Shown here: in pieces, positions 1 to 64,000 of the stretch
Numbering within the stretch: position 1 is the first letter of the stretch
Layout: each line of letters starts with the position of its first letter
Assembly (NCBI RefSeq): GCF_040712075.1
Contig: NZ_JBFCVL010000001.1
Coordinates: 255,501-319,500 of the forward strand
Source of the DNA: Fodinicurvata sp. EGI_FJ10296
GTDB lineage: Bacteria > Pseudomonadota > Alphaproteobacteria > DSM-16000 > Inquilinaceae
DNA: 64,000 bases
Reading direction: 5' to 3'
Position numbers and translations under genes: made by a program
Notes under the pieces: model-generated
Told to the model about the DNA's origin: nothing
Database searches by the model: none
Seen by the model: the letters and a program-made list of their open reading frames with translations, nothing else

Positions 1-855
1 GCCGTATCGGCCGCTCTGGCGACGATGCCGCCCGCTCTTGCGGCCGGGATCGCCGACGCCGTCGATCTGGGCGCCGGAACGGGGGCGTCAGCCGCCGCTG
101 CGGCCGTGCGACTTCCGGGGCTGACGGCCATGACGATCATCGATTCCGATCGTGCCGCTCTGGCGCTCGCCGAACCGCTGGTCGCTGCGGCGAACCCGGA
201 TCTCGCGGTCACCACCCGCACGGCCGATGCTGCGGCCGGTCTGGCGCGGGTCCATTCGGGCGGCGCCGACCTCGTCATGGCGTCGTACCTTCTCAACGAA
301 CTTCCGGGCGACCGCGCCGACACGGTCACCGACGCGATGTGGCACAGCGCCCGCCGGGCGGTTCTGATCGTCGAGCCGGGCAGCCGCGTCGGATTCGCAG
401 CGCTGATCCGCGCCCGGCAGCGGTTGATCGATCTCGGCGCCCGGCTACTCGCGCCCTGCCCGCATGTCCGGGCGTGCCCGATGGGAGAGCCGGGACAAGG
501 CGACGACTGGTGCCACTTTCCGCTGGGCTACGACGATCCGTTCGAGGACCAACAGGGCCGATCGACCGAGAAGATCAGCTTCGTGCTGGCCATCCTGCCC
601 TCGGATGAAACCGACGCCGACGGCATCGCATCCCCCGCCGACAACCGTATCGTCAAGGCGCCGATGCGGCGCACGGGCCATGTCGTGCTCGACCTCTGCA
701 CCCGAAGCGGTACGCTGGAGCGACGCACCGTCACCAGACGCCAGGGCAAGGACTACAAGGCCGCCCGCGCCGCCGACTGGGGCGATGCCTGGCCGGATAC
801 CCAAGCTGGCGACCTATCCGGGGGCCCATCCGATACCGAGGGAGATCCGTCATGA
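1..855 (+). CDS. Rsm22-like small ribosomal subunit methyltransferase, 5' end missing
   Basis: The reading frame is open from base 1, so the gene probably begins outside the window; the first ATG inside is at 25. The protein has an SAM-binding glycine motif (DLGAGTGAS, around residue 14 from that ATG), an acidic strand end (IIDSD), and NELP at the catalytic-loop position. A cysteine-rich part follows, with APCPH, ACP and WCHF. That combination is characteristic of the Rsm22 family, which acts in small ribosomal subunit maturation and is thought to carry a metal or Fe-S site on these cysteines. The stop overlaps the start of the next gene (ATGA), suggesting translational coupling. Its role in this organism is inferred from family membership only. 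Confidence 0.82.
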   Translation, partial: AVSAALATMPPALAAGIADAVDLGAGTGASAAAAAVRLPGLTAMTIIDSDRAALALAEPLVAAANPDLAVTTRTADAAAGLARVHSGGADLVMASYLLNELPGDRADTVTDAMWHSARRAVLIVEPGSRVGFAALIRARQRLIDLGARLLAPCPHVRACPMGEPGQGDDWCHFPLGYDDPFEDQQGRSTEKISFVLAILPSDETDADGIASPADNRIVKAPMRRTGHVVLDLCTRSGTLERRTVTRRQGKDYKAARAADWGDAWPDTQAGDLSGGPSDTEGDPS

Positions 856-2171
856 CCACACCCACCCGACCCGGTGAGCAGGGCTCAGATATCCCCGGGC
901 CCTTCGACGCAAGGGAAACGCGCGATCCGGCCGAGCGTGAGGCCGCGCAGTTCGCTGCCCTGGCTTCGCTGTTGGACCGGGCAAAGCAGAGCGTTCCCGC
1001 CTATGTCGATACCCTGGCCGACATCGACCCGGCCGCCGTCACTGACCGCGAAGGTTTGGCAGCACTGCCGCTGGTGCGGAAATCGGACCTGCCGGAGCGC
1101 CAGAGCCGGCATCCCCCCTTTGGCGGCATGACGGGCACAGCGACCTCGGCACTGGCGCGGATCTTCGCATCACCAGGGCCGATCTACGACCCCGAGGCGC
1201 ACCGGACGGACTACTGGCGCACTGCCCGCGCTTTGCATGCCACGGGCATCCGGCCGGGCGACATCGTCCAGAACTGCTTTTCCTATCATTTCACGCCGGC
1301 CGGCTCGATGTTCGAAACCGGCGCCCATGCGCTCGGCTGCGCCGTCATCCCCGCCGGCGTGGGCAATACCGAGCTTCAGGCCCGGGCGCTCAACGACCTG
1401 GGGCCGCGCGCCTATGTCGGCACGCCCGACTTTCTCAAGACGATCCTGGAAAAGGTCGACGAGCTTGGCCTGGACGCGTCGTCGTTGACCCGCGCCCATG
1501 TCTCCGGCGGGCCGCTGTTCCCGGCGTTGCGCAGCTTTTACCAGGGCCGCGGCGTCACCTGCCTGCAAAGTTACGGCACCGCCGATATCGGCTTGATCGC
1601 CTATGAAACGCTGGGCCCGGACGGCATCAATCCGGGCCTTGTCGTCGACGAAGATGTGATCGTCGAGATCGTCCGGCCCGGCACCGGCGACCCGGTTCCG
1701 GCGGGCGAAGTTGGCGAGCTGGTGGTCACCACCCTCAATCCCGATTATCCGCTGATCCGGTTCGCCACCGGCGACATGTCGGCGGTACTGGACGCGCCCA
1801 GCCCTTGCGGCCGGACCAATATGCGCATCAAGGGCTGGATGGGCCGGGCCGACCAGACGACCAAGGTCAAGGGCCTGTTCGTTCATCCGTCGCAGGTGGC
1901 CCAGGTGCAGCGCCGGCACCCCGAACTTGCCCGCGTCCGGCTGGTCGTCAGCGGCGGTTCGGGCCCCGACGTCATGACGCTGAAGGCCGCGCTGAAAGAC
2001 GCCGGGGCGCAGGACACTGCGCTGGCCGGAAATATCGCCGCGACGCTCCAGTCGGTCACCAATCTGCGCGGCACGGTCGAGATCGTCCCACTGGACGCCC
2101 TGCCCAATGACGGCAAGATGATCGACGACGCCCGATCCTATGGCGCCCGATCCGATGACGCTGGCAGCTGA
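852..2171 (+). CDS. phenylacetate-CoA ligase (PaaK)-like AMP-forming enzyme
   Basis: A 439-residue member of the adenylate-forming superfamily, of PaaK-like length (about 430-440). Visible signatures are the adenine-binding YGTADIG motif near residue 240, the TLNPDYPLIRFATGD segment near 293-307 with the ribose-contacting Asp, and the hinge region with KVKGLFVHPSQV near 338. The family activates aromatic or other carboxylic acids to CoA thioesters through an acyl-AMP. No other phenylacetate catabolic gene is in view, so the acid substrate is unknown. It starts four bases before the end of the Rsm22-like gene, so the two are probably co-transcribed. Confidence 0.85.
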   Translation: MTTPTRPGEQGSDIPGPFDARETRDPAEREAAQFAALASLLDRAKQSVPAYVDTLADIDPAAVTDREGLAALPLVRKSDLPERQSRHPPFGGMTGTATSALARIFASPGPIYDPEAHRTDYWRTARALHATGIRPGDIVQNCFSYHFTPAGSMFETGAHALGCAVIPAGVGNTELQARALNDLGPRAYVGTPDFLKTILEKVDELGLDASSLTRAHVSGGPLFPALRSFYQGRGVTCLQSYGTADIGLIAYETLGPDGINPGLVVDEDVIVEIVRPGTGDPVPAGEVGELVVTTLNPDYPLIRFATGDMSAVLDAPSPCGRTNMRIKGWMGRADQTTKVKGLFVHPSQVAQVQRRHPELARVRLVVSGGSGPDVMTLKAALKDAGAQDTALAGNIAATLQSVTNLRGTVEIVPLDALPNDGKMIDDARSYGARSDDAGS

Positions 2172-2179
2172 CGCGGAAC

Positions 2180-2710
2180 CTACGTCGCCAGCATGTCGAG
2201 CACGAACGCGGCGCGCTGCCCGACCGGCACTTTCGGCAGTATGATCGTGTCGTAGCCCAGCGATGGATAGACATCCAGAAGCCGCTCGTATTCCGCCACG
2301 GCGCTGTCCAGATCGTGCTGACGGTCGGCATCTTTGCGGTAAATCTCCGGCCATGGCGGCGTCAGGAACACGCGCCTGTTGTATCGGTGGGAATGCGCCA
2401 GCGCATCCAGGGCCGGTTCGCCGGTCGCGTGCTGCAGCGCGGCCGCCGCGTCGATCAGCCCGCGATCGAAGAACACCCAGCCCTCCCCTTTTATCGACTG
2501 CGCACGGTCGTCAATTGCCATAGCCATGGCGCGGCGGGCGAAAGCCGCCAGATCGACCCATGGCAGGGCCGTCCCGCCGCTCTTGCGCTCGGCATCGATG
2601 ACGCGGCGCCCCGGCTCGTCCACGACGGCGTATCCGCGGCGCGCCAGTTCCATCAGTAGCGTGGATTTGCCGCCGCCCGAACAGCCGGAGACAACGACGA
2701 AATTGTCCAT
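2180..2710 (-). CDS. AAA/P-loop ATPase of the NadR/Ttd14-like kinase type
   Basis: A 176-residue single-domain P-loop protein. The Walker A loop is GCSGGGKST at residues 9-17, and the acidic segment FFDRGLID near residue 80 resembles Walker B. The C-terminal half has conserved Arg and Tyr residues (HSHRYNRRVFL) typical of small ATPases annotated as AAA family or predicted nucleoside/nucleotide kinases. The ATG at 2710 gives a protein that starts directly with the first beta strand (MDNFVVVSGC); longer versions add low-complexity sequence that looks non-coding. It is convergent with the PaaK-like gene, eight bases between the stops. The substrate is unknown. Confidence 0.75.
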   Translation of the reverse strand: MDNFVVVSGCSGGGKSTLLMELARRGYAVVDEPGRRVIDAERKSGGTALPWVDLAAFARRAMAMAIDDRAQSIKGEGWVFFDRGLIDAAAALQHATGEPALDALAHSHRYNRRVFLTPPWPEIYRKDADRQHDLDSAVAEYERLLDVYPSLGYDTIILPKVPVGQRAAFVLDMLAT

Positions 2711-2742
2711 TCCGTGCTCCCTTCGACGATCAGGAACAGCCG

Positions 2743-3438
2743 TCACACAGGCAGCGGCGAAACGCCGATGAGCGGCCCGTGCAGCAGCAGCAATACCAGA
2801 TAGACAGCCACGGCCACCGCCAGACGGACCGGCGCCGCATCGATGCCCGCGATGCTGAACCGTCCACCGATCACGTTCGCGAACGGGATCAGGGATGTCC
2901 GCCGCGCCATGTCCCGCCAGTGTGGGGGCTCCATCGCGCGTGCCCGCCGCCGGTCGATCATCAGCATCCCGGCAATCGCCATCGCCATGAAGAACCCGAA
3001 CAACAGCACATGGGCGAGATTGCCGTTCGGGACCAGATGCGCCCCGGCCCATAACAGGATCGCCCACAGCAACGGATGGCGCGTCAGGCCGGCGATGCCC
3101 GGACGGTCCGGATCAAAGCGGTCGGTCTTGCGCCCGGCGAACGAAAACGGGTTGGGGGCCGCGATGCCAAGGGCGGCGAGCAGGATCGCCGCCGGCGTTA
3201 CGAGATTGGGTACCCAGATCTGCCACGGCGCGAAATCCCACAACGCCACGTACGGCGCGCGGCCGGCCGCGACGATCAGCCAGCCCAGCAGCACCAGCGA
3301 GATCAGGGAATAGATCAGCAGATAGACACGCTCGCCCACCAGCCGCGTTATCGCCAGACGCACTCCCGGCCGCGACGGCAGATAATGGCTGACGAGAAAC
3401 AGAATGAACACGCCCGCAAATTCGCCCCAATCCGCCAC
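2743..3438 (-). CDS. NnrU family membrane protein
   Basis: A 231-residue integral membrane protein with about six hydrophobic segments. The internal signature is GLTRHPLLWAILLWAGAHL followed by the N-G-N-L-A-H helix, as in NnrU/NnuR proteins related to isoprenylcysteine methyltransferases and first linked to nitric oxide or nitrite metabolism. I chose the GTG at 3438 because the sequence upstream in this frame is not membrane-protein-like and runs into the region of the divergent ccmA. About 175 bases separate it from ccmA, leaving room for a divergent promoter. The neighbouring truncated haemoglobin would fit a nitrosative-stress theme, but that link is inference. Confidence 0.78.
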   Translation of the reverse strand: MADWGEFAGVFILFLVSHYLPSRPGVRLAITRLVGERVYLLIYSLISLVLLGWLIVAAGRAPYVALWDFAPWQIWVPNLVTPAAILLAALGIAAPNPFSFAGRKTDRFDPDRPGIAGLTRHPLLWAILLWAGAHLVPNGNLAHVLLFGFFMAMAIAGMLMIDRRRARAMEPPHWRDMARRTSLIPFANVIGGRFSIAGIDAAPVRLAVAVAVYLVLLLLHGPLIGVSPLPV

Positions 3439-3612
3439 GACGACGCCCCTTGCCGGTTTCGTTGCTCGATCGCGCCGGTATGCTGCGGCAAGGCGGCCCT
3501 GGAAACAAGCCGCGACGATACCGGAAATGACGCTTCCAGGCCCGTCCGGATTGCCAAGGGCCTTCGACATGGCCACAGTGCCGATGCCTTGCCAACGACG
3601 CCCCTGTGCCGG

Positions 3613-4281
3613 ATGCACCGATATCGACTGGAAATGGACGAACTCGCCTGCATGCGCGGCGACCGCTTGCTGTTCGCCGGTCTGTCGGCGCGCGTCGTGG
3701 CCGGGGGCTGCCTGCGTCTGACGGGCCCCAACGGTTGCGGCAAGTCGACCCTGATGCGGGTGGTGGCGGGACTGGCCAGGCCGTTCATGGGACGAGTGGC
3801 TTTTTGCCACGATGGCCAGCCTGACAATGATGGCCACAACGGCGACGAGGATCGACGCGACCATGTCGCTTATCTCGGTCATCGCGACGGGGTGAAGGCG
3901 GCGCTGACGGCGCACGAGCATCTGCGCCTTCATGCCGCGCTGCATGGCGTGAGATGGATTGATAGCGCATCCATCATCGACCGGATGGGACTAACCCCGG
4001 CAGCGGACCTGCCGGGCCGTCTCCTGTCATCGGGACAACGGCGGCGACTGGCGCTCGCGCGGCTGTTGGTGGCGCCGGCGCCGCTCTGGGTGCTGGACGA
4101 GCCGGTGGTCGGGCTGGATCAGGACGGAACGGTCGTGCTGGAAGCAATGTTGGCTGAGCATCGGGCGCGGGGCGGTCTGGCCGTGCTGTCGACGCATACG
4201 CCCATCGACACCGGCGAGACACTTGACGTCGCGCTGGCGGATTATGCCCCTGAAAACCCGATAGCAGGAGCCGGCGCATGA
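3613..4281 (+). CDS. ccmA: heme exporter ATP-binding protein CcmA
   Basis: The ATPase subunit of the CcmABCD complex, which releases holo-CcmE for cytochrome c maturation. It has Walker A GPNGCGKST, the CcmA-typical YLGHRDGVKAALTAHEHL segment, ABC signature LSSGQRRRLALARLL, Walker B PLWVLDEP and the switch His in STHTP. Length is 222 residues from ATG 3613, or 215 from ATG 3634, both plausible; the upstream 180 codons of open frame overlap the divergent NnrU gene and are not CcmA-like. One oddity is an Asp/Asn/His-rich stretch (DGQPDNDGHNGDEDRRD) where family members usually have a shorter loop. It overlaps ccmB by four bases (ATGA). Confidence 0.93.
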   Translation: MHRYRLEMDELACMRGDRLLFAGLSARVVAGGCLRLTGPNGCGKSTLMRVVAGLARPFMGRVAFCHDGQPDNDGHNGDEDRRDHVAYLGHRDGVKAALTAHEHLRLHAALHGVRWIDSASIIDRMGLTPAADLPGRLLSSGQRRRLALARLLVAPAPLWVLDEPVVGLDQDGTVVLEAMLAEHRARGGLAVLSTHTPIDTGETLDVALADYAPENPIAGAGA

Positions 4282-4958
4282 CAATGGCGCGCGCGCTGGC
4301 CAGCCTGATCGGCGCGGAACTGCGGCTTGCGTTCCGGGCCGGGGCCGATGCCGTCATGGCGGTGGCCTTTTTCGTGGTGACGGTGTCGCTGTTTCCGCTG
4401 GGTATCGGGCCGGAACCCAATCTACTGCTGCGGATCGCGCCGGGCATCATCTGGGTCGTGGTGCTGCTGGCGACGCTCTTGCCGCTCGACCGGCTGTTCG
4501 CGGAAGACCGGAACGACGGAATGCTCGATCAACTGCTGCTGGCGCCGTTGCCGCTGGAGGCCGCCATCCTGGCCAAGCTTGCGGCCCAATGGGCGATGAC
4601 GGTGGTGCCGATCCTGATCGCCGCGCCGGTGCTGGCCATCATGCTGGGCATGCACGCCGATCACCTGCCGGTTCTGGTCCTGACCCTCGTCATCGGCACG
4701 CCCGCGCTGACCCTCTGGGGCGCCATCGGCGCGGCGCTGGCCGTCGGCGCGCGGCGGGCCGGCATCCTGATCAGCCTGCTGGCACTGCCGCTGCAAGTGC
4801 CGGTACTGATCTTTGCCGTCGCCGCCGTCGATGCGGCGATGATGGATCTGACGCCGCGGCCGCATCTGTTGCTGTTGACGGCGATGACCGTCTTCGCCCT
4901 GACCGTCACACCCTTCGCCGCCGCCGCCGCGCTGCGTCAGGCGGCGGAGAATGATTGA
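4278..4958 (+). CDS. ccmB: heme exporter protein CcmB
   Basis: A 226-residue inner-membrane permease subunit of the CcmAB transporter, with six predicted transmembrane segments. The family motif FAEDRNDGMLDQLLLAPLPL lies near residues 75-94, followed by the cytoplasmic-loop and GTPALTLWGAIGAALAVGARR segments. It is translationally coupled to ccmA. Its last codons (from 4833) reappear as a decayed copy at 6011-6077 beyond two inserted genes, so the present 3' end may have been brought in by recombination. Confidence 0.93.
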   Translation: MTMARALASLIGAELRLAFRAGADAVMAVAFFVVTVSLFPLGIGPEPNLLLRIAPGIIWVVVLLATLLPLDRLFAEDRNDGMLDQLLLAPLPLEAAILAKLAAQWAMTVVPILIAAPVLAIMLGMHADHLPVLVLTLVIGTPALTLWGAIGAALAVGARRAGILISLLALPLQVPVLIFAVAAVDAAMMDLTPRPHLLLLTAMTVFALTVTPFAAAAALRQAAEND

Positions 4959-5099
4959 TTGACACTCACCGCTCAACCCAGGGCCCGGTAGCTTCTCGAA
5001 AACGCGACAGAATCGGCACTGGAATATGCAGGATTGACGCCGGTGCTGTCAGCGCGATAGCTTAAAGATGGATTGTATTTACTTTTTTTTGAGGCTCCG

Positions 5100-5597
5100 A
5101 TGACGCAAGAGGACCGCAGAGCCGCAGCGATCGCCGACATCATCGCCCGAACCGGGATCGATGAGGCGATGATCGACCATCTCGTGCGGGCATTTTACGG
5201 CAGGATCCGGGACGACGCACTGCTCGGACCGGTTTTCGCCGCCCGGATCGTGGACTGGGAGCCGCACCTGCAACGTATGTCCGCGTTCTGGTCCTCGGTC
5301 GCCCTGATGAGCGGGCGTTACCACGGCCAGCCGATGGAAAAGCACCTGCCGCTGCCGGTCGACGCCCGTCACTTCGACCGGTGGCTCGCGGTCTTCGTCG
5401 AGACCGCCAGGGACGTCTGCCCGCCCGTTGCCGCCGACCATTTCATCGAGCGGGCCCAACGCATTGCCCAGAGCCTGGAGCTGGGGATCGCGGCGCAGAA
5501 CGGCCTGCTTCTGGCGAAAGGCCAGCGTCTGCAGCGCCCGGATGCCGATGTCTTTCTGCCGGATACCTCTTTCGCCGAGGCCGAACACCTCGCATAA
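5100..5597 (+). CDS. group III truncated haemoglobin
   Basis: A 165-residue 2-on-2 globin. By alignment from memory with Campylobacter Ctb, key haem-pocket residues are present: Tyr33 (B10, AFYGRI), His56 (E7, WEPHLQRMSAFW), proximal His82 (F8, EKHLPLP) and Trp94 (G8, FDRWLAVF). Group III globins are tied to oxygen handling or nitrosative-stress defence. The ATG at 5100 fits the family start; the frame also opens at a TTG at 5073 but that adds a poly-Phe stretch and is unlikely. It lies with the next small gene between ccmB and ccmC, an unusual place. Haem export proximity is suggestive but not proof of a functional link. Confidence 0.88.
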   Translation: MTQEDRRAAAIADIIARTGIDEAMIDHLVRAFYGRIRDDALLGPVFAARIVDWEPHLQRMSAFWSSVALMSGRYHGQPMEKHLPLPVDARHFDRWLAVFVETARDVCPPVAADHFIERAQRIAQSLELGIAAQNGLLLAKGQRLQRPDADVFLPDTSFAEAEHLA

Positions 5598-5647
5598 CCC
5601 GGCATAACCGGGCATAACCGGCCCGGCCCGATTTCGAGCGAGGAACC

Positions 5648-5992
5648 ATGATTGCCGTAATTTTTGAGGTATGGCCGGAAACCGGCCGGACGGATGACTA
5701 TCTCGACGAAGCCAGGGCCCTGAAAGCCGAGCTTGAGAAAATCGACGGTTTCATATCCGTCGAACGGTTCGAGAGTATCCACGAGCCGGGCAAATACCTC
5801 TCCCTGTCATTCTTCCGCGATGAAGAGGCCGTGGCCCGATGGCGCAATCACGCCACCCACATGAAGGCTCAGGAAAAAGGGCGCGGCGGCATTTTCTCGA
5901 ATTATCGGCTGCGCGTTGCGCATGTATCGCGTGACTACGGAAAGCACGAACGCCGCCAGCAGGCTCCGGAAGAATTTCAAAGCCGACGATAG
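5648..5992 (+). CDS. antibiotic biosynthesis monooxygenase (ABM) domain protein
   Basis: A 114-residue single-domain protein with the dimeric alpha/beta-barrel ABM pattern: an N-terminal strand (MIAVIFEVWPE), a helix with Lys/Glu repeats, ISVERFESI, YLSLSFFRDEEAVARWRNH and the HMKAQEKGRGGIFSNYRL end. The histidines in RNHATHMKAQ match haem-degrading and monooxygenase-like relatives of the same fold, but the exact reaction cannot be read from sequence. It is about 50 bases after the truncated haemoglobin, in the same direction, with GAGCGAGGAA as a ribosome-binding region. The pair looks like one cassette inserted in the ccm operon. Confidence 0.8.
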   Translation: MIAVIFEVWPETGRTDDYLDEARALKAELEKIDGFISVERFESIHEPGKYLSLSFFRDEEAVARWRNHATHMKAQEKGRGGIFSNYRLRVAHVSRDYGKHERRQQAPEEFQSRR

Positions 5993-6010
5993 CGCGCAAG
6001 ACTGCCGGCT

Positions 6011-6077
6011 GCGGCGATGATGGACTTGACACCCCAGCCCCATTTGTTGCTGTTGACGGCGACCGAGAACGATTGAC
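6011..6077 (+). pseudogene. decayed duplicate of the ccmB 3' end
   Basis: Bases 6011-6062 match ccmB bases 4833-4884 at 45 of 52 positions, with most differences at third codon positions. The in-frame translation is AAMMDLTPQPHLLLLTA against ccmB AAMMDLTPRPHLLLLTA. The match then jumps to the last codons, END and stop, of ccmB (about 14 bases, two differences), so roughly 20 codons are deleted internally. The fragment sits exactly where the ccmB end would be expected before ccmC. It marks the right junction of the truncated haemoglobin/ABM insertion. Confidence 0.82.
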
Positions 6078-6111
6078 CCTGCGTCCAAGGACGGCCGGAC
6101 CCGGCCGGGAA

Positions 6112-6840
6112 ATGCCGATGCATCGCTTCGCCAACCCGACACGCTTCATCAAGCTGGCGGACCGTCTGATCCCCTGGACGGCGGCGGCCATGGTGATCCT
6201 GTTCGCCGTCGGCCTTTATTACGCACTTGTCGCCTCGCCGGCGGATTATCAGCAGGGCGATACGGTGCGGATCATGTATATCCACGTACCGTCGGCCTGG
6301 ATGGCGATGGCCGCCTATGCCTCGATGGCCGTGGCGGCGGTCGTGGGCATCATCTGGCGTCATGCCGTAGCCGACCTCTATATGAAGGCGGTCGCGCCGC
6401 TGGGGGCCGCGTTCACGGTCGTCTGTCTGGCCACCGGCAGCCTGTGGGGCCAGCCGATGTGGGGCACGTGGTGGGTCTGGGACGCGCGGCTGACCAGCGT
6501 GCTGATCCTGCTGTTCCTTTACCTCGGCTACATGGCGCTGGTTTCCGCGTTCGACGACCAGCAACGCGGGCTGCGGGCCGGCGGCATCCTGGTTCTGGTC
6601 GGCTCGATCAATCTGCCGATCATCAAATTCTCCGTCGACTGGTGGAACACCTTGCACCAGCCGGCCAGCGTCAGCCGCCTGGACGCCCCGGCGATCGACC
6701 CGTCGATGCTGACGCCCCTGCTGCTGATGACCGGCGCGTTCATGGCCTATTTCACAACCTTCGCCCTGATCCGGACCCGCATGGAAATCCAGCGCCGCAA
6801 GGCCGAAGCCATGCGCATCTCCCAGGCCATGGGCACGTGA
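6112..6840 (+). CDS. ccmC: heme transporter CcmC
   Basis: A 242-residue six-helix membrane protein that hands haem to CcmE. It has the haem-handling tryptophan motif WGTWWVWDARLTS at residues 117-129 and the two periplasmic axial-ligand histidines in YIHVPSAW (residue 58) and NTLHQPAS. ATG 6112 or 6118 are equally likely starts; an upstream TTG at 6073 lies inside the ccmB relic and is rejected. In most genomes ccmC directly follows ccmB and precedes ccmD; here it is cut off on both sides by unrelated genes, so it may rely on a promoter inside the insertion or on read-through from ccmAB. Confidence 0.92.
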   Translation: MPMHRFANPTRFIKLADRLIPWTAAAMVILFAVGLYYALVASPADYQQGDTVRIMYIHVPSAWMAMAAYASMAVAAVVGIIWRHAVADLYMKAVAPLGAAFTVVCLATGSLWGQPMWGTWWVWDARLTSVLILLFLYLGYMALVSAFDDQQRGLRAGGILVLVGSINLPIIKFSVDWWNTLHQPASVSRLDAPAIDPSMLTPLLLMTGAFMAYFTTFALIRTRMEIQRRKAEAMRISQAMGT

Positions 6841-6875
6841 CGGAACCCACCGGGCCGACCGGCGGCACTCACTGA

Positions 6876-8933
6876 ATGGATAACCCACGCATGTTCGACG
6901 ACTCCCCTTCCGGCACGACCAATCCGGCCCTGGTGGACTGGAACGGCCCACTCGGCCTGCCGCGCTTCGAGGCGATCACCGATTCCGATTTCGCGCCGGC
7001 CCTCGACGCGGCCCTTGCCGCCCACCGGGCCGAGGTCGAAGCCATCGCCGCGGCACCCGAACCGCCGACGATCGAAAACACCCTTGCGGCGCTGGAACTG
7101 TCGGGCGAGGCGCTGGACCGCGTGTCGGCGATTTTCCGAACCAAGGCCGGAGCGGACACGAACGCGGAAATCCAGGCCGTGGAACGCGACATCGCGCCGA
7201 AAATGGCGCGGCATTTCTCCGCGCTTCATATGAATGCCGCCCTCTTCGCCCGCATCGATACACTGTACGAGGCGCGCGAGAGGCTGGACCTCGACGCCGA
7301 GACGACGCGCGTGCTGGAAAAGACGTGGAAGCGCTTCGTCAAGGCGGGCGCGAAGCTCGACGACACGGCCAAGGCGCGGCTCGGCACCATCAACGAGGAA
7401 CTGGCCTCGCTCGGCGCGCAGTTCGGCCAGAACGTGCTGGCCGACGAGGCTGAATGGGCGTTGGTCCTGGACGAGAGCGACCTGGACGGCCTGCCCGACT
7501 TTCTGCGCGATGCCATGGCCGAGGCGGCCGCGTCACGCGGGCACGACGGCCGCTATGCCGTGACGCTGTCGCGCTCGATCTACGAGCCGTTCACGACCTA
7601 TTCGACCCGCCGCGACCTGCGCGAGCAGGCATGGCGCGGCTTCACGGCGCGGGGCGAGGCGAAGAACGCCGACCTCATTGCCAAAACGCTGCAACGGCGC
7701 GCCGAAAAGGCAAGGTTGCTGGGCTATGAGACCTATGCGGCGCTGAAGCTCGACGACACCATGGCGAAAACTCCGGAGGCCGTGCTGGGCCTGCTGGAGC
7801 CGGTCTGGGCGAAGGCCCGCCAGCGCGTGGCCGAGGATCAGGCCGAGATGGAGCGGATCGCCCGCGACGCCGGCGCCAACGGACCGTTCGCGGCGTGGGA
7901 CTGGCGCCATTACGCCGAAAAGCTGCGCACAGAACGCTTCGCCTTCGACGAAGCAGCCGTGAAGCCGTATCTGCAACTCGACCGGATCATCCAGGCCGCC
8001 TTCGACGTGGCAACCCGGCTTTTCGGCATCACGTTCGAGGAAAAGACAGGCGTCGCCGTCTGGCATCCGGATGTGCGGGTGTTCGAGGTGAAGAACCCTG
8101 ATGGCACACACCGGGCGACCTTTCTGGCCGATTACTTCAACCGGTCGTCCAAACGCTCCGGCGCGTGGATGAGCGGGCTTCAATCCGGCCATCGCCTGGG
8201 CGACGGGGCAACGCCGATCATCTATAATGTCACCAACTTCGCCAAGCCGCCCAGGGGCGAACCGGCGTTGCTGTCGGTGGACGAGGCGCGGACGCTGTTT
8301 CACGAATTCGGCCACGCGCTGCACGGCATGCTGTCGGATGTGACATGGCCGTCGATTTCCGGCACCTCGGTGTCGCGCGACTTCGTCGAGCTACCCTCGC
8401 AGCTTTATGAACACTGGCTGATGACGCCGGAGGTTCTGCAAACCCACGCCGTGCACTACCGCACCGGCGAGCCGATGCCGTCCGACCTGCTCGACCGGAT
8501 GCTGGCCGCGCGCAATTTCGGCCAGGGCTTCGCCACGGTGGAGTTCACCGCCTCGGCGCTGGTCGACATGGCCTATCACGCCGAACCGGACGCCCCGGCC
8601 GACCCCGCGGCGTTCGAGGCGGAGACGCTGCAACGTCTCGCCATGCCCGAGACGATCGCCATGCGCCACCGATCGCCGCATTTCCTGCACGTCTTCGCCG
8701 GTGACGGTTATTCGGCGGGATATTATTCGTATATGTGGTCGGAAGTGCTCGACGCCGACGCCTTCGGCGCCTTCAGGGAAACCGGCGACATCTTCGATCC
8801 CGACACCGCAGCCCGCCTCAGGGAGCATATCTACGCGGCCGGCGGCTCGAAGGACCCGGAAGACCTCTACCGCGCCTTCCGCGGCCGCATGCCCGAACCA
8901 ACCGCGATGATGGAAAATCGGGGGCTGGTTTAG
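6876..8933 (+). CDS. M3 family zinc metallopeptidase (oligopeptidase A / Dcp-like)
   Basis: A 685-residue peptidase with the thermolysin-like zinc motif HEFGHALHG near residue 475 and the downstream third-ligand region (SGTSVSRDFVELPSQLYEHW). The substrate-closing loop carries the typical HRSPHFLHVFAGDGYSAGYYSYMWSEV segment, with the Tyr residues that stabilise the transition state. Length matches oligopeptidase A and peptidyl-dipeptidase Dcp (about 680). There is no signal peptide, so it should be cytoplasmic and degrade oligopeptides. ATG 6876 or 6891 could be the start. It begins 36 bases after ccmC, so transcription could continue from the ccm genes. Confidence 0.92.
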   Translation: MDNPRMFDDSPSGTTNPALVDWNGPLGLPRFEAITDSDFAPALDAALAAHRAEVEAIAAAPEPPTIENTLAALELSGEALDRVSAIFRTKAGADTNAEIQAVERDIAPKMARHFSALHMNAALFARIDTLYEARERLDLDAETTRVLEKTWKRFVKAGAKLDDTAKARLGTINEELASLGAQFGQNVLADEAEWALVLDESDLDGLPDFLRDAMAEAAASRGHDGRYAVTLSRSIYEPFTTYSTRRDLREQAWRGFTARGEAKNADLIAKTLQRRAEKARLLGYETYAALKLDDTMAKTPEAVLGLLEPVWAKARQRVAEDQAEMERIARDAGANGPFAAWDWRHYAEKLRTERFAFDEAAVKPYLQLDRIIQAAFDVATRLFGITFEEKTGVAVWHPDVRVFEVKNPDGTHRATFLADYFNRSSKRSGAWMSGLQSGHRLGDGATPIIYNVTNFAKPPRGEPALLSVDEARTLFHEFGHALHGMLSDVTWPSISGTSVSRDFVELPSQLYEHWLMTPEVLQTHAVHYRTGEPMPSDLLDRMLAARNFGQGFATVEFTASALVDMAYHAEPDAPADPAAFEAETLQRLAMPETIAMRHRSPHFLHVFAGDGYSAGYYSYMWSEVLDADAFGAFRETGDIFDPDTAARLREHIYAAGGSKDPEDLYRAFRGRMPEPTAMMENRGLV

Positions 8934-9318
8934 GCCGCGCCCGGCCTCTATGCGCAAGAATGGCCGCGAGCGGGGGCTAAGCAGAGTCACGAAGACTCCG
9001 TGACCCCGTGCCCCCGTAACCTCGTGGGCCAACTGGTCCGCGACCGCACCAGCCGCAAACACGGCACCACCCGCATCGCCGCTGGAACCCCCGTCCCTCT
9101 TGAATCCTGCCATTTTTATGAAGCTATAGCTTTGTTTTCCCGGCGCCCCTTCTCTAAAATGCGGATCTACGCAATTATGACTGCGTCATTATCATCGATT
9201 AGGCTTTTTGATAAATCATGTTTTTCTTTACGTCTGATGTGGATAATATGATAAGCTGACGTTTATATAGCTGTCCGAAATCTCATCGGATCCGGTTTCG
9301 GGAAAGGGATAGTTTAAC
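8934..9318. other. intergenic region upstream of the hipA-like gene
   Basis: No convincing gene. A short perfect stem GTCACG/CGTGAC (8986-9004) follows the peptidase and lacks a T-run. From about 9100 the sequence turns markedly A+T rich, unlike the flanks, with several GATAA/TTATC-like words (GATAAATCATG, GGATAATATGATAAG, GGGATAG just before hipA). This is where the promoter and operators of the toxin-antitoxin pair should lie, but I cannot define a single promoter. Confidence 0.5.
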
Positions 9319-10485
9319 ATGAACCGGCGAAATGCGCAGATATTGTTCAAAGATCGGCCGGCCGGCGTGCTCAGCGAGACCGCTTCAGGTGGGACGCGGT
9401 TCGTATACGCGGCCGGTTGGAATGAACAGATTGCCTGCTGCTTTCCCGTCACGCGCCGGGAGCATAAGTGGCCGGCAGGGCTGCACCCGTTTTTCCAGCA
9501 TCTCGGTCCGGAGGGCTGGCTTCGAGAGCAGCAGGCCCGTGTCGCCCACATCGAGGAGGAAGACGATTTCGGCCTGTTGCTGCGCTATGGCGCGGATTGC
9601 ATCGGTGCCGTCAGCATACGGCCGACAGACGGCGTCCCCCTGCCCAGCATCACCGAGGCGACGGCGAGCCCTGGCCGTACGGTCTCCGGCGTTCAAAAAA
9701 AGCTACTCGTGACCGCGGAGGGCAAGAATGACTTTGGACCCGCTAGCGCCGATGGTCCGGCTCCGCATATTGCGAAATTCAATTCGGAACGTATCGATAC
9801 GCTGGTTCGTAACGAAGCGTTGAGCCTGCGTTGGGCCGCCAAGGTGCTGGGCGCAACCGAGGTCAACGATTTCACGGTGGCCTCAATCTCTGCCGTTAAC
9901 GAAACCGCTTTGGTCGTCAGACGCTTCGACCGGGGGGGAATCGGCGAAAAACTGCGGCTCGAAGACTGCGCCCAGATTCTCGGCAAACCCAAGGGGCAGG
10001 ACTATGCCGGGAAGTACGATGCCGCCTACGAGGATATCGCAGAGATCATTCGCAAGCATTCCGCCCGGGCCACAATCGATCTGGCGCGCTTTTTCAGGCG
10101 CCTGATCGTCTTTGCGCTCGTCGGGAACTGCGATGCTCATCTCAAGAACTTCTCTCTTCTGGAAACACCGGCGGGGTTGCGGCTATCGCCCGCGTATGAC
10201 GTTGTCAATACGGCCATATATGATGGATTTGACCGCACACTGGCCCTCTCCATTGGCGGCAAGAAAATCAGTCTCGATGCTATCGATGCCAAGGTGTTCC
10301 GACATTTCGGCAAGGCGATCGGCGTGCCGGAGCGCGCCATCGAGCAGACGTTTGTCGACCTCAGGCGACAGGTCGGAAAAGCGGAGTCGATCATCCGACC
10401 ACCCGTGGGCGAACCACCGGACGGCTTTGTGACACGCTATCAAGAAATTGTGAGTAACGCATGCCTGCGAATTCTCGACACATAG
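9319..10485 (+). CDS. hipA: HipA-type serine/threonine kinase toxin
   Basis: A 388-residue HipA family kinase. The N-terminal HipA subdomain is followed by the Gly/Ser-rich loop TVSGVQKKLL (residues 121-130), equivalent to the autophosphorylated nucleotide loop of E. coli HipA. The catalytic loop is GNCDAHLKNFSLL (from residue 269, Asp272 and Asn277), and the metal-binding Asp is in PAYDVV (Asp294). All kinase residues look intact. HipA toxins phosphorylate translation factors such as glutamyl-tRNA synthetase and stop growth. Usually hipB precedes hipA; here the HTH gene follows and overlaps by 25 bases. The A+T rich upstream and position inside the ccm locus suggest lateral gain. Confidence 0.87.
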   Translation: MNRRNAQILFKDRPAGVLSETASGGTRFVYAAGWNEQIACCFPVTRREHKWPAGLHPFFQHLGPEGWLREQQARVAHIEEEDDFGLLLRYGADCIGAVSIRPTDGVPLPSITEATASPGRTVSGVQKKLLVTAEGKNDFGPASADGPAPHIAKFNSERIDTLVRNEALSLRWAAKVLGATEVNDFTVASISAVNETALVVRRFDRGGIGEKLRLEDCAQILGKPKGQDYAGKYDAAYEDIAEIIRKHSARATIDLARFFRRLIVFALVGNCDAHLKNFSLLETPAGLRLSPAYDVVNTAIYDGFDRTLALSIGGKKISLDAIDAKVFRHFGKAIGVPERAIEQTFVDLRRQVGKAESIIRPPVGEPPDGFVTRYQEIVSNACLRILDT

Positions 10486-11468
10486 ACCCCGTGAACTGGG
10501 GTGCCCTCGTCGACGAGGCACTGCGCCGACGCAAGGCGGAAGGCCTGACACAGCGCGAGCATGCGGCCCTCGCCGGGGTCAGCGGGCCGACGATCGTCGG
10601 GTTCGACCGCAAGGAGACGACGCTGACGCTGGCCAAGGCATTCGACATCCTGCGTGTGGTCGGGCTGATCGATGAGCCGGCGGAAAGTACGGCGCAGGAC
10701 GCGTTCGTGAACGCCGCATTCGCGCGCTGGCAGGAACTCACGGCCGGCCTGACCAAGACCTCGCCCGCGCGCTTTCCGCACGGTTGGTATCGTATGGACT
10801 ATTGCCTGAACGGTGACCTTGAAGAAGTCCAATTGAACCGTTTTGAACCGCTGCTGCGGCAGGCGGTCACCCACCATAGCGGCTGGCCGCCCTTCTGGCT
10901 GCCGGATCGCGGGGAGATTGCGCCCCAGCAGATGGATGGCGCGATCGAGTGCTGGCTGAAGCCGGAAGGCGAACCCAATGTCCGGTACATGAGCGATCCG
11001 GCTCATTGCGATTTCTGGCGCGTTACGCCGTCGGGGCGCGCATTCCTGATCCGGGGCTATCAGGAGGACGGCGAGGAGACCTTCCCGCCCGGCACTCTGT
11101 TCGATACGACCCTGCCGATCTGGCGGATGGCCGAGGTGCTGCTGCACGCCGAAAGACTGGCCGGGCTGGTCGGCAAGGGCGGTGGTGACGCCGCAACCGT
11201 GCAGTTTCGGGCGCATTACAGCGGGCTGAATGGGCGCGTTCTCCGGTCCTGGGCGAATCCCCTGAGTGATCTGGGCATTCAGGGCGGTGCGGCCCGCAGC
11301 GACGAAACGGTGCTGGAAGCCGAGCTCCAGGTCGACGGAATCGGCCAGCGGCTGGCCGAGGCGATCCATCCGCTCGCTTCGTCGCTCTTCGAGCGGTTCG
11401 GAGTAACGGGATTGTCCGAGGAGCGGGTCTCCGCAGAAGTGCAGCGACTGTTGCAGAAACGCCGGTAG
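10461..11468 (+). CDS. HTH protein with large C-terminal domain, probable antitoxin of the HipA-like kinase
   Basis: A 335-residue protein. Residues about 15-75 form an XRE/HipB-like helix-turn-helix (LTQREHAALAGVSGPTIVGF). The remaining roughly 250 residues are a separate domain with conserved aromatic motifs: ARFPHGWYRMDY, HHSGWPPFWLP, DGAIECWL, PAHCDFWRVTPSGRAFLIRGYQED and LPIWRMAEVLLHAERLA. I recall similar C-terminal domains in HTH or AlbA-type DNA-binding proteins of unknown role. E. coli HipB is only about 88 residues, so this is a strongly enlarged partner. The 25-base overlap with hipA implies coupled expression. Antitoxin function is inferred from position and the HTH only. Confidence 0.75.
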   Translation: MPANSRHIDPVNWGALVDEALRRRKAEGLTQREHAALAGVSGPTIVGFDRKETTLTLAKAFDILRVVGLIDEPAESTAQDAFVNAAFARWQELTAGLTKTSPARFPHGWYRMDYCLNGDLEEVQLNRFEPLLRQAVTHHSGWPPFWLPDRGEIAPQQMDGAIECWLKPEGEPNVRYMSDPAHCDFWRVTPSGRAFLIRGYQEDGEETFPPGTLFDTTLPIWRMAEVLLHAERLAGLVGKGGGDAATVQFRAHYSGLNGRVLRSWANPLSDLGIQGGAARSDETVLEAELQVDGIGQRLAEAIHPLASSLFERFGVTGLSEERVSAEVQRLLQKRR

Positions 11469-11672
11469 CGGACCCGGCATTGGGATGCCGGAGGAGGCAT
11501 CTTTTGCTAGCAAATCCGTTTGAAAATCCCGCCAAAGGCGATAACATGCACGCGGAGGTGGTAAAACAGCCGCCCCTGGGGGCCTCAGAAACCCTCGCAT
11601 AGCGGCGGGCACCGCCGTGATTGATGCCGGAACCCTGACCGTTCGCATCGGGCGTGGTATACCCTCGCCCCA

Positions 11673-11906
11673 GTGTTCGCGGTCGGGGAATCGTCTGCGT
11701 ATGTCCAGGCGGCGGCGCATCATCCGGGCTGGCATCGCTGTTCGCCCGCCGCCCGCGCCATTCATGCCCGCAATGTCTGCATCGTTCTGGGCGGTGATCT
11801 TGCGACCCCGTCCGAATTCGTCATCTGTTGGACACCGGACGGTCGTGCCTCGGGCGGCACCGGTCAGGCCGTGCGCGTGGCGCGGGCGTATGGAATTCCC
11901 GTCTAA
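11673..11906 (+). pseudogene. C-terminal relic of a phage/plasmid-type protein
   Basis: The 77 codons encode AAAHHPGWHRCSPAARAIHARN then LGGDLATPSEFVICWTPDG, ASGGTGQAVRVARAYGIPV and a stop. The block VLG-D-L-x-x-P-(S)-x-FV-CWTP...GGTGQA-R-A...GIPV is the C-terminal half of small proteins I know from phages and plasmids (SLOG/nucleotide-binding-like, function unknown). The N-terminal half is missing and the normal end after GIPV is truncated, so this is most likely a decayed fragment. It lies between the HipA pair and ccmD and supports a mobile origin of the insertion. Confidence 0.5.
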
Positions 11907-12050
11907 TTTCTTTAGTCTGGTCTTTGGGCTGACCATTCGGATGGCATCCGGTGAAGGAACCCCGCCCTGCGACAATGGTTTGGGTTTCGGCGGTTGCCAC
12001 CGATGGGGTAGAACCGGTCGGGATGGCACGGTGACGGGACAAGCGGGTTG

Positions 12051-12272
12051 ATGGATCAATACGCCGTATACATATGGGCTGCTTATGCTGTCGCGGCCGT
12101 CGTCCTGATCGTGATGGCCGGGGCGTCGCTGTTCGGCGCGCATCTGGCCGACCGGGCGGTCGCGGCGCTGCGGGCCGCCAGTGGCCGGACATCGCGCCGG
12201 GACCGGAACGGCGCCGAGGCGAGCAAGCGGGGCGACAGCCCGACAAAGGGAGAAGCCGCACATGGCGGTTAG
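12051..12272 (+). CDS. ccmD: heme exporter protein CcmD
   Basis: A 73-residue protein with one N-terminal transmembrane helix (AVYIWAAYAVAAVVLIVM), typical of CcmD, which joins CcmABC and helps release holo-CcmE. The C-terminal tail is charged and likely cytoplasmic. CcmD proteins are poorly conserved, so the call rests on size, topology and its place directly before ccmE, whose start overlaps it by 11 bases. The ATG at 12051 is preferred over a TTG three bases upstream. Confidence 0.82.
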   Translation: MDQYAVYIWAAYAVAAVVLIVMAGASLFGAHLADRAVAALRAASGRTSRRDRNGAEASKRGDSPTKGEAAHGG

Positions 12273-12777
12273 ACGGTCGCGCAAGAAGCGGCGGATGATC
12301 GGCGTCGGCTTGGGCCTGCTGGGTCTGGGCGCGGCGGCTGCGCTGTCGCTGACCGCGTTTCAGGACAACCTGTTGTTCTTTTACAGCCCGACGGAACTGC
12401 GCGACCGCGAGATGGCCGAAAGCCAGCGCTTTCGCATCGGCGGTCTGGTGGCCGAGGACAGCGTCGAGCAGATCACCGACGGCGCCGACGCGGGCGTGCA
12501 GGACACCGTGCGGTTCATGGTCACCGACACCGAAAACGCGGTCCCCGTCGTCTATTCGGGCATCCTGCCGGATCTTTTCCGCGAGGGGCAGGGCGTGATC
12601 GCCCATGGCCGGCTCGGCGCCGACGGCACCTTCCAGGCCGACGAGATCCTGGCCCGCCACGACGAAAACTACATGCCGCCGGAGGTCCACGAAGCCCTGC
12701 AGCAGGCCGAACGGGTGCGCGCGAGCGGGACCGAGATCGGGGGCCCTGAAACCGTCGAGAACGGCGGCGGCACATGA
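12262..12777 (+). CDS. ccmE: cytochrome c-type biogenesis protein CcmE (haem chaperone)
   Basis: A 171-residue periplasmic haem chaperone anchored by one N-terminal helix (about residues 12-33). The haem-attachment motif LARHDENYMPPEV is present, with the covalent-binding His at residue 133 and the supporting Tyr at 137. The central OB-fold core includes FRIGGLVAEDSV and VVYSGILPDLFREGQGVIAHG. The start at 12262 overlaps the ccmD stop, and the stop overlaps ccmF (ATGA), so ccmDEF are tightly coupled. Confidence 0.95.
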   Translation: MAVRRSRKKRRMIGVGLGLLGLGAAAALSLTAFQDNLLFFYSPTELRDREMAESQRFRIGGLVAEDSVEQITDGADAGVQDTVRFMVTDTENAVPVVYSGILPDLFREGQGVIAHGRLGADGTFQADEILARHDENYMPPEVHEALQQAERVRASGTEIGGPETVENGGGT

Positions 12778-14810
12778 TCGGGGAAACCGGCCATTTCATG
12801 CTGATCCTGGCGCTGGTCGCGGCCATCGTGCAATCGGGGGTACCGCTGATCGGCGCGGCCCGGCGCGACACCGCGATGATGGGCGTCGGTCCGGCGGCAG
12901 CGACCGTGCAACTGGCCGCGATCGCGATTGCCTATGGCGCGCTGACGGCGGCGTTTCTGGTCAGCGATTTCACGGTCGTCAATGTCGTTCAGAACAGCCA
13001 TTCGGCCAAGCCGCTGCTGTACAAGATCACCGGCGTCTGGGGCAATCACGAGGGGTCGCTTCTGCTGTGGGTGCTGATCCTGGCCCTGTTCGGCGCCATG
13101 GTCGCGTGGTTCGGCGGCGCGCTGCCGGAAACGTTGCGCGCGCGGGTGCTGGCCGTGCAGGGCATGATCGGCGTCGGCTTCCTGATCTTCATGATCGCGA
13201 CCTCGAACCCGTTCGACCGGGTCGATCCGCCGCCGATCGACGGCCAGGACCTGAACCCGCTGCTGCAGGATCCGGGGCTCGCCTTTCATCCACCGTTCCT
13301 CTATCTCGGCTATGTCGGGTTCTCGATCGCGTTCTCGTTTGCCGTCGCCGCCCTGATCGAAGGCCGTGTCGACGCCGCCTGGGGCCGCTGGGTGCGGCCG
13401 TGGACGCTGATGGCCTGGACCGCGCTGACCATCGGCGTCGCGGGCGGCTCGTGGTGGGCCTACTACACGCTGGGCTGGGGCGGCTGGTGGTTCTGGGACC
13501 CCGTGGAAAACGCCAGCCTGATGCCATGGCTGACCGGCACCGCGCTTTTGCATTCCGCCATCGTGGTCGAACGGCGCGACGCGCTGAAATCCTGGACGAT
13601 CCTGCTGGCGATCCTGACCTTCGCGCTCAGCCTGCTGGGCACGTTCCTGGTGCGCTCCGGCGTGCTGACCAGCGTTCACGCCTTTGCCCTCGATCCCGAT
13701 CGCGGGTTGCTGATCCTGCTGCTGATGGGCATCGCCGTCGGCGGGTCGCTGACGCTCTATGCCCTGCGCGCACCGGTGCTGGAACCCGGCGGCCTGTTCG
13801 CCCCGATCAGCCGCGAAGGGGCGCTGGTGTTGAACAATCTGCTGCTGTCGACCGCGGCGGCGACGGTGCTGATCGGGACGCTTTATCCGCTGATACTGGA
13901 CGTGGTCGGCGGCGGCCGGGTGACGGTCGGCCCGCCCTTTTTCAACACGACGATCATTCCGCTGGCCGTGCCGCTGGTCGCGGCCATGGCGATCGCCCCG
14001 ATGATGGCGTGGAAACGCGCCGATCTTGCCGGAGTCCTCGGCCGGATGAAAGCCGCCGCCGCGATTACCGTCGTCGTGGCGCTGACGGGTGCGTATTTCG
14101 CCACCGGCGCGCCGGTTCTGGCGGCGGTGGGGCTGGCGCTGGCGCTGTGGGCGATCCTGGGCTCGGTGACCGATCTCGCCGGGCGGGCAAAACTGGGCCG
14201 GGTGTCGCCGCGGGACTCGCTGCGGCGGTTGTCGGGCCTGCCGGGCGGCGCGTGGGGAACCGCGCTCGGCCATGCCGGAATCGGGGTCATGGTGCTGGGC
14301 ATGACGGTTTCGACCATCTGGCAGGAGGAAGTCTCGCAACGGGTCGCACCGGGCGAGACGGTATCGATTGCCGGCTATGATATCACCTTCGACGGCATCG
14401 AAAGCGGCCCGGTCGCCAACTATGTCACCGACCGGGCGACGCTGACCCTGCGCGACGGCGATACGGTGGTCGACACGATGACGCCCGAGCGGCGGTGGTA
14501 TCCGGTCGCGCAGATGGGCACGACGCAGGTCGCCCTGCGCACCCGCCTTTCGGCCGATCTCTATGCCGTCATCGGCGAAGGCCATGACGATGGCCGCTGG
14601 ACCTTGCGGGTGCATCACTATCCGATGGTGATCTGGATCTGGCTGGGCGCGCTGATTATGGTGGCCGGCGGCCTGTGCAGCCTTGCCGACCGGCGCCTGC
14701 GCATCGCCGTCCGCAGCCGTGGCTCCGCCAGTGCCGCGCCGCCTTCCCGGCCCGGACCAACGCCGGGCGATTCCGGGGGAACCGCCGCCGCCCCGCAGCC
14801 GGGGGAATAA
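12774..14810 (+). CDS. ccmF: cytochrome c haem lyase subunit CcmF
   Basis: A 678-residue polytopic membrane protein, close to the family norm of about 650. The haem-handling motif WGGWWFWDPVENASLMPWL begins near residue 236, and the early WGNHEGSLLLWVLIL segment is also diagnostic. Near the C terminus is a periplasmic domain (TVSIAGYDITFDGIESGPV) and a final helix. CcmF with CcmH attaches haem from CcmE to apocytochrome c. The C-terminal tail is Ala/Pro/Gly-rich. ccmG begins two bases after the stop. Confidence 0.95.
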   Translation: MIGETGHFMLILALVAAIVQSGVPLIGAARRDTAMMGVGPAAATVQLAAIAIAYGALTAAFLVSDFTVVNVVQNSHSAKPLLYKITGVWGNHEGSLLLWVLILALFGAMVAWFGGALPETLRARVLAVQGMIGVGFLIFMIATSNPFDRVDPPPIDGQDLNPLLQDPGLAFHPPFLYLGYVGFSIAFSFAVAALIEGRVDAAWGRWVRPWTLMAWTALTIGVAGGSWWAYYTLGWGGWWFWDPVENASLMPWLTGTALLHSAIVVERRDALKSWTILLAILTFALSLLGTFLVRSGVLTSVHAFALDPDRGLLILLLMGIAVGGSLTLYALRAPVLEPGGLFAPISREGALVLNNLLLSTAAATVLIGTLYPLILDVVGGGRVTVGPPFFNTTIIPLAVPLVAAMAIAPMMAWKRADLAGVLGRMKAAAAITVVVALTGAYFATGAPVLAAVGLALALWAILGSVTDLAGRAKLGRVSPRDSLRRLSGLPGGAWGTALGHAGIGVMVLGMTVSTIWQEEVSQRVAPGETVSIAGYDITFDGIESGPVANYVTDRATLTLRDGDTVVDTMTPERRWYPVAQMGTTQVALRTRLSADLYAVIGEGHDDGRWTLRVHHYPMVIWIWLGALIMVAGGLCSLADRRLRIAVRSRGSASAAPPSRPGPTPGDSGGTAAAPQPGE

Positions 14811-14812
14811 GC

Positions 14813-15397
14813 ATGAGCCGCCGCATTCTGGTCGCCGTGCCGATCGCCGTCTTTCTGCTGCTGACGGCTGCCTTTGCCGTGCCGATCCTGACCGGCTCCG
14901 ACCCGTCGGCGGTGCCCTATGCCCGCATGGACGAGCCCGCGCCCGCGATCGAACTGCCGCCCCTGCACGACGGCGCCCCCGGCTTCGACACCGACCTGTT
15001 CACGGGCGAAGTCGTGCTGCTCAACGTCTTCGCCAGTTGGTGCGCGCCCTGTCTGGTCGAGCATCCGGTCCTGACCCGCCTGGCCGAGGAAGAGGACATC
15101 CCGCTTTACGGAATCGCCTATCGCGACGCCCCGGCCGACACCCGCGCGTGGCTGGCCCGGCACGGTGACGCCTATACCGCAATCGGCGTCGACGAGGATG
15201 GCCGTGCCGGCGTCGAATGGGGCGTCCATGGCGTGCCGGAAACCTTCGTGATCGACGCCGAGGGCCGGATCCGCCACCGCCACACCGGCGCCGTGACGGC
15301 GGAAGTGGCCCGCGACACGCTGGTCCCCCTGGTTCGCGCGCTTCAGGATGGAGGCGTCGAGACCCGCGTGTCGGACGCTGGAGAAATGGCCCCATGA
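14813..15397 (+). CDS. ccmG: thiol:disulfide interchange protein CcmG/DsbE
   Basis: A 194-residue membrane-anchored thioredoxin-fold protein. The N-terminal helix (ILVAVPIAVFLLLTAAFAVP) tethers it to the periplasmic face. The active site is NVFASWCAPC with Cys77 and Cys80, and the cis-Pro loop is GVHGVPETFVID. It keeps apocytochrome c CXXCH cysteines reduced, working with CcmH. The stop overlaps the ccmH start. Confidence 0.94.
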   Translation: MSRRILVAVPIAVFLLLTAAFAVPILTGSDPSAVPYARMDEPAPAIELPPLHDGAPGFDTDLFTGEVVLLNVFASWCAPCLVEHPVLTRLAEEEDIPLYGIAYRDAPADTRAWLARHGDAYTAIGVDEDGRAGVEWGVHGVPETFVIDAEGRIRHRHTGAVTAEVARDTLVPLVRALQDGGVETRVSDAGEMAP

Positions 15398-16008
15398 CCC
15401 CACGCCTCGTTGCTGCATTCCTCAGGCTGGCCGCCCTGTCGCTGGCGCTCGCCATGATCATACCCGCGCCGGTGACCGGCGCCGTGATGGGTCTGGACGA
15501 ACCGCTGGCGGACCCGCAACAGGAGGCGCGCGCCCGCGATATCGCACAGAGCCTGCGCTGCGTCGTCTGCCAGAACCAGACCATCGACGACAGCGAGGCG
15601 CCGCTGGCCCGCGATATGCGGCGTCTGGTGCGCGAACGGATCGCCGCCGGTGGAACGAACGAGGAAGTGATCGGCTATATCACCGAACGCTATGGCGATT
15701 TCGTGCTGATGCGGCCGCCGTTTCAGCCCAACACCTGGATATTGTGGCTGGCGCCGGTGGCCGTCGCCCTGACCGGCGCCGGTGGCGTGGCGCTGCTGGT
15801 ATTGCGACGGCGGCGCATGGGGGGGCCGCACGGCCGGGGCAGTGATGTTCACCGCTATGCTTCGATGCCGCTGACCCCGGATGAGCAGGCGGCGCTGGGC
15901 GCCCTGCTCGCCCGCGAGGAGAAGCGGCGGGATTCGGGCCAGGAGTTGGGGCGGAATGCGTCGGGCGGGGGACGACACAGAAATTCGGGATCCGGGAAGA
16001 AATCATGA
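15394..16008 (+). CDS. ccmH: cytochrome c-type biogenesis protein CcmH
   Basis: A 204-residue protein with a signal peptide (LAALSLALAMIIPAPVTGAV) and the redox motif LRCVVCQNQTI, Cys56 and Cys59. The three-helix domain continues through RDMRRLVRERI and ITERYGDFVLMRPPF, followed by one transmembrane helix (LAPVAVALTGAGGVALLVL). The family reduces apocytochrome c. The cytoplasmic tail of about 60 residues is longer than usual and low in complexity at the end (GGGRHRNSGSGKKS). It overlaps ccmI by four bases. Confidence 0.93.
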   Translation: MTPRLVAAFLRLAALSLALAMIIPAPVTGAVMGLDEPLADPQQEARARDIAQSLRCVVCQNQTIDDSEAPLARDMRRLVRERIAAGGTNEEVIGYITERYGDFVLMRPPFQPNTWILWLAPVAVALTGAGGVALLVLRRRRMGGPHGRGSDVHRYASMPLTPDEQAALGALLAREEKRRDSGQELGRNASGGGRHRNSGSGKKS

Positions 16009-17396
16009 CGTTCTGGATCGTCGCCGCCGTTGCAACGGCGCTCGCCGTCGCCCTGATGGTGCGCCCGCTCATGCGCGGCAGCGCACGGGATGGAGTGGAT
16101 GGGGCCGGGGATCCGGACCATGATCCGTCGACGGCGGCCGCGCTCAAGGTCTACCGGGCACAACTCGCGGAGGTTGACCGCGACCGGGCGCGCGGCCTGC
16201 TCGACGACCAGCAGGCCGAGGCCAGCCGGATCGAGATCAGCCGCCGCATGCTCGCCCTTGCGCGCGGGCGTCAGACGGTGACCGCAGAGGGTCCGGTCAC
16301 GCCCTGGGCACGCCGCGTGGCGATGGTGCTGACGATCGCGGTGCCCATTGCGGTGCTCGGCCTTTATGTTCCGACCGGTTCGCCGGATTTGCCGTCGCAG
16401 CCGCTCGCCGGCCGTGACGTCGGCGACCGCGAAGCCCGGATCGCAATGCTGGAAGAGGCCCGCACGCTCGAAGCCGCGCTGGAAGACGCCCCCGACGACC
16501 TGATCGGCTGGCTGAAACTGGGGGTGCTCCACACCGATCTGGAAGACTACGACCGGGCGGTCGATGCGTTCGCGCGCGCCGTCGACCTGTCGTCGGGCGA
16601 TCCGCATATCACCAGCCTCTATGCCGAGGCGATCGTGAACGCCGACGACGGCATCGTCACGCGCGAAGCCCGGCTGGCGTTCGAACAAGCTCTGGAGTCC
16701 GCACCGAACGACCCGCGCGCCCGGTTTTACCTGGCCATGGGGCGCGAACAGGCCGGCGATCTGGAAGGCGCGCTGGATCGCTGGGTCGATCTCGCCGCCG
16801 GCACGCCCGCCGACGCGCCATGGCTGGCCATGGTGCGGAGCCAGATTACGCGGACCGCGCAACGGATCGGCGCCAATATCGACACGGTCATGCCCGACCC
16901 GCAACCGGCCGCCGGACAGAATACCGAAACCCTGACCCGCGACCCGGCAACAGCGGTGCGGGTCATCGATGCGCTGGAAGACGCCACCGCCGAAACCCCC
17001 GGCGACCTGTCGCTGTGGTTCCGGCTCGGCGATCTGCGCGCCGAACTGGGCGACCTCGAAGGCGCCGCCGAGGCGTTCAACGCCGCCGACCGCAACGCGC
17101 CCGACGGCTTGCCCGACGACCAGAGGCTGCAACTGCTCGAAACCCGTGCCAGCGCCCTGATGGCGATGCATGACGGTGACATGGCCAACTTCATGACCCC
17201 GGAGTTCGTGGACGTGCTGGGCCGTATCCTCGAACTCGACCCCGACAACGACCGCGCGCTGTGGTTTCTGGGCGTCGCGGCGGAACAGGACGGCGACATG
17301 GCCACCGCCACCCGCCACTGGAACCGCCTCCTCGAAACCATCCCACCCGACAGCCCGGCCGCCGCCCTGCTGCGCGAGCGGTTGGGGCGGGAGTAG
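16005..17396 (+). CDS. ccmI: cytochrome c maturation TPR protein CcmI
   Basis: A 463-residue apocytochrome c chaperone. It has an N-terminal helix (WIVAAVATALAVALMV), the CcmI family segment VYRAQLAEVDRDRARGLLDDQQAEASRIEISRRML, a second helix (MVLTIAVPIAVLGLYVP), and a periplasmic part with TPR-like repeats (GWLKLGVLHTDLEDYDRAVDAFARAV and others). It is the last gene of the coupled ccmDEFGHI block. A 31-base stretch at 17120-17150 is echoed at 18234-18264 (26 of 31 identical). Confidence 0.9.
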   Translation: MTFWIVAAVATALAVALMVRPLMRGSARDGVDGAGDPDHDPSTAAALKVYRAQLAEVDRDRARGLLDDQQAEASRIEISRRMLALARGRQTVTAEGPVTPWARRVAMVLTIAVPIAVLGLYVPTGSPDLPSQPLAGRDVGDREARIAMLEEARTLEAALEDAPDDLIGWLKLGVLHTDLEDYDRAVDAFARAVDLSSGDPHITSLYAEAIVNADDGIVTREARLAFEQALESAPNDPRARFYLAMGREQAGDLEGALDRWVDLAAGTPADAPWLAMVRSQITRTAQRIGANIDTVMPDPQPAAGQNTETLTRDPATAVRVIDALEDATAETPGDLSLWFRLGDLRAELGDLEGAAEAFNAADRNAPDGLPDDQRLQLLETRASALMAMHDGDMANFMTPEFVDVLGRILELDPDNDRALWFLGVAAEQDGDMATATRHWNRLLETIPPDSPAAALLRERLGRE

Positions 17397-17627
17397 AAGG
17401 ACGGCAGGGCAGTCTGCAAGTTTCAAAAATGGGGTTAAATCGGATGTACCGTGTTCGGGCAAGGCGACTTTAAACCATATTCCGTCGGCCGGGTTCACTT
17501 TGAACCCAGGCACGATTGGCTCGAGCGCAAGCACAAGGGAAACGGTATTTCGGAGCTATCTCGAAGGCGGATTGAGCGGGCATGGCAGGGTCATAAACTG
17601 CGAAAACGAAAATCATGCGTCGACAGC

Positions 17628-18017
17628 ATGAATGAATCCGACGTGATCAGCGCCATCGATGATTGTCATTTCGTGTGCCGCTTAACGACCCGCGAGTTGG
17701 GCGCTGAGGCAGGGCGAGAGAAATCGCTGACGGCCACAAGGCTCGCTACTGCGGCCATTGCCCTCATTTGGAAAACGCCATCAAGAGCGCTCAGCCGCAT
17801 CAATCTGGCCTTCGACCGCCAGCCGCACCGTCGCGAATTTCTAAGTCATGTTCCCGAAGAGTCCTTATCGGTGCATTCAATGTGGTCGTACGCTCCCTCT
17901 GGTCCGCATATCAGTCCGGATGAATGGGAGATTGAGCTCCTGAATTGGGCCGACACATTCGCGGCGGTCGGCGATATTCACGAGTTTGTCGTGATAGTGG
18001 CGGTCGCAGCCGAATGA
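17628..18017 (+). CDS. hypothetical protein, possibly the N-terminal part of a frameshifted gene
   Basis: A 129-residue frame from ATG 17628 (the frame is open to a GTG at 17451). I do not recognise a family. It includes CHFVCRLTTRELGAEAG and HSMWSYAPSGPHISPDEWEIELLNWA, which reads like genuine protein rather than an antisense shadow. Right after its stop, another + frame continues with HGNNEKLANDWSQTRAIAEHLARD and CLIACLDWAATN up to 18163, so a frameshift may have split one longer gene. It lies between ccmI and a ccmI-like relic, so it may be recently inserted DNA. Confidence 0.4.
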   Translation: MNESDVISAIDDCHFVCRLTTRELGAEAGREKSLTATRLATAAIALIWKTPSRALSRINLAFDRQPHRREFLSHVPEESLSVHSMWSYAPSGPHISPDEWEIELLNWADTFAAVGDIHEFVVIVAVAAE

Positions 18018-18233
18018 TCCATGGAAACAACGAGAAATTGGCCAATGATTGGTCTCAAACGCGCGCAATAGCCGAGCACCTTGCAAGAGATTGCTTGATC
18101 GCCTGCCTCGATTGGGCTGCCACGAATCCGGATTCCGATGATCCCCATCAGCTTCGCAAGTGAATCCCGGATAGCCACGCAGCCGAAAATTTCGTCGGCA
18201 CCAACTTCAATGCCCCAACGACATCGCCCAATT

Positions 18234-18264
18234 CCAGAGCCTGCGGCTGCTCGAAACCCGCACC
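18234..18264 (+). pseudogene. short relic resembling the 3' part of ccmI
   Basis: The 31 bases match ccmI 17120-17150 at 26 positions, and the reading frame gives QSLRLLETRT against ccmI QRLQLLETRA. A further partial match (TTCAAtGCC and a GCCC word) lies upstream, with about 15 bases missing. No intact gene remains. The short length leaves real doubt, but the parallel with the ccmB relic raises its plausibility. Confidence 0.4.
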
Positions 18265-18425
18265 TCTGTGCGAACGGCGCCGCTGAACGGGCGTTTGGCA
18301 GATGAATCAGGTCTTCCAACGCGAACGGGGCCGTCCATTGACGAAACGGGCCCCGTAGCGCAAATATTGGTTGCGCAGTGAGAACGCGCCGAAAGGTCCC
18401 CTCACCGCGGTCGGATGAAAGGCGA

Positions 18426-18446
18426 CCGCGCGGCTATGCCGCGCGG
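18426..18446 (-). terminator. hairpin over the chemoreceptor stop codon
   Basis: A perfect 9-base stem CCGCGCGGC / GCCGCGCGG with a three-base loop. Read on the minus strand the loop and stem contain the TAG stop of the chemoreceptor gene. Only a weak T-rich stretch (TCGCCTTTC) follows, so it is a probable but imperfect intrinsic terminator or a 3'-stabilising stem. Confidence 0.55.
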
Positions 18447-20125
18447 ATCGACGCCACGAACTTCTCCATTTCCTGGCTTAGTTGGGTGGCTTTGCGGCTG
18501 AGTTCGGACGAAGCATCGAGAACGTCCCTTGCCGTATTACCGGTATCGTCGGCGGCGGCGCGGACATCGCCGATATTGCTGGAAACAGCCCGGGTACCGT
18601 CGGCAGCCTGCTGAACGTTGCGCGAAATTTCATTCGTCGCCGCCGACTGCTCCTCGGCAGCAGTCGCAACGGCAGTAACGTTTTCGTTGATCGAAACCAC
18701 CGTGTTTCCGATCCCGGCGACGGCGTTTACCGCATCTTCGCTGACCGCCTGCATCTCGCTGATCTGTTTGCTGATCTCTTCGGTAGCTTTGGCGGTCTGA
18801 TTGGCAAGGTTCTTGACCTCGCTGGCGACGACGGCGAATCCCTTGCCGGCCTCACCGGCCCGCGCGGCTTCGATCGTTGCATTCAGCGCCAGCAGATTGG
18901 TCTGTTCGGCGATGTCCTGGATCAGCTTGACGACATCGCCGATGCGCTGCGCCGACGTCGACAGGGTAGCCAGCGTTTCGTTCGTCTGTTCCGTTTCCGC
19001 GACCGCCCCCCTGGCCAGTTCGGAACTGGCATTGATCTGGCGATTGATCTCGCCGATCGCGCCGCTCAACTGCTCCGCCGCCGCGGCTACGCCCTCAACA
19101 TTCTGGGTGGCGTCTTCCGACGCGTTCGACATCGTCATGACCCGCTGGGTCGTCTGGGTGGCATTGGCCGACAGCGATTCCGCGTTGGACCGGAGTTGTT
19201 CGGCGCCGGCGGAGACGCCCTGGACGATGGTCGATACCGTTGATTCAAAGGAATCGGCCATCCTGTTCATCGCCTGGCGTTCCCGTTCCTCGGCGATTCT
19301 TTCCTTTTCGGCGGATTCAGCTTCCAGCCGTTCCGATTTCGCCATGCTGTCGCGGAAGACGACCATGGCGCGGGCAATATCGCCCACCTCGTCGCCGCGC
19401 TCGTCGCCCGCGATTTTCAGTGTCAGATCGTTGTCGGCCAGACGCTTTAGCCCCCGAACCGTGCCGGCAAGTGGGCGGGTGACGCCGAAATGCGCGATCG
19501 AGATCGAGATGGCGACGCCGGCGAATATGCCGAGTATTGCCAGAGCAAATATGACGGTACGCGCGAGCGCGTAGATCTCCGCCGATTCGGCTTCGAGGTC
19601 GTTGACGAGACTGTCGGTGTCGAGGGCATAGGCGCTCAGGCTGTCGCGTGCCAGAGCGGCGATCTCGCGATTGTTGCGTACAGTCGCCAGCACCGCCGCC
19701 GCGCCGTCAACTCCCTGTGCCTCCGCCTGGTCGAAAGTGGTCTGCACGGCCTCGAAGTATCGGTTGAGATGCGTTCGGATATCTCGAAGCTCATCCTGCC
19801 GTCCCGGCCCGGCCAGAGATTCGATCCCGTCGAGCCGATCCTGAATCCGGGCATACTCGGTCTCGATCGCGGCGCGATAGTCTGCAACGGTTTCCGACGT
19901 AGGCTCGGCGGCGATCCCATACTCGGCGCGGTTCAGAGACACCAAAGCTGTCGTTGTCCGAGAGGCCAGCAGGCTTTCGGTCGAAAGGCGGTCCATGCGC
20001 TCTGTCGTCTCGTGAACCGTGGCCAGGGACCATACGGATGCGATGCTGAGAATGCCCGCCACCAGCGACATCATTGCGACTATGAGCAATATCTTATATA
20101 CGAGTCTAATGTTCTGAAGTCCCAT
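18434..20125 (-). CDS. methyl-accepting chemotaxis protein
   Basis: A 563-residue transmembrane chemoreceptor. It has a transmembrane helix near residues 10-33, a four-helix-bundle-like periplasmic sensor (about 35-188), a second helix ([21 protein letters not shown]), a HAMP domain ([23 protein letters not shown]), then a long signalling coiled coil. The conserved hairpin tip is [20 protein letters not shown]. There is no C-terminal CheR-tethering pentapeptide. The ligand is unknown and no other chemotaxis gene is in view. SD GGAGAAG precedes ATG 20125. The 266 bases upstream, to rpoH, are A+T rich and show no gene. Confidence 0.94.
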
Positions 20126-20391
20126 CAGTCTTCTCCGGATCCAAAATTCCGAGAGGGAAGATAAGAGACAACGGTTACGAAAGCGTAAATTCCGCGAAAC
20201 TCTGTCGAGATATATAAATTTATTCGACTCAGTCCGGAATTAATCTTCCCGGATGGGAGAAAGGTTCAAATCATAACTTCTCAACATTTTCTACTGTGAC
20301 AAGTAAAATCGGCATGAGCCGAACCTGACACTGGCATACCGCCAGGAAGAATCAAATCGCGTAAGCATTTTCCGAGCATTTTTCCGCCAAT

Positions 20392-21273
20392 TTATTCAAC
20401 CATAAGTTCCGCAGGATTGTCGACATGTCGTGTCATTGCCTGCCTGAGCTTTTGCAAGGCACGGTGCTCCAGCTGACGCACCCGCTCCTTGCTCACACCC
20501 AGTTCCCGGCCCAGTTCTTCAAGTGTTGCACCCTCGTCCGCAAGCCGACGTTGACGGATTATTTTCTGTTCACGCGGCGACAACTCGCCGATGGCCTCGG
20601 CCAACCATCGCGATCGCGATTGACTGTCGCGCATGCCGATGACGACCGCTTCCGGCGTTGGCCGCTCGTCCGCCAGAAACCCCTGCCAGTCATCCTCGCT
20701 GCCGTCCGAAATGGCCGTGTTGAGCGACTGATCATGGCCCGACATGCGCATTTCCATGGATTCGACGTCGCTGATATCGACATTGAGTTGCTGGGCAATC
20801 CAGCGACGGCCGTCGTCGGTCAGACGCGTCGACGAGGCATCCTCGATCCTGGCGCGCAAGCGTCGAAGATTGAAGAACAGCGACTTCTGGGCGGCGGTCG
20901 TGCCGGTCCGGACGATCGACCAGTTGCGGAGAATGTAATCCTGCATGGCGGAGCGAATCCACCAGGCGGCATAGGTCGAAAAACGGACATCGCGTTCCGG
21001 CTCGAACCGGGCCGCGGCCTGCATCAGTCCGACATTGCCCTCCTGGACCAGATCGCCCATCGGCAGGCCGTAATTGCGAAAGCGGGAAGCGGTTGAGACC
21101 ACGAGGCGGGCATAGGCGCGCACCATTTCGTGGAGGGCCTTCTCGTCGTTCTGGACCCGCCAGCGCGTCGCCAGTTCGAACTCGTGATCGCGCGTCAACA
21201 GGGGCTCGTTCATGGAACTGCGGATATACCGCAGATTGGCCCTCTGGGTTTCGGGATCGTCGATATACGCCAT
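20392..21273 (-). CDS. rpoH: RNA polymerase sigma-32 factor RpoH
   Basis: A 293-residue heat-shock sigma factor. Region 2 is complete (YARLVVSTASRFRNYGLPMGDLVQEGNVGLMQAAARF then FSTYAAWWIRSAMQDYILRNWSIVR). The RpoH box is present as QKSLFFNLRRLR near residues 128-139, and region 4 has LEELGRELGVSKERVRQLEHRAL. The ATG at 21273 follows a good SD (GGAGAGG on the minus strand) and matches family length; longer upstream frame is low complexity. htpG, about 8 kb away, belongs to classical heat-shock regulons, but no RpoH promoter was identified there by eye. Confidence 0.96.
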   Translation of the reverse strand: MAYIDDPETQRANLRYIRSSMNEPLLTRDHEFELATRWRVQNDEKALHEMVRAYARLVVSTASRFRNYGLPMGDLVQEGNVGLMQAAARFEPERDVRFSTYAAWWIRSAMQDYILRNWSIVRTGTTAAQKSLFFNLRRLRARIEDASSTRLTDDGRRWIAQQLNVDISDVESMEMRMSGHDQSLNTAISDGSEDDWQGFLADERPTPEAVVIGMRDSQSRSRWLAEAIGELSPREQKIIRQRRLADEGATLEELGRELGVSKERVRQLEHRALQKLRQAMTRHVDNPAELMVE

Positions 21274-21501
21274 GTCCAGCCTCTCCGAGCTAATCGCATC
21301 AAGCCTGCTTGACCCGGCTCGATGCGGGCGCAGCCTCGTGCAATTGTTTACGGAGGCGTGCCGGGCCCGGATCACCAGCCCTTGAAATTTCTTCAAGGGG
21401 ATCAAAGGCAGTCGGAGTCGAACGCGGCCGGTCGACGATTGTTCCCTCACGCGGACGGTCGGTAGCAGCCCACCCAGGCCGTCAGGCCGTTCCGGGCCGG
21501 A

Positions 21502-22323
21502 CTAGACTTCCATGATGTCGCTGACGGTGCCGTCGGATTCGACTTTGGCGCATATGACTGTACCCGCCCCGCCGTCAAGGCTGGCCGTGACTTCGGAGAC
21601 GTCGATGCCGCCGCCGTTCGGGTCGAAACCCCGGACGATCCGGATGAACCCCTCATAGGGGTCGGTAATGGCGCTGAAGCCGCGCGCGCCCCACCAGAAG
21701 CTGTCGCCCTGGGCCGCGAGCGGCCGCTGGGGGTCCAATCCTGCCGACACGAAAAGGAGCGTATTACTGTCGTCGAATGCGGCCCGCCGCAAAGCGCTGA
21801 ACAGAGACGTGTGCCCGGGTGCATGGCGCATGGTCTGCCGAAGGTCGTTCGTCCAGCGGGTGAGCTGCACCGCCCCGTCCCGCGCAGCGGCCAGGCCATT
21901 GTCCGGACTGCCGCCATAGGCACGCAAAGTCGGCGCCACCCCCTGGTCCAGCATCCAGGTCAGCACGTCAGCAGGATTGGGCGCAAACTGCAGCTGCAGC
22001 AGCTTCTGCCACATTTCCTCCTGCGTCCCGCGCAGATAAACCACGTCGCTTGCCAGCATTCCCGGAAGCGCGATCAGGGCGCGTCGGAACGTCAGAAGTT
22101 CATGAATGGTTTCGAACAGCGCCGGACCGCGCCCGATCATGTTACCGAGATAGACGACACGGTCGCCCGGCCGGATCAATGGCCAGACATGATCGTGAAG
22201 GGCCGTCAACCGCGCGACGTCGCAATGAATGGCCGAGATCGCCCAGACCCGGAAGGGCCGTCCCAATCTTGCGAATTTGTCGCTATCCGGCGTCAATGCC
22301 CGTCCTCTTCGATGGGGAAGCAT
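21502..22323 (-). CDS. metallophosphatase-like protein with degenerate metal site
   Basis: A 273-residue calcineurin-like fold protein by overall pattern: a first strand and loop RVWAISAIHCDVARL, then GDRVVYLGNMIGRGP and VVYLRGTQEEMW. In active enzymes these would be GDxHG, GDxVDRG and GNHE. Here Asp is Ala31, the second Asp is Asn61, and Asn-His is Thr100-Gln101; only His33 is kept. The scaffold is otherwise well preserved, including a long C-terminal part with GFIRIVRGFDPNGGG, so it is likely a functional pseudoenzyme rather than a decaying gene. It lies between rpoH and carD. Confidence 0.72.
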   Translation of the reverse strand: MLPHRRGRALTPDSDKFARLGRPFRVWAISAIHCDVARLTALHDHVWPLIRPGDRVVYLGNMIGRGPALFETIHELLTFRRALIALPGMLASDVVYLRGTQEEMWQKLLQLQFAPNPADVLTWMLDQGVAPTLRAYGGSPDNGLAAARDGAVQLTRWTNDLRQTMRHAPGHTSLFSALRRAAFDDSNTLLFVSAGLDPQRPLAAQGDSFWWGARGFSAITDPYEGFIRIVRGFDPNGGGIDVSEVTASLDGGAGTVICAKVESDGTVSDIMEV

Positions 22324-22687
22324 TCCACCGGGATCGGTGGATTTCTCCCATTATCTGGCCCAGTCGCCGACCCCGATTGGCCAGGTATAACCCGCAACCG
22401 GTTTGGGCGCCGGCCGGCCCAATCCTTAACGACAGTAAAGGATTGCGTCTGTCCCGGCAAAGCCGGAATGGTGTGATATTGTGCGATAGTCGCAGGTATT
22501 CGGATCAAGACCGTCCGGCGGTTCCGCCTGCGCCCTGCCGGCCGGGCGATCGGGGGCTGTGTCGGCAACTCGCAAAGCGGCTCACCCACGACCAAACCTG
22601 TCAGACAAAGAAAAGGGGAGCATGTTTGCCCCCCTCGTTACGATGCCTCAACTGGACCGTGGCCGGCCACCGCCCGGCGCGCACGTT
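22324..22687. other. intergenic region between carD and the metallophosphatase-like gene
   Basis: No gene is convincing. A perfect small stem CCACCG/CGGTGG (22325-22340) lies at the start of the metallophosphatase-like gene, and a carD terminator is at 22607-22634. The promoter for the metallophosphatase-like and any downstream gene should be in between. Confidence 0.5.
22607..22634 (-). terminator. rho-independent terminator of carD
   Basis: On the minus strand GGGGGGCA, loop AACA, TGCTCCCC form an eight-base stem with one mismatch, immediately followed by TTTTCTTT. It lies 53 bases after the carD stop. The plus strand has no T-run, so it acts in the carD direction. Confidence 0.8.
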
Positions 22688-23197
22688 CTACGCTGCCTTG
22701 AGAAGTACCTGCTCCAGCCGCTCGGTCGCCTTGCGTTCGTCGATCTTCTCGACAGCCGCAAGTTCGCGAGCCAGCCGCTCAAGCGCGGCCTGATAAATTT
22801 GCCGTTCGCTGTACGACTGCTCGGGCTGATCGGTGCTTCGGTGCAGATCGCGAACGACCTCGGCGATGGAGATCGGATCGCCGGAATTGATCTTGGCTTC
22901 GTATTCCTGGGCGCGACGCGACCACATGGTACGGCGTATGCGCGAGCGACCGCGCAACGTGTCCATGGCCGTCTTGATGCGGTCCTTGGACGACAGGCGC
23001 CGCAGACCCGATTTTTCCGCCTTGGCCGTCGGCACCTTAAGCGTCATACGATCCTTCTCGAAGGCGATCGCATAAAGCTCCACCGCCAAGTCACCGACCT
23101 TATGCGTTTCGATGCTGGAAATACGTCCGACCCCATGAGCCGGATAAACAACGTAGTCGCCAACTTCGTACGAAGTCTTCAGTTGTTGTTGCGCCAT
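22688..23197 (-). CDS. carD: CarD family transcriptional regulator
   Basis: A 169-residue protein with the CarD_CdnL/TRCF RNA polymerase interaction domain at the N terminus (YEVGDYVVYPAHGVGRISSIE) and a helical DNA-binding C-terminal domain containing SGLRRLSSKDRIKTAMDTL and RTMWSRRAQEYEAKINSGD, where the conserved Trp stabilises open promoter complexes. CarD regulates rRNA and housekeeping promoters in alphaproteobacteria. The ATG at 23197 gives the family start MAQQQLKTSYEVGDY. A clear terminator follows. Confidence 0.94.
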   Translation of the reverse strand: MAQQQLKTSYEVGDYVVYPAHGVGRISSIETHKVGDLAVELYAIAFEKDRMTLKVPTAKAEKSGLRRLSSKDRIKTAMDTLRGRSRIRRTMWSRRAQEYEAKINSGDPISIAEVVRDLHRSTDQPEQSYSERQIYQAALERLARELAAVEKIDERKATERLEQVLLKAA

Positions 23198-23545
23198 GTA
23201 GCCGAAATGCTCCACTCTGTTAAGGCCGAAACGCCATCGGTCGTGCAGGTCGCCCCGGCGTTGCCGTTCGGCCATGACTTAAAGCGTTTGACGCGTTCCG
23301 TACCGTTCGCCGACCCCCGGGAAAAACAGGCGTCCGACAAAAAGTTACCCCCGAAAATCCGTTTCGAGGGCAACCTGAGCTAGGCGGCGTTCCGTCTGGA
23401 GTAAAATGCGTCGCCGCAGCGTATGCTGCAATCCGTATCATACACCAAATGGGGATGGAACGAAAGTCCGGCCCGCCGATATGTTTCGCTTTTTTTGCAG
23501 ATCAGGATACAGCGTGGCGCAATGCCAACGGACGGCGAGTAACGC
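23198..23545. other. intergenic region between fdxA and carD
   Basis: No gene seen. The part near 23480-23520 is T-rich (CGCTTTTTTTGC) and could hold the carD promoter or the fdxA 3' region. No stable hairpin with a T-run was found in the fdxA direction. Confidence 0.4.
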
Positions 23546-23884
23546 TCAGTCGCCTTCTCCGGGAGCGGGTCGAAAATGCTCCTTGAACTTCTCCTGGACC
23601 TTCGCCCATTCATCGGCGTCTTCGGGAGCATCCTTGTGCATGGTGATATTCGGCCATTGTTCCGAATATTGCCGGTTGAATTCCAGCCATTGCTCCGCCC
23701 CCGGCTCGGTATCCGGCTTTATTGCATCAACGGGGCATTCCGGTTCACAGACGCCACAATCGATGCACTCGTCCGGGTGAATAACAAGCATGTTCTCGCC
23801 CTCGTAGAAACAATCCACCGGGCAGACCTCGACACAATCCGTATATTTGCATCGCACGCATGCTTCCATAACGACGTATGGCAT
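23546..23884 (-). CDS. fdxA: 7Fe ferredoxin FdxA
   Basis: A 112-residue ferredoxin with [3Fe-4S] and [4Fe-4S] cluster motifs: [19 protein letters not shown] and [16 protein letters not shown]. The C-terminal extension ([15 protein letters not shown]) is the usual FdxA tail. It is a soluble electron carrier; the partner is unknown. The gene lies in a block with carD and S4/helicase genes that I know to be conserved in Rhodospirillales-type genomes. Confidence 0.96.
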
Positions 23885-23942
23885 CTTGCCTCCTTCTAGA
23901 GTGCGCACCCTTCGATGGGGTCCGCGCACCGCAATCGACCAC

Positions 23943-24410
23943 TCAATCCGACAAACCATGCGCCGCTATGGCACGCTTTCGTGCAGCACCGCTTTCCTGG
24001 TCGGTAACGTGCAGCAAGCCTGAAATCCGCCGCAACAAGGCTGCTTCCATGTCATGGAGCTCGCCGTCGGTATAGGCGATGTCCCACAGCATTTCCACCA
24101 GTTGGACCCGTTCCTCGTGGGAGAAGGCCTTGACGATAGTGGAGACGAAACCGTGATGCTGTACGCTTGTCTTCACGGCTTTCTCGGCGCGGTCAACGAG
24201 ATGGCGGCCCTCGTCCTCGGTCAGCGCGAATCGCCATTTCACGAGTTCGACGATCCGGTCCCGTTCGCCAGCCTCAAGGCTGTCATCCATCTGCGCGGCC
24301 TCGACCATAAGGGCCGCCGCTGCCAGACGCAGCTCCTCGTCGCTGTGCGCATCGCCGTCAGCCGGTGCTGCCGACCGGGCGGTGAAGAAATCTTTGATTC
24401 GATTGAGCAT
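23943..24410 (-). CDS. TerB-like (tellurite resistance TerB family) protein
   Basis: A 155-residue helical protein with the TerB/DjlA-type metal-binding pattern: [24 protein letters not shown] and, in the second repeat, [25 protein letters not shown]. The Asp/Glu-rich turns resemble the TerB metal sites. Family members are tied to stress or membrane-associated functions, but no tellurite operon is present. ATG 24410 (MLNRIKDFF) is the likely start. It is 58 bases upstream of fdxA and in the same direction. Confidence 0.83.
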
Positions 24411-24553
24411 GACGTGGCCTACCACTCGACATCGTTCAATTCAACCACGCTAGATTTGTGGATAAGGGCCAAAGAACAAGGGGCGCCGGTAAATGGGAGC
24501 GCGCTCAATCGCCCTTGTCGACTGACGGCATGCATCAATGGGCCCAGACGCCA

Positions 24554-25054
24554 TCAGCCGTCGCGGCCTGTAAAGGCGTCCACGCGGCGGCGGTCGCGCT
24601 TCGTTGGCCGCCCCGCGCCCGATGCCCGCCCGCCCGGCCCTGCGTCGCTTCGCGGCAGGGCGTTATCGGCACTCGGCGGCGACAGATCGTCATAGGACAG
24701 GGCCGCTTCCGGTGCCGGGCCGCGTCGTGCCGGCAGCGCGACGACCCGCACGACACGAACATGGGTCCCCTGCACGAATGTCAGGACCTGGCCGGGCCTG
24801 ACCTGCCAGTGCGCCTTGGCCATGACCGTGCCGTCGACCCGCACGCCGCCACCCTTGACGATCTTTGCCGCCAGACTGCGCGTTTTGAAGAAGCGCGCGT
24901 GATGAAGCCAGATATCCAGTCTCTGCACGCCTTCGGCCGTATTCGCAACCGGGCCCGCAACCGCAGCTGGCACCTGATCGGGGCCGGGGGCCGGATCGGG
25001 AGCGGGGTCAGGAGCCTGGTCAGGAGCTGGGCGCCAGGTATCGCCGCCCGTCAT
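24554..25054 (-). CDS. S4 domain RNA-binding protein (Hsp15-like)
   Basis: A 166-residue protein with an S4 RNA-binding domain in the middle (QRLDIWLHHARFFKTRSLAAKIV then GGVRVDG and WQVRPGQVLTF). Hsp15-type proteins bind stalled 50S subunits carrying peptidyl-tRNA. The N-terminal 40 residues are a Pro/Asp/Ala repeat (DPAPDPAPGPD), and the C terminus is a basic tail. The start overlaps the helicase stop by four bases, so it is translated after the helicase and both may act on RNA. Confidence 0.85.
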   Translation of the reverse strand: MTGGDTWRPAPDQAPDPAPDPAPGPDQVPAAVAGPVANTAEGVQRLDIWLHHARFFKTRSLAAKIVKGGGVRVDGTVMAKAHWQVRPGQVLTFVQGTHVRVVRVVALPARRGPAPEAALSYDDLSPPSADNALPRSDAGPGGRASGAGRPTKRDRRRVDAFTGRDG

Positions 25055-27633
25055 GCCTCCCCCCCGGCGCCACCGCGCGCCAATGTCCTCAGCGCCGCAA
25101 ACGGGCTGTCATCGGCGAGGTTCCGGCGCTCGCGCCGGCGTGCGGGTGTTGCATTCGCGGTTTCGGACCGCTCCTGACCGCCCGACACCTTGGCCTTGCG
25201 GCGGCGCCGGATGCGGCGCCAGCGCACGACACCACCGCCGTCGTCCGGCCCACGGGTTCCGTCGGCCTCGCGTCGATACCCCAGCGCAGATGCAATCGCC
25301 GGCAGGGCGTCAACCGACAATCCGGCCAGCGACGCGATCTCCGGCGCCAACGCGAACGGCTCCTGCCGGTTGCGCAGATCGCGGTCGATCGCGTCGAGCC
25401 GATCGATACGCAATGCGATGGCGCCGACCGGCTCGAATCCGACGGCCGACCAAAGCGATGGCGACGTGCCGCCGATCCTGATCGATTGCGCACCACCGGC
25501 GGGCAGGCCGTCGGCCAGGGGCAGGCCGCGATGGACCGACAGAAGCTGCGCGCGCAGTGCCAGCGGTCCGGGCTTGAGCATGCTCGGCAGGTATATGTGC
25601 CAGCCGCCGATGCGCACGCCTGCGGACTGCAGGCGCCGGCGATCGGGCGCGGAAAGGGCCGCAACGAGATCCGCAACGCCCGGCCGCGGGAGAACGCCCA
25701 GGCCCTCGACCAGTTGAAACGCGATACCGCGGGCCGGACCGGCCAGCGACTGCGTGAAACCCGGTTCGTTCAGATTGGTCAGCGCACGCAGCCGGACGCC
25801 GATCTGGCGGTGAATTGCGCTTTGGACACGGGCGGCAATGCGGTCGCGCTGGCCCGTCTCGACCAGCGTTCCCTGATAGGCCGCGACGCGCGGTGTCAGC
25901 GGCGTTTCGCCGGCCCTGAGGCGCGCGACGGAGCCGCCGCGCCAGGACACGGTATTATCCGGGCGCAGCACGAAGGCGTCGTCGCTGTCCTGTTCTAGCG
26001 CCGCAACCCGCCTTGCGATCTCGTCGCGCAGGACCCGTCGCGCCGCCGTCATGAGCGATTTGACATCGTCGGGATGGGCGGTCGGATCGGGGTCGAAGTC
26101 GAACCCGTTGATCATGCCGATATACTCGCCCTCGACGATGACTTCGCCATTGGCGCGGACGGCACTCAGCATATCGCCGCCACCTTCCAGCGACTTGACG
26201 AGGATGGCAGAGCGGCGGTCGACAAAGCGCTGAGTCAGGCGTTCGTGCAGCACGTCGCTGAGCCGGTCCTCGATCGTGCGGGTCATCGCCTGCCACCCGG
26301 CACTGTCGTCGACCCAGTCCGGCCGGTGCGACACATAGGTCCAGGTGCGGATCGAGGCCAGCCGGCTCATCAAGGCGTCAATATCGCCGTCGGTGCGGTC
26401 AAGGCGCCGGATATGCGTCGCCATCCAGTCGGGGTCAAGTTGCCCACGGTCGGAGGTCAGTTGATCGAAAAGGCGTCCGAGCAGCCTGGTGTGGCTGTCA
26501 GAGAGCGTTTTACGGAAATCCGGTACCTGGCAGATCTCCCACAACAGCCGGGTATCGGCAATCGACCGGGCACGGGCGGCAACGGCGTCCTGACCGGCCA
26601 GGGCCGCCAGTGCGCGATGATCGTCGGCATCGCGGACCCGCCGCAGAATTTTTTCCGGCGGCTGGCGTTCCAGCGACTTCAGCAATGCGCGCGGTCCCCG
26701 GAAATCCAGATCCTTGTTGCGCCACCACAGGCTTTCCAGCGCCGGGAATTCGTGATTCTCCACCCGGTTGATGCTGTCCTCGGCCATGGCCGACGCGTCG
26801 GCAGTTGTGCCGAACGTGCCGTCGGCCATATGCCTGCCCGCCCGCCCGGCGATCTGCGCGATTTCAGGTGCCGTCAGGTCGCGCGGCTTGCGCCCGTCGA
26901 ATTTCGAGAGCCGGGCGAACGCGACATGATCGATGTCCATGTTCAGCCCCATCCCGATCGCATCGGTGGCGACCAGATAGTCCACGTCGCCGGACTGGTA
27001 CATTTCGACCTGGGCATTGCGCGTCCGGGGGCTGAGGGCGCCCAGCACGACCGCGGTGCCGCCCCGCTGGCGGCGCAGCATTTCGGCCGTGCGATAGACA
27101 TCCGTCGCCGAGAACGTGACGACCGCCGAGCGCCGGGGCAAGCGGGTCAGCTTGTGGTAGCCGGTATAGCTCAGCACCGAGAATCGGGGCCGTTGGATGA
27201 ACCTGGCTCCAGGCACCAGCCGGCGGATCAGGGGCCGTATGGTCTCGGCCCCGAGAAACATCGTCTCGTCCAGTCCCCGCGCGTGAAGCAATCGGTCGGT
27301 GAAAATATGGCCACGTTCGGGATCGGCGGCGAGCTGGATTTCGTCAACGGCAAGAAAATGAACCGGGCGGTCGACCGGCATGCTTTCCACGGTGCAGACG
27401 AAATAGCAGGGATTGAGCGGAATGATGCGCTCTTCGCCCGTAATCAGGGCGACGCGGGTACGGCCCTTGATTTTCGCGATTCGGTCGTAGTTTTCACGCG
27501 CGAGCAGGCGCAGGGGAAAGCCGATCATGCCCGTCGGGTGTCCGAGCATCCGCTCTATTGCGAGATGCGTCTTGCCGGTATTTGTCGGCCCGAGAACGGC
27601 AGTGACCGGCGGCGTATCATCGAAGGCCCTCAT
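25051..27633 (-). CDS. Suv3-like superfamily 2 RNA/DNA helicase
   Basis: An 860-residue helicase. Motif I is LGPTNTGKTHLAIERM near residue 14, motif II VDEIQLAADPERGH near 116 (the DEIQ type of mitochondrial Suv3), motif III VTFSATDVYR, and motifs V-VI VATDAIGMGLNMDIDHV and QIAGRAGRHMADGTFG. The C-terminal half is long and ends in a Lys/Arg-rich tail (RRIRRRRKAKVSGGQERS). Such proteins are common in alphaproteobacteria and relate to the mitochondrial degradosome helicase. Substrate is probably RNA, by homology. Confidence 0.94.
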   Translation of the reverse strand: MRAFDDTPPVTAVLGPTNTGKTHLAIERMLGHPTGMIGFPLRLLARENYDRIAKIKGRTRVALITGEERIIPLNPCYFVCTVESMPVDRPVHFLAVDEIQLAADPERGHIFTDRLLHARGLDETMFLGAETIRPLIRRLVPGARFIQRPRFSVLSYTGYHKLTRLPRRSAVVTFSATDVYRTAEMLRRQRGGTAVVLGALSPRTRNAQVEMYQSGDVDYLVATDAIGMGLNMDIDHVAFARLSKFDGRKPRDLTAPEIAQIAGRAGRHMADGTFGTTADASAMAEDSINRVENHEFPALESLWWRNKDLDFRGPRALLKSLERQPPEKILRRVRDADDHRALAALAGQDAVAARARSIADTRLLWEICQVPDFRKTLSDSHTRLLGRLFDQLTSDRGQLDPDWMATHIRRLDRTDGDIDALMSRLASIRTWTYVSHRPDWVDDSAGWQAMTRTIEDRLSDVLHERLTQRFVDRRSAILVKSLEGGGDMLSAVRANGEVIVEGEYIGMINGFDFDPDPTAHPDDVKSLMTAARRVLRDEIARRVAALEQDSDDAFVLRPDNTVSWRGGSVARLRAGETPLTPRVAAYQGTLVETGQRDRIAARVQSAIHRQIGVRLRALTNLNEPGFTQSLAGPARGIAFQLVEGLGVLPRPGVADLVAALSAPDRRRLQSAGVRIGGWHIYLPSMLKPGPLALRAQLLSVHRGLPLADGLPAGGAQSIRIGGTSPSLWSAVGFEPVGAIALRIDRLDAIDRDLRNRQEPFALAPEIASLAGLSVDALPAIASALGYRREADGTRGPDDGGGVVRWRRIRRRRKAKVSGGQERSETANATPARRRERRNLADDSPFAALRTLARGGAGGEA

Positions 27634-27769
27634 ACTCTAAGAATTGAGCCTTTGCCAACGCGAAGCAAGAGCGCAAAATCCACCGCTATGACATAATTGG
27701 CCTTGACGGTGGAGTTTGGCAGGCTGTCTCTCGACCTGTGAGCCGGACATTCGAATGCGGGAAAGAACC

Positions 27770-29332
27770 ATGACCATGATGTGCGCAATGAAGACGAAGC
27801 GGTACCGCCGCGTAACCGCCGTTTCGACGACGGCCCTGATCGCCGGATCCCTCTGGATGACCGCATTGCCGGCCGCGGCCCAGGATACGGCCGATACCGA
27901 CGAGCGGACGCCGGAGGAGAAAGCCGAGGCTCTGCAGTCCGATATCCTTGGAATGATCGACACCATCGTCGAAAGCGATTCCGAGATTGATTCGGTCACC
28001 TTCGACGGCGACCTTTCGGTCGTGGCTGACGGCGAGGACTATGTCGTCACCGTGCCGCCGATGACGATGCTGCTTGACGGCACGATGTCGGTGACGACGG
28101 GCGATGCGCTGAAGATCGACATGGCGCTGATCGAGGACGGCATCTACGATCTGAGCTGGACGAGCTTCGAGCGAATCGAGGTGACAGACCTCAACGATCC
28201 CGAAGCCGACCCGCTGACGATCACGTTCAACAATTCGGCCTCCGAGGCCGTCCTGATCACCGCCGTCCCGACCCTGTTGACGGCCAATGCGGAAATCACC
28301 GATTTCCGGATCAGCGACGGGGACGAGGATCTGGTCGTGATCGACCGCATCGCCCTGCTTGCCGACGGAGAACGGCGCGATGCCGACGGCACAATGCTGG
28401 TCGATAACGACTCTTCCTTTGTCATCGAGGGCGTTTCGGTCCATGAACCCGACGGCCTCGCCCGCTTCACGCTCGACAGCATGACCCTTTCGTCGGCCGT
28501 GGGCGCGCTGAACGTGCCTGCCTATGCCGCCCTGACCGATCGTATGGAAGCCCTCGCACCGACGATGGAGAACGTCGACAGCGACGATCTGCCGCCCGAG
28601 ATGTACGATATGATGCTGTCGGCTCTGGAATCCGACCCGCCGCTGTTCGGCGCCGCCGATTTCGACTTTTCGCTCGACGGCCTGCGGTTCGAGGACGACA
28701 CCTTCGTCGCCACGCTGGAGTCGCTGGCATTCGGATCCGGGTTGGCCGGTCTGGGCGACGACGCCGCGACGCTGGGCATCCGCATGAACATGGATGCGCT
28801 CGATATCGGCCTCGACATGGAGAATTTCGATCCGTTCATTCCGCGCAGCATGTCGTTCAACATCAACCTGGCCGACCTGCCGACGTCGGGCCTGAACGAC
28901 GCTGCGACGCAGTTCCTGGAAGCGGGACGCCAGATGGGTCCCGAGGCGGCGGCGATGATGTCGCTGTTCCGGGTTCAGGGTGTCCTGCTTGAATCCGATG
29001 CCCGCATCGAAGTCGTCGACACGCGTGTGATGACGGACATTGCCGAGATGTTCGTGGAAGGCAATATCCGGCCCAGCAGCGATGCGCTGTTCGGCGCTCT
29101 GGCGGAAAGCCGCGTCGAGATCACCGGGATGGCCGATTTCATTGCCGCGTTGCGCACGCTGCCGGAGGTCGACAACGACATCCTGACCGGCCTGACGCTG
29201 CTTCAGACCATGGGTCGCGAGGAATCCCGCGACGACGGCGCATCCGTGCGCACCTACAACTTCGAATTGGCGCCGGATGGACGGCTACTGCTGAATGGAA
29301 CCGATATGAGCCCGCTGCTCAGCCAGTTCTGA
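27770..29332 (+). CDS. secreted protein of unknown function
   Basis: A 520-residue protein with a clear signal peptide (AVSTTALIAGSLWMTALPAAAQ), so periplasmic or outer-membrane associated. It is acidic and rich in beta-strand-like alternation (TVPPMTMLLDGTMSVTTG; DALKIDMALIEDG), with two similar-looking halves ending in repeated RVEITGMADFIAALR-like stretches. It resembles DUF945/DUF2125 or AsmA-like lipid-interacting proteins in style, but I cannot assign it. The start at ATG 27770 follows GGGAAAGAACC; ATGs at 27755, 27776 and 27788 are also possible. It is divergent from the helicase. Confidence 0.65.
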   Translation: MTMMCAMKTKRYRRVTAVSTTALIAGSLWMTALPAAAQDTADTDERTPEEKAEALQSDILGMIDTIVESDSEIDSVTFDGDLSVVADGEDYVVTVPPMTMLLDGTMSVTTGDALKIDMALIEDGIYDLSWTSFERIEVTDLNDPEADPLTITFNNSASEAVLITAVPTLLTANAEITDFRISDGDEDLVVIDRIALLADGERRDADGTMLVDNDSSFVIEGVSVHEPDGLARFTLDSMTLSSAVGALNVPAYAALTDRMEALAPTMENVDSDDLPPEMYDMMLSALESDPPLFGAADFDFSLDGLRFEDDTFVATLESLAFGSGLAGLGDDAATLGIRMNMDALDIGLDMENFDPFIPRSMSFNINLADLPTSGLNDAATQFLEAGRQMGPEAAAMMSLFRVQGVLLESDARIEVVDTRVMTDIAEMFVEGNIRPSSDALFGALAESRVEITGMADFIAALRTLPEVDNDILTGLTLLQTMGREESRDDGASVRTYNFELAPDGRLLLNGTDMSPLLSQF

Positions 29333-29380
29333 GGCATTCGGCCGGTTTCCAAGCTGGATTTGCGGTATTCGGACAGCATT

Positions 29381-29415
29381 GGAGCGCCCGTCGGTCTTGC
29401 ATCGGCGGGCGCTCC
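29381..29415 (+). terminator. hairpin after the secreted-protein gene
   Basis: GGAGCGCCCGTCG pairs with CGGCGGGCGCTCC (one G-T pair in 13) around a nine-base loop, 48 bases after the stop. No T-run follows, so it could be a Rho-assisted or 3'-protecting structure. Confidence 0.5.
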
Positions 29416-29450
29416 TGCACATATGCGGTGCGGTTCGCCAACCCGACCCG

Positions 29451-29486
29451 GACCCCGACTCAGACCCCGACTAAGACCCCGACTAA
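29451..29486 (+). repeat. 12-bp tandem repeat, three copies, upstream of htpG
   Basis: Units GACCCCGACTCA, GACCCCGACTAA and GACCCCGACTAA lie head to tail at 29451, 29463 and 29475, ending 28 bases before the htpG start. The unit length of one helical turn or so is notable near a leader, but no function is known. Confidence 0.8.
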
Positions 29487-29513
29487 GACAATGACAACGC
29501 AACGGATCGACGC

Positions 29514-31460
29514 ATGACCACGTCCTCGACACACGCCGACGACACGGCCGCAGCGGCCACCGCTTCGCAAAACGAAGAACGGCACAACTTCCAGGCGGAG
29601 GTGAGCCGGCTTCTGGATATCGTCACCCGCTCCCTCTACAGCCAGAAGGAAGTGTTTCTGCGGGAACTGATTTCCAATGCTTCGGATGCCTGCGACAAGC
29701 TGCGCTATGCCTCCCTGACGGAGCCGGGACTGATCGCGGACGACCCCGATTTCAGGATACGGCTTTCCTTCGACACCGAAACCCGCCGTCTGACCGTTGC
29801 CGACAACGGCATCGGCATGTCGCGCGACGAACTCGTCGACAGTCTCGGCACGATCGCGCGCTCCGGGACGCTGTCCTTCGTCGATCAGCTGACCGGCGAT
29901 GCGAAAAAGGACATGTCGCTGATCGGCCAGTTCGGCGTCGGCTTCTACAGTGCATTCATGGTCTCCGACACCGTCGAGGTCATCACCCGCAAGGCCGGTA
30001 CCGAGCAAGGCTATCGCTGGGTTTCCGACGGCAAGGGCGCCTTCAGCGTGGCCCCGGTCGAGGGGCCCGTGCCGCGGGGTACGCAGGTGATCCTGAACCT
30101 GAGCGAAGGCGAGGAAGAGTTCTGCGACGAGACCCGCCTTGGCCATATCGTGCGGACCTATTCCGATCACATCGCTCTGCCGATCGTCCTTGAAGGCACC
30201 GACGAGGGCGAAAAGCAGCTCAACACGGCATCAGCGCTGTGGACGCGGCCGAAATCGGAGATTTCCGAGGACGACTACAAGGAATTCTATCATCACGCCG
30301 GCCACGCCTTCGACGATCCATGGCTGACCGTTCACTGGCGCGCGGAAGGCATGATCGAATATACAGCGCTGCTGTTCCTGCCCTCGACGCCGCCCATGGA
30401 CCTCTATCACCCCGAGCGGCATCACCACGTCAAGCTGTATGTCCGGCGCGTCTTCGTCTCGGAGCAGGCCGACGGGCTGATTGCACCCTATCTGCGCTTC
30501 CTGAAGGGCGTCGTCGACAGCGAGGATCTGCCCCTCAATGTCAGCCGCGAGATGCTGCAGAACAATCCGACCGTCGCGCGCATCCGAAAGGGCGTGACGA
30601 AGAAGATCCTGTCGGAGCTGCAGCGCAAGGCAAACGACGATCCCGAGGGTTATGCGACCTTCTGGTCGTCTTTCGGCGCCGTTCTGAAGGAAGGCCTCTA
30701 TGACGACACCGAAAACAGGGACGCGCTGCTGTCGATCGCCCGTTTCCGGTCTTCCGCCAGTGACGGCTTGGTGACGCTGGACGACTATGTCGGGCGGATG
30801 AAAGAAGGTCAGGAATCGATCTTCTACGCCACCGGCACCGACGCCGAAGCGCTGAAACGCTCGCCGCATCTGGAGGGATTCCATGCAAAGGGCGTGGAAG
30901 TGCTGTTGCTGACCGATCCGGTCGACGAATTCTGGGTCCCGGCGCTTGGCGCGTATCAGGAAAAGACCTTCAAATCGGTGACACGCGGCGGCGCCGATCT
31001 TGAGAAGATCGCGAGCGGCAAAGACGACGAGGATGCCGACAAATCCAGCGATGACGCCGACGAGAACAAGAACGGCGAAATCGGTACTGTGATCGCGGCG
31101 TTCAAGCTGGCGCTCAAGGACGAAGTCAAGGATGTGCGGGTTTCTCACCGCCTGACCGAAAGCCCGGTCTGCCTTGTCGCCGACGATTCCGACATGGATA
31201 TCCAGCTCGAACGCCTTCTGAAGCAGCACGGCCAGCTCGACTCGGTGTCGAAACGGATTCTGGAGATCAATCCGAAGCATCCGCTGATCACGGCACTTGC
31301 CCGGAATGCCGGACCGGACGGCGACGCCGATACCATGGACGATATGGCCTATCTGCTGCTCGATCAGGCCCGCATTGTCGAAGGCGACGATCCGTCCGAT
31401 CCGGCGGCCTTCGCGCGGCGCCTTTCGGCGGCCCTCGCCCGCGGCCTGCCCACGAACTGA
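29514..31460 (+). CDS. htpG: molecular chaperone HtpG (Hsp90)
   Basis: A 648-residue bacterial Hsp90. The GHKL ATP-binding domain has FLRELISNASDACDKLRY, DNGIGMSRDELVDSLG and IGQFGVGFYSAFMVSD. The middle domain contains the catalytic Arg region (LPLNVSREMLQNNPTVARI). A charged, Asp/Lys-rich linker near residue 500 (KDDEDADKSSDDADENK) precedes the dimerisation domain, longer than in E. coli. The protein helps refold stressed clients. A good 14-base hairpin follows. Confidence 0.97.
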   Translation: MTTSSTHADDTAAAATASQNEERHNFQAEVSRLLDIVTRSLYSQKEVFLRELISNASDACDKLRYASLTEPGLIADDPDFRIRLSFDTETRRLTVADNGIGMSRDELVDSLGTIARSGTLSFVDQLTGDAKKDMSLIGQFGVGFYSAFMVSDTVEVITRKAGTEQGYRWVSDGKGAFSVAPVEGPVPRGTQVILNLSEGEEEFCDETRLGHIVRTYSDHIALPIVLEGTDEGEKQLNTASALWTRPKSEISEDDYKEFYHHAGHAFDDPWLTVHWRAEGMIEYTALLFLPSTPPMDLYHPERHHHVKLYVRRVFVSEQADGLIAPYLRFLKGVVDSEDLPLNVSREMLQNNPTVARIRKGVTKKILSELQRKANDDPEGYATFWSSFGAVLKEGLYDDTENRDALLSIARFRSSASDGLVTLDDYVGRMKEGQESIFYATGTDAEALKRSPHLEGFHAKGVEVLLLTDPVDEFWVPALGAYQEKTFKSVTRGGADLEKIASGKDDEDADKSSDDADENKNGEIGTVIAAFKLALKDEVKDVRVSHRLTESPVCLVADDSDMDIQLERLLKQHGQLDSVSKRILEINPKHPLITALARNAGPDGDADTMDDMAYLLLDQARIVEGDDPSDPAAFARRLSAALARGLPTN

Positions 31461-31492
31461 GGTCGCGGGCGGCGCCTCCGGCTAATCCAAGT

Positions 31493-31532
31493 CCCGGGCC
31501 TGCGGCACGCAGTCACGCGCCGCAGGCCCGGG
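31493..31532 (+). terminator. perfect 14-bp inverted repeat after htpG
   Basis: CCCGGGCCTGCGGC and its exact complement flank a 12-base loop, 32 bases after the htpG stop. No T-run follows. It is a probable termination or mRNA 3'-end structure. The rest of 31461-31855, before rnk, shows no gene. Confidence 0.6.
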
Positions 31533-31855
31533 ATCGTGCGCAGCAACGTCCCTAGGTGGACACGCCGGATGGTGCGTTTCTACCCGCAATCTCCGGTCGG
31601 TGCCCCGCCTCGGACTTGATTTACCGATGCAAGCGCCCCATTTGGTCGATCATGCAGCGCACCGATAAATTCCTCCGCATAGATAGCAGGGTCGGCCTGA
31701 TCACAGGCAACTGACCCTTGGTCGGAGGTAGTGCGCCTGGCCAAGGGCGCAATTCAAGTGATCCCCTTGTGGATACTTGACGCTGGCACGGCAAGCATCA
31801 TTAAATCCAAGACACTGAATGTCAGCCGCGACCAGCGGCCAAAATGGAGGTCAGA

Positions 31856-32281
31856 ATGGCCACCGAGAAAACCAGATATCGCAAACCTTCGATAAAGATC
31901 GGGCAATCTGAATACGATACGCTGACGACACTCGCAGACAGTCTCAGCACCCATGATCCCGAAATCGCTGAAGATCTTTTCAGCGAACTTGAGCGAGCGC
32001 GCATTGTTTCCGATGACAAGGTGGGCAAGGATGTGATCCGCATTGGATCCACCACGCGTTACATCACCGACACGGGCGAGGATCGGACCGTCACCCTCGT
32101 ATATCCGGCCGAAGCAGACATTGCCGCCGGCAAAGTCTCGATTCTGACACCGATCGGCACCGCTCTCCTTGGCCTGTCGCCGGGGCAGACAATCGAATGG
32201 GAAGCGCGCGACGGGCGTGCGCGTCGTTTGACGATCGAAGAGGTTTCGCCGTTGGCCGACGCCAGCGGATCGAAATCGTAG
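31856..32281 (+). CDS. rnk: nucleoside diphosphate kinase regulator Rnk
   Basis: A 141-residue member of the GreA/GreB C-terminal FKBP-like fold family: LTTLADSLSTHDPEIAEDLFSEL, DVIRIGSTTRYI, RTVTLVYPAEADIAAGKVSILTPIGTALLGLSPGQTIEW. Rnk binds RNA polymerase in competition with Gre factors and lacks a long coiled coil. The start at 31856 follows GGAGGTCAG; a further ATG 12 bases upstream overlaps that SD and is unlikely. Confidence 0.93.
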   Translation: MATEKTRYRKPSIKIGQSEYDTLTTLADSLSTHDPEIAEDLFSELERARIVSDDKVGKDVIRIGSTTRYITDTGEDRTVTLVYPAEADIAAGKVSILTPIGTALLGLSPGQTIEWEARDGRARRLTIEEVSPLADASGSKS

Positions 32282-32333
32282 CTATCCATCCGCTGCCGCG
32301 TTCGCGCGGCTATTTTCGAGTTCAGGGGGGCGA

Positions 32334-32591
32334 TCAGGCGGCGCGGGGCGGCCGCTTGCGGCGCAGCAGGCGATCGGGAACCGAGAACCATCGAGGCCAC
32401 CGATGCTTCGCCCAAGCGTATTTCCGCTTTGCCCAGCGAGACGACCGCAGCACCAGAACGAGGCCGAACAGCGCCACCGGAAGTCCCAGAGGCCCCGGAA
32501 TCGGGCCAAGCAATCCCCCGACCAGAATCAGCAGAATGCCAGCGGTCAATTGTGCGATACGGAGAAGTTCGGTGCGGCGCGGTATTTCCAT
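32334..32591 (-). CDS. small PGPGW-like membrane protein
   Basis: About 85 residues (ATG 32591; an upstream ATG at 32615 gives 93). Two close hydrophobic stretches contain LTAGILLILVGGLLGPIPGPLGLPVALFGLVLVLRS, with the PIPGPLGLPVALFGL turn typical of PGPGW transmembrane proteins, and a strongly basic tail (RRKRPPRAA). Function is unknown. Confidence 0.68.
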   Translation of the reverse strand: MEIPRRTELLRIAQLTAGILLILVGGLLGPIPGPLGLPVALFGLVLVLRSSRWAKRKYAWAKHRWPRWFSVPDRLLRRKRPPRAA

Positions 32592-32657
32592 GTCATAGAT
32601 ATCGCCCGCGATCATGGCGGATGCAAGGCGTGGTCGAGCACATTCCGAGCGCTTCGA

Positions 32658-33353
32658 CTATGCGTTCGGAGCGGGTCTGCGATAGGGCGTCAGGACCCAT
32701 TCCAGCGCCCGGACCGCCTGCGCGGCCAGGAAATTGATCGCGAGATACAGCGACCCGGCGACCAGGAATATCTCGACCGGCGCGAAGGTCTGGCTGATGA
32801 TCCGGACCGAAATGCCCGTCATTTCCAGCAGCGTTATCGTACTCGCCAGCGAGGTCGCCTTGACCATCAGGATGGCTTCGTTGCTATAGGCCGGCAGGGC
32901 CTGGCGTATGGCAATCGGGAACACGATGCGCCGGAACAGAAGAAGGCGCGACATCCCGGCCGCGCGGGCGGCTTCGATCTGGCCCCAGGGGACCGACTGG
33001 ATGCCGCCGCGAATGATTTCCGATCCATAGGCCGTGGTGTTGACCGTCAGCGCCAGGACGGCGCACCAGAACGGTTCACGCAGCCACGGCCAGAGAAAAC
33101 TCGAGCGCACGACCTCGAACTGGCTGATGCCGAAATAGATCAGGTAGATCTGCACCAGCAGCGGGGTGCCCCGGATGACGAAAACATAGCCATAGGCGAG
33201 CCCCGACAGCAGCCGCGACGACGACAGCCGCATCAGCGCCATGCCCAGCGCCGTGCAGAATCCGATCGCCAGGGAAATTACGACCAGCTCCAGCGTCAGC
33301 ACCGCGCCCCCCAGGATACGGGGCACACTCTCGATCATGAGGCCGAAATCCAT
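32658..33353 (-). CDS. polar amino acid ABC transporter permease (HisM/ArtM-type)
   Basis: A 231-residue inner-membrane permease of the His/Glu/Gln/Arg/opine family. The ABC-contacting EAA loop is EAARAAGMSRLLLFRRIVFPIAIRQALPAY, and the N terminus has VFVIRGTPLLVQIYLIYFG, a hallmark of the family. It is last of a four-gene operon read 35883 to 32658 (ATPase, binding protein, two permeases), spaced 12 bases after the other permease. Confidence 0.92.
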   Translation of the reverse strand: MDFGLMIESVPRILGGAVLTLELVVISLAIGFCTALGMALMRLSSSRLLSGLAYGYVFVIRGTPLLVQIYLIYFGISQFEVVRSSFLWPWLREPFWCAVLALTVNTTAYGSEIIRGGIQSVPWGQIEAARAAGMSRLLLFRRIVFPIAIRQALPAYSNEAILMVKATSLASTITLLEMTGISVRIISQTFAPVEIFLVAGSLYLAINFLAAQAVRALEWVLTPYRRPAPNA

Positions 33354-33365
33354 GGCCGTTCCCCC

Positions 33366-34070
33366 CTAGGCCGTGCGCACGCCGCGCGCCGCCCGGCGTT
33401 CGGCGAGCTGGAACAGCACCTGCGAGCCCGTCGTCATGACGAGGTACAGTACAGCGGCGGTGACATAGAACAGGAACGGCTCGCGCGTGCTGTCAGAAGC
33501 GACGCGCGAAATGCGCATCAGTTCGGCCAGCGCGGCCACCGATACCAGCGCCGTGTCCTTCAGCGTCAGTTGCCAGACATTGCCCAGACCCGGCAGCGCG
33601 AACCGAAGGAGCTGGGGCAGCGTGATCCGGAAGAAGATCTGCCGCCGGTGCATGCCCACAGCCATGGCGGCTTCGATCTGGCCCTGCGGCACCGACTGGA
33701 TCGCACCGCGGATCACCTCGGTCGAATAGGCGCCGGAGATGATGCCGACGGCCAGGACTCCGACCAGAAAAGGCGGCAGTTCCAGATAGCCGGTATAGCC
33801 GAATATGCCGGCGACCGACATGATCGCCCCGGCCGAGCCGAAAGCGAACAGGTAGATCACCAGCAATTCCGGGACGCCGCGAAAGACGGTGGTATAGACC
33901 TCCGCACCCCAGCGCACGGGGGCGCTCGGGCTGAGTTTGGCCGCCGCGCCCAACGTGCCGAGAACGAGGCCGAGCGCGAACGCCGAGATCGCCAACAGCA
34001 CGGTCACGCCCGCGCCGAGCAGGATCTCGTCGCCCCAGCCCTGATTGCCGAAGGACAGCAGTTCTAACAC
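33366..34070 (-). CDS. polar amino acid ABC transporter permease (HisQ/ArtQ-type)
   Basis: A 234-residue permease and partner of the previous gene. It has TVFRGVPELLVIYLFAFG, the EAA loop EAAMAVGMHRRQIFFRITLPQLLRFALPGL and about five membrane segments. Two distinct permeases form a heterodimer in histidine/lysine/arginine/ornithine-type systems, the likely substrate class, though specificity is not certain. Confidence 0.92.
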   Translation of the reverse strand: MLELLSFGNQGWGDEILLGAGVTVLLAISAFALGLVLGTLGAAAKLSPSAPVRWGAEVYTTVFRGVPELLVIYLFAFGSAGAIMSVAGIFGYTGYLELPPFLVGVLAVGIISGAYSTEVIRGAIQSVPQGQIEAAMAVGMHRRQIFFRITLPQLLRFALPGLGNVWQLTLKDTALVSVAALAELMRISRVASDSTREPFLFYVTAAVLYLVMTTGSQVLFQLAERRAARGVRTA

Positions 34071-34137
34071 CGGTCCTGTCTCTCCCGATCCTGCCTCAAC
34101 GAAGCAGTTCCCCGCCCGTCCTGTCAGTCACTCGTGC

Positions 34138-34953
34138 TCAATCGCAAACCGGGCCCGGCGCCAGCGTGGTATCGAAACCGAACCATTCGACGGCCAGTTC
34201 GCGCAGCGATCCGTCAGCTTTCATCTCGCACAGCGCCGCATTGAAACGGGCCAGCAATTCGGTGTCGTCCTGCCGCGCGCCGATCCCGACACCTTCGCCG
34301 AAGACCGAGAAGTCGTCGCCGGTCAGGCCCGGTCCGGTGACCGTGTAATCTTCGCCTTCTTCGCTGGTCAGGAACGGCTCCCAGCCGGACGCGTCAGCCA
34401 GACCCACATCGACGCGGTCGGCCATCAAATCCAGATTCAGTTGTTCCTGGGTGCCATAGGTCCGCAGGTCGGCGTCGGGCAGTTCCTGTTCGATGAAGGT
34501 CTGGTGGATCGTGCCGCTCTGGACGCCGAGAACCGCGCCGGACAGGGCCTCCAGCGTTTCGTCGATCCCTTCCAGCCCGTCATAGTCGCTGCCTTCGGCG
34601 GTCACGAACTGAGCCGGCGTGGTAACATAGCCCTGCGAGAAGGCGATCTGTTCACGGCGCTCGTCGGTGATCGACATTCCGGCGATGATGACATCGTAGC
34701 GTCCGTTGAGCAGGGCCGGGATGATGCCGTCCCAATCCTGAGCGACGAAGGTGCATTCGGCGCCCATGCGCTCGCACAGTTCCCGCGCCATGTCGATTTC
34801 GAAGCCGACCAGTTCGCCCGACGCGTCGGTGAAATTATAGGGCGGATAGGCGCCTTCGGTGCCGATGCGGATCTCGTCCTGGGCGTGGACCTGCGCCGCG
34901 GCGCCCAGCGCCAGAGCGCCGACAGCGGTCAGAATGGTAAAGCGATATGTCAT
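34138..34953 (-). CDS. polar amino acid ABC transporter substrate-binding protein
   Basis: A 271-residue periplasmic binding protein with signal peptide (ILTAVGALALGAAAQVHAQ). The family-3 signature is GELVGFEIDMARELCERMG, preceded by RIGTEGAYPPYNF and followed by DWDGIIPALLNGRYDVIIAGMSIT. Such motifs bind the alpha-amino and carboxyl groups of basic or polar amino acids. Two Cys pairs (about residues 61-67 and near the C terminus) could form disulfides. Fits a Lys/Arg/ornithine/His type importer. Confidence 0.92.
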   Translation of the reverse strand: MTYRFTILTAVGALALGAAAQVHAQDEIRIGTEGAYPPYNFTDASGELVGFEIDMARELCERMGAECTFVAQDWDGIIPALLNGRYDVIIAGMSITDERREQIAFSQGYVTTPAQFVTAEGSDYDGLEGIDETLEALSGAVLGVQSGTIHQTFIEQELPDADLRTYGTQEQLNLDLMADRVDVGLADASGWEPFLTSEEGEDYTVTGPGLTGDDFSVFGEGVGIGARQDDTELLARFNAALCEMKADGSLRELAVEWFGFDTTLAPGPVCD

Positions 34954-34995
34954 ACTTCAGTATCTCCATGTTTGGTTTCGGGCGTTCGATGGTCG

Positions 34996-35883
34996 TCAGC
35001 CGGTTGGCCGGCCCCCGGTATCGTCCCCGGTACCGTCCCTGACATTACCCAGAAACTGGCCGCACCGTTCGGAAGACGGATTGTCGAAAACCTGTGCGGG
35101 CGGGCCTTCTTCCTCGACCCGGCCCTGATGCAGGAACATGACCCGGCTGGACACATCGCGGGCGAAGCCCATTTCGTGGGTCACCAGCAGCATCGTGTTG
35201 CCTTCCTCGGCGAGTTGGCGGATGACCCGCAGCACTTCGCCGACGAGTTCGGGATCGAGCGCCGATGTCGGCTCGTCGAACAGCATGACCTTGGGCTGCA
35301 TTGCCAGCGCCCGCGCGATAGCGGCGCGCTGCTGCTGGCCACCCGACAGGTGGTTGGGGTAGTGATTGCGTTTGTCGGCGATGCCGACCTTGGCCAGCAG
35401 CGATTCGGCGCGGTCAATCGCCTCTGCTCGGGGCTGGCCGAGGACGTGAATCGGCGCTTCGATCACGTTTTCAAGCACCGTCATATGGGTCCAGAGATTG
35501 AAGTTCTGGAACACCATGCCCAGCGACGCCCGAATCCGGTCGACCTGCCGGGCATCGGCCGGGACGGCCCCCCTGGAACCGCGGCGCATGCGTATCGCCT
35601 CGCCGTTCACATAGACATGGCCGGCGTCGGGCACCTCAAGCAGGTTGATGCAGCGCAGGAAGGTCGATTTGCCCGATCCGGACGCGCCGATCATGCTGAT
35701 CACGTCGCCCTGTTGTGCGGTCAGCGATATGCCCTTGAGGACGTGAAGATTGCCGAAGCTTTTCTCCACGTCGGTGGCGACCAGCGCCGCGTCCGGTGCC
35801 GGACAGGGCGGGGCGGGAATTTCCGGGGCTTCGGTTCGCAGAAACGATATCATGGAAAGATCAGACGCTACCCCGGCAGACAT
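34996..35883 (-). CDS. polar amino acid ABC transporter ATP-binding protein (HisP/GlnQ-like)
   Basis: A 295-residue ATPase with Walker A GASGSGKST, signature LSGGQQQRAAIARAL, Walker B KVMLFDEPTSALD and the switch His in LLVTHEMGFA. It has a Pro/Ala-rich N-terminal extension of about 35 residues not needed by the fold; a later start (e.g. near VATDVEKSFG) is possible. It is first in the operon. Confidence 0.92.
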   Translation of the reverse strand: MSAGVASDLSMISFLRTEAPEIPAPPCPAPDAALVATDVEKSFGNLHVLKGISLTAQQGDVISMIGASGSGKSTFLRCINLLEVPDAGHVYVNGEAIRMRRGSRGAVPADARQVDRIRASLGMVFQNFNLWTHMTVLENVIEAPIHVLGQPRAEAIDRAESLLAKVGIADKRNHYPNHLSGGQQQRAAIARALAMQPKVMLFDEPTSALDPELVGEVLRVIRQLAEEGNTMLLVTHEMGFARDVSSRVMFLHQGRVEEEGPPAQVFDNPSSERCGQFLGNVRDGTGDDTGGRPTG

Positions 35884-35940
35884 CGGGTTGCAAAGATGAA
35901 TCGTACCGGGCCGCTTTGGCGAATGCGACGCGGGCGATCG

Positions 35941-36477
35941 CTACCGGTGCCGGGGCGCGCGGCTGTCGCCTTCGCCAAGCGCGCGCTGCATGAGCACGCT
36001 GTCCAGCCAGCGGCCATGTTTCCAGCCCACCGATCGAAGAACGCCGGCATGCTCGAAACCGACCGCCTCGTGCAGCCGGATCGACGCGGCATGGCCGGAA
36101 TCGCCAATCACCGCGATCATCTGACGGAAGCCGCGGCGGCTCGATTCTTCGACCAGCGTGGACAGCAGCGACCGGCCGATCCCCCGGCCCTGGAAATCAC
36201 CGTGTACATAGACCGAGCTTTCGACCGTGCTGCGATAGGCGGGCCGCGGCCGATAAGCGCCGGCGTAGGCATATCCGGCCACCAGCCCATCGGCCTCCGC
36301 AACGATATAGGGATAGCCGCCCGCCAGGATCGTGTCACGCCGTGCGGCCATCTCCACCTCGTTCGGCGGGACCAGTTCGAAGGACGCGGTCCCGTGGACC
36401 ACGGCATGGCGGTAGATGGCCGTGACCGACGGCATGTCGCTGGAATGGCTGGCGCGGATGGTGACGGTCTCGGTCAT
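35941..36477 (-). CDS. GNAT N-acetyltransferase (phosphinothricin/methionine sulfoximine type)
   Basis: A 178-residue GNAT. The acetyl-CoA loop is QGRGIGRSLLSTLVEESSRRGFRQ, preceded by STVESSVYVHGDF, and the early part has ASFELVPPNEVEM, typical of Bar/Pat and MnaT-like enzymes. The substrate may be L-amino acid sulfoximines, sulfones or glufosinate-like compounds; the true physiological substrate is unknown. It is 57 bases from the start of the ABC operon and in the same direction. Confidence 0.86.
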   Translation of the reverse strand: MTETVTIRASHSSDMPSVTAIYRHAVVHGTASFELVPPNEVEMAARRDTILAGGYPYIVAEADGLVAGYAYAGAYRPRPAYRSTVESSVYVHGDFQGRGIGRSLLSTLVEESSRRGFRQMIAVIGDSGHAASIRLHEAVGFEHAGVLRSVGWKHGRWLDSVLMQRALGEGDSRAPRHR

Positions 36478-36725
36478 CGGCTACAAAGTCCTGTGGGGTG
36501 CTCGGGCGGTCGGTACCCCTTCGCGTCGAAGCACCGGTTGCGGCCATTGATACACCCATACCAGCCCCGGCCTGTCAACGGCCTGGCAAGGGGCCGGGGA
36601 CCGCGATCCCGCACCGAATTCGCCCGGATGGCGGATTGTTTTCGCCCGACCCGGTAGCGCCGACGGCGCCGAAATGGCATGAAGGGCGGCGATAATCGGG
36701 CATCCATTCCCAGGGACGGGCATCC

Positions 36726-38261
36726 ATGCAGCTACTGTTCGCGGGCTCGCCGCTCGCCCTGATCCTGGTCGTCATGCTCGGCCTCGGCCGTTCCGCCGCC
36801 GTGGCGGGCATGGCCGGTCTGGCGCTGGCGCTGGCGGTGTCAATCTGGGTCTTCGATCTCGGCACCGCGACGCTGGCGGATATCGGCGTCGCACCGGCCG
36901 TCGGCGCATCCCTTGTCGAAGCCGCGTTCACGGCGGCGACCATCTTGTGGATCATCTTTCCCGCCCTGTGCATCTATGTCCTTCAGGACCGCCACGGCGC
37001 GTTCGGCGTCATACGCGACGCGCTGTTCGCCGTGTCGGCCGACCGGCGGTTTCTGGTGCTGCTGATCGGCTGGTTCTTTTCGCTGTTCGTCGAGGGCGCG
37101 GCCGGATTCGGCGCATCGGTGGCATTGGCCGCACCGCTGCTGGTCACCATCGGCTATACCCCGCTCAAGGCCGTGGTGCTGGCACTGATCGGCCACGCGG
37201 CCGGGGTGTCGTTCGGCGCCGTGGGAACGCCGGTCATCACCCAGGCGGCGGTGACCGGGATGGACGGCGGCGCGATCGCCACCCAGGCCAGCCTGATGCA
37301 TCTGACGCTCGGCTGGATGCTGGTCGTCGCCCTGTTGTGGATGTCCGGCGAGCGCCGGCCGACACTGCGCGATATCGGCTGGGCCCTGCTGGCGGCGCTG
37401 TGCTTTCTGGCCCCGGCGGCGGCAATCGCCTGGGCGGTGGGACCTGAATTGCCGACACTGGGCGGATCGCTGATCGGATTGGGCGTATTCGTCTGGATCC
37501 TGAAGCGCGCGCAGCAAAGGGAGGCTACCCGGACCACGGCCAGCGACCGCGAGCCCGGCCCGGAACTGCGCGTCATCTTCCACGCGGTACTGCCCTATGC
37601 TGTGCTGCTGGCGCTGATCCTGCTGACCCGCCTGATCGGTCCGGTGCAGGAGGCCCTGCGCGTCGTGGAATGGAGCTGGACGCTGCCGGGGCCGTTCGCG
37701 GGGTCGTTCCAGCCGCTCTATCATCCCGGCACCATGCTGATGGGCGGGTTCCTGATCGGCGCGCTGCTGCAGGGGCGCAATGCCGGCGACATCGGTGCGG
37801 CCATGAGCGCGGCACTGGCCCGTCTGGCAAAGGTGACGGTCGCCCTGCTGGCCATGCTGGCGCTGTCACGGATCATGGTGCATGGCGGCATGATCACCGA
37901 ACTGGCCGAGGGTGCGGCCCAAATCGGCACGGGTTGGCCGCTGCTGGCGCCGGCGGTCGGGGCGCTGGGGACATTCGTGACCGGATCGGCGACGGCGTCG
38001 AACATCCTGTTCAGCGAATTCCAGGTCGCCACGGCGCAGTCGCTGGGCCTGCCGGCGATCACCATGCTGGCGGCCCAGACCTTTGGCGCGGCGATCGGCA
38101 ATATCGCCTGCCCGCACAACATCATCGCCGGCGGCGCGACGGTGGGATTGCAGGGCGAGGAAGGCCACGCGCTGCGGGCGACATTACCGGTCTGCCTGAT
38201 CTATGCCGCCGCCGGCGGGCTGCTGGTGCTGGCGGTCGTCGCCGCTGCCGGGCCGGTCTAG
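36726..38261 (+). CDS. L-lactate permease (LctP) family transporter
   Basis: A 511-residue transporter with about 13 membrane segments. The signature FSLFVEGAAGFGASVALAAP lies near residue 120, and VSFGAVGTPVITQAAVTG and the C-terminal SATASNILFSEFQVATAQSLGLP plus AIGNIACPHNIIAGGATVGL are diagnostic. LctP/GlcA proteins carry lactate or glycolate with protons. It ends three bases before the convergent EutA-like gene, so it may belong functionally to the neighbouring catabolic cluster, but this is not shown. Confidence 0.9.
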   Translation: MQLLFAGSPLALILVVMLGLGRSAAVAGMAGLALALAVSIWVFDLGTATLADIGVAPAVGASLVEAAFTAATILWIIFPALCIYVLQDRHGAFGVIRDALFAVSADRRFLVLLIGWFFSLFVEGAAGFGASVALAAPLLVTIGYTPLKAVVLALIGHAAGVSFGAVGTPVITQAAVTGMDGGAIATQASLMHLTLGWMLVVALLWMSGERRPTLRDIGWALLAALCFLAPAAAIAWAVGPELPTLGGSLIGLGVFVWILKRAQQREATRTTASDREPGPELRVIFHAVLPYAVLLALILLTRLIGPVQEALRVVEWSWTLPGPFAGSFQPLYHPGTMLMGGFLIGALLQGRNAGDIGAAMSAALARLAKVTVALLAMLALSRIMVHGGMITELAEGAAQIGTGWPLLAPAVGALGTFVTGSATASNILFSEFQVATAQSLGLPAITMLAAQTFGAAIGNIACPHNIIAGGATVGLQGEEGHALRATLPVCLIYAAAGGLLVLAVVAAAGPV

Positions 38262-38264
38262 GGG

Positions 38265-38981
38265 CTACGGCGTCGAGGTGCCGATCCCGGCCAGCCGCGC
38301 CATGTGCCAGGCGAGGACCTGATTGCTGGCCAGCACCGGCTTGCCCAGTTCATGCCGTGCATCGTCCAGCACCTCGACCGCGCGCAGATTGGTGCACGAG
38401 GCGAACACAGCATCGCAGGCCGGATCGGCCCCTACCCGCAGCAGCGCCTGCCGGATCGAAGCCGGCGAGATGCGGGCCACCAGCCGTTCCTCTTCCTGGT
38501 CGAACGTCGCCACGCAGCCGACCGTGATGCCGTCGTCTGTCAGGGCGCCGACCAGCGCGTCAGAGACCGCCGCCACATACGGGCTGACCAGGCCGAGCCG
38601 CCGAATCCCCGTTGCGCGGCAGGCGGCTTTCAGTGCGCCCAGCGGGTCGGTCACCTGTACGCCCGGATGCGCTGCGTTCACGAGGTCGGTCACCGTACGC
38701 TCTCCCAGAAGCGTCGCGCCGGACGTACAGGCATAGCCGATGACGTTCAGCCCGGCCGCGCGGGGCAGCAGCGCCGCCGCCGCCGTCAGCCGGCCGGCCA
38801 TCAGGGGAATGGTCTCCGCCGTCAGGTTGGGCGCGCTTTCGATCCGGGTGTGAAAGAGCCGCGCCCTGTCTGCCGGTATCAGACGGCGGAAATCGTCTTC
38901 GACCGTCTCGTCGACGCCCAGCACGATCAGGCCCAGCCCCGGCCGCGCCGGCTGGTCGTCAAGGTCATAGCTCAGGCGCAT
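38265..38981 (-). CDS. EutA-like protein (maleate isomerase / Asp-Glu racemase superfamily)
   Basis: A 238-residue protein with two catalytic cysteine motifs: VIGYACTSGATLLGE and AVFASCTNLRAVEVLDD. This pair marks the arylmalonate decarboxylase/maleate cis-trans isomerase family, and the GLIVLGVDETVEDDFRRL start resembles EutA of ectoine utilisation loci. The final LASNQVLAWHMARLAG also fits. It follows the M24 hydrolase, 29 bases downstream on the minus strand. Whether the substrate is an ectoine derivative is unproven because other eut genes are absent. Confidence 0.8.
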   Translation of the reverse strand: MRLSYDLDDQPARPGLGLIVLGVDETVEDDFRRLIPADRARLFHTRIESAPNLTAETIPLMAGRLTAAAALLPRAAGLNVIGYACTSGATLLGERTVTDLVNAAHPGVQVTDPLGALKAACRATGIRRLGLVSPYVAAVSDALVGALTDDGITVGCVATFDQEEERLVARISPASIRQALLRVGADPACDAVFASCTNLRAVEVLDDARHELGKPVLASNQVLAWHMARLAGIGTSTP

Positions 38982-39010
38982 GATCGGGCTCCGGCCATGG
39001 TTTCAGGGGC

Positions 39011-40198
39011 TCATGATATCACGGGCAGTCTCTGCGGCGCGCGGCGGCTGAGCCATCGCGGGCCGTCGGCGCCGACGACGATGTTTTCCTCGTGCACCAT
39101 TATCCGGCCGGGCATCCGGTCCGGTCTTGGGGCCAACGCCGGCTCCAGCGTCAGCACCATGCCGGGCCGAATGACGGTCGCGTCGTCAGCGGTCAGCGAC
39201 GGCCATTCGGTCAGTTGCATGCCCAGACCGTGACCCAGACGACCGACGGCGTTGCCCTCGCCGCCGTCACCGCCGCTCAGAACCGCTTGCATGGCGCGGA
39301 ACACGTCGCGGCATTCGGCGCCGGGTTGGGCGGCGCGGAACCCCGCCTCGGTCGCTTCGAACAGGGTTTCATGGGCCCGCTCGACAGCCGCATCGGCGTG
39401 ACCGAAGGCATAGTTCCGGTCGAAATCGCAGTAGTAGCCGTCGAACACCGCACCGGTGTCGAGAATCAGGACATCACCGTCGACCACCGAACGCGCCGAC
39501 GGCGGCGAGATGATATCGCCGTAACCGCCCGGCCCGGCGCCGCCGACCAGATAGGCGACGTCGTCGGCCCCGGCCGCCAGGCACTGCATCCTGAACAGGC
39601 GGAAGATGTCGATCTCGCTCATCCCCGGCCGCAGATGCCCCGCCAGACCGTCGAAGACATCGCTGGCGATGATGCAGATATGGCCGATCTTGGCGATCTC
39701 TGCCGGTGATTTGACCATCCGCAGCGTTCGCACGACGTCGGTCGCGTCGGCCACGGCGATACCCGGCAACAGATCACGCAGGCGGTAAAAGTCGGCCAGC
39801 GGCATCCGTACATGCGTCTCCGCACCCATGGGCACGCCCAGCCGACCACCGGGACCGACACTCTCCGCCACCGTGGCGGCGAGCAGGCTCACCCCCTCGT
39901 CGGCCGGTGCGGGCGACGGCCAGGTGCGGATATCGTCGACCCAGGTTGCGCCCATGCACGCGGCGCCGATGGCCGGGATCACCGCGACCGGCTTGCCGGC
40001 GGCGGGCAGGATCAGGAACCACGGCCGGGTCGGACTTTGCCAGAACTGGGTCAGAAAACCGGAGAAATAGCGGATTTCGGGTTCGGTGGTCAGCAGCATG
40101 GCGTCCAGCCCCGCCGCAGCCATCAGCGACTGCGCGCGGGCGGTCCGGTCGGCGTATTCACCCGCCGGAAAGCCGCGCGGCGGGGCGGCCCCCGTCAT
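39011..40198 (-). CDS. M24 family metallohydrolase (EutD/DoeA-like)
   Basis: A 395-residue creatinase/aminopeptidase P-fold enzyme. All five metal ligands can be seen: two Asp in LDTGAVFDGYYCDFDRN, His in GRLGHGLGMQLTEWPSL, Glu in LTLEPALAPR and Glu in VHEENIVV. The N-terminal domain (RTARAQSLMAAAGLDAMLL; PEIRYFSGF) is complete. In ectoine loci this family opens the ectoine ring (EutD/DoeA); the position beside an EutA-like gene suggests a related amide or ring substrate. It overlaps the ammonia-lyase by four bases. Confidence 0.86.
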   Translation of the reverse strand: MTGAAPPRGFPAGEYADRTARAQSLMAAAGLDAMLLTTEPEIRYFSGFLTQFWQSPTRPWFLILPAAGKPVAVIPAIGAACMGATWVDDIRTWPSPAPADEGVSLLAATVAESVGPGGRLGVPMGAETHVRMPLADFYRLRDLLPGIAVADATDVVRTLRMVKSPAEIAKIGHICIIASDVFDGLAGHLRPGMSEIDIFRLFRMQCLAAGADDVAYLVGGAGPGGYGDIISPPSARSVVDGDVLILDTGAVFDGYYCDFDRNYAFGHADAAVERAHETLFEATEAGFRAAQPGAECRDVFRAMQAVLSGGDGGEGNAVGRLGHGLGMQLTEWPSLTADDATVIRPGMVLTLEPALAPRPDRMPGRIMVHEENIVVGADGPRWLSRRAPQRLPVIS

Positions 40199-41394
40199 GC
40201 GGCGGCACCGTCGACCAGGGCGCGGTAAATATCGGGATCGGTCGCGCCCTCGCTGCCGAACAACAAAACGCGGCTGTCACCGTCAAGACCGATGGCGCGG
40301 CGCAATTCGGGATCGGCCGCGACGCCGAGCAAGCCGACCAGACCGGCCACACCCGATTCCCCGGCCACCACCGGGCCGCCGCCGGCCTCGCCCGTTGCCA
40401 GCATGCGCATGGTCGACGCGACCGCATCGTCGCCGACGGTCAGGTAATCGCCAGCGCCCTGCTTCAGCACATCCCAGGCCAGCAGCGACACCGTTCCGCA
40501 GGACAGGCCGGCCATGATGGTTTCCTCCTCGATCGTCACGACGGTTGGACGGCCCTGACGGGCGGTGGCGGTCAGGCAGGCCGCGCGGCTGGGCTCGACC
40601 ACGACGAATCGTGGCCGGTTCGGGCCCAGCACCTGCCAGAAGCGCGCCAGCACGGCCGCCGCCAGCCCGCCAACGCCGCCCTGGATGAAGACATGGGTCG
40701 GATGCCGGCCGGCGGTCTGGTCGAGCGCCTCGGACGCCATGACGCTGTAGCCCGCCATGACATCGCGCGGCACCTCCATATAGCCGTCATACGAGGTATC
40801 GGAGACCACGAACCAGCCATTGGCGGCGGCGTCCTCGGCACAGCGCCGCACGCTGTCGTCGTAGTCGCCGTCGATGCGCACGATCTCCGCCCCCAATGCC
40901 GCCATGGCGTCGCACCGCCCCTGGCTGACACCGGCATGGACATAGATGCGGCTGCGGCACCCGGCCATCGTCGCGCCCCAGGCGACCGACCGGCCATGAT
41001 TGCCGTCGGTGGCGGTGGTGACGGTCAGCGACGACAGCACCTGGCGGAACGCGCCCTCGCGGATGCGGCGCAACGGCGGGGGCGCCTCTCCCGTCTCGGC
41101 GACGTGTTGAGCCGCCAGCCGCAAGACCGCATAGGCCCCGCCCAGCGCCTTGAAGCTGCCGAGACCGAAACGCGTGCTCTCGTCCTTGTACGCGATGTCG
41201 GCAACGCCGAGCTGCCGGGCCAGAACGTCCAGCCGGCGCATGGGTGTCGGCGCATAGTTCGGCCAGTCGGTGATTTCCCGCTGCGCCGCGTCGGCCATGG
41301 CGGCGGAAAGGACGCCATCCAGCGCTTGCGGCCATCCGCCGTCGCCGGTCGGGCGGACGACATGGTCGAGGATTGCGGGCGCCGGGGTCAGCAT
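40195..41394 (-). CDS. diaminopropionate ammonia-lyase-like PLP enzyme
   Basis: A 399-residue fold-type II PLP enzyme. The PLP lysine is in FGLGSFKALGGAYAV, the Asn loop is TTATDGNHGRSVAWGA, and the glycine-rich phosphate cup is VFIQGGVGGLAAAVL. The STRFGLGSFK and PVVAGESGVAGL blocks are typical of diaminopropionate ammonia-lyase (YgeX), which makes pyruvate and ammonia from 2,3-diaminopropionate. Close relatives with other substrates exist. It is first in the three-gene operon read toward lower coordinates. Confidence 0.87.
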   Translation of the reverse strand: MLTPAPAILDHVVRPTGDGGWPQALDGVLSAAMADAAQREITDWPNYAPTPMRRLDVLARQLGVADIAYKDESTRFGLGSFKALGGAYAVLRLAAQHVAETGEAPPPLRRIREGAFRQVLSSLTVTTATDGNHGRSVAWGATMAGCRSRIYVHAGVSQGRCDAMAALGAEIVRIDGDYDDSVRRCAEDAAANGWFVVSDTSYDGYMEVPRDVMAGYSVMASEALDQTAGRHPTHVFIQGGVGGLAAAVLARFWQVLGPNRPRFVVVEPSRAACLTATARQGRPTVVTIEEETIMAGLSCGTVSLLAWDVLKQGAGDYLTVGDDAVASTMRMLATGEAGGGPVVAGESGVAGLVGLLGVAADPELRRAIGLDGDSRVLLFGSEGATDPDIYRALVDGAAA

Positions 41395-41545
41395 GGCGAT
41401 ATTCCTTTGGCTGGGCGGATGTTCCTGTTCGATAAACAGCCTACCGCCGTTTCGCGTCGGAATTTCCGACGAGATTGGCGAAATCAGGCGCCGTTTTCGC
41501 TATTATGACAATTTGAGCGCGGAAATTCGGAACAAGGGGGACCGC

Positions 41546-42007
41546 ATGGACAAATTCGACGCCCGGATCCTCGACCTCGTGCAGCGCAACAACCGCATGA
41601 CGGCGGAGGACATGGGCGAAGCGGTGGGCCTCTCGCCGGCCGCCTGCCAGAAACGCCTGAAGAAACTGCGCGACCGGGGCGTGATCGAAGCCGATATCGC
41701 CGTGCTGGCGCCCGAAGCGGTGTCGCGCGGCCTGACCATGATCGTCGAGGTCAGCCTGGAGCGGGAACGCGCGGCCTTCCTCGACGCCTTCAAGGCATCG
41801 ATGCTGAAGGCGCCGGAAGTCATGCAATGCTATTACGTCACCGGCAGCGCCGACTTCATCCTGATCCTGACCGTCCGCGACATGCAGGACTATGACGCCT
41901 TTACCCGCCGGCATTTCTTCGCCGAATCCAATGTCAGCCGGTTCCGGACCAATGTGGTCATGGATCGGGTCAAGGTCGGGCTCAGCGTGCCGGTCGAGGT
42001 GTCGTAA
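41546..42007 (+). CDS. Lrp/AsnC family transcriptional regulator
   Basis: A 153-residue regulator. The N-terminal winged HTH is DKFDARILDLVQRNNRMTAEDMGEAVGLSPAACQKRLKKLRDRGVIE, followed by a RAM ligand-binding domain (VMQCYYVTGSADFILILTVRDM). The ATG at 41546 gives the standard length; the longer frame is ignored. It is divergent from the ammonia-lyase gene over 151 bases and probably controls it and tarD. AsnC-type DoeX regulators accompany ectoine catabolism in Halomonas, a further parallel. Confidence 0.92.
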   Translation: MDKFDARILDLVQRNNRMTAEDMGEAVGLSPAACQKRLKKLRDRGVIEADIAVLAPEAVSRGLTMIVEVSLERERAAFLDAFKASMLKAPEVMQCYYVTGSADFILILTVRDMQDYDAFTRRHFFAESNVSRFRTNVVMDRVKVGLSVPVEVS

Positions 42008-42100
42008 ACCTTGCCCGCAGCGCGTGGGCGCCGCATGCTGGCGCATACCAAGAGAACCTTCGCGATAACCCGCGAATAACCTGAAAATGGATCGCCATCT

Positions 42101-43270
42101 ATGCGTATCGTCGACATCGCCGAAGTCACGGCCTCTATCGCTTCGGACATCCGCAACGCCTATATCGATTTTTCCAAGATGGACGTCTCGGTGGTAAAGA
42201 TCACCACCGACGTCATCCGCGACGGCAAGCCCGTGGTCGGCTATGGCTTCAACTCCAACGGCCGCTATGCCCAGGGCGGCATCATGCGCGACCGCATTCT
42301 GCCGCGCCTGCGGGCGGCGTCGCCGGACGACCTGCGCGATCCCGAACGCGACAATCTCGACCCGTTCCGGGCCTGGGACATCATGATGGCCAACGAAAAG
42401 CCGGGCGGCCATGGCGAACGCTCGGTCGCGGTCGGCGTGGTCGACATGGCGCTGTGGGATATCGTCGCCAAGATCGAAGACAAGCCGCTGCATATCCTGC
42501 TGGCCGAACGCTATGGCACGGGCCGGGCCGAGCCGACGGCTTTCGTCTATGCCGCCGGTGGATACTATTATCCGGGCAAGGATATCGAGGCCCTGCAGGC
42601 CGAGATGCGGGGCTATCTGGCCATGGGCTATGACACCGTCAAGATGAAGATCGGCGGCGCGCCGCTGGCCGACGATATCAAACGGATCGAAGCCGTGATC
42701 GCCATTCTCGACGGCGATGGCAGCCGTCTGGCGGTCGACGCCAACGGCCGGTTCGACCTGGACACGGCGATCGCCTATGCCCGGGCGCTCGATCCGTATG
42801 GCCTGAAATGGTACGAGGAAGCGGGCGATCCGCTGGACTACGCCCTGCAGGCGACACTGGGCGAGATCTATCAGGGGCCGATGGCGACCGGCGAGAACCT
42901 GTTCTCGCACCAGGACGCGCGCAACCTGCTGCGCTATGGCGGCATGCGCCCGGACCGGGATATCCTGCAATTCGATCCGGCGCTGTCGTATGGGCTTGTG
43001 GAATATCTGCGCACGCTGGCGGTCATGAAGCAGGCCGGCTGGTCGCCGCGCCGCTGCATTCCCCATGGCGGCCACCAGTTTGCGCTGTCGATCGCCGCCG
43101 GCCTGGGCCTGGGCGGCAACGAATCCTATCCCGGCATCTTCGCACCGTTCGGCGGTTTCGCCGACGACGCCCCGCTGTCGGCCAGCCGCGTCGACCTGCC
43201 GGCCGTGCCCGGGGTCGGATTCGAGACCAAGGCGAAGCTGATGGACCTTTACGGCCGCCTGTTCGACTGA
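42101..43270 (+). CDS. D-tartrate dehydratase-like enolase superfamily enzyme
   Basis: A 389-residue mandelate racemase/muconate lactonizing-type enzyme. From memory it is very close to Bradyrhizobium D(-)-tartrate dehydratase: KPGGHGERSVAVGVVDMALWD, VYAAGGYYYPGKDIEAL, catalytic lysine in VKMKIGGAPL, metal ligands in AVDANGRF, WYEEAGDPLDYAL and TGENLFSHQDARNLLRYGGM, and the general base His in CIPHGGHQFAL. TarD converts D-tartrate to oxaloacetate. It starts 93 bases after the Lrp gene, likely in one unit with it. Confidence 0.88.
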   Translation: MRIVDIAEVTASIASDIRNAYIDFSKMDVSVVKITTDVIRDGKPVVGYGFNSNGRYAQGGIMRDRILPRLRAASPDDLRDPERDNLDPFRAWDIMMANEKPGGHGERSVAVGVVDMALWDIVAKIEDKPLHILLAERYGTGRAEPTAFVYAAGGYYYPGKDIEALQAEMRGYLAMGYDTVKMKIGGAPLADDIKRIEAVIAILDGDGSRLAVDANGRFDLDTAIAYARALDPYGLKWYEEAGDPLDYALQATLGEIYQGPMATGENLFSHQDARNLLRYGGMRPDRDILQFDPALSYGLVEYLRTLAVMKQAGWSPRRCIPHGGHQFALSIAAGLGLGGNESYPGIFAPFGGFADDAPLSASRVDLPAVPGVGFETKAKLMDLYGRLFD

Positions 43271-43292
43271 CGGCCCCAACCCTGCCCCCTTG

Positions 43293-43405
43293 CTCCTCCC
43301 CGGAAACGCGAAGCGCTGTCCGTGCCGCACACGTTCCAGGAGAACGCCGGTAGTGTGGTCCCCGGCTCTGCGAAGCAGCACTTCGTGCCGCATCGCGTCC
43401 GGGGA
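43293..43405. repeat. dispersed repeat, copy A
   Basis: An intergenic element starting CTCCTCCCCGGAAACGCG and ending CTTCGTGCCGCATCGCGTCC plus GGGGA. Its left part recurs at 43440-43510 and its right part at 52742-52840. It contains short inverted words (CCCCGGA and TCCGGGG type), as in extragenic palindromic elements. Confidence 0.65.
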
Positions 43406-43439
43406 AGCGATTTTTTAACGAGACAACAATTCTCTATCT

Positions 43440-43510
43440 CCTCCCCGGAAACGCGCAAGCGTTGTCCGGGGTCCACACGTTCCGCGAGAACGTTGCTGCA
43501 AGTGGCCGGG
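43440..43510. repeat. dispersed repeat, copy B
   Basis: It begins CTCCTCCCCGGAAACGCG like copy A and continues with AAGCGTTGTCCGGGG and a CACACGTTCC-GAGAACG block. The first 30 bases form an imperfect palindrome (CCCCGGA-AACGC ... GCGTT-TCCGGGG). Confidence 0.65.
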
Positions 43511-43521
43511 CCCCGAACCCC

Positions 43522-43791
43522 TCAGGCCGCCCGGGTCAGCCAGGCAATCGGTTCGCCCGTAACACCGGCATCAGCCAGCGCCGCACCAAAAACGTCCGAC
43601 GTGATGAAGGCTTCGGCCTTTTCCCGGGTTTCGAAGTCGTGCCAGACGGTGACATCGTTCGGGTCGTCGAGGGCGTGGAAAATGCCGTTGGCCTGAACGC
43701 CACCCGCCTGACGCAACGGCTCCATGCCGTCAAAAGCCTCCCGCCATTGGGCGAAGTCTTCGACGATGTGGCGCAGGAACACTCTGATCAT
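43522..43791 (-). CDS. small ABM/cyclase-like dimeric alpha-beta barrel protein
   Basis: An 89-residue protein (ATG 43791, SD GAAGGGAAA). The pattern FLRHIVEDFAQWREAFDGMEPLRQAGGVQAN, then PNDVTVWHDFETREKAEAFI, matches small dimeric ferredoxin-like proteins annotated as cyclase or ABM-type. It lacks obvious catalytic residues I could name. It sits between the TarD-like gene and dabA, in the dabA direction but separated by A+T-rich palindromes. Confidence 0.68.
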   Translation of the reverse strand: MIRVFLRHIVEDFAQWREAFDGMEPLRQAGGVQANGIFHALDDPNDVTVWHDFETREKAEAFITSDVFGAALADAGVTGEPIAWLTRAA

Positions 43792-43900
43792 GAAATTTCC
43801 CTTCGGGTCGATGGAGCGGGGCACGGTAACATTCCCTGCCCATTCATCAACCCGCGCGATGGCCCCCTTATTTAAGCGGGTTTTATTAAGCGCTCCCGCT

Positions 43901-43928
43901 AATTAAGCAAAAGGCCTTTTGCTTAATT
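43901..43928. terminator. perfect 28-bp palindrome downstream of dabA
   Basis: AATTAAGCAAAAGG is followed immediately by its exact reverse complement. It is 39 bases past the dabA stop and, read on the minus strand, offers a stem followed by A+T-rich sequence, so it may terminate dabBA transcription. The nearby 43870-43935 region holds several TTAAGC words and a second stem AGCGGG/CCCGCT. The A+T richness is foreign-looking. Confidence 0.55.
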
Positions 43929-43966
43929 AAGCGGCCGCCTGTCTTGCCGGGCCCGCATATCGGGCG

Positions 43967-46381
43967 TCACGCCGCGAGTTCCGCCACCGGTTCGCTGGAC
44001 CATGCGCGGCCGGGCCGGTAGCGCGCGGCGATGCGCCCTTCCTTCAGCGCGAAGAGATGCAGCCAGCCGTTATCGAACAGCGCCTGAACATCCGGGTGAC
44101 GGTCGAGCACATCGGCGATCGCCGACTGTGGCGCCTCGATCATGACGGAAAGACGCAGCGGATCGTGGACGAGGCGCTCGCCGTCGTGGACGGCCTGCCA
44201 CGGCAGACCCGGGCGCAGCCGTCCGCCGTTGCCCTCGACCACGCCGATTCCGCCCACGACGTTGTGGATCAGCTTGTTGCCCCCGCCGAAAGCCTCGGGC
44301 GCGACAGCAGAGCCGTAATACTGAAGGCTGATCCAGCTCGCCACGACGACCGGCGCGGTGAGGATCAGTTCCAGTGTCGTGAAGTCCTTGTCCGCCTGCC
44401 AGTCATAGCTGTGCAGGAAGGCCCGGCCGCCAAGATCGGCCCCCGATGTCACGGCCCTTGGGGCCGCGATGAAGGCGGCGCATCCTGCCAGCCCCCATTC
44501 CGGCCGGACCTCGGCCCAGTTGACCGCCCGCCCGGCGACGGTCTCGGCCGTGGCGCGCGGAAGCCGCAGGGCCCGTTCGGCGCGCGCCTGCGCGCCGGCC
44601 CGGGTCAGATATGTTTTCAATGGCGCGAGATCCGCCGTGGCGACGATGTCGCGGTCGTCCTCGAAGATCGTGACTTCGTCGGTCGTCGTGTCGTGAAGCC
44701 CGGCAAGGAAGACCGTGTCCGCCGGGACCTCGATGCCGTGATCGGGCAGGCCTGCGCGCGTCTCGGGGTCATTGAGCAACCGCGCGAGCAGGCGGGCGGA
44801 CACTTCGCCGGAGTAACCGCCGCAGGCGCCGCAGTGATAGGCGCTTTCGTGCGGGTTGTTGGTCACTTGCGCCCCGTGCCCGATCAGCAGAACAACCGGC
44901 GCGTGGTCACGCGTCAGGCTCATTGCCGTCAGAACCATCGCAGCGGTCTCGGCCTTGGCCCCAAGGCCGGAGTGGTGGCCGGAGCGTTGGCCGAGGCCGG
45001 TTTCCAGACGCGGCGCGGGCGCCACTGCCGACGACTTTCGCACCAGCCCGAGCGCGTCCTTGACGAGTTTCCAGCCATAGAAGGGGCCAGCCGCCTCGAC
45101 AAAGGCGAAGGAAGAAACCGCCGCCTGCCGGAACCGGCCCCAGGCCCGGGCCGCGCGGGCTTTGATGCGCGTGCCGTGTTCGGTCTCGGCGGCACCATGG
45201 CTCGTCGCTGCCAGCGACGGCTTCAGCAGTACCGGGAGATGGTTCTCGACCACGTCCGAACCGTGCGCCCGATGGGCCACGGGCAGGCCGAAGAAGCCGG
45301 CGAAGCCGATGGTTTCGATGCCCGGCGCCTGATTTTCGAGGGCGCGGCGGAAGACCTCTGAACGGACATCGATGCAGAAGGCGGCCTGAAGCGTGGGGCG
45401 CGCACCGGCGGGTGCCCGGCCCTGCAGCTTGTCGGCGAGCCGGCGTTGCGCCGCGCGTTCCGCAGCCTCCTGCAGGATCGCATCGATGACCTGATCGGGC
45501 GTGGCTTCAACCGGCTTTTCATGGTCGGCAACGGTCTCGCGCCACCGCTGGTCCAACTGCTGGTCCAATTGGGGCACATGCGCGAACAGCGCTTCCTCCC
45601 AGACCAGGCGGATGGCCAGCATATCGACGAGCGTGCCGTCGGAAGCGCCGTCGTGCTCGGCCTGCCAGAGCATCCAGCGCGCGTGCTGGGCCCAGCCGCC
45701 GAGATCCATCAGCAGCCGGTGGAATACGGTCGCGGCCGCCTTTTCGCTGATCTTCAGGCGATCGGCGGCGCGGACGATGGCCCGTTCGGACGTATCGGGC
45801 GCCGAATTCACATGGGCGCAGAATCCCCGCAAACCGGCGATTTCCGGCGTCAGGTCGCGGCTCGCCCAGGTCTGCCAGGCGGTATAGGCGCCGTGGCCCG
45901 GAGCGGGCGACCAGAGCGCCTGTCCGTCATCGAAGTGTCCGGCCGCCCACAGCCCGACCGTCCGCTCGATGATCGCCGGCCAGTCGATGCCCGTGATTTC
46001 CGCGGCCAGGTCCGCGACGGTCACAAGGGCCCGCGGTGCGGGGCACGGCGCCGATGCCCCGGCCTTGAGCAGGGCGAGATCGCCGGGTTTGTGCGGCGAC
46101 GCATTCGCCATCAGGGCCGCGGCGAGATCGTCGTCGGTGATGCGTCCCGATGCGATCTCGGCGGCATAGGCCGCCCGCGGCCGGGTCAGCCCCACGCCCG
46201 CGACACGCGCCAGGCGTGCCGAGGCCTTGGCAAGGTCGTCTTGCGTCTGCCCGAGAAACGGGTTGACCGCGACTGTCGCGGCCAGCGGAAAGGCGGGCGG
46301 AAGGGCGCGGGCGGCGGTCTCGGCCGCTTCGAGAAGCCCGGAAATCCGGGTTGGAGCAATTTGCGCGTGCGTCATGAACAT
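43967..46381 (-). CDS. dabA: inorganic carbon transporter subunit DabA (DUF2309)
   Basis: An 804-residue protein (ATG 46381; 46375 is an equally good start). It has the beta-carbonic-anhydrase-like zinc site reported for Dab[19 protein letters not shown] near residue 334 (Cys and Asp) and [21 protein letters not shown] near 515 (His and Cys). DabA with DabB forms an energy-coupled bicarbonate/CO2 accumulator. Length agrees with the family. dabB ends 16 bases upstream of the start and both are read together. Confidence 0.93.
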
Positions 46382-46397
46382 ACGTGTTGCCTTTGCT

Positions 46398-47960
46398 TCA
46401 GCTGGATTTCGTGACCCGGAATCCGCCAATCAGACGATCGAGGAGTGCATTGAGATAGAGTCCGTTCGCGATATGCACGCGCAGACCCGCCGCGGAAGGG
46501 TGGTGCGCCCAGAGCGGAAACAGTGTCTGAGCAACGGCCACGACGCCGAAGGAACAGACCGCCAGCACGATCAGGGCCCATTCCAGCGGACCCGCGAACG
46601 GCGCGGCCGGAAGCGACGCGCCCCAGAGCGCATCTGCCGCCTGCTGGAACGTGAAATAGGCCAGCGCGGCACCGAGGGCGGCGAGACCCGTACGGCGGGT
46701 AAGCGCCGCTGGCGCGGCATCGGCCAGCCCCTGGGCCACGAGATAGGCGACGCCGAATATCAGCATCGCCCCGATTGCCAGCGCCTGCGGCGATTTCGGC
46801 CCCGCCATCAGCGTGAAGGTGAGAGCGACGGCGCCATAAAGCGCGAGCGCAAGGCCAAAGGCTTTTACCACCGCCGCAGCCTTCGGTACTGCGATCGGAC
46901 CCGGCCGGGACAGGCTGGCGATGGCCTTCACGGCGCTCCCTGAACCGAGGAAGGCATGGGCCTTGTACATCGAATGCGCGACGATATGCAGGAGCGCGAG
47001 CGGCCACAGCCCGAGCCCGCATTGCAGCAGCATGAAGCCCATCTGCGATACGGTCGACCAGGCAAGCGCCGTCTTGACCGCGCTCTGGGTCAGCATCACG
47101 ACGGCGCCGAACAGTGCCGTGAACCCGCCGATGATCACGAGCGCGGCCATGGCACCGGCGCTGGCCTGAACCATGTCCGCCGTCCGGATCAGAAGAAAGC
47201 CGCCCGCATTGACGACCCCGGCATGCAGAAGGGCCGAGACAGGGGTCGGTGCCTCCATGACTTCGGTGAGCCAGCCGTGCAGCGGAAAGGCCGCTGTCTT
47301 CAGCGCTGCGGCGAGCACGAGCAACGCCACCGCCAGATGGGCGGCAATGGGCAGGCCCGACGCGGCGGCGGCGGCAAGGGGCGCGATTTCAGACGAGCCG
47401 AAAGCGACGAAAAGCAGCAGCGCGGCCAGGACCAGCGCGGCGTCGCCGGCATGCCAGACCAGCGAGAATTTGGCGGCGGCGCGACGGGCGGCCGCGCGTT
47501 CGGGATAGAACAGCAACAACCCGCGCAGTCCGGTTCCGACGCCGACAAAAGCGAGAATCAGAATTGTGAAACTGCCCGACTGTACGACGATCAATACCGC
47601 GGCAAGCGTCGCCAGCATGCGCCCGTGGAACCATCCCTCGCGGGCCTCGCCATCCAGATAGGTGCGGGAATAGCGCATCACGACCCAACCGATGAAGGCG
47701 ACGAGCAGGGTCATCGTTGCGCCGACGGCATCGAGACGGATGACAAGCGCGAAGGGCCCGTCGAAGAGGGAGAGCTGCGCCGGTCCGGTGGCGAGAAGTT
47801 GCACGAGCCCCGCCGCCGCCAGTCCGAGTGCCGCCAGCGGCGCGGCCTCGGACAGCCACGGCGTGGCACCGGGGCGCGTGCCCGGACGTGCAAACGCGAC
47901 AACCGCTGCGGCCAGGAGGGCGATCGGGGCGAAAACGGTCAACGGCAGAAATGACAACAA
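46398..47960 (-). CDS. dabB: DabB, NuoL/MrpA-like proton-channel subunit
   Basis: A 520-residue membrane protein of the proton-translocating NADH dehydrogenase family with about 14 helices. Diagnostic are [32 protein letters not shown] and [22 protein letters not shown], with the coupling Lys/Glu residues. I chose the TTG at 47960 (AGAGG seven bases upstream) because it gives the family N terminus [16 protein letters not shown] and leaves 115 bases to the divergent LysR gene; the ATG at 48029 would leave only 46. Confidence 0.87.
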
Positions 47961-48042
47961 GGCGGACCTCTGGACGGCAACGGGCGGGCGGAAACGGGCT
48001 CGCCATGCATTTACCGCCTTACGTCCCATCAAAAAATTACAT

Positions 48043-48077
48043 ATTATTCGCTTTATCGTTCGGTATAATAGAATAAT
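48043..48077. promoter_or_regulatory. inverted repeat in the dabB/LysR divergent promoter
   Basis: ATTATTC at 48043-48049 and GAATAAT at 48071-48077 form a 7-base inverted repeat with a 21-base spacer that overlaps the LysR start. The stretch is A+T rich against G+C rich flanks. LysR regulators typically bind such sites to control the divergent operon and themselves. Regulation by this gene's own product is inference. Confidence 0.45.
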
Positions 48078-48966
48078 GACCACACTGAACCTGCATCACC
48101 TGCGCCTGTTCCGTGCCGTCGCGCGGGACGGCACCCTGACCGGCGCGGCGCGGGCGCTGAACCTTTCGCAGTCTGCGGTGTCCACGCAGATCAAGGTCCT
48201 TGAAGCGGCGCTCGGCCACGATCTCTTCGAACGGCGTGGGCGGGGCATCACGCTGACCGAGGCCGGCCGCATCGCGCTCGACCACGCCGACGCCATCTTC
48301 CGGACCGTCGACGACCTTAGCGCCACGTTGCGCGACACCGGAACGACGCGGCGGGCGCTCAGAATCGGGGCGTTGGCCACACTGTCGCGCAACTTCCAGA
48401 TCGGATTGCTGAAGCCGCTGATCGGCCGTCCGGACGTCGAGGTCGTTCTTCGCTCGGGTTCACAGGCGGAGCTTCTCAGGGGCCTGGAGGCGCTGTCGTT
48501 CGATATGGTGCTGACCAACCTCGTTCCGGCACGAGACGCGACGAGCCGCTATCTCATCCGGAACCTCTCCGAACAGCCCGTCAGCCTGATCGGCACGCCG
48601 CCACCACCCGATCGCGTGCCCCGACCCCTGGCCGATCTGTTGGCTGAAGAACCGTTGATCCTGCCAACGCCGGAATCGGCGCTTCGGGCATCGTTCGACG
48701 CGCTGGTCGAACGGCTCGGCATTGTGCCGAGGATCGCCGTCGAAGCGGACGACATGGCGATGATGCGCCTTCTGGCGCGCGCGAATGCCGGGCTGGCCGT
48801 GCTCCCGCCCATCGTGGTGCGCGACGAGTTGGCCGCCGGATCACTGGTCGAGCTCTTCCGGCTCGACGGCATCACCGAAGGCTTCTTCGCCGTTACCCTG
48901 CAACGACGCTTCCCGAACCCGCTCGTCGGCGAGCTGCTGGAGGCCTTCAGCCTTGATCATGGATGA
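48076..48966 (+). CDS. LysR family transcriptional regulator next to dabBA
   Basis: A 296-residue LTTR with N-terminal winged HTH (LHHLRLFRAVARDGTLTGAARALNLSQSAVSTQIKVLEAALGHDLFERRGRGITLTEAG) and a periplasmic-binding-protein-like effector domain (residues about 90-290). Divergent placement from dabBA suggests it senses carbon or redox status and controls the carbon-uptake operon, similar to CbbR-type control of carbon-concentrating genes. The effector is unknown. Confidence 0.9.
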   Translation: MTTLNLHHLRLFRAVARDGTLTGAARALNLSQSAVSTQIKVLEAALGHDLFERRGRGITLTEAGRIALDHADAIFRTVDDLSATLRDTGTTRRALRIGALATLSRNFQIGLLKPLIGRPDVEVVLRSGSQAELLRGLEALSFDMVLTNLVPARDATSRYLIRNLSEQPVSLIGTPPPPDRVPRPLADLLAEEPLILPTPESALRASFDALVERLGIVPRIAVEADDMAMMRLLARANAGLAVLPPIVVRDELAAGSLVELFRLDGITEGFFAVTLQRRFPNPLVGELLEAFSLDHG

Positions 48967-48997
48967 CGGAGACGAACACGGCCGCCCGCCCCGCGCC

Positions 48998-49813
48998 TCA
49001 GATAATCGCGTGGCGGACCCGGGCGGAGACCCATTCGCTGACGACCACGGTGGCCAGGATGGCCAGGAAGATGACCGAGACCTGGTTCCAGGCCAGCGAG
49101 TTCACCGAGGCCTGTAGCTGGATGCCGATGCCGCCCGCGCCGACGAGGCCGAGGATCGTGGCTTCGCGGATGTTGATGTCCCAGCGATAGACGCTGATGC
49201 CGGCGAAGGCGGGCATGATCTGCGGTGCGACGCCAAAGGCGAGGCGCTGCGCCGATCCGGCGCCGGTGGCGCGGATGGCTTCGACCTGGCGTTCGTCGAT
49301 TTCCTCGATCGCCTCGTACAGCAGTTTGCCGATGAACCCGATCGAGCGCAGCCCGATCGCGATGATCCCGGCCAGCAGCCCCGGTCCCAGCATCAGCACC
49401 AGCAGCAGCGCCCAGATCAGCGAGTTGATCGACCGCGACGCCACGATCACCGCCAGCGCCACCGGCCGCACGAAGGCGCGGCTGGGGGTCGTGTTGTGCG
49501 CCGCCAGGAACGCCACCGGGGTCGCAATGGCAACACCCAGCAGGGTGCCCAGGGTCGCGATGTTGATCGTGTCCCAGAGCGGTTTGGCGATGACTTCGAG
49601 ATAGGCCCAGCGCGGGTTCGACATGCGCGACGCCATGTCGAAGGCCTGCTCCGGCGCGTCGAGAACGAACATCCAGATGGTCTGGTTGCTGATATACTGC
49701 CAGCAGACAACGGCGATCGACACACAGACCAGCCACACCAGCCACAGCCCCAGCTTTTCCCGGGCGTCGCGGCGTTGCCAGACCCTGCGGCCGGCGATTT
49801 CGGCAACGGGCAT
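48998..49813 (-). CDS. phnE: phosphonate/phosphite-type ABC permease PhnE
   Basis: A 271-residue permease with six helices. The EAA loop reads EAIRATGAGSAQRLAFGVAPQIMPAFAGISVYRWDINIREATILGLVGAGGIG, a hallmark of PhnE. It is 35% or so similar by eye to the next permease, so the operon carries two PhnE copies, as in several alphaproteobacteria. It overlaps the other permease stop by one base. Confidence 0.92.
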   Translation of the reverse strand: MPVAEIAGRRVWQRRDAREKLGLWLVWLVCVSIAVVCWQYISNQTIWMFVLDAPEQAFDMASRMSNPRWAYLEVIAKPLWDTINIATLGTLLGVAIATPVAFLAAHNTTPSRAFVRPVALAVIVASRSINSLIWALLLVLMLGPGLLAGIIAIGLRSIGFIGKLLYEAIEEIDERQVEAIRATGAGSAQRLAFGVAPQIMPAFAGISVYRWDINIREATILGLVGAGGIGIQLQASVNSLAWNQVSVIFLAILATVVVSEWVSARVRHAII

Positions 49814-50622
49814 TACAGAAACCTCCTGCGGATCGCGCCGGACGAATATTCCACGATCAGCACGATGCCGATGATGGTCATCAGGATGGCGGCGGCGCTG
49901 TCGTACTCATAGCGCGCGACGGCGGTGTTCAGCGTCGCGCCGATACCACCGGCGCCGACGATGCCGATCACGGCCGATTCCCGGAAATTGATGTCGAGGC
50001 GGTACAGCGACAGCCCGACGAACCGCGCCGCCACCTGCGGCTGGATCGAATAGTTGAGCATCTGCAGCCAACTCGACCCCGTCGCCCGCACGGCTTCGAC
50101 CTGATCGCGGGAGACGTCCTCGATGTCTTCGGCCAGCAGCTTGGCCATGAAGCCGATGGTCGCGAAGGCCAGCGTCACGACCCCGGCAAACGGGCCGAAG
50201 CCGAACATCGCCACGAACACGATGGCAATGATGACCTCCTGAAACGCACGCGAAATCGTGATGATGCCCCGGCACAGATAATAAACCGGCGTCGGCGCCA
50301 GATTGCGCGCCGCCCCCAGCGCGACGGGAATGGAAATCAGCACGCCGATGATCGTGGAGACGACCGTCATGGTCAGGCTTTCCAGCAGCCCGCGCGAGAT
50401 GTCGTTCCATCGCGTGACGAAATCCGGCGCCAGAAAGCCGCCGATGAAGGCCCCGCCACGGTCCAGCCCGGCGACCATCCGGCTCCAGTTCAGATCGACA
50501 TCGGCGACGGCCAGAAACAGATAGCCGACAGCGGCGGCATAAAGGCCATAGCGCCAATATGGGCTGGCGATGAAGGGCGGCTTGCGCCATCGGCGCCGGC
50601 CGGCAAGTGCATCGGCCGTCAT
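49813..50622 (-). CDS. phnE: phosphonate/phosphite-type ABC permease PhnE (second copy)
   Basis: A 269-residue permease with [54 protein letters not shown] and the EAA loop [56 protein letters not shown]. It overlaps phnC by four bases. Together the two permeases form the membrane channel of a phosphonate, phosphite or similar importer. Confidence 0.92.
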
Positions 50623-51464
50623 TGCACCGCCGCCTTGCGGATTTCCGGCACGTCGAGCGAGGCCGTGATCCTGCGGGCGGCGTCCTCTTCGGCGGCAGGC
50701 CGGTCTTCGTCAGCCGTGCCGGACCAGTCCTCGGCGCCGTAGATCTCGGTCAGCGTGGCGTCCGTCAGGCCCGAGGGCGGGCCGTCATAGACGATCTCGC
50801 CGGCGCGCAGGCCGACGATGCGTTCCACGAACATCTTCGCCAGCAGGACGTCGTGGATGTTGATGATCGTCGCCAATCCACGCTCGCGGCACAGTTCCAG
50901 AATCAGGCGCATGATCTGGCGCGATGTCTTGGGGTCGAGGCTGGCGGTCGGCTCGTCGACCAGCAGAATTTCGGGATCCTGGATCAGGGCGCGGGCGATG
51001 CCGACCCGCTGGCGCTGGCCGCCGGACAGGGCGTCGGCGCGCTTGTCGACCATGTGATCCAGGCCGACGCGTTCCAGCAGTCGGAATGCCTCGTCGATGT
51101 CGCTGTCGGGAAACCGCCTGAGGAAACTGCGCCAGAAGCCGACATAGCCAAGCCGCCCCGACAGCACGTTCTCCATGACCGACAGCCGTTCGACCAGGGC
51201 ATATTCCTGAAAGATCATGCCCATGCGGCGGCGGACGCGGCGCAGATCGCCGGTTCCCAGCGCGGTGATATCGCGGCCCGACAGCGAGACCCGGCCCTCG
51301 GTCGGCTCGACCAGCCGGTTGACGCAGCGGATCAGCGTGCTCTTGCCCGCGCCGGACGGCCCGATCAGGGCGACCACCTGCCCCTTCTCGATGGTCAGGT
51401 CGATGGATTTCAGCGCCAGATCGCCGGTGGGATAGCGCATGGTCAGGCTGTCGATGGTCAGCAT
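50619..51464 (-). CDS. phnC: phosphonate ABC transporter ATP-binding protein PhnC
   Basis: A 281-residue ATPase with Walker [10 protein letters not shown], PhnC-specific [29 protein letters not shown], signature [15 protein letters not shown], Walker [14 protein letters not shown] and the switch His in NIHDVLLA. The C terminus has an Asp/Glu-rich extension. A strong stem-loop lies between it and phnD. Confidence 0.94.
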
Positions 51465-51517
51465 GGGCGGCCTGTCTTCAACGAGGGATGAAAGATGAGT
51501 GCACGCAAAAACGGGCG

Positions 51518-51548
51518 TCTCCGGCCCACCCCTTGGGCGAGCCGGAGA
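51518..51548 (-). other. intercistronic hairpin between phnD and phnC
   Basis: TCTCCGGC and GCCGGAGA pair perfectly around an inner GGCCCA/TGGGC element. Such structures after binding-protein genes protect the upstream mRNA and reduce downstream expression, which would favour more PhnD than PhnC. The effect here is inference. Confidence 0.6.
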
Positions 51549-51577
51549 ACGCGAACGTTAATGGGCGGGCGTGACGG

Positions 51578-52564
51578 TTAGCTGCACTCGAACACTTCGC
51601 CGATTTCGTTGGCGATGGTGCGGATGATCCGCCAGTCGTCCTCGTAGCTGATTTCGACGAAGCCGTCGGAATCGGAGAATTCCTCGGCCAGCGCGCCTTC
51701 CCACGGGAAAGTCTGGAACGCCTCGTCGATGTCGGCCTTCAGGTCGGGATGGAGATCGTTGACATAGCCATAGGACGTCGTCGGGAAGGTTTCCGACTGA
51801 TAGATCGTGACGATCTGATCTTCGCTCACGACATCGCGATCCAGCATCCGGCCCATGACCGAATTGGCGACGGCGGCGGCGGGGTAGTCCTGATTGGCGA
51901 CGCCCAGGATCGACTGGTCGTGCGCACCGGAGAACGTGGTCTCCAGATCTTCCTCGACGTTGATGCCGAACTCGGCGGACAACAGCGCCGACGGCGCCCG
52001 ATAGCCGGAATTCGACGCCGGATTGGTAAAGGCCAGGGTCTGGCCGATCAGGTCGTCGACCTCTTCGATGCCGCTGCCGGGATAGGTGATGATTTCCATC
52101 TCATAGCCGCTGATCACACCGTCGGTGCCCATGGTATAGCGCGGATGGAAACCGGCGCAGTTCACGCCCAGCGGCACGGAACCGGTGGAAAAGCCGCCGA
52201 TATGCAAACGGCCGGCGCGCATCGCCTCGACCATGGCGGCATAGGAATTGACGGTGAAATAGGTGACGTCGCGGCCGGTGACCTCGGCCAGATGGGCGGT
52301 GAATTCGTCCCAGACTTCGCGGTACAGGGCCGGATCTTCCACCGGCGTGTAGGTGAAGATAAGGGTCGAGGGATCGACGAAATCGGCTTCGTCAGTCGGG
52401 GCGTCGGCCAGCAGATCGCCGTCGGTGTCGCAGAAGCGGTCGTCGAGATCGCCGCGGGCGCAGTCGTCCTGGGCGTGGGCGGCGTTCGGGGCGCTGATGC
52501 CGATGACGGCCAGCAGGGCAAGGGCGGAGGCCCCGAGAAGGGTCGTGCGGCTAATGGTGTCCAA
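51578..52564 (-). CDS. phnD: phosphonate/phosphite-type substrate-binding protein PhnD
   Basis: A 328-residue periplasmic protein of the PhnD family: TFTPVEDPALY-type start (visible as IFTYTPVEDPALYREVWDEF), VNSYAAMVEAMRAGRLHIGGFSTG and QTLAFTNPASNSGYRAP. The TTG at 52564 has SD AGGAGA and gives signal peptide TTLLGASALALLAVIGISAP...AHAQ; an ATG 33 bases upstream would place the SD inside the gene. An unusual acidic insertion with CARGDLDDRFCDTDGDLLADAPTD follows the signal peptide. No C-P lyase is nearby, so the substrate may be phosphite, phosphonate or another anion. Confidence 0.88.
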   Translation of the reverse strand: MDTISRTTLLGASALALLAVIGISAPNAAHAQDDCARGDLDDRFCDTDGDLLADAPTDEADFVDPSTLIFTYTPVEDPALYREVWDEFTAHLAEVTGRDVTYFTVNSYAAMVEAMRAGRLHIGGFSTGSVPLGVNCAGFHPRYTMGTDGVISGYEMEIITYPGSGIEEVDDLIGQTLAFTNPASNSGYRAPSALLSAEFGINVEEDLETTFSGAHDQSILGVANQDYPAAAVANSVMGRMLDRDVVSEDQIVTIYQSETFPTTSYGYVNDLHPDLKADIDEAFQTFPWEGALAEEFSDSDGFVEISYEDDWRIIRTIANEIGEVFECS

Positions 52565-52658
52565 CGGTCTGTCTCCTGTCTGAAGGAAGCAAGGCAACGG
52601 CGGAACGCAAGAGCATGCGACGCCGCGATTGGACCGTTGATACCGATGGGCAGTGACA

Positions 52659-52671
52659 GCCGTATTACGGC
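52659..52671. promoter_or_regulatory. small palindrome upstream of phnD
   Basis: GCCGTATTACGGC, a six-base inverted repeat with a one-base centre, lies about 95 bases before the phnD start, with CTGTCAC on the minus strand beside it. It could be an operator; no complete Pho box was found. Confidence 0.35.
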
Positions 52672-52741
52672 AGGGTGAATGTTTTATTGCGGGCTGACGC
52701 CGAAGGCCGGGCGACCACTATCGAGCTCCTGATCGTCCCTT

Positions 52742-52840
52742 CGCTCCTCCGGGGAATGGAATAGGAGACGGATGGCGTGTCGAGAAACACAGTTGCCGGA
52801 TCAGCGAAGCGTCGCTTCGTGCCGCATCGCGTCCAGTGAG
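52742..52840. repeat. dispersed repeat, copy C
   Basis: Its right part GCGAAGC...CTTCGTGCCGCATCGCGTCC is nearly identical to that of copy A at 43293-43405, while the middle is diverged. A 16-bp tandem pair (CCCCCTTGtCCCATCG, CCCCCTTGcCCCATCG) lies just after at 52858-52889. Confidence 0.6.
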
Positions 52841-52906
52841 GGGCAATTGTTTGCGGCCCCCCTTGTCCCATCGCCCCCTTGCCCCATCGCCGGAGGCGCA
52901 GATGCG

Positions 52907-53608
52907 CTAGGCGGCGACGATCCGCGGTTCGACCAGTTTCTGTTCCACCGACCGCAGATGGGCCTGCATCGCCTGGCCGGCGCCGTCGAGATCCCGTTCC
53001 TCGATCGCCCGAACGATGCGGTCATGCTCGGCGAAGGAATGATGGTCCGCCGGCGGCTGCGAAACGTTGGATCGAAGCCGCCCCCATACGACTGCCCTGC
53101 GCACGGAATTGAGCGCGTCGAAAAGCGCCAGCAGCAGACGGTTGTCGGCGGCCTCGGCGATCCGCCGGTGAAGCTCGTTGTCGGCCGTCTCGTATTGGCG
53201 CCAGGTCGAAGCCTTGTGGGTCAGATCGATGCACCGGCGCAGCGCCTCGACATCCGCCGATGTCGCGTTGAACGCCGCTTCACGCGCGATCATCGGTTCG
53301 ATGAGCAGCCGCGTTCGCATGACCTCGGCGGGATTGGTTTCGCGTTCGATCTCCGACAGGCTCATGATGTCGTCGATGGGCCGTGCGCCGGTGAACGTGC
53401 CCTTGCCGACATGGCGCCAGAGCTGTCCCTCCGATTCCAGAACCGCCAGCGCCTTGCGAAGATCACCACGCGAGACGCCCAGCAGGTCCGACAGTTCGCG
53501 CTCGGCCGGAAGCCGTGTATTGGGCGGAAAATCCCTGCTGGTCAGCCACGCGCGAAGCTGCACCAGAGCCGCGTCCCGGCTCCCCAGGGCCTTTTCGGAT
53601 TTATCCAT
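52907..53608 (-). CDS. FadR-subfamily GntR transcriptional regulator
   Basis: A 233-residue regulator. The wHTH is LPAERELSDLLGVSRGDLRKALAVLESEGQLWRHVGKGTF, followed by an FCD all-helical effector domain with metal-ligand histidines (DNELHRRIAEAADN; EHDRIVRAIEERD; QAHLRSVEQ). FCD regulators bind organic acids such as dicarboxylates. It is divergent from the ABC operon at 53847 and likely represses it and itself through the ACCAAT palindromes. ATG 53608 is the family-sized start; the long upstream frame is ignored. Confidence 0.92.
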   Translation of the reverse strand: MDKSEKALGSRDAALVQLRAWLTSRDFPPNTRLPAERELSDLLGVSRGDLRKALAVLESEGQLWRHVGKGTFTGARPIDDIMSLSEIERETNPAEVMRTRLLIEPMIAREAAFNATSADVEALRRCIDLTHKASTWRQYETADNELHRRIAEAADNRLLLALFDALNSVRRAVVWGRLRSNVSQPPADHHSFAEHDRIVRAIEERDLDGAGQAMQAHLRSVEQKLVEPRIVAA

Positions 53609-53662
53609 CACCCCGTCTTCCTTTCCGCCGGCCAATGGCGACGCTGCATCATTCGCATTCTG

Positions 53663-53679
53663 ACCAATACCGAATTGGT
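53663..53679. promoter_or_regulatory. probable GntR operator 1
   Basis: ACCAAT-ACCGA-ATTGGT is a perfect 6-5-6 inverted repeat, 55 bases from the regulator start. An identical half-site pair lies at 53751, and an ACCAAT word at 53729. Confidence 0.6.
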
Positions 53680-53750
53680 TCGCATTTTTCAATGGCGGCA
53701 ACCGCCCGATTGAATGGGTTGACGCCTGACCAATTGGGGATTTATGTTTA

Positions 53751-53767
53751 ACCAATAAGGAATTGGT
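53751..53767. promoter_or_regulatory. probable GntR operator 2
   Basis: ACCAAT-AAGGA-ATTGGT repeats the first operator exactly in both half-sites, 88 bases away centre to centre, and lies 80 bases before the ABC operon. Two equal sites between divergent genes strongly suggest cooperative control. Confidence 0.62.
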
Positions 53768-53846
53768 CCAGCCCCGCGAACAATGAAGGCTTGGCCGCAA
53801 CAGCCGGCAATAACCGGAAAAAGCCGGCAGAATGGGAGGAACGACA

Positions 53847-54833
53847 ATGAAATTTTCCCGCAACACCTTGGCGACCACCGTCGCCGGCGCCTTTGCGCTC
53901 GCCAGTCTTTCAGGGGCGGCAGTCGCCGACGACGATCCGATCCAGATCGCGTTCGGCGACATCGCGAGCATCGAGAGCCTCAATCTGCTGATCGCGATCG
54001 AGCGAACGAAAGAACGCGGCGTCCCGGTCGAACTGACGTTCTTCAATTCCGAGGATGTCGCGACCCAGGCCGTCGTTTCCGGTCAGGCCGATATCGGCGT
54101 CGGCGCGCCCTATGCCTTCATCCAGAATTCCGGCGCGCCGCTGCGCATGTTCTATCGCATGAGCACGCTTCTGTTCTTCCCCGTGGTCAATGGCGAGGTT
54201 TACAGCGGCTGGGAAGATCTCGACGGCGAGGAAGTGGCCGTTCATTCGCGCGGCTCCGGGACCGAAGCCCTGATGCGGCTGATGGAGTCGATCCACGATA
54301 TCGAGTTCTCCAATATCAGCTACGTGCCCGGCGCCGAAGTCCGCGCCGGTGCGCTCCTCCAGGGCACGATCAACGCGACCATCGTCGACCCGGCCTCGTG
54401 GCGGCTGCTGGAAGAGGAAGGCGAGGGCCGGTTTCAACGGCTGCCGGTCGAGGGCGTGAACGCGACCGACGAGGCGCTTTACGCCAATATCACCTTCCTG
54501 GAAGAGCAGGCCGATGACGTTCAGGTGCTGGTGGAAGAACTGCTCGGCACCTGGAACGACATCGCCGACGACCCGCAGATCGTCGGTGACCTGCGCGAGG
54601 AATACGACCTTCTGCCGGATCTGCCTGCCGAAATGGACGACGAGGTCGTGGCCTTTTACGAGGAAGCGGTCGAGAACGGCGTGTTCCCGCTGGATGGCGG
54701 ACAGCCGGAGGACGCCGGCGACGACCTCGAATTCCTGGCCGCTGCCGGTCAGGTGGATAGCCCCGAAGAACTGAACATCGAAGACTACTGGCATTTCGAG
54801 GCGCTGGAAGCCGCGCGTGCCGCACAGGACTGA
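53847..54833 (+). CDS. NitT/TauT-type ABC transporter substrate-binding protein
   Basis: A 328-residue periplasmic protein with signal peptide (LATTVAGAFALASLSGAAVA). It has the SsuA/NMT1-like pattern: IQIAFGDIASIESLNLLIAIERTKERG, VVSGQADIGVGAPYAFIQN, and EVAVHSRGSGTEALMRL. The SD GGGAGGA precedes ATG 53847. The second half is acidic. The partner hydrolase gene downstream suggests an aromatic or carboxylate substrate, but the specific compound is unknown. Confidence 0.87.
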   Translation: MKFSRNTLATTVAGAFALASLSGAAVADDDPIQIAFGDIASIESLNLLIAIERTKERGVPVELTFFNSEDVATQAVVSGQADIGVGAPYAFIQNSGAPLRMFYRMSTLLFFPVVNGEVYSGWEDLDGEEVAVHSRGSGTEALMRLMESIHDIEFSNISYVPGAEVRAGALLQGTINATIVDPASWRLLEEEGEGRFQRLPVEGVNATDEALYANITFLEEQADDVQVLVEELLGTWNDIADDPQIVGDLREEYDLLPDLPAEMDDEVVAFYEEAVENGVFPLDGGQPEDAGDDLEFLAAAGQVDSPEELNIEDYWHFEALEAARAAQD

Positions 54834-54847
54834 TCCGGCGACCCGTC

Positions 54848-54885
54848 GGCGGCGCGCCCCGTGGCAACTCGGGCCGCGCGCCGCC
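54848..54885 (+). other. strong intercistronic hairpin after the substrate-binding protein
   Basis: GGCGGCGCG...CCCG and CGGG...CGCGCGCCGCC form a long G+C stem around GTGGCAAC. It is like the phnD/phnC hairpin in position and probably enriches the binding-protein transcript. Confidence 0.6.
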
Positions 54886-54913
54886 GCTTGCACTCTCGAA
54901 AGGAGCCACGTGC

Positions 54914-55741
54914 ATGACGTCTGCACATGGAACAGTCGCCAATCTCGGCGGCGGCGGCGTCCGAAAGCCGTCACTGGGCCATCGAATAGCCGGTCAGTCG
55001 CTGTTCTGGCGGCTCGTCTCGCTGGCCATGGTGTTCGGCGCGTGGGAACTGGCCGGACGGCTGGACTTCAATTTCGCCTTCCCGCCCTTTTCCGACACCC
55101 TGGTCGCCTTCCTGTCCATGGTTGCCGACGGCACCATGGGCTGGGCCTATCTCCGCACCATGGAGCCGCTGGCCATCGGGCTGGTCTTTTCGCTGGGCGT
55201 CGGCATCACCGCCGGTGTCGCCATGGGCCTGCGCGAGGATGTGGAGTGGTTCTCGCTGCCGGTCTTCATCGTGATGCAGGCCGCCCCGATGGCGGCCCTG
55301 ATACCACTGGTCACCTTCGTCTATGGCATCGGCCTGACGGCGAAGGTGCTGGCCGTCGTGATGCTGGCGCTGCCGGTGATCGCCATCAACAGCTATCGGG
55401 CGGTGCGCAATGTTCCCCCGTCCCTGATCGCCATGAGTCGGTCCTTCATGGGGTCGCGGCGCCAGCAGATCGTCAAGGTCGTTCTGCCGGCGGCGAGCCC
55501 GATGATGTTCGCCGGCATCAGGCTGGGCGTGGCCGAGGGTTTCAGCGGCGTTGTGCTGGCGGAACTGCTGATCACGCCGACGGGGATTGGCGATCTGATC
55601 ACCTTCCACCGGTCGGTCGCCAATTACGCTCATATGTACGCCGTCATCGCCTCGATCGTCGCATTCGCGGTCATCACGGTGACCATACTGCAAATGGTCG
55701 AGACCAGACTGTTCCGACCGGAAAAGCGGAGTTCCAAATGA
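54914..55741 (+). CDS. NitT/TauT-type ABC permease
   Basis: A 275-residue permease with six helices and an EAA-type loop (VPPSLIAMSRSFMGSRRQQIVKVVLPAASPMMFAGIRLGVAEGFSGVVLAELL) characteristic of SsuC/TauC-like proteins. It overlaps the ATPase by four bases. Confidence 0.92.
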   Translation: MTSAHGTVANLGGGGVRKPSLGHRIAGQSLFWRLVSLAMVFGAWELAGRLDFNFAFPPFSDTLVAFLSMVADGTMGWAYLRTMEPLAIGLVFSLGVGITAGVAMGLREDVEWFSLPVFIVMQAAPMAALIPLVTFVYGIGLTAKVLAVVMLALPVIAINSYRAVRNVPPSLIAMSRSFMGSRRQQIVKVVLPAASPMMFAGIRLGVAEGFSGVVLAELLITPTGIGDLITFHRSVANYAHMYAVIASIVAFAVITVTILQMVETRLFRPEKRSSK

Positions 55742-56568
55742 CCGTCGCCGTCGACAGCCCCCCGAGCCGATCCTCAACCGGCAGCGGCACCGCCACCGGC
55801 GCCTCGGCCCAGCCGATCATCGAGGTCCGGGGCATCTCAAAGACGTTCGGCCCCGACGTCATCGCCCTGCAGGACATCGATCTGACTTTCGGTGCGGGAG
55901 AACTGACCAGCCTGCTCGGCCCCTCGGGCTGCGGCAAGACAACGTTGCTGAAGATCGTTGCCGGCCTGCTGGAACCCAATCGGGGGCAAGTGTTCGTCAA
56001 GGGCCAGCCGGTCGCCGGGCCCGGTCCCGACCGCGCCTTCGTGTTTCAGGATTTCGCCCTGATGCCGTGGGCCACGGTGCTGCGCAACGCCGCCTTCGGG
56101 CTGGAGCTGCGCGGCGTGGCAAAGCGCGAGCGCGAGGAAAAGGCCCGGCACTACGTGGCCGAAGTCGGCCTGAGCGGCTTCGAGGACAAGTATCCCCACG
56201 AACTGTCCGGCGGCATGCGCCAGCGGGTCGGCCTTGCCCGGGCACTGGCCGTGGATGCCGATGTTCTGCTGATGGATGAACCGTTCTCCGCCGTCGATGA
56301 ACAGACCCGGCGCAAATTCCAGGAAGATCTGCTGCGATTGCGCCAGGTTGAGAACAAGACGTTCCTGTTCGTCACCCATTCAATCGAAGAGGCGGTTTAC
56401 GTCTCCGATCGCATCGTTTTGCTCTCGCCCCGGCCGGGCCGTGTGTCGCGGATCATCGATCCGGACATTCCCCAGCACGACGGAGACCCCGAAGCCATAC
56501 GCCGAGACCCCGTCTATCTCGATACCGTCGAGGAGATCTGGCAGGGGCTGAAGCTTTACGTGGAGTAA
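55738..56568 (+). CDS. NitT/TauT-type ABC ATP-binding protein
   Basis: A 276-residue ATPase of the SsuB/TauB group: Walker A GPSGCGKTT, RAFVFQDFALMPWATVLRNAAFGLEL, signature LSGGMRQRVGLARAL, Walker B VLLMDEPFSAVDEQTR, and FLFVTHSIEEAVYVSDRIVLL. A Ser/Thr/Gly-rich N-terminal extension of about 25 residues precedes the fold. Confidence 0.93.
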   Translation: MTVAVDSPPSRSSTGSGTATGASAQPIIEVRGISKTFGPDVIALQDIDLTFGAGELTSLLGPSGCGKTTLLKIVAGLLEPNRGQVFVKGQPVAGPGPDRAFVFQDFALMPWATVLRNAAFGLELRGVAKREREEKARHYVAEVGLSGFEDKYPHELSGGMRQRVGLARALAVDADVLLMDEPFSAVDEQTRRKFQEDLLRLRQVENKTFLFVTHSIEEAVYVSDRIVLLSPRPGRVSRIIDPDIPQHDGDPEAIRRDPVYLDTVEEIWQGLKLYVE

Positions 56569-56572
56569 TCGC

Positions 56573-57325
56573 ATGACACTCTTCGGCTACAGGCTGCCCA
56601 AAATGGCGTCCCTGATCTTCTGGATCCTGCTTTGGGAAATCATCGGCCGGTTCGAACTGGTAATGCTGTTTCCGCCCTTCACCGATGTGCTGGCGGCAAT
56701 GACCGAGGTTCTGACCTCGTCCAGCTTCGCCAACGCAATGGCCGTCACACTCTATGCCTATTGCGTCGGTCTCGCCATGGCTATCGTCTTCGGCGTCTTT
56801 CTGGGCTTTCTGATGGGTCTGGTGCCGGCGGCCGATCGCATCTTCAACATGTGGGTCAATATCTTCGTCTCGGCGCCGCTGTCGGCGCTGGTCCCGGTGA
56901 TCATGATCCTGTTCGGCATGGGCACGCCGACCGTCGTCGTCACCGTCTTCATGTTCGCGGTCTGGATCATCGCGCTTGACACACGCGCGGGTGTTCAGCA
57001 TGTGTCGCCGTCCCTGATCGAGATGTCGCGCTCGTTCGGCGCGTCGCCCTGGCAACGCTTCAAGATCGTGTTTCTCGCGTCTTTGCCCGAGATCCTCGCC
57101 GGCATCCGTCTTGGCGTCATTCGCGGCGTCAAGGGCGTGGTCATCGGCCAGTTGCTTGTCTCGATCATCGGCGTGGGCGCCCTGTTCACGCTGTACTCCC
57201 AGAACTTCCTGATGTCGCATTTCTGGGCGCTGATACTGATCCTCTTCACCTTTGCCTTGACGCTCGCCGGTCTGGTCGGGCGTATCGAAAACCGCATCGA
57301 ATACTATGCAGGAGAAAGAAGCTGA
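56573..57325 (+). CDS. second NitT/TauT-type ABC permease
   Basis: A 250-residue permease related to the first one, with the loop SPSLIEMSRSFGASPWQRFKIVFLASLPEILAGIRLGVIRGVKGVVIGQLLVSIIG. Having two different permeases suggests a heterodimeric channel, unlike the homodimer in classical TauC systems. The stop overlaps the next start (TGATG). Confidence 0.91.
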   Translation: MTLFGYRLPKMASLIFWILLWEIIGRFELVMLFPPFTDVLAAMTEVLTSSSFANAMAVTLYAYCVGLAMAIVFGVFLGFLMGLVPAADRIFNMWVNIFVSAPLSALVPVIMILFGMGTPTVVVTVFMFAVWIIALDTRAGVQHVSPSLIEMSRSFGASPWQRFKIVFLASLPEILAGIRLGVIRGVKGVVIGQLLVSIIGVGALFTLYSQNFLMSHFWALILILFTFALTLAGLVGRIENRIEYYAGERS

Positions 57326-58056
57326 TGACCCCGACTTCCACCCAGGCAACTGCCGCCACCAATGACGAGTCCGGATATGTGGTCACGCCGCCGCCGGTCG
57401 TGTCCCTGCCCATCGTCGGCTCGGACCTCAGGTTCCCCGTGCGCCGGGTGTATTGCGTCGGGCGCAACTATGCCGCCCACGCCGTCGAGATGGGGCACGA
57501 TCCGGACAAGGAGCCGCCGTTCTTTTTCCAGAAGAATCCGGACAACCTCGTTGTCGGCGAGGACACCTTCGAGTACCCCCCGGCCTCCAGCGACGTTCAT
57601 CACGAAATCGAGATGGTCGTGGCTTTGGCCAAGGGCGGCCGGGACATCCCGGTTGAGAACGCGCTCGACCACGTCTACGGCTATGCCGTCGCCCTGGACA
57701 TGACGCGCCGCGATCTTCAGGGCGAGGCGAAAAAGCTGGGCCGTCCGTGGGAAGTCGGCAAGGCGTTCGAAAAGTCGGCCCCCTGCACGCCGCTGGTGCC
57801 GGCGAGCGAGATCGGCCATCCCGCCAAGGGCGCCGTGTGGCTGAAAGTCAACGGCGAGACCAGGCAGAACGGCGACCTGGAACAGCTTTTGTGGAAAGTG
57901 CCGGAGATGATCTCCATCCTGTCAAAGCTGTTCACCCTGCAGCCGGGCGACGTCATCATGACCGGCACGCCGTCGGGCGTCGGACCGGTCGCACGGGGTG
58001 ACCATCTGCATGGCCATGTCGACGGCGTCGGCGATCTGCGTGTCACCGTAGCCTGA
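57325..58056 (+). CDS. fumarylacetoacetate hydrolase (FAH) family protein
   Basis: A 243-residue FAH-fold enzyme. The early segment is VYCVGRNYAAHAVEMG, metal ligands are the two Glu in HHEIEMVVAL and Asp in YAVALDMTRRDLQ, and the closing loop is VIMTGTPSGVGPVARGD. It resembles fumarylpyruvate hydrolase or 2-keto-4-pentenoate-type enzymes that cleave or decarboxylate 3-oxo acids. As the last gene of the ABC operon it probably acts on the imported compound's breakdown product. Confidence 0.88.
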   Translation: MTPTSTQATAATNDESGYVVTPPPVVSLPIVGSDLRFPVRRVYCVGRNYAAHAVEMGHDPDKEPPFFFQKNPDNLVVGEDTFEYPPASSDVHHEIEMVVALAKGGRDIPVENALDHVYGYAVALDMTRRDLQGEAKKLGRPWEVGKAFEKSAPCTPLVPASEIGHPAKGAVWLKVNGETRQNGDLEQLLWKVPEMISILSKLFTLQPGDVIMTGTPSGVGPVARGDHLHGHVDGVGDLRVTVA

Positions 58057-58096
58057 GTTTCTGGCGCCTGAGCTTCTGGCGCCTGAGTTATCTGGC
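58051..58096 (+). repeat. 15-bp tandem repeat spanning a stop codon
   Basis: Units GCCTGAGTTTCTGGC, GCCTGAGCTTCTGGC and GCCTGAGTTATCTGGC run head to tail. The TGA stop of the FAH-family gene lies in the first copy, so repeat number changes would not alter the protein. It is probably a slippage-born repeat. Confidence 0.78.
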
Positions 58097-58152
58097 CCCT
58101 GCCCCTGCCCGTGCCTTCTCCCATCTGGTGGGGCGCTACGGGCGGGGCGCCG

Positions 58153-58617
58153 TCAACCGGCTCCGCCGCTCTCCAGGTCGTCGATCAGATTGCGCATCTC
58201 ATCGATTTCCCGGCGCTGGGCTTCGATGATCTCATCGGCCAGTTCCCGCACACGCGGGTCGGAGATCCTGGCACGCTCGCTGGTCAGGATGGCGATCGAA
58301 TGATGCGGAATCATTGCCTTCATATACGAGACATCATCAACGGTCTGCTGGCTGCGGACGAGATAGAGGGCGATCGCGAAGACGATAACGGCCCCGATCA
58401 TGATGCCGATATTCAGGCCGGCGCTGGGATACATGCCCATCATGTAGGCCATCATGACCACCGCCATGGTGGCCCCCATGATGACCGCCATATAGGCGCG
58501 GGTTTCGCTGAAGGTGACATGATCGAGCTGGTAGGTGTTCAGATACATCAAACCATACATCACGACGGTAGACGTCGCGATCATGGCCGCGAATCTTGGA
58601 TAAGACGACATCGACAT
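58153..58617 (-). CDS. DUF305-like membrane protein
   Basis: A 154-residue protein with about four hydrophobic segments in the first 90 residues and a DUF305-type C-terminal part: VSYMKAMIPHHSIAILTSERA and ELADEIIEAQRREIDEMRNL. The His-rich MIPHHS motif suggests metal binding, often copper in this family. It is convergent with the FAH gene. No copper genes are nearby. Confidence 0.83.
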   Translation of the reverse strand: MSMSSYPRFAAMIATSTVVMYGLMYLNTYQLDHVTFSETRAYMAVIMGATMAVVMMAYMMGMYPSAGLNIGIMIGAVIVFAIALYLVRSQQTVDDVSYMKAMIPHHSIAILTSERARISDPRVRELADEIIEAQRREIDEMRNLIDDLESGGAG

Positions 58618-58724
58618 GCCCTGCGCGCTCCCTCATCGCTGCTTCAACTGGAAGCAGAACCAGTTCCAGGTCCATCGGTTCCGGATCGATTTCGAAGCAG
58701 ATAGAGTTCCGGCAGGGCGCACGC

Positions 58725-59339
58725 TTACAGTTGAACAACCCCATAGATATGCGAGAATCGGTCGAGATTCGGCGGTTTGGCAGAAGAGTCGGCCAGAGCG
58801 TGAACGGAACCCCAATTATAAAGATTACCATTGTTGTCGACATAGACCCAATGCCTGAGCCCGCCATTATATCCGATGCCGACGGCACATTCGCGATGCT
58901 TTATCAGGCTCGCCTGCGACAGGGATGTCGGAACAGTTCTCTTTATCGAGCACTGAGCGCCTGCGAAGTCTGCGTAATCGGCAACCGCGTTCGTCGGCAT
59001 GGCAACGCCGATGCCGCCCTGATTGATGACGCTGGCCGTGTCGTGGGCCGAGCTTTTCAGTTCACGCTCAAGGTGGCGGATCAGGTCCGGGACCCCGGTA
59101 TACCTGTTATACGGATGACCGAAACTCTTGGTAAATGTAAGTATTTCATTCGTAATGGTCGGGTTCTGCAGATTTCGTACCTTTAGATAAGTTATGACCT
59201 CCGCAACCAGCCTCTTCTGCACGGACTCGATACCGAGTTCCGTGCCGAATTCTTTCAGCTTTCCGTTCATGTGCAGAGCGTTCAGTACCGACACGAAGCC
59301 GCACACACCCCACTTGCCCTGCTTGACGATCCCGCCCAT
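58725..59339 (-). CDS. putative papain-like cysteine hydrolase
   Basis: A 204-residue protein without a signal peptide. Gln7 and Cys13 (VKQGKWGVCGFVSVLNALH) form the oxyanion-hole Gln and nucleophile pattern of papain-like peptidases, and HWVYVDNNGNLYNWG (His163 with nearby Asn/Asp) is a candidate for the rest of the triad. I know no exact family. Lower G+C than neighbours and its isolated position suggest an accessory, perhaps toxin- or effector-like protein. The ATG at 59339 follows GGTAGGG. Confidence 0.55.
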   Translation of the reverse strand: MGGIVKQGKWGVCGFVSVLNALHMNGKLKEFGTELGIESVQKRLVAEVITYLKVRNLQNPTITNEILTFTKSFGHPYNRYTGVPDLIRHLERELKSSAHDTASVINQGGIGVAMPTNAVADYADFAGAQCSIKRTVPTSLSQASLIKHRECAVGIGYNGGLRHWVYVDNNGNLYNWGSVHALADSSAKPPNLDRFSHIYGVVQL

Positions 59340-59967
59340 GGCACCCTACCGATGTTTTCCCGCTTTCCCGGCGATTGCAACTGGCCGAACCGATGACCAC
59401 ACGGCATCGACCAGGCAATCGATCAGCGATGATCGCAGAGCATCGCGACTATGGCAACCTATGGTTGATCTGTTCTTGGGCCATGCGCAGAGCTTCTGCA
59501 GCTCACGGTCGAACGCATGTGCTGAATTTGCGCTCCCCCGGGCTATCCGACTCCCCGGAAAGACTGCTTCTTTCCGCTGGCCGGACATGACGTCCGTGAA
59601 GAAAATTATATTTCTCGATATTTTACCGCATTGAGTCGAATTGAGTAGATTCCGATGATACACACGGCTTTGCATTTGGCATAAGTTCCGCAGCCACGCA
59701 TCGGGCAGCGATCTCAATTTTCGTAAATTTCGGAATTCTTCGCAGGCCTGTTTCGATCGGCCGATTCTCCGCGCTTGTTGTTTGAGCCGCAGCGCGGCTG
59801 CTTTTCCGAACTGCTCATGTTCGGGCAACCGTAACCAGATCTTTTGCTGGCGCCGACGGCACTCGCGTCGCCGCAGTTGCACACGCTGAATGCGAGCGGC
59901 GCCTTGACCCGTTGGTCGTGGTGTTCGTGCACCAACTTGGAATCACAAAAAGTACAAGGAGGCATTG
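59340..59967. other. long intergenic region before the LuxR gene
   Basis: Open frames here on both strands look non-coding (biased composition, no recognisable motif). The segment near 59590-59700 is A+T rich and probably carries promoters. SD AAGGAGG at 59955-59961 serves the LuxR gene. Confidence 0.45.
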
Positions 59968-60744
59968 ATGGATAGTGGGAGCCGTGAGTTTGACATTGAG
60001 CGGCCATTGCAGGGGATGGGTGTTGTGGTTATCGACCCAAGCCGCCTCTTTCGCGAAGGCATGAAACACTTGTTCGAGGCGACCAGGTTCAGAATCGTGG
60101 CGGGGGCCGGGTGTCTGGACGAGGTGATGCCGGAACTTCGACGCGCCCGGTCGGAGCCACGACTTCTGATCGTCAATTGGTGCGATGATGACCCGGACTT
60201 CCTCAAATCCATCATCGAGTTGAACGCCATGGGCAGTGCTTATCAAATCGTAGCGATAAACGCCCGCGTTGAGAGCCACGGCTTGATGGTAGCCTTGCGC
60301 GCTGGGGTAAAGGCATTCCTGCTGAAAGACCTATCGGCCGATGCACTGATCCAGTCGTTACGATTGGTGGAGATGGGAGAGATCGTGTTCCCAACGGAAC
60401 TGGCAGCGTTGTTGACTTCCGGCAGTGTGAAATTTTCCGAGCGGGGCAATCCGGTGGCCAAGCAGGCTGCGGCATCGATTACCGACCGCGAATTGGACAT
60501 TCTGCGATGCTTGATACGGGGCGAGCCAAACAAGGTCATTGCTGTTCAGTTCAAGCTTAGCGAAAACACGATCAAAGATCTCATGAGAATTCTATTCAAG
60601 AAGACCGGTACCGGGAACCGGACCGAGGCGGCGATCTGGGCCTTGGATCACGGGCTTGATCGTGTCCTGGGTGATGACCCGAAATCGGCCACCGATTCCG
60701 TTTCGCGTTCACCCGCGACCACTGCGACCATGGCGATTGTTTAG
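59968..60744 (+). CDS. LuxR-type response regulator with degenerate receiver
   Basis: A 258-residue regulator. The C-terminal LuxR HTH is ITDRELDILRCLIRGEPNKVIAVQFKLSENTIKDLMRILFKK. The receiver starts VVVIDPSRLFREGM, keeping one acidic-pocket Asp, but the phosphoacceptor position reads LLIVNWCDD, with Asn where Asp is expected; the conserved Lys is kept (AFLLKDLSAD). It is therefore likely phosphorylation-independent. The start at 59968 follows a strong SD. It may control the downstream CsgG-like locus, by position only. Confidence 0.85.
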   Translation: MDSGSREFDIERPLQGMGVVVIDPSRLFREGMKHLFEATRFRIVAGAGCLDEVMPELRRARSEPRLLIVNWCDDDPDFLKSIIELNAMGSAYQIVAINARVESHGLMVALRAGVKAFLLKDLSADALIQSLRLVEMGEIVFPTELAALLTSGSVKFSERGNPVAKQAAASITDRELDILRCLIRGEPNKVIAVQFKLSENTIKDLMRILFKKTGTGNRTEAAIWALDHGLDRVLGDDPKSATDSVSRSPATTATMAIV

Positions 60745-61716
60745 GGTCGACGAACTGCGTGGCGCCCATCAACACAGGCCGCCGGCGTCGATTGTCAGGC
60801 AACCGCCCGCCTGACGACTTCACTCCCAGCGTCAATCTCTGAAACTTGCGGGTGCGCCTGCGCCGCGCCGCCCTACCCAGCCCGGACGAGGGACAAGGAC
60901 GACCGGCGAGGCCAAGCAAGCCCCATTCCGGGGTTGCGATCGGCCGGGGCGGCGATCTGCTGATTGGTCAGGCCCTCGGCCAACACCGATAGAGACCGTC
61001 GATCATCGTCCCGAATGCACCGCCCCCAACCGTCGAAATGCCGCACACTCGACAAGAATGGTCACAACATCTCCTGGAATTGCCAGAGACCCGCTGGCCA
61101 CCAGGTTGCTGACCGCACCGAGCGGCACCTTGTAATTCTCCGGAACAGCCATGCCATCGACCGCGCGCGGCCGCCCAAACCGGCCACGCTCGCTCGGAAC
61201 ACCGGCGCCTTTCGCGGCAGGCACGCCCACCAGTATCACCCTGTCATCCGCCCCCACATGCGCCAGGGCCGGCCCTGGCTCGCGCATTTCGCTTGGGCCG
61301 AGGACAACCACGTCCTTCAAACGGCGCATTGTTAAATGCGGGCTCCGATAGCGGCCCCCAATAAAAAATAATCGCATCCGGCCCTCAGCCGACGAAACCA
61401 AATATCGAAAATTCATTTTTTGACGTTTCTGCGGACAAAAAAGCGAAATATACCGTCCGCACAGACCTTTCTTCCTAACTTTCTCTAATATCTTCATCTG
61501 AATTGCCCAGATCGACATCTGATTGTCGGCTTCTTCATCAATGGAGTTAGGTTCATGCGCACAAAGGGGGGCGCTAACCTGTTTGATGGATGCCTTTATA
61601 TCCGATGCCAGCGTAAATAGCCATTCGTTGCCTATTAATACAAACATAAAATGGATACTCTCTCGTAGTAACTGAATAATCACACCCTGTTTTAAATAAG
61701 CCGCACAGAGGTTGAT
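60745..61716. other. intergenic region between the LuxR and CsgG-like genes
   Basis: A 972-base stretch with no convincing intact gene. It contains a LuxR-like relic at 60930-61000. From about 61370 to 61716 it is A+T rich and should hold the promoter of the CsgG-like gene, which has AGAGG six bases before ATG 61717. Confidence 0.5.
60930..61000 (-). pseudogene. relic of a LuxR-type HTH
   Basis: On the minus strand the frame reads RSLSVLAEGLTNQQIAA followed by ADRNPG, which is the first half of a LuxR HTH (E-x-x-LLAEGL-x-N-x-x-IA). The frame is short and the remainder is lost. Downstream to 61055 the same frame stays open but is unrecognisable. Confidence 0.4.
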
Positions 61717-62553
61717 ATGATTACCAAATCTATTAGCGCATCAATAATTGCCAGCGCGCTCCTATCCGGCTGTGCCGGCTCGATGGCAACACAAAGCAAT
61801 GGTGTACAACCAAGCTATTCGTACCCGGTTACATCGAATTATACGCCGTACACCCGGTGCCTGGCGCAGCTTGCCGAACTGCCCGGCGACAATGTCCCGA
61901 CCTTCACGGTCGGCGAAATCCTGGACAAGACCGGACAGCGCGACACGGAAAGTGACAGCATGGTGCTGACGCAGGGCGTGACCGAAATGGTCATGAGTGC
62001 CATGTGGCGCACCCGCAAAGTCCGTCTGGTCGAGCGCTTCGATCTGCGCATCCCGCTCGCCGAACGCGAGATGGTCAACCAGGGCATCATGCCCCGGACA
62101 TACCCGAACAGCCCGACTGTCAGGCCGTCGAACTTCGTCGTGCTCGGCGCGCTAACCGAGCTCAACTACAACATCGTCAGCCAGGGCGCCGGGCTTTATG
62201 TCGGCGGCGCCGGTCTGGGCGGACGTTCGGTCGTGATCAATGTCGGCCTCGACCTCAGGGTCGTGAACCCCGTCACCTTCGACGTCCCCTATGTGACCAC
62301 GCTGCAAAAACAGATTTCCGGCTACGAAGTGGAAGCCAATGTCTTCCGCTTCTTCGGAGACCAACTCGTCGAGTTCGACGCGGGTCGTATCGAAAACGAA
62401 CCGCTTCAACTCGGCGTGCGGTCCGTCGTGGAGATGGCAACCCATCAGATCATGACGGATTTCCTCGGACTACCCGCCAGTCCTGAATGCGAACTGGCCG
62501 AGACCGAGTTCTTTACTGAAACCCTCAATCGCAATCGTACATCGGAGAGCTAG
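61717..62553 (+). CDS. CsgG/HfaB-like outer-membrane lipoprotein
   Basis: A 278-residue protein, the same size as E. coli CsgG (277). The signal peptide ends in a lipobox (ALLSGC, Cys19). The CsgG domain shows FTVGEILDKTGQRDTESDSMVLTQGVTEMVMSAMW, VRLVERFD, VRPSNFVVLGALTELNYNI and VGLDLRVVNPVTFDVPYVTTLQKQISGYEVE. CsgG-type lipoproteins assemble into a nonameric outer-membrane pore for curli, and HfaB does so for the Caulobacter holdfast anchor. It is followed immediately by a secreted repeat protein, a probable substrate. Confidence 0.85.
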   Translation: MITKSISASIIASALLSGCAGSMATQSNGVQPSYSYPVTSNYTPYTRCLAQLAELPGDNVPTFTVGEILDKTGQRDTESDSMVLTQGVTEMVMSAMWRTRKVRLVERFDLRIPLAEREMVNQGIMPRTYPNSPTVRPSNFVVLGALTELNYNIVSQGAGLYVGGAGLGGRSVVINVGLDLRVVNPVTFDVPYVTTLQKQISGYEVEANVFRFFGDQLVEFDAGRIENEPLQLGVRSVVEMATHQIMTDFLGLPASPECELAETEFFTETLNRNRTSES

Positions 62554-62555
62554 TT

Positions 62556-63614
62556 ATGAGAGTCTCACAAAAACTCGGCATGTATGCCGGCGTTTCCGCA
62601 GCCGCCCTGGGCCTCGCGCTCATCGCCGTTCCCGCTTCAGCATTCGACGAGGTCAACTGGACCTGGAATGCCGCAATCGACGAAACCGTCACCAAGACGG
62701 TCGATATCAATGTCGACCTCAACCCGACCGGCATGACCATGCTGGAAGACCTGCAAGTCTCGATCGGCGACCACACGGCCACCAGCAGCGTCAACGACAT
62801 CTTCAACAACCAGCCCAGTGCCGGTGTCGACAACAACGGTGAAGCGACAGTCGATTTCAATTGGACCACGGAGGTCGATGACCTCGCCGCTGGTCAAGTT
62901 AGCTCCACAACAATTCTCGACTCCGCTGACGACGTCATATTCCTGGACGAAGCCGGCAATGAAATTGACCCTCTTGAGCTGACTTGCCAGGGCACTGCTG
63001 AATGCGACGATAGCGGCGTTTTCTCCATCGTTGTCGAAGTTGACGGTGAGTTCATTGAACTCGACTCGCTCGATGCCGCAACCGAGTTGCCGGAAGTCAT
63101 CAGCGCCGCCACGGCCGTGGCGAACAACACGGCGATCGAAACCGACACCTCGGTCCAACTGCATGAAGGCCAGTTTGCCTTCGGCGGTGGAAACGGCGAC
63201 TCAGGCGACTTCAACGGTTTCAATGGCGTCGACGGCGACCCTGATGGCATGAACTCCAACCTGGTCGCTGCCAGCACGCTCGGCGCAGCCGCCATCCTCG
63301 GCATCCTGGACCAGGCCGAAATCAACGCCGACTCCCAGGTCGGTAACATACACAACGCAAGCGTCGACAGTTCGGCCACTGCGGTCGTCAACAACCTGAC
63401 GGTCGATGTCGCCGCCGAAGGCGACGACCGCCTGCTGATCGGGGATGCGGTTCAGTTCTCGTATGCCAACACCAACGCCATGTCGGATGTTAGCGGCGTC
63501 TACCTGAACAACTACACCAACCTCGGCGAGATCGACCGGGCGATCACCAACTCGGTCGCCACCGCAGTCGGCAACAACAAGTCGATCACCGTATCAGCGC
63601 CTGTGATCGAATAA
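62556..63614 (+). CDS. secreted repeat protein, candidate fibre subunit
   Basis: A 352-residue protein with signal peptide (LGLALIAVPASA). It is acidic, rich in Asn, Asp and Thr, and poor in Lys. Three similar motifs recur: ISAATAVANNTAIETDT, DSSATAVVNNLTVDV and TNSVATAVGNNKSITV, with core ATAV-x-NN. This spacing and Asn content is like curli- or HfaD-style beta-rich fibre proteins. It lies two bases past the CsgG-like gene with a SD (GGAGAG) in that gene's 3' end. Function is inferred from context. Confidence 0.7.
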   Translation: MRVSQKLGMYAGVSAAALGLALIAVPASAFDEVNWTWNAAIDETVTKTVDINVDLNPTGMTMLEDLQVSIGDHTATSSVNDIFNNQPSAGVDNNGEATVDFNWTTEVDDLAAGQVSSTTILDSADDVIFLDEAGNEIDPLELTCQGTAECDDSGVFSIVVEVDGEFIELDSLDAATELPEVISAATAVANNTAIETDTSVQLHEGQFAFGGGNGDSGDFNGFNGVDGDPDGMNSNLVAASTLGAAAILGILDQAEINADSQVGNIHNASVDSSATAVVNNLTVDVAAEGDDRLLIGDAVQFSYANTNAMSDVSGVYLNNYTNLGEIDRAITNSVATAVGNNKSITVSAPVIE

Positions 63615-63667
63615 GTCTTTTTCGGATCCGGCACTCGATAGGCGGCTTTATCGGGTGAAGGTAGGCT

Positions 63668-63705
63668 GGGCGGAATGGGGAAACCCATTCCGTCCGACCG
63701 TTTTT
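63668..63705 (+). terminator. rho-independent terminator after the repeat protein
   Basis: GGGCGGAATGGG, loop GAAA, CCCATTCCGTCC form a 12-base stem with one G-U pair, followed after five bases by TTTTT. It separates the following small secreted protein into its own unit or reduces its expression. Confidence 0.82.
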
Positions 63706-63797
63706 CCGGGCCGTATTTTTCATTCGGCCGAAATTCAGATTTCTCCCGATCGGGCCGGTCGCGCCATTGCGGCCCGCAGGTCAGGAGATGACGATCC

Positions 63798-64000
63798 ATG
63801 GGAGACATGACAATGAGGTCAATAACCATTCTTTGCGGCGCCATCTGCGGTCTTTTTCTCGCCGATGCCGGCGCGACGGCGCTTCATCTGCCGACGCCGC
63901 TCTCCGTTCAGACGGCAGAAGCGCAACAGATGAGCAAGCAGCCCTGGAGCCCGACGGCGCGCAACAGGAGCCTGTCCGCCCAATTCCAGCATTCCGATCG
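63798..64000 (+). CDS. small secreted protein, partial, HfaA/curlin-like candidate
   Basis: The frame runs to the window edge. It begins MGDMTMRSITILCGAICGLFL, a signal peptide, followed by the mature-looking segment QPWSPTARNRSLSAQFQHSD. ATGs at 63798, 63807 and 63813 are possible; AGGAG lies ten bases before the first. It follows a CsgG/repeat-protein pair and may be another exported subunit, but only about 67 residues are visible. Confidence 0.55.
   Translation, partial: MGDMTMRSITILCGAICGLFLADAGATALHLPTPLSVQTAEAQQMSKQPWSPTARNRSLSAQFQHSD

Follow-up and report, generated by a model that had tools for sequence, protein, structure and literature searches.

What kind of secretion system is encoded at the right-hand end of the 64,000-nucleotide stretch of DNA analysed here (the window; contig 1, positions 255501-319500 of the source genome)? 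Three genes, which we call G, B and C, follow one another on the + strand: a gene for a CsgG-like lipoprotein, one for a secreted repeat protein and one for a small secreted protein that crosses the edge of the window. An earlier note had likened this arrangement to hfaABD or to curli. The likeness stands, as G is nearest to HfaB, C is related to HfaA and the linkage is tight; the G-B-C cassette is most likely a new variant of the HfaABD/curli-type surface systems.

G (61717-62553, + strand, 278 aa) matches the Pfam family CsgG (PF03783) with an E value of 4e-26 and 92 bits, passing the cut-off of 20.8, and a lipobox, LLSGC, with Cys19 can be read from its sequence. On this evidence the lipoprotein described in the earlier note is a true member of the CsgG/HfaB family, and it is predicted to be a secretion pore of the outer membrane, which in this superfamily is a ring-shaped oligomer. 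The solved structures of Escherichia coli CsgG are matched at an E value of 1.5e-20. In the alignment to CsgG, G is shorter at YPASNF, a stretch of the constriction loop; because this stretch is missing in G, its gating may differ from that of CsgG. The match to the NCBIfam CsgG model stays below the cut-off of that model, and the 148 bits reached against the NCBIfam HfaB model lie below its cut-off of 300, compared with 375-393 bits for the true HfaB proteins of two other loci. A maximum-likelihood tree unites the G proteins linked to B in one branch (support 89/92); beside it stands a separate branch of HfaB-type proteins (97/92), and curli CsgG lies outside both (99/97). The tree label 'HfaA/D-linked' is confirmed by HfaA matches at loci L081 and L086-L089 only, of which two HfaA/HfaB loci also pass the NCBI cut-offs of the curated models; the remaining members so labelled are HfaB-type by tree position alone. 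In this tree, HfaB is the closer relative of G and curli CsgG the more distant one, and G belongs to a sister branch of HfaB.

Two nucleotides after G begins the reading frame of B (62556-63614, + strand, 352 aa), a secreted, acidic protein and the predicted main surface subunit. Both the signal peptide (cleaved between ASA and FDE) and the three ATAV-x-NN motifs that had been pointed out are present: ATAVANN, ATAVVNN and ATAVGNN start at residues 185, 274 and 335, and none of 20,000 shuffles of mature B reached three such motifs, the shuffle maximum being one. Mature B contains 56 acidic and 4 basic residues. Pfam and NCBIfam searches matched B to no family, in line with the view that it does not belong to a known non-fibre family.

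In an alignment of 18 B proteins of 222-584 aa, a single invariant Gln and a single invariant Asn occur in each of three repeats, with variable linkers between them; Q67/N190, Q206/N279 and Q300/N340 are among the columns that are invariant in 18/18 proteins. Repeat 1 is divided into a first half (62739-62808, + strand, residues ~62-84), with the invariant Gln67 and Ser77, and a second half (63099-63146, + strand, residues ~182-197), with ATAVANN at 185-191 and the invariant Asn190; the variable linker that parts them is of low confidence in the AlphaFold2 model. Repeat 2 (63156-63410, + strand, residues 201-285) has Gln206, a variable linker of its own, and Asn279 within ATAVVNN at 274-280. 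Repeat 3 (63435-63599, + strand, residues 294-348) has Gln300, and Asn340 within ATAVGNN at 335-341.

The AlphaFold2 model of B, based on an alignment of 15 sequences from which the plasmid-borne B proteins were left out, has a mean pLDDT of 58.9; 151 residues reach at least 70, nearly all of them within the repeat core. This core is modelled as beta strands, and the signal peptide and the linkers are of low confidence. Compared with the PDB, the model finds the FapC amyloid as its first match (E value 7e-3, probability 0.33) and a CsgA fibril as its fourth, both non-significant, and a fold search against viral models gave no usable match. Judging from the model, the repeats may form a short beta-solenoid. 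A profile comparison of B with HfaD-type proteins, a set of ORFs filtered by composition, scored 29 with a shuffle maximum of 20 and an hhalign probability of 8%, which is only suggestive of homology. The identification of B as HfaD itself was rejected, the curated HfaD model being negative on B.

C starts at 63798 or 63813 on the + strand, runs past the window edge at 64000 and, read onward in the contig, ends at ~64331; the further signal-peptide ORF that had been noticed at the edge is thus present and encodes a secreted, Gln/Asn/Ser-rich protein of 172-177 aa. It matches no family in Pfam or NCBIfam, and the curated HfaA model gave a best E value of 0.44 over 16 C members. Profile comparison of C with HfaA scored 39, and 60 column shuffles reached 14 at most; searching each family with the HMM of the other gave cross-matches at 3e-6 and 7e-7, and the comparison of C with small proteins encoded beside phage and Variovorax HfaB-like genes scored 37.5 versus 15. 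By these profiles C is a distant relative of HfaA with an Asn/Gln half-repeat. An N-terminal pattern seen by eye (Pro, Asn seven residues on, helix) had made CsgF a candidate, which was rejected at a profile probability of 1.5%. The AlphaFold2 model of C has a pTM of 0.14.

From the analogy with curli and Hfa, we infer that G exports B and C and that B assembles at the surface. G would be exported as a lipoprotein and form a CsgG-type outer-membrane pore, while B and C would pass the inner membrane via Sec before being threaded unfolded through G. Once at the surface, the three repeats of B would fold into a short beta-solenoid with a Gln ladder and an Asn ladder, and folded B would stack, giving either fibres or a surface layer; C may either nucleate B or anchor it to G. 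We consider it rather probable that the cassette encodes such an HfaABD/curli-like system for the secretion and assembly of surface proteins, with G as the pore, B as the subunit and C as the HfaA-like component.

The spacer between B and C, in which a strong terminator had been proposed, contains two stem-loops on the + strand. Stem-loop 1 (63632-63657) has the motif GCGGCTTNNTCGGRTG, and stem-loop 2 (63664-63699) has a 13-bp stem, with a hairpin at 63667-63696 and a T-run; together, the pair has a z score of -6.2. The proposed hairpin and its T-run are real, but the hairpin is the second of two conserved stem-loops, and the T-run is limited to the window copy, so that the word terminator describes the element only in part. 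Both stem-loops are kept in 6/6 B-C spacers of this genome, where 7 of 30 predicted pairs have two-sided changes that keep pairing, and GCGGCTTNNTCGGRTG is confined in this genome to B-C spacers, four of them. In each of eight spacers of other genomes, a strong stem-loop is likewise predicted (z -2.6 to -5.2), its sequence unrelated to the own ones, which brings the count to 14/14 B-C spacers folded; a search of Rfam with the spacer hairpins returned no match. Stem-loops after a highly expressed gene of an operon are known to protect the upstream message, and those after B would hold its output above that of C, such that B may be made in excess. PMC5927463 deals with differential decay across operons.

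Linkage of the 352-aa protein to the CsgG-like gene, which the earlier note had made a matter of comparison across genomes, proved to be essentially complete. G-B-C occurs in the same order in seven further alphaproteobacterial genomes, and also in Tianweitania sediminis, on the Photobacterium ganghwense plasmid pPGC22 and on plasmids of Vibrio alginolyticus. In a sample of 385 genomes of the class, the G subfamily (E value below 1e-100) is found in 8 and B in 9, and 8/8 genomes with G carry B; in the ninth genome, B lies ~240 bp from a contig end. The probability of this overlap by chance is ~1e-15 when the relatedness of the 385 genomes is not corrected for. Weaker matches to G (E values 1e-40 to 1e-52) in 21 further genomes, and in a second copy in genome G054, are HfaB-type, and B is present in 0/21 of the genomes that have such matches only. 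Wherever it was found, B directly follows G, except for one B of this genome that has no G, and the gap between them is -4 to +3 nt in every complete cassette. C follows B at each locus, the match in genome G110 being weak and in an overlapping frame. On contig 8 of G110, a curli-type locus that includes CsgF and a G-B cassette lie 40 kb from each other, the positions being ~99 kb and ~139 kb. Among 398 genomes sampled across the phylum, B is present in only four, all of this class, and B is hence a rare family of patchy occurrence. Searches of further genomes of the same taxonomic family did not find this G subfamily in any of them, and no relatives of B or G were found in the viral contigs searched.

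Two of the plasmid loci have phage-type neighbours. At locus L094 (Vibrio alginolyticus plasmid NZ_CP082321.1), the cassette is located among PmgB, PmgC and tail tube genes, and at locus L093 (Vibrio alginolyticus plasmid NZ_CP082309.1) it lies beside a gene for a DarB-like protein, a protein released on infection. By their gene content, at least two carrier plasmids look like P1-type phage-plasmids, of which G-B-C is a probable cargo. Within the open-access literature, the accessible parts of a curli diversity survey (PMC3521004) and of papers on phage curli (PMC7029224, PMC9599517 and PMC9004378) do not describe the G-B-C arrangement.

A pure anchor role, as in Caulobacter, is the main rival to secretion and assembly of a polymer: G would hold B and C at the surface to tether exopolysaccharide, with no extended polymer. 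Both the closeness of G to HfaB rather than to curli CsgG and the relation of C to HfaA favour such an anchor, as does the precedent itself, for Caulobacter HfaA and HfaD are surface-located in dependence on HfaB, and losing any of the three proteins sheds the holdfast (PMC6707917). However, no polysaccharide synthesis or export genes lie beside any cassette read, and one polar anchor would need neither several cassettes per genome nor carriage on phage-plasmids. Nor was HfaD detected: its model has no match in the genome at an E value of 10, although this model reaches few HfaB genomes and misses many of them because HfaD is very variable. We regard a pure anchor as unlikely; the anchor and fibre readings are compatible, since HfaA forms heat- and SDS-resistant multimers.

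G is present in five copies in the genome, and B and C in six copies each; they make up five complete G-B-C cassettes, plus a B-C pair that lacks G. In addition to the window copy, there is a second cassette at 89.5-92.2 kb and an array at 457.9-469.1 kb that comprises three complete cassettes and the G-less pair. Identity to the window copy amounts to 84-91% for the four G paralogues, 42-68% for the five B paralogues and 45-67% for the C paralogues. Synonymous divergence in G is low at codons 135-252 and high at the start of the gene, and this distribution suggests gene conversion of the barrel part of G. Divergence of B and C far beyond that of G, with a synonymous pattern as if gene conversion kept the pore alike, would also fit a general pore G that serves a paralogous family of surface or released proteins that diversify and do not polymerise, with roles such as kin recognition, phage exclusion or adhesion, and carriage on phage-plasmids would suit such proteins. 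Nevertheless, assembly accounts better for the strict three-repeat Gln/Asn pattern across genomes and for the likeness of C to HfaA, and no toxin or enzyme domain was found; we judge this explanation distinctly improbable.

A LuxR/NarL-type response-regulator-like gene (59965-60744, + strand, 259 aa) accompanies the cassette in the window. It matches Pfam GerE (4e-12) and Response_reg (1e-5) and, below both NCBIfam cut-offs, NarL (92 bits) and CsgD (60 bits); in its receiver domain, the usual phospho-acceptor Asp is replaced by Asn. Paralogues with 36-46% identity adjoin the other cassettes of this genome, and a related LuxR-type gene is located near every alphaproteobacterial G-B-C locus examined, save on a truncated contig. 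The gene is a probable regulator of the cassette, whose expression would thus be under a CsgD/NarL-type protein. Even though CsgG, a CsgD-like regulator and an HfaA-like protein together recall both systems, it is barely credible that the cassette merely escaped recognition as a curli or holdfast operon of the usual kind, as searches of the genome found no curlin repeat (PF07012, none at an E value of 10), CsgF (PF10614; the earlier note had likewise seen no csgF) or HfaD, and G scores below the HfaB cut-off and falls outside the curli and HfaB branches. Among the cassette proteins scanned, there was no match to CsgE.

Several other genes were observed near the cassettes or related loci. A further family of small secreted proteins, E, occurs near LuxR regulators at six loci (L008:7692-8204, L072:1841-2395, L075:9833-10621, L076:6132-6611, L077:10056-10571 and L078:10778-11308); most of its members begin with N-x-P-[FY] after the signal peptide, and none of the curated families matches the copy of this genome. 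A Sel1-repeat-like protein is encoded after the cassette at L073:7406-8380, L078:6368-7483 and L079:7646-8566, and downstream of G at L085. On the - strand of the window, a 204-aa ORF (58725-59339) with the motifs KWGVCGFVSVLNAL and HWVYVDNNGNLYNWG has the look of a papain-like cysteine protease; its Pfam search gave no significant match. Loci L083 and L090 display a second layout, which consists of a small secreted protein, an HfaB-like protein with an OmpA-like tail, a protein of 402-405 aa and a repeat protein of 1176-1574 aa, and which possibly specifies a larger surface fibre.

Within the preferred reading of a surface secretion and assembly system, formation of fibres or amyloid by B is suggested by analogy. 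To our knowledge, the bacterial functional-amyloid systems with a known exporter are few: curli, Fap and HfaA. B may found a new class of functional amyloid, namely a three-layer, Fap-like solenoid with Gln/Asn ladders that is secreted by a third branch of CsgG/HfaB pores of its own, travels through proteobacteria in a mobile three-gene cassette, P1-like phage-plasmids included, and has been amplified into diversified arrays; we consider this proposal as a whole possible, yet short of probable. If true, the export range of the pore family would be widened by a third branch paired with an unnamed repeat protein of its own, and G-B-C would tie surface-fibre genes to phage-plasmids. The 222-aa B protein of Vibrio would then offer a compact natural subunit for structural work. 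Our results also suggest that three-gene surface systems, with partners for which there is no family model, lie behind many genes annotated only as 'CsgG/HfaB family protein'.

Among the known systems, Caulobacter HfaABD likewise consists of a lipoprotein of the CsgG family and two secreted proteins rich in Asn and Thr that are encoded next to it; C shares the half-repeat of HfaA, and B follows the pore gene as HfaD does there. In contrast to the order HfaA-HfaB-HfaD, the order here is HfaB-B-HfaA-like, there are several cassettes per genome, LuxR-type regulators lie beside the cassette, G is on a branch of its own below the HfaB cut-off, and B is missed by the HfaD model. Curli (type VIII secretion, CsgABCDEFG) shares with the cassette a CsgG-family pore, a CsgD-like regulator and small Asn/Gln-rich secreted proteins, but the cassette has neither curlin repeats nor CsgF, G is without the CsgG constriction stretch, and where curlin repeats are short, those of B are long, three in number and joined by variable linkers. 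Jumbo phages of Brevundimonas and Caulobacter (L095, L096 and L097) encode a small secreted protein, an HfaB-like lipoprotein and an HfaD-like repeat protein, in CcrColossus as gp241-243. These modules resemble G-B-C as a unit of small secreted protein, CsgG/HfaB pore and repeat protein on a mobile genome; their pore genes, however, group with the HfaB-type part of the tree, and the B model does not find their repeat proteins. Pelagiphage modules differ in that their genes are described as curli CsgG/CsgF. The exporter of Pseudomonas Fap, FapF, is unrelated to CsgG, and no sequence similarity of Fap to B was found; FapC is the top, non-significant fold match of B. In the published description of FapC (PMC12392863), linkers that vary join three imperfect repeats, in which Asn and Gln form a conserved network, and it is this architecture that FapC/FapB and B have in common: three imperfect repeats, linkers of variable length, and a conserved Asn and Gln in each repeat.
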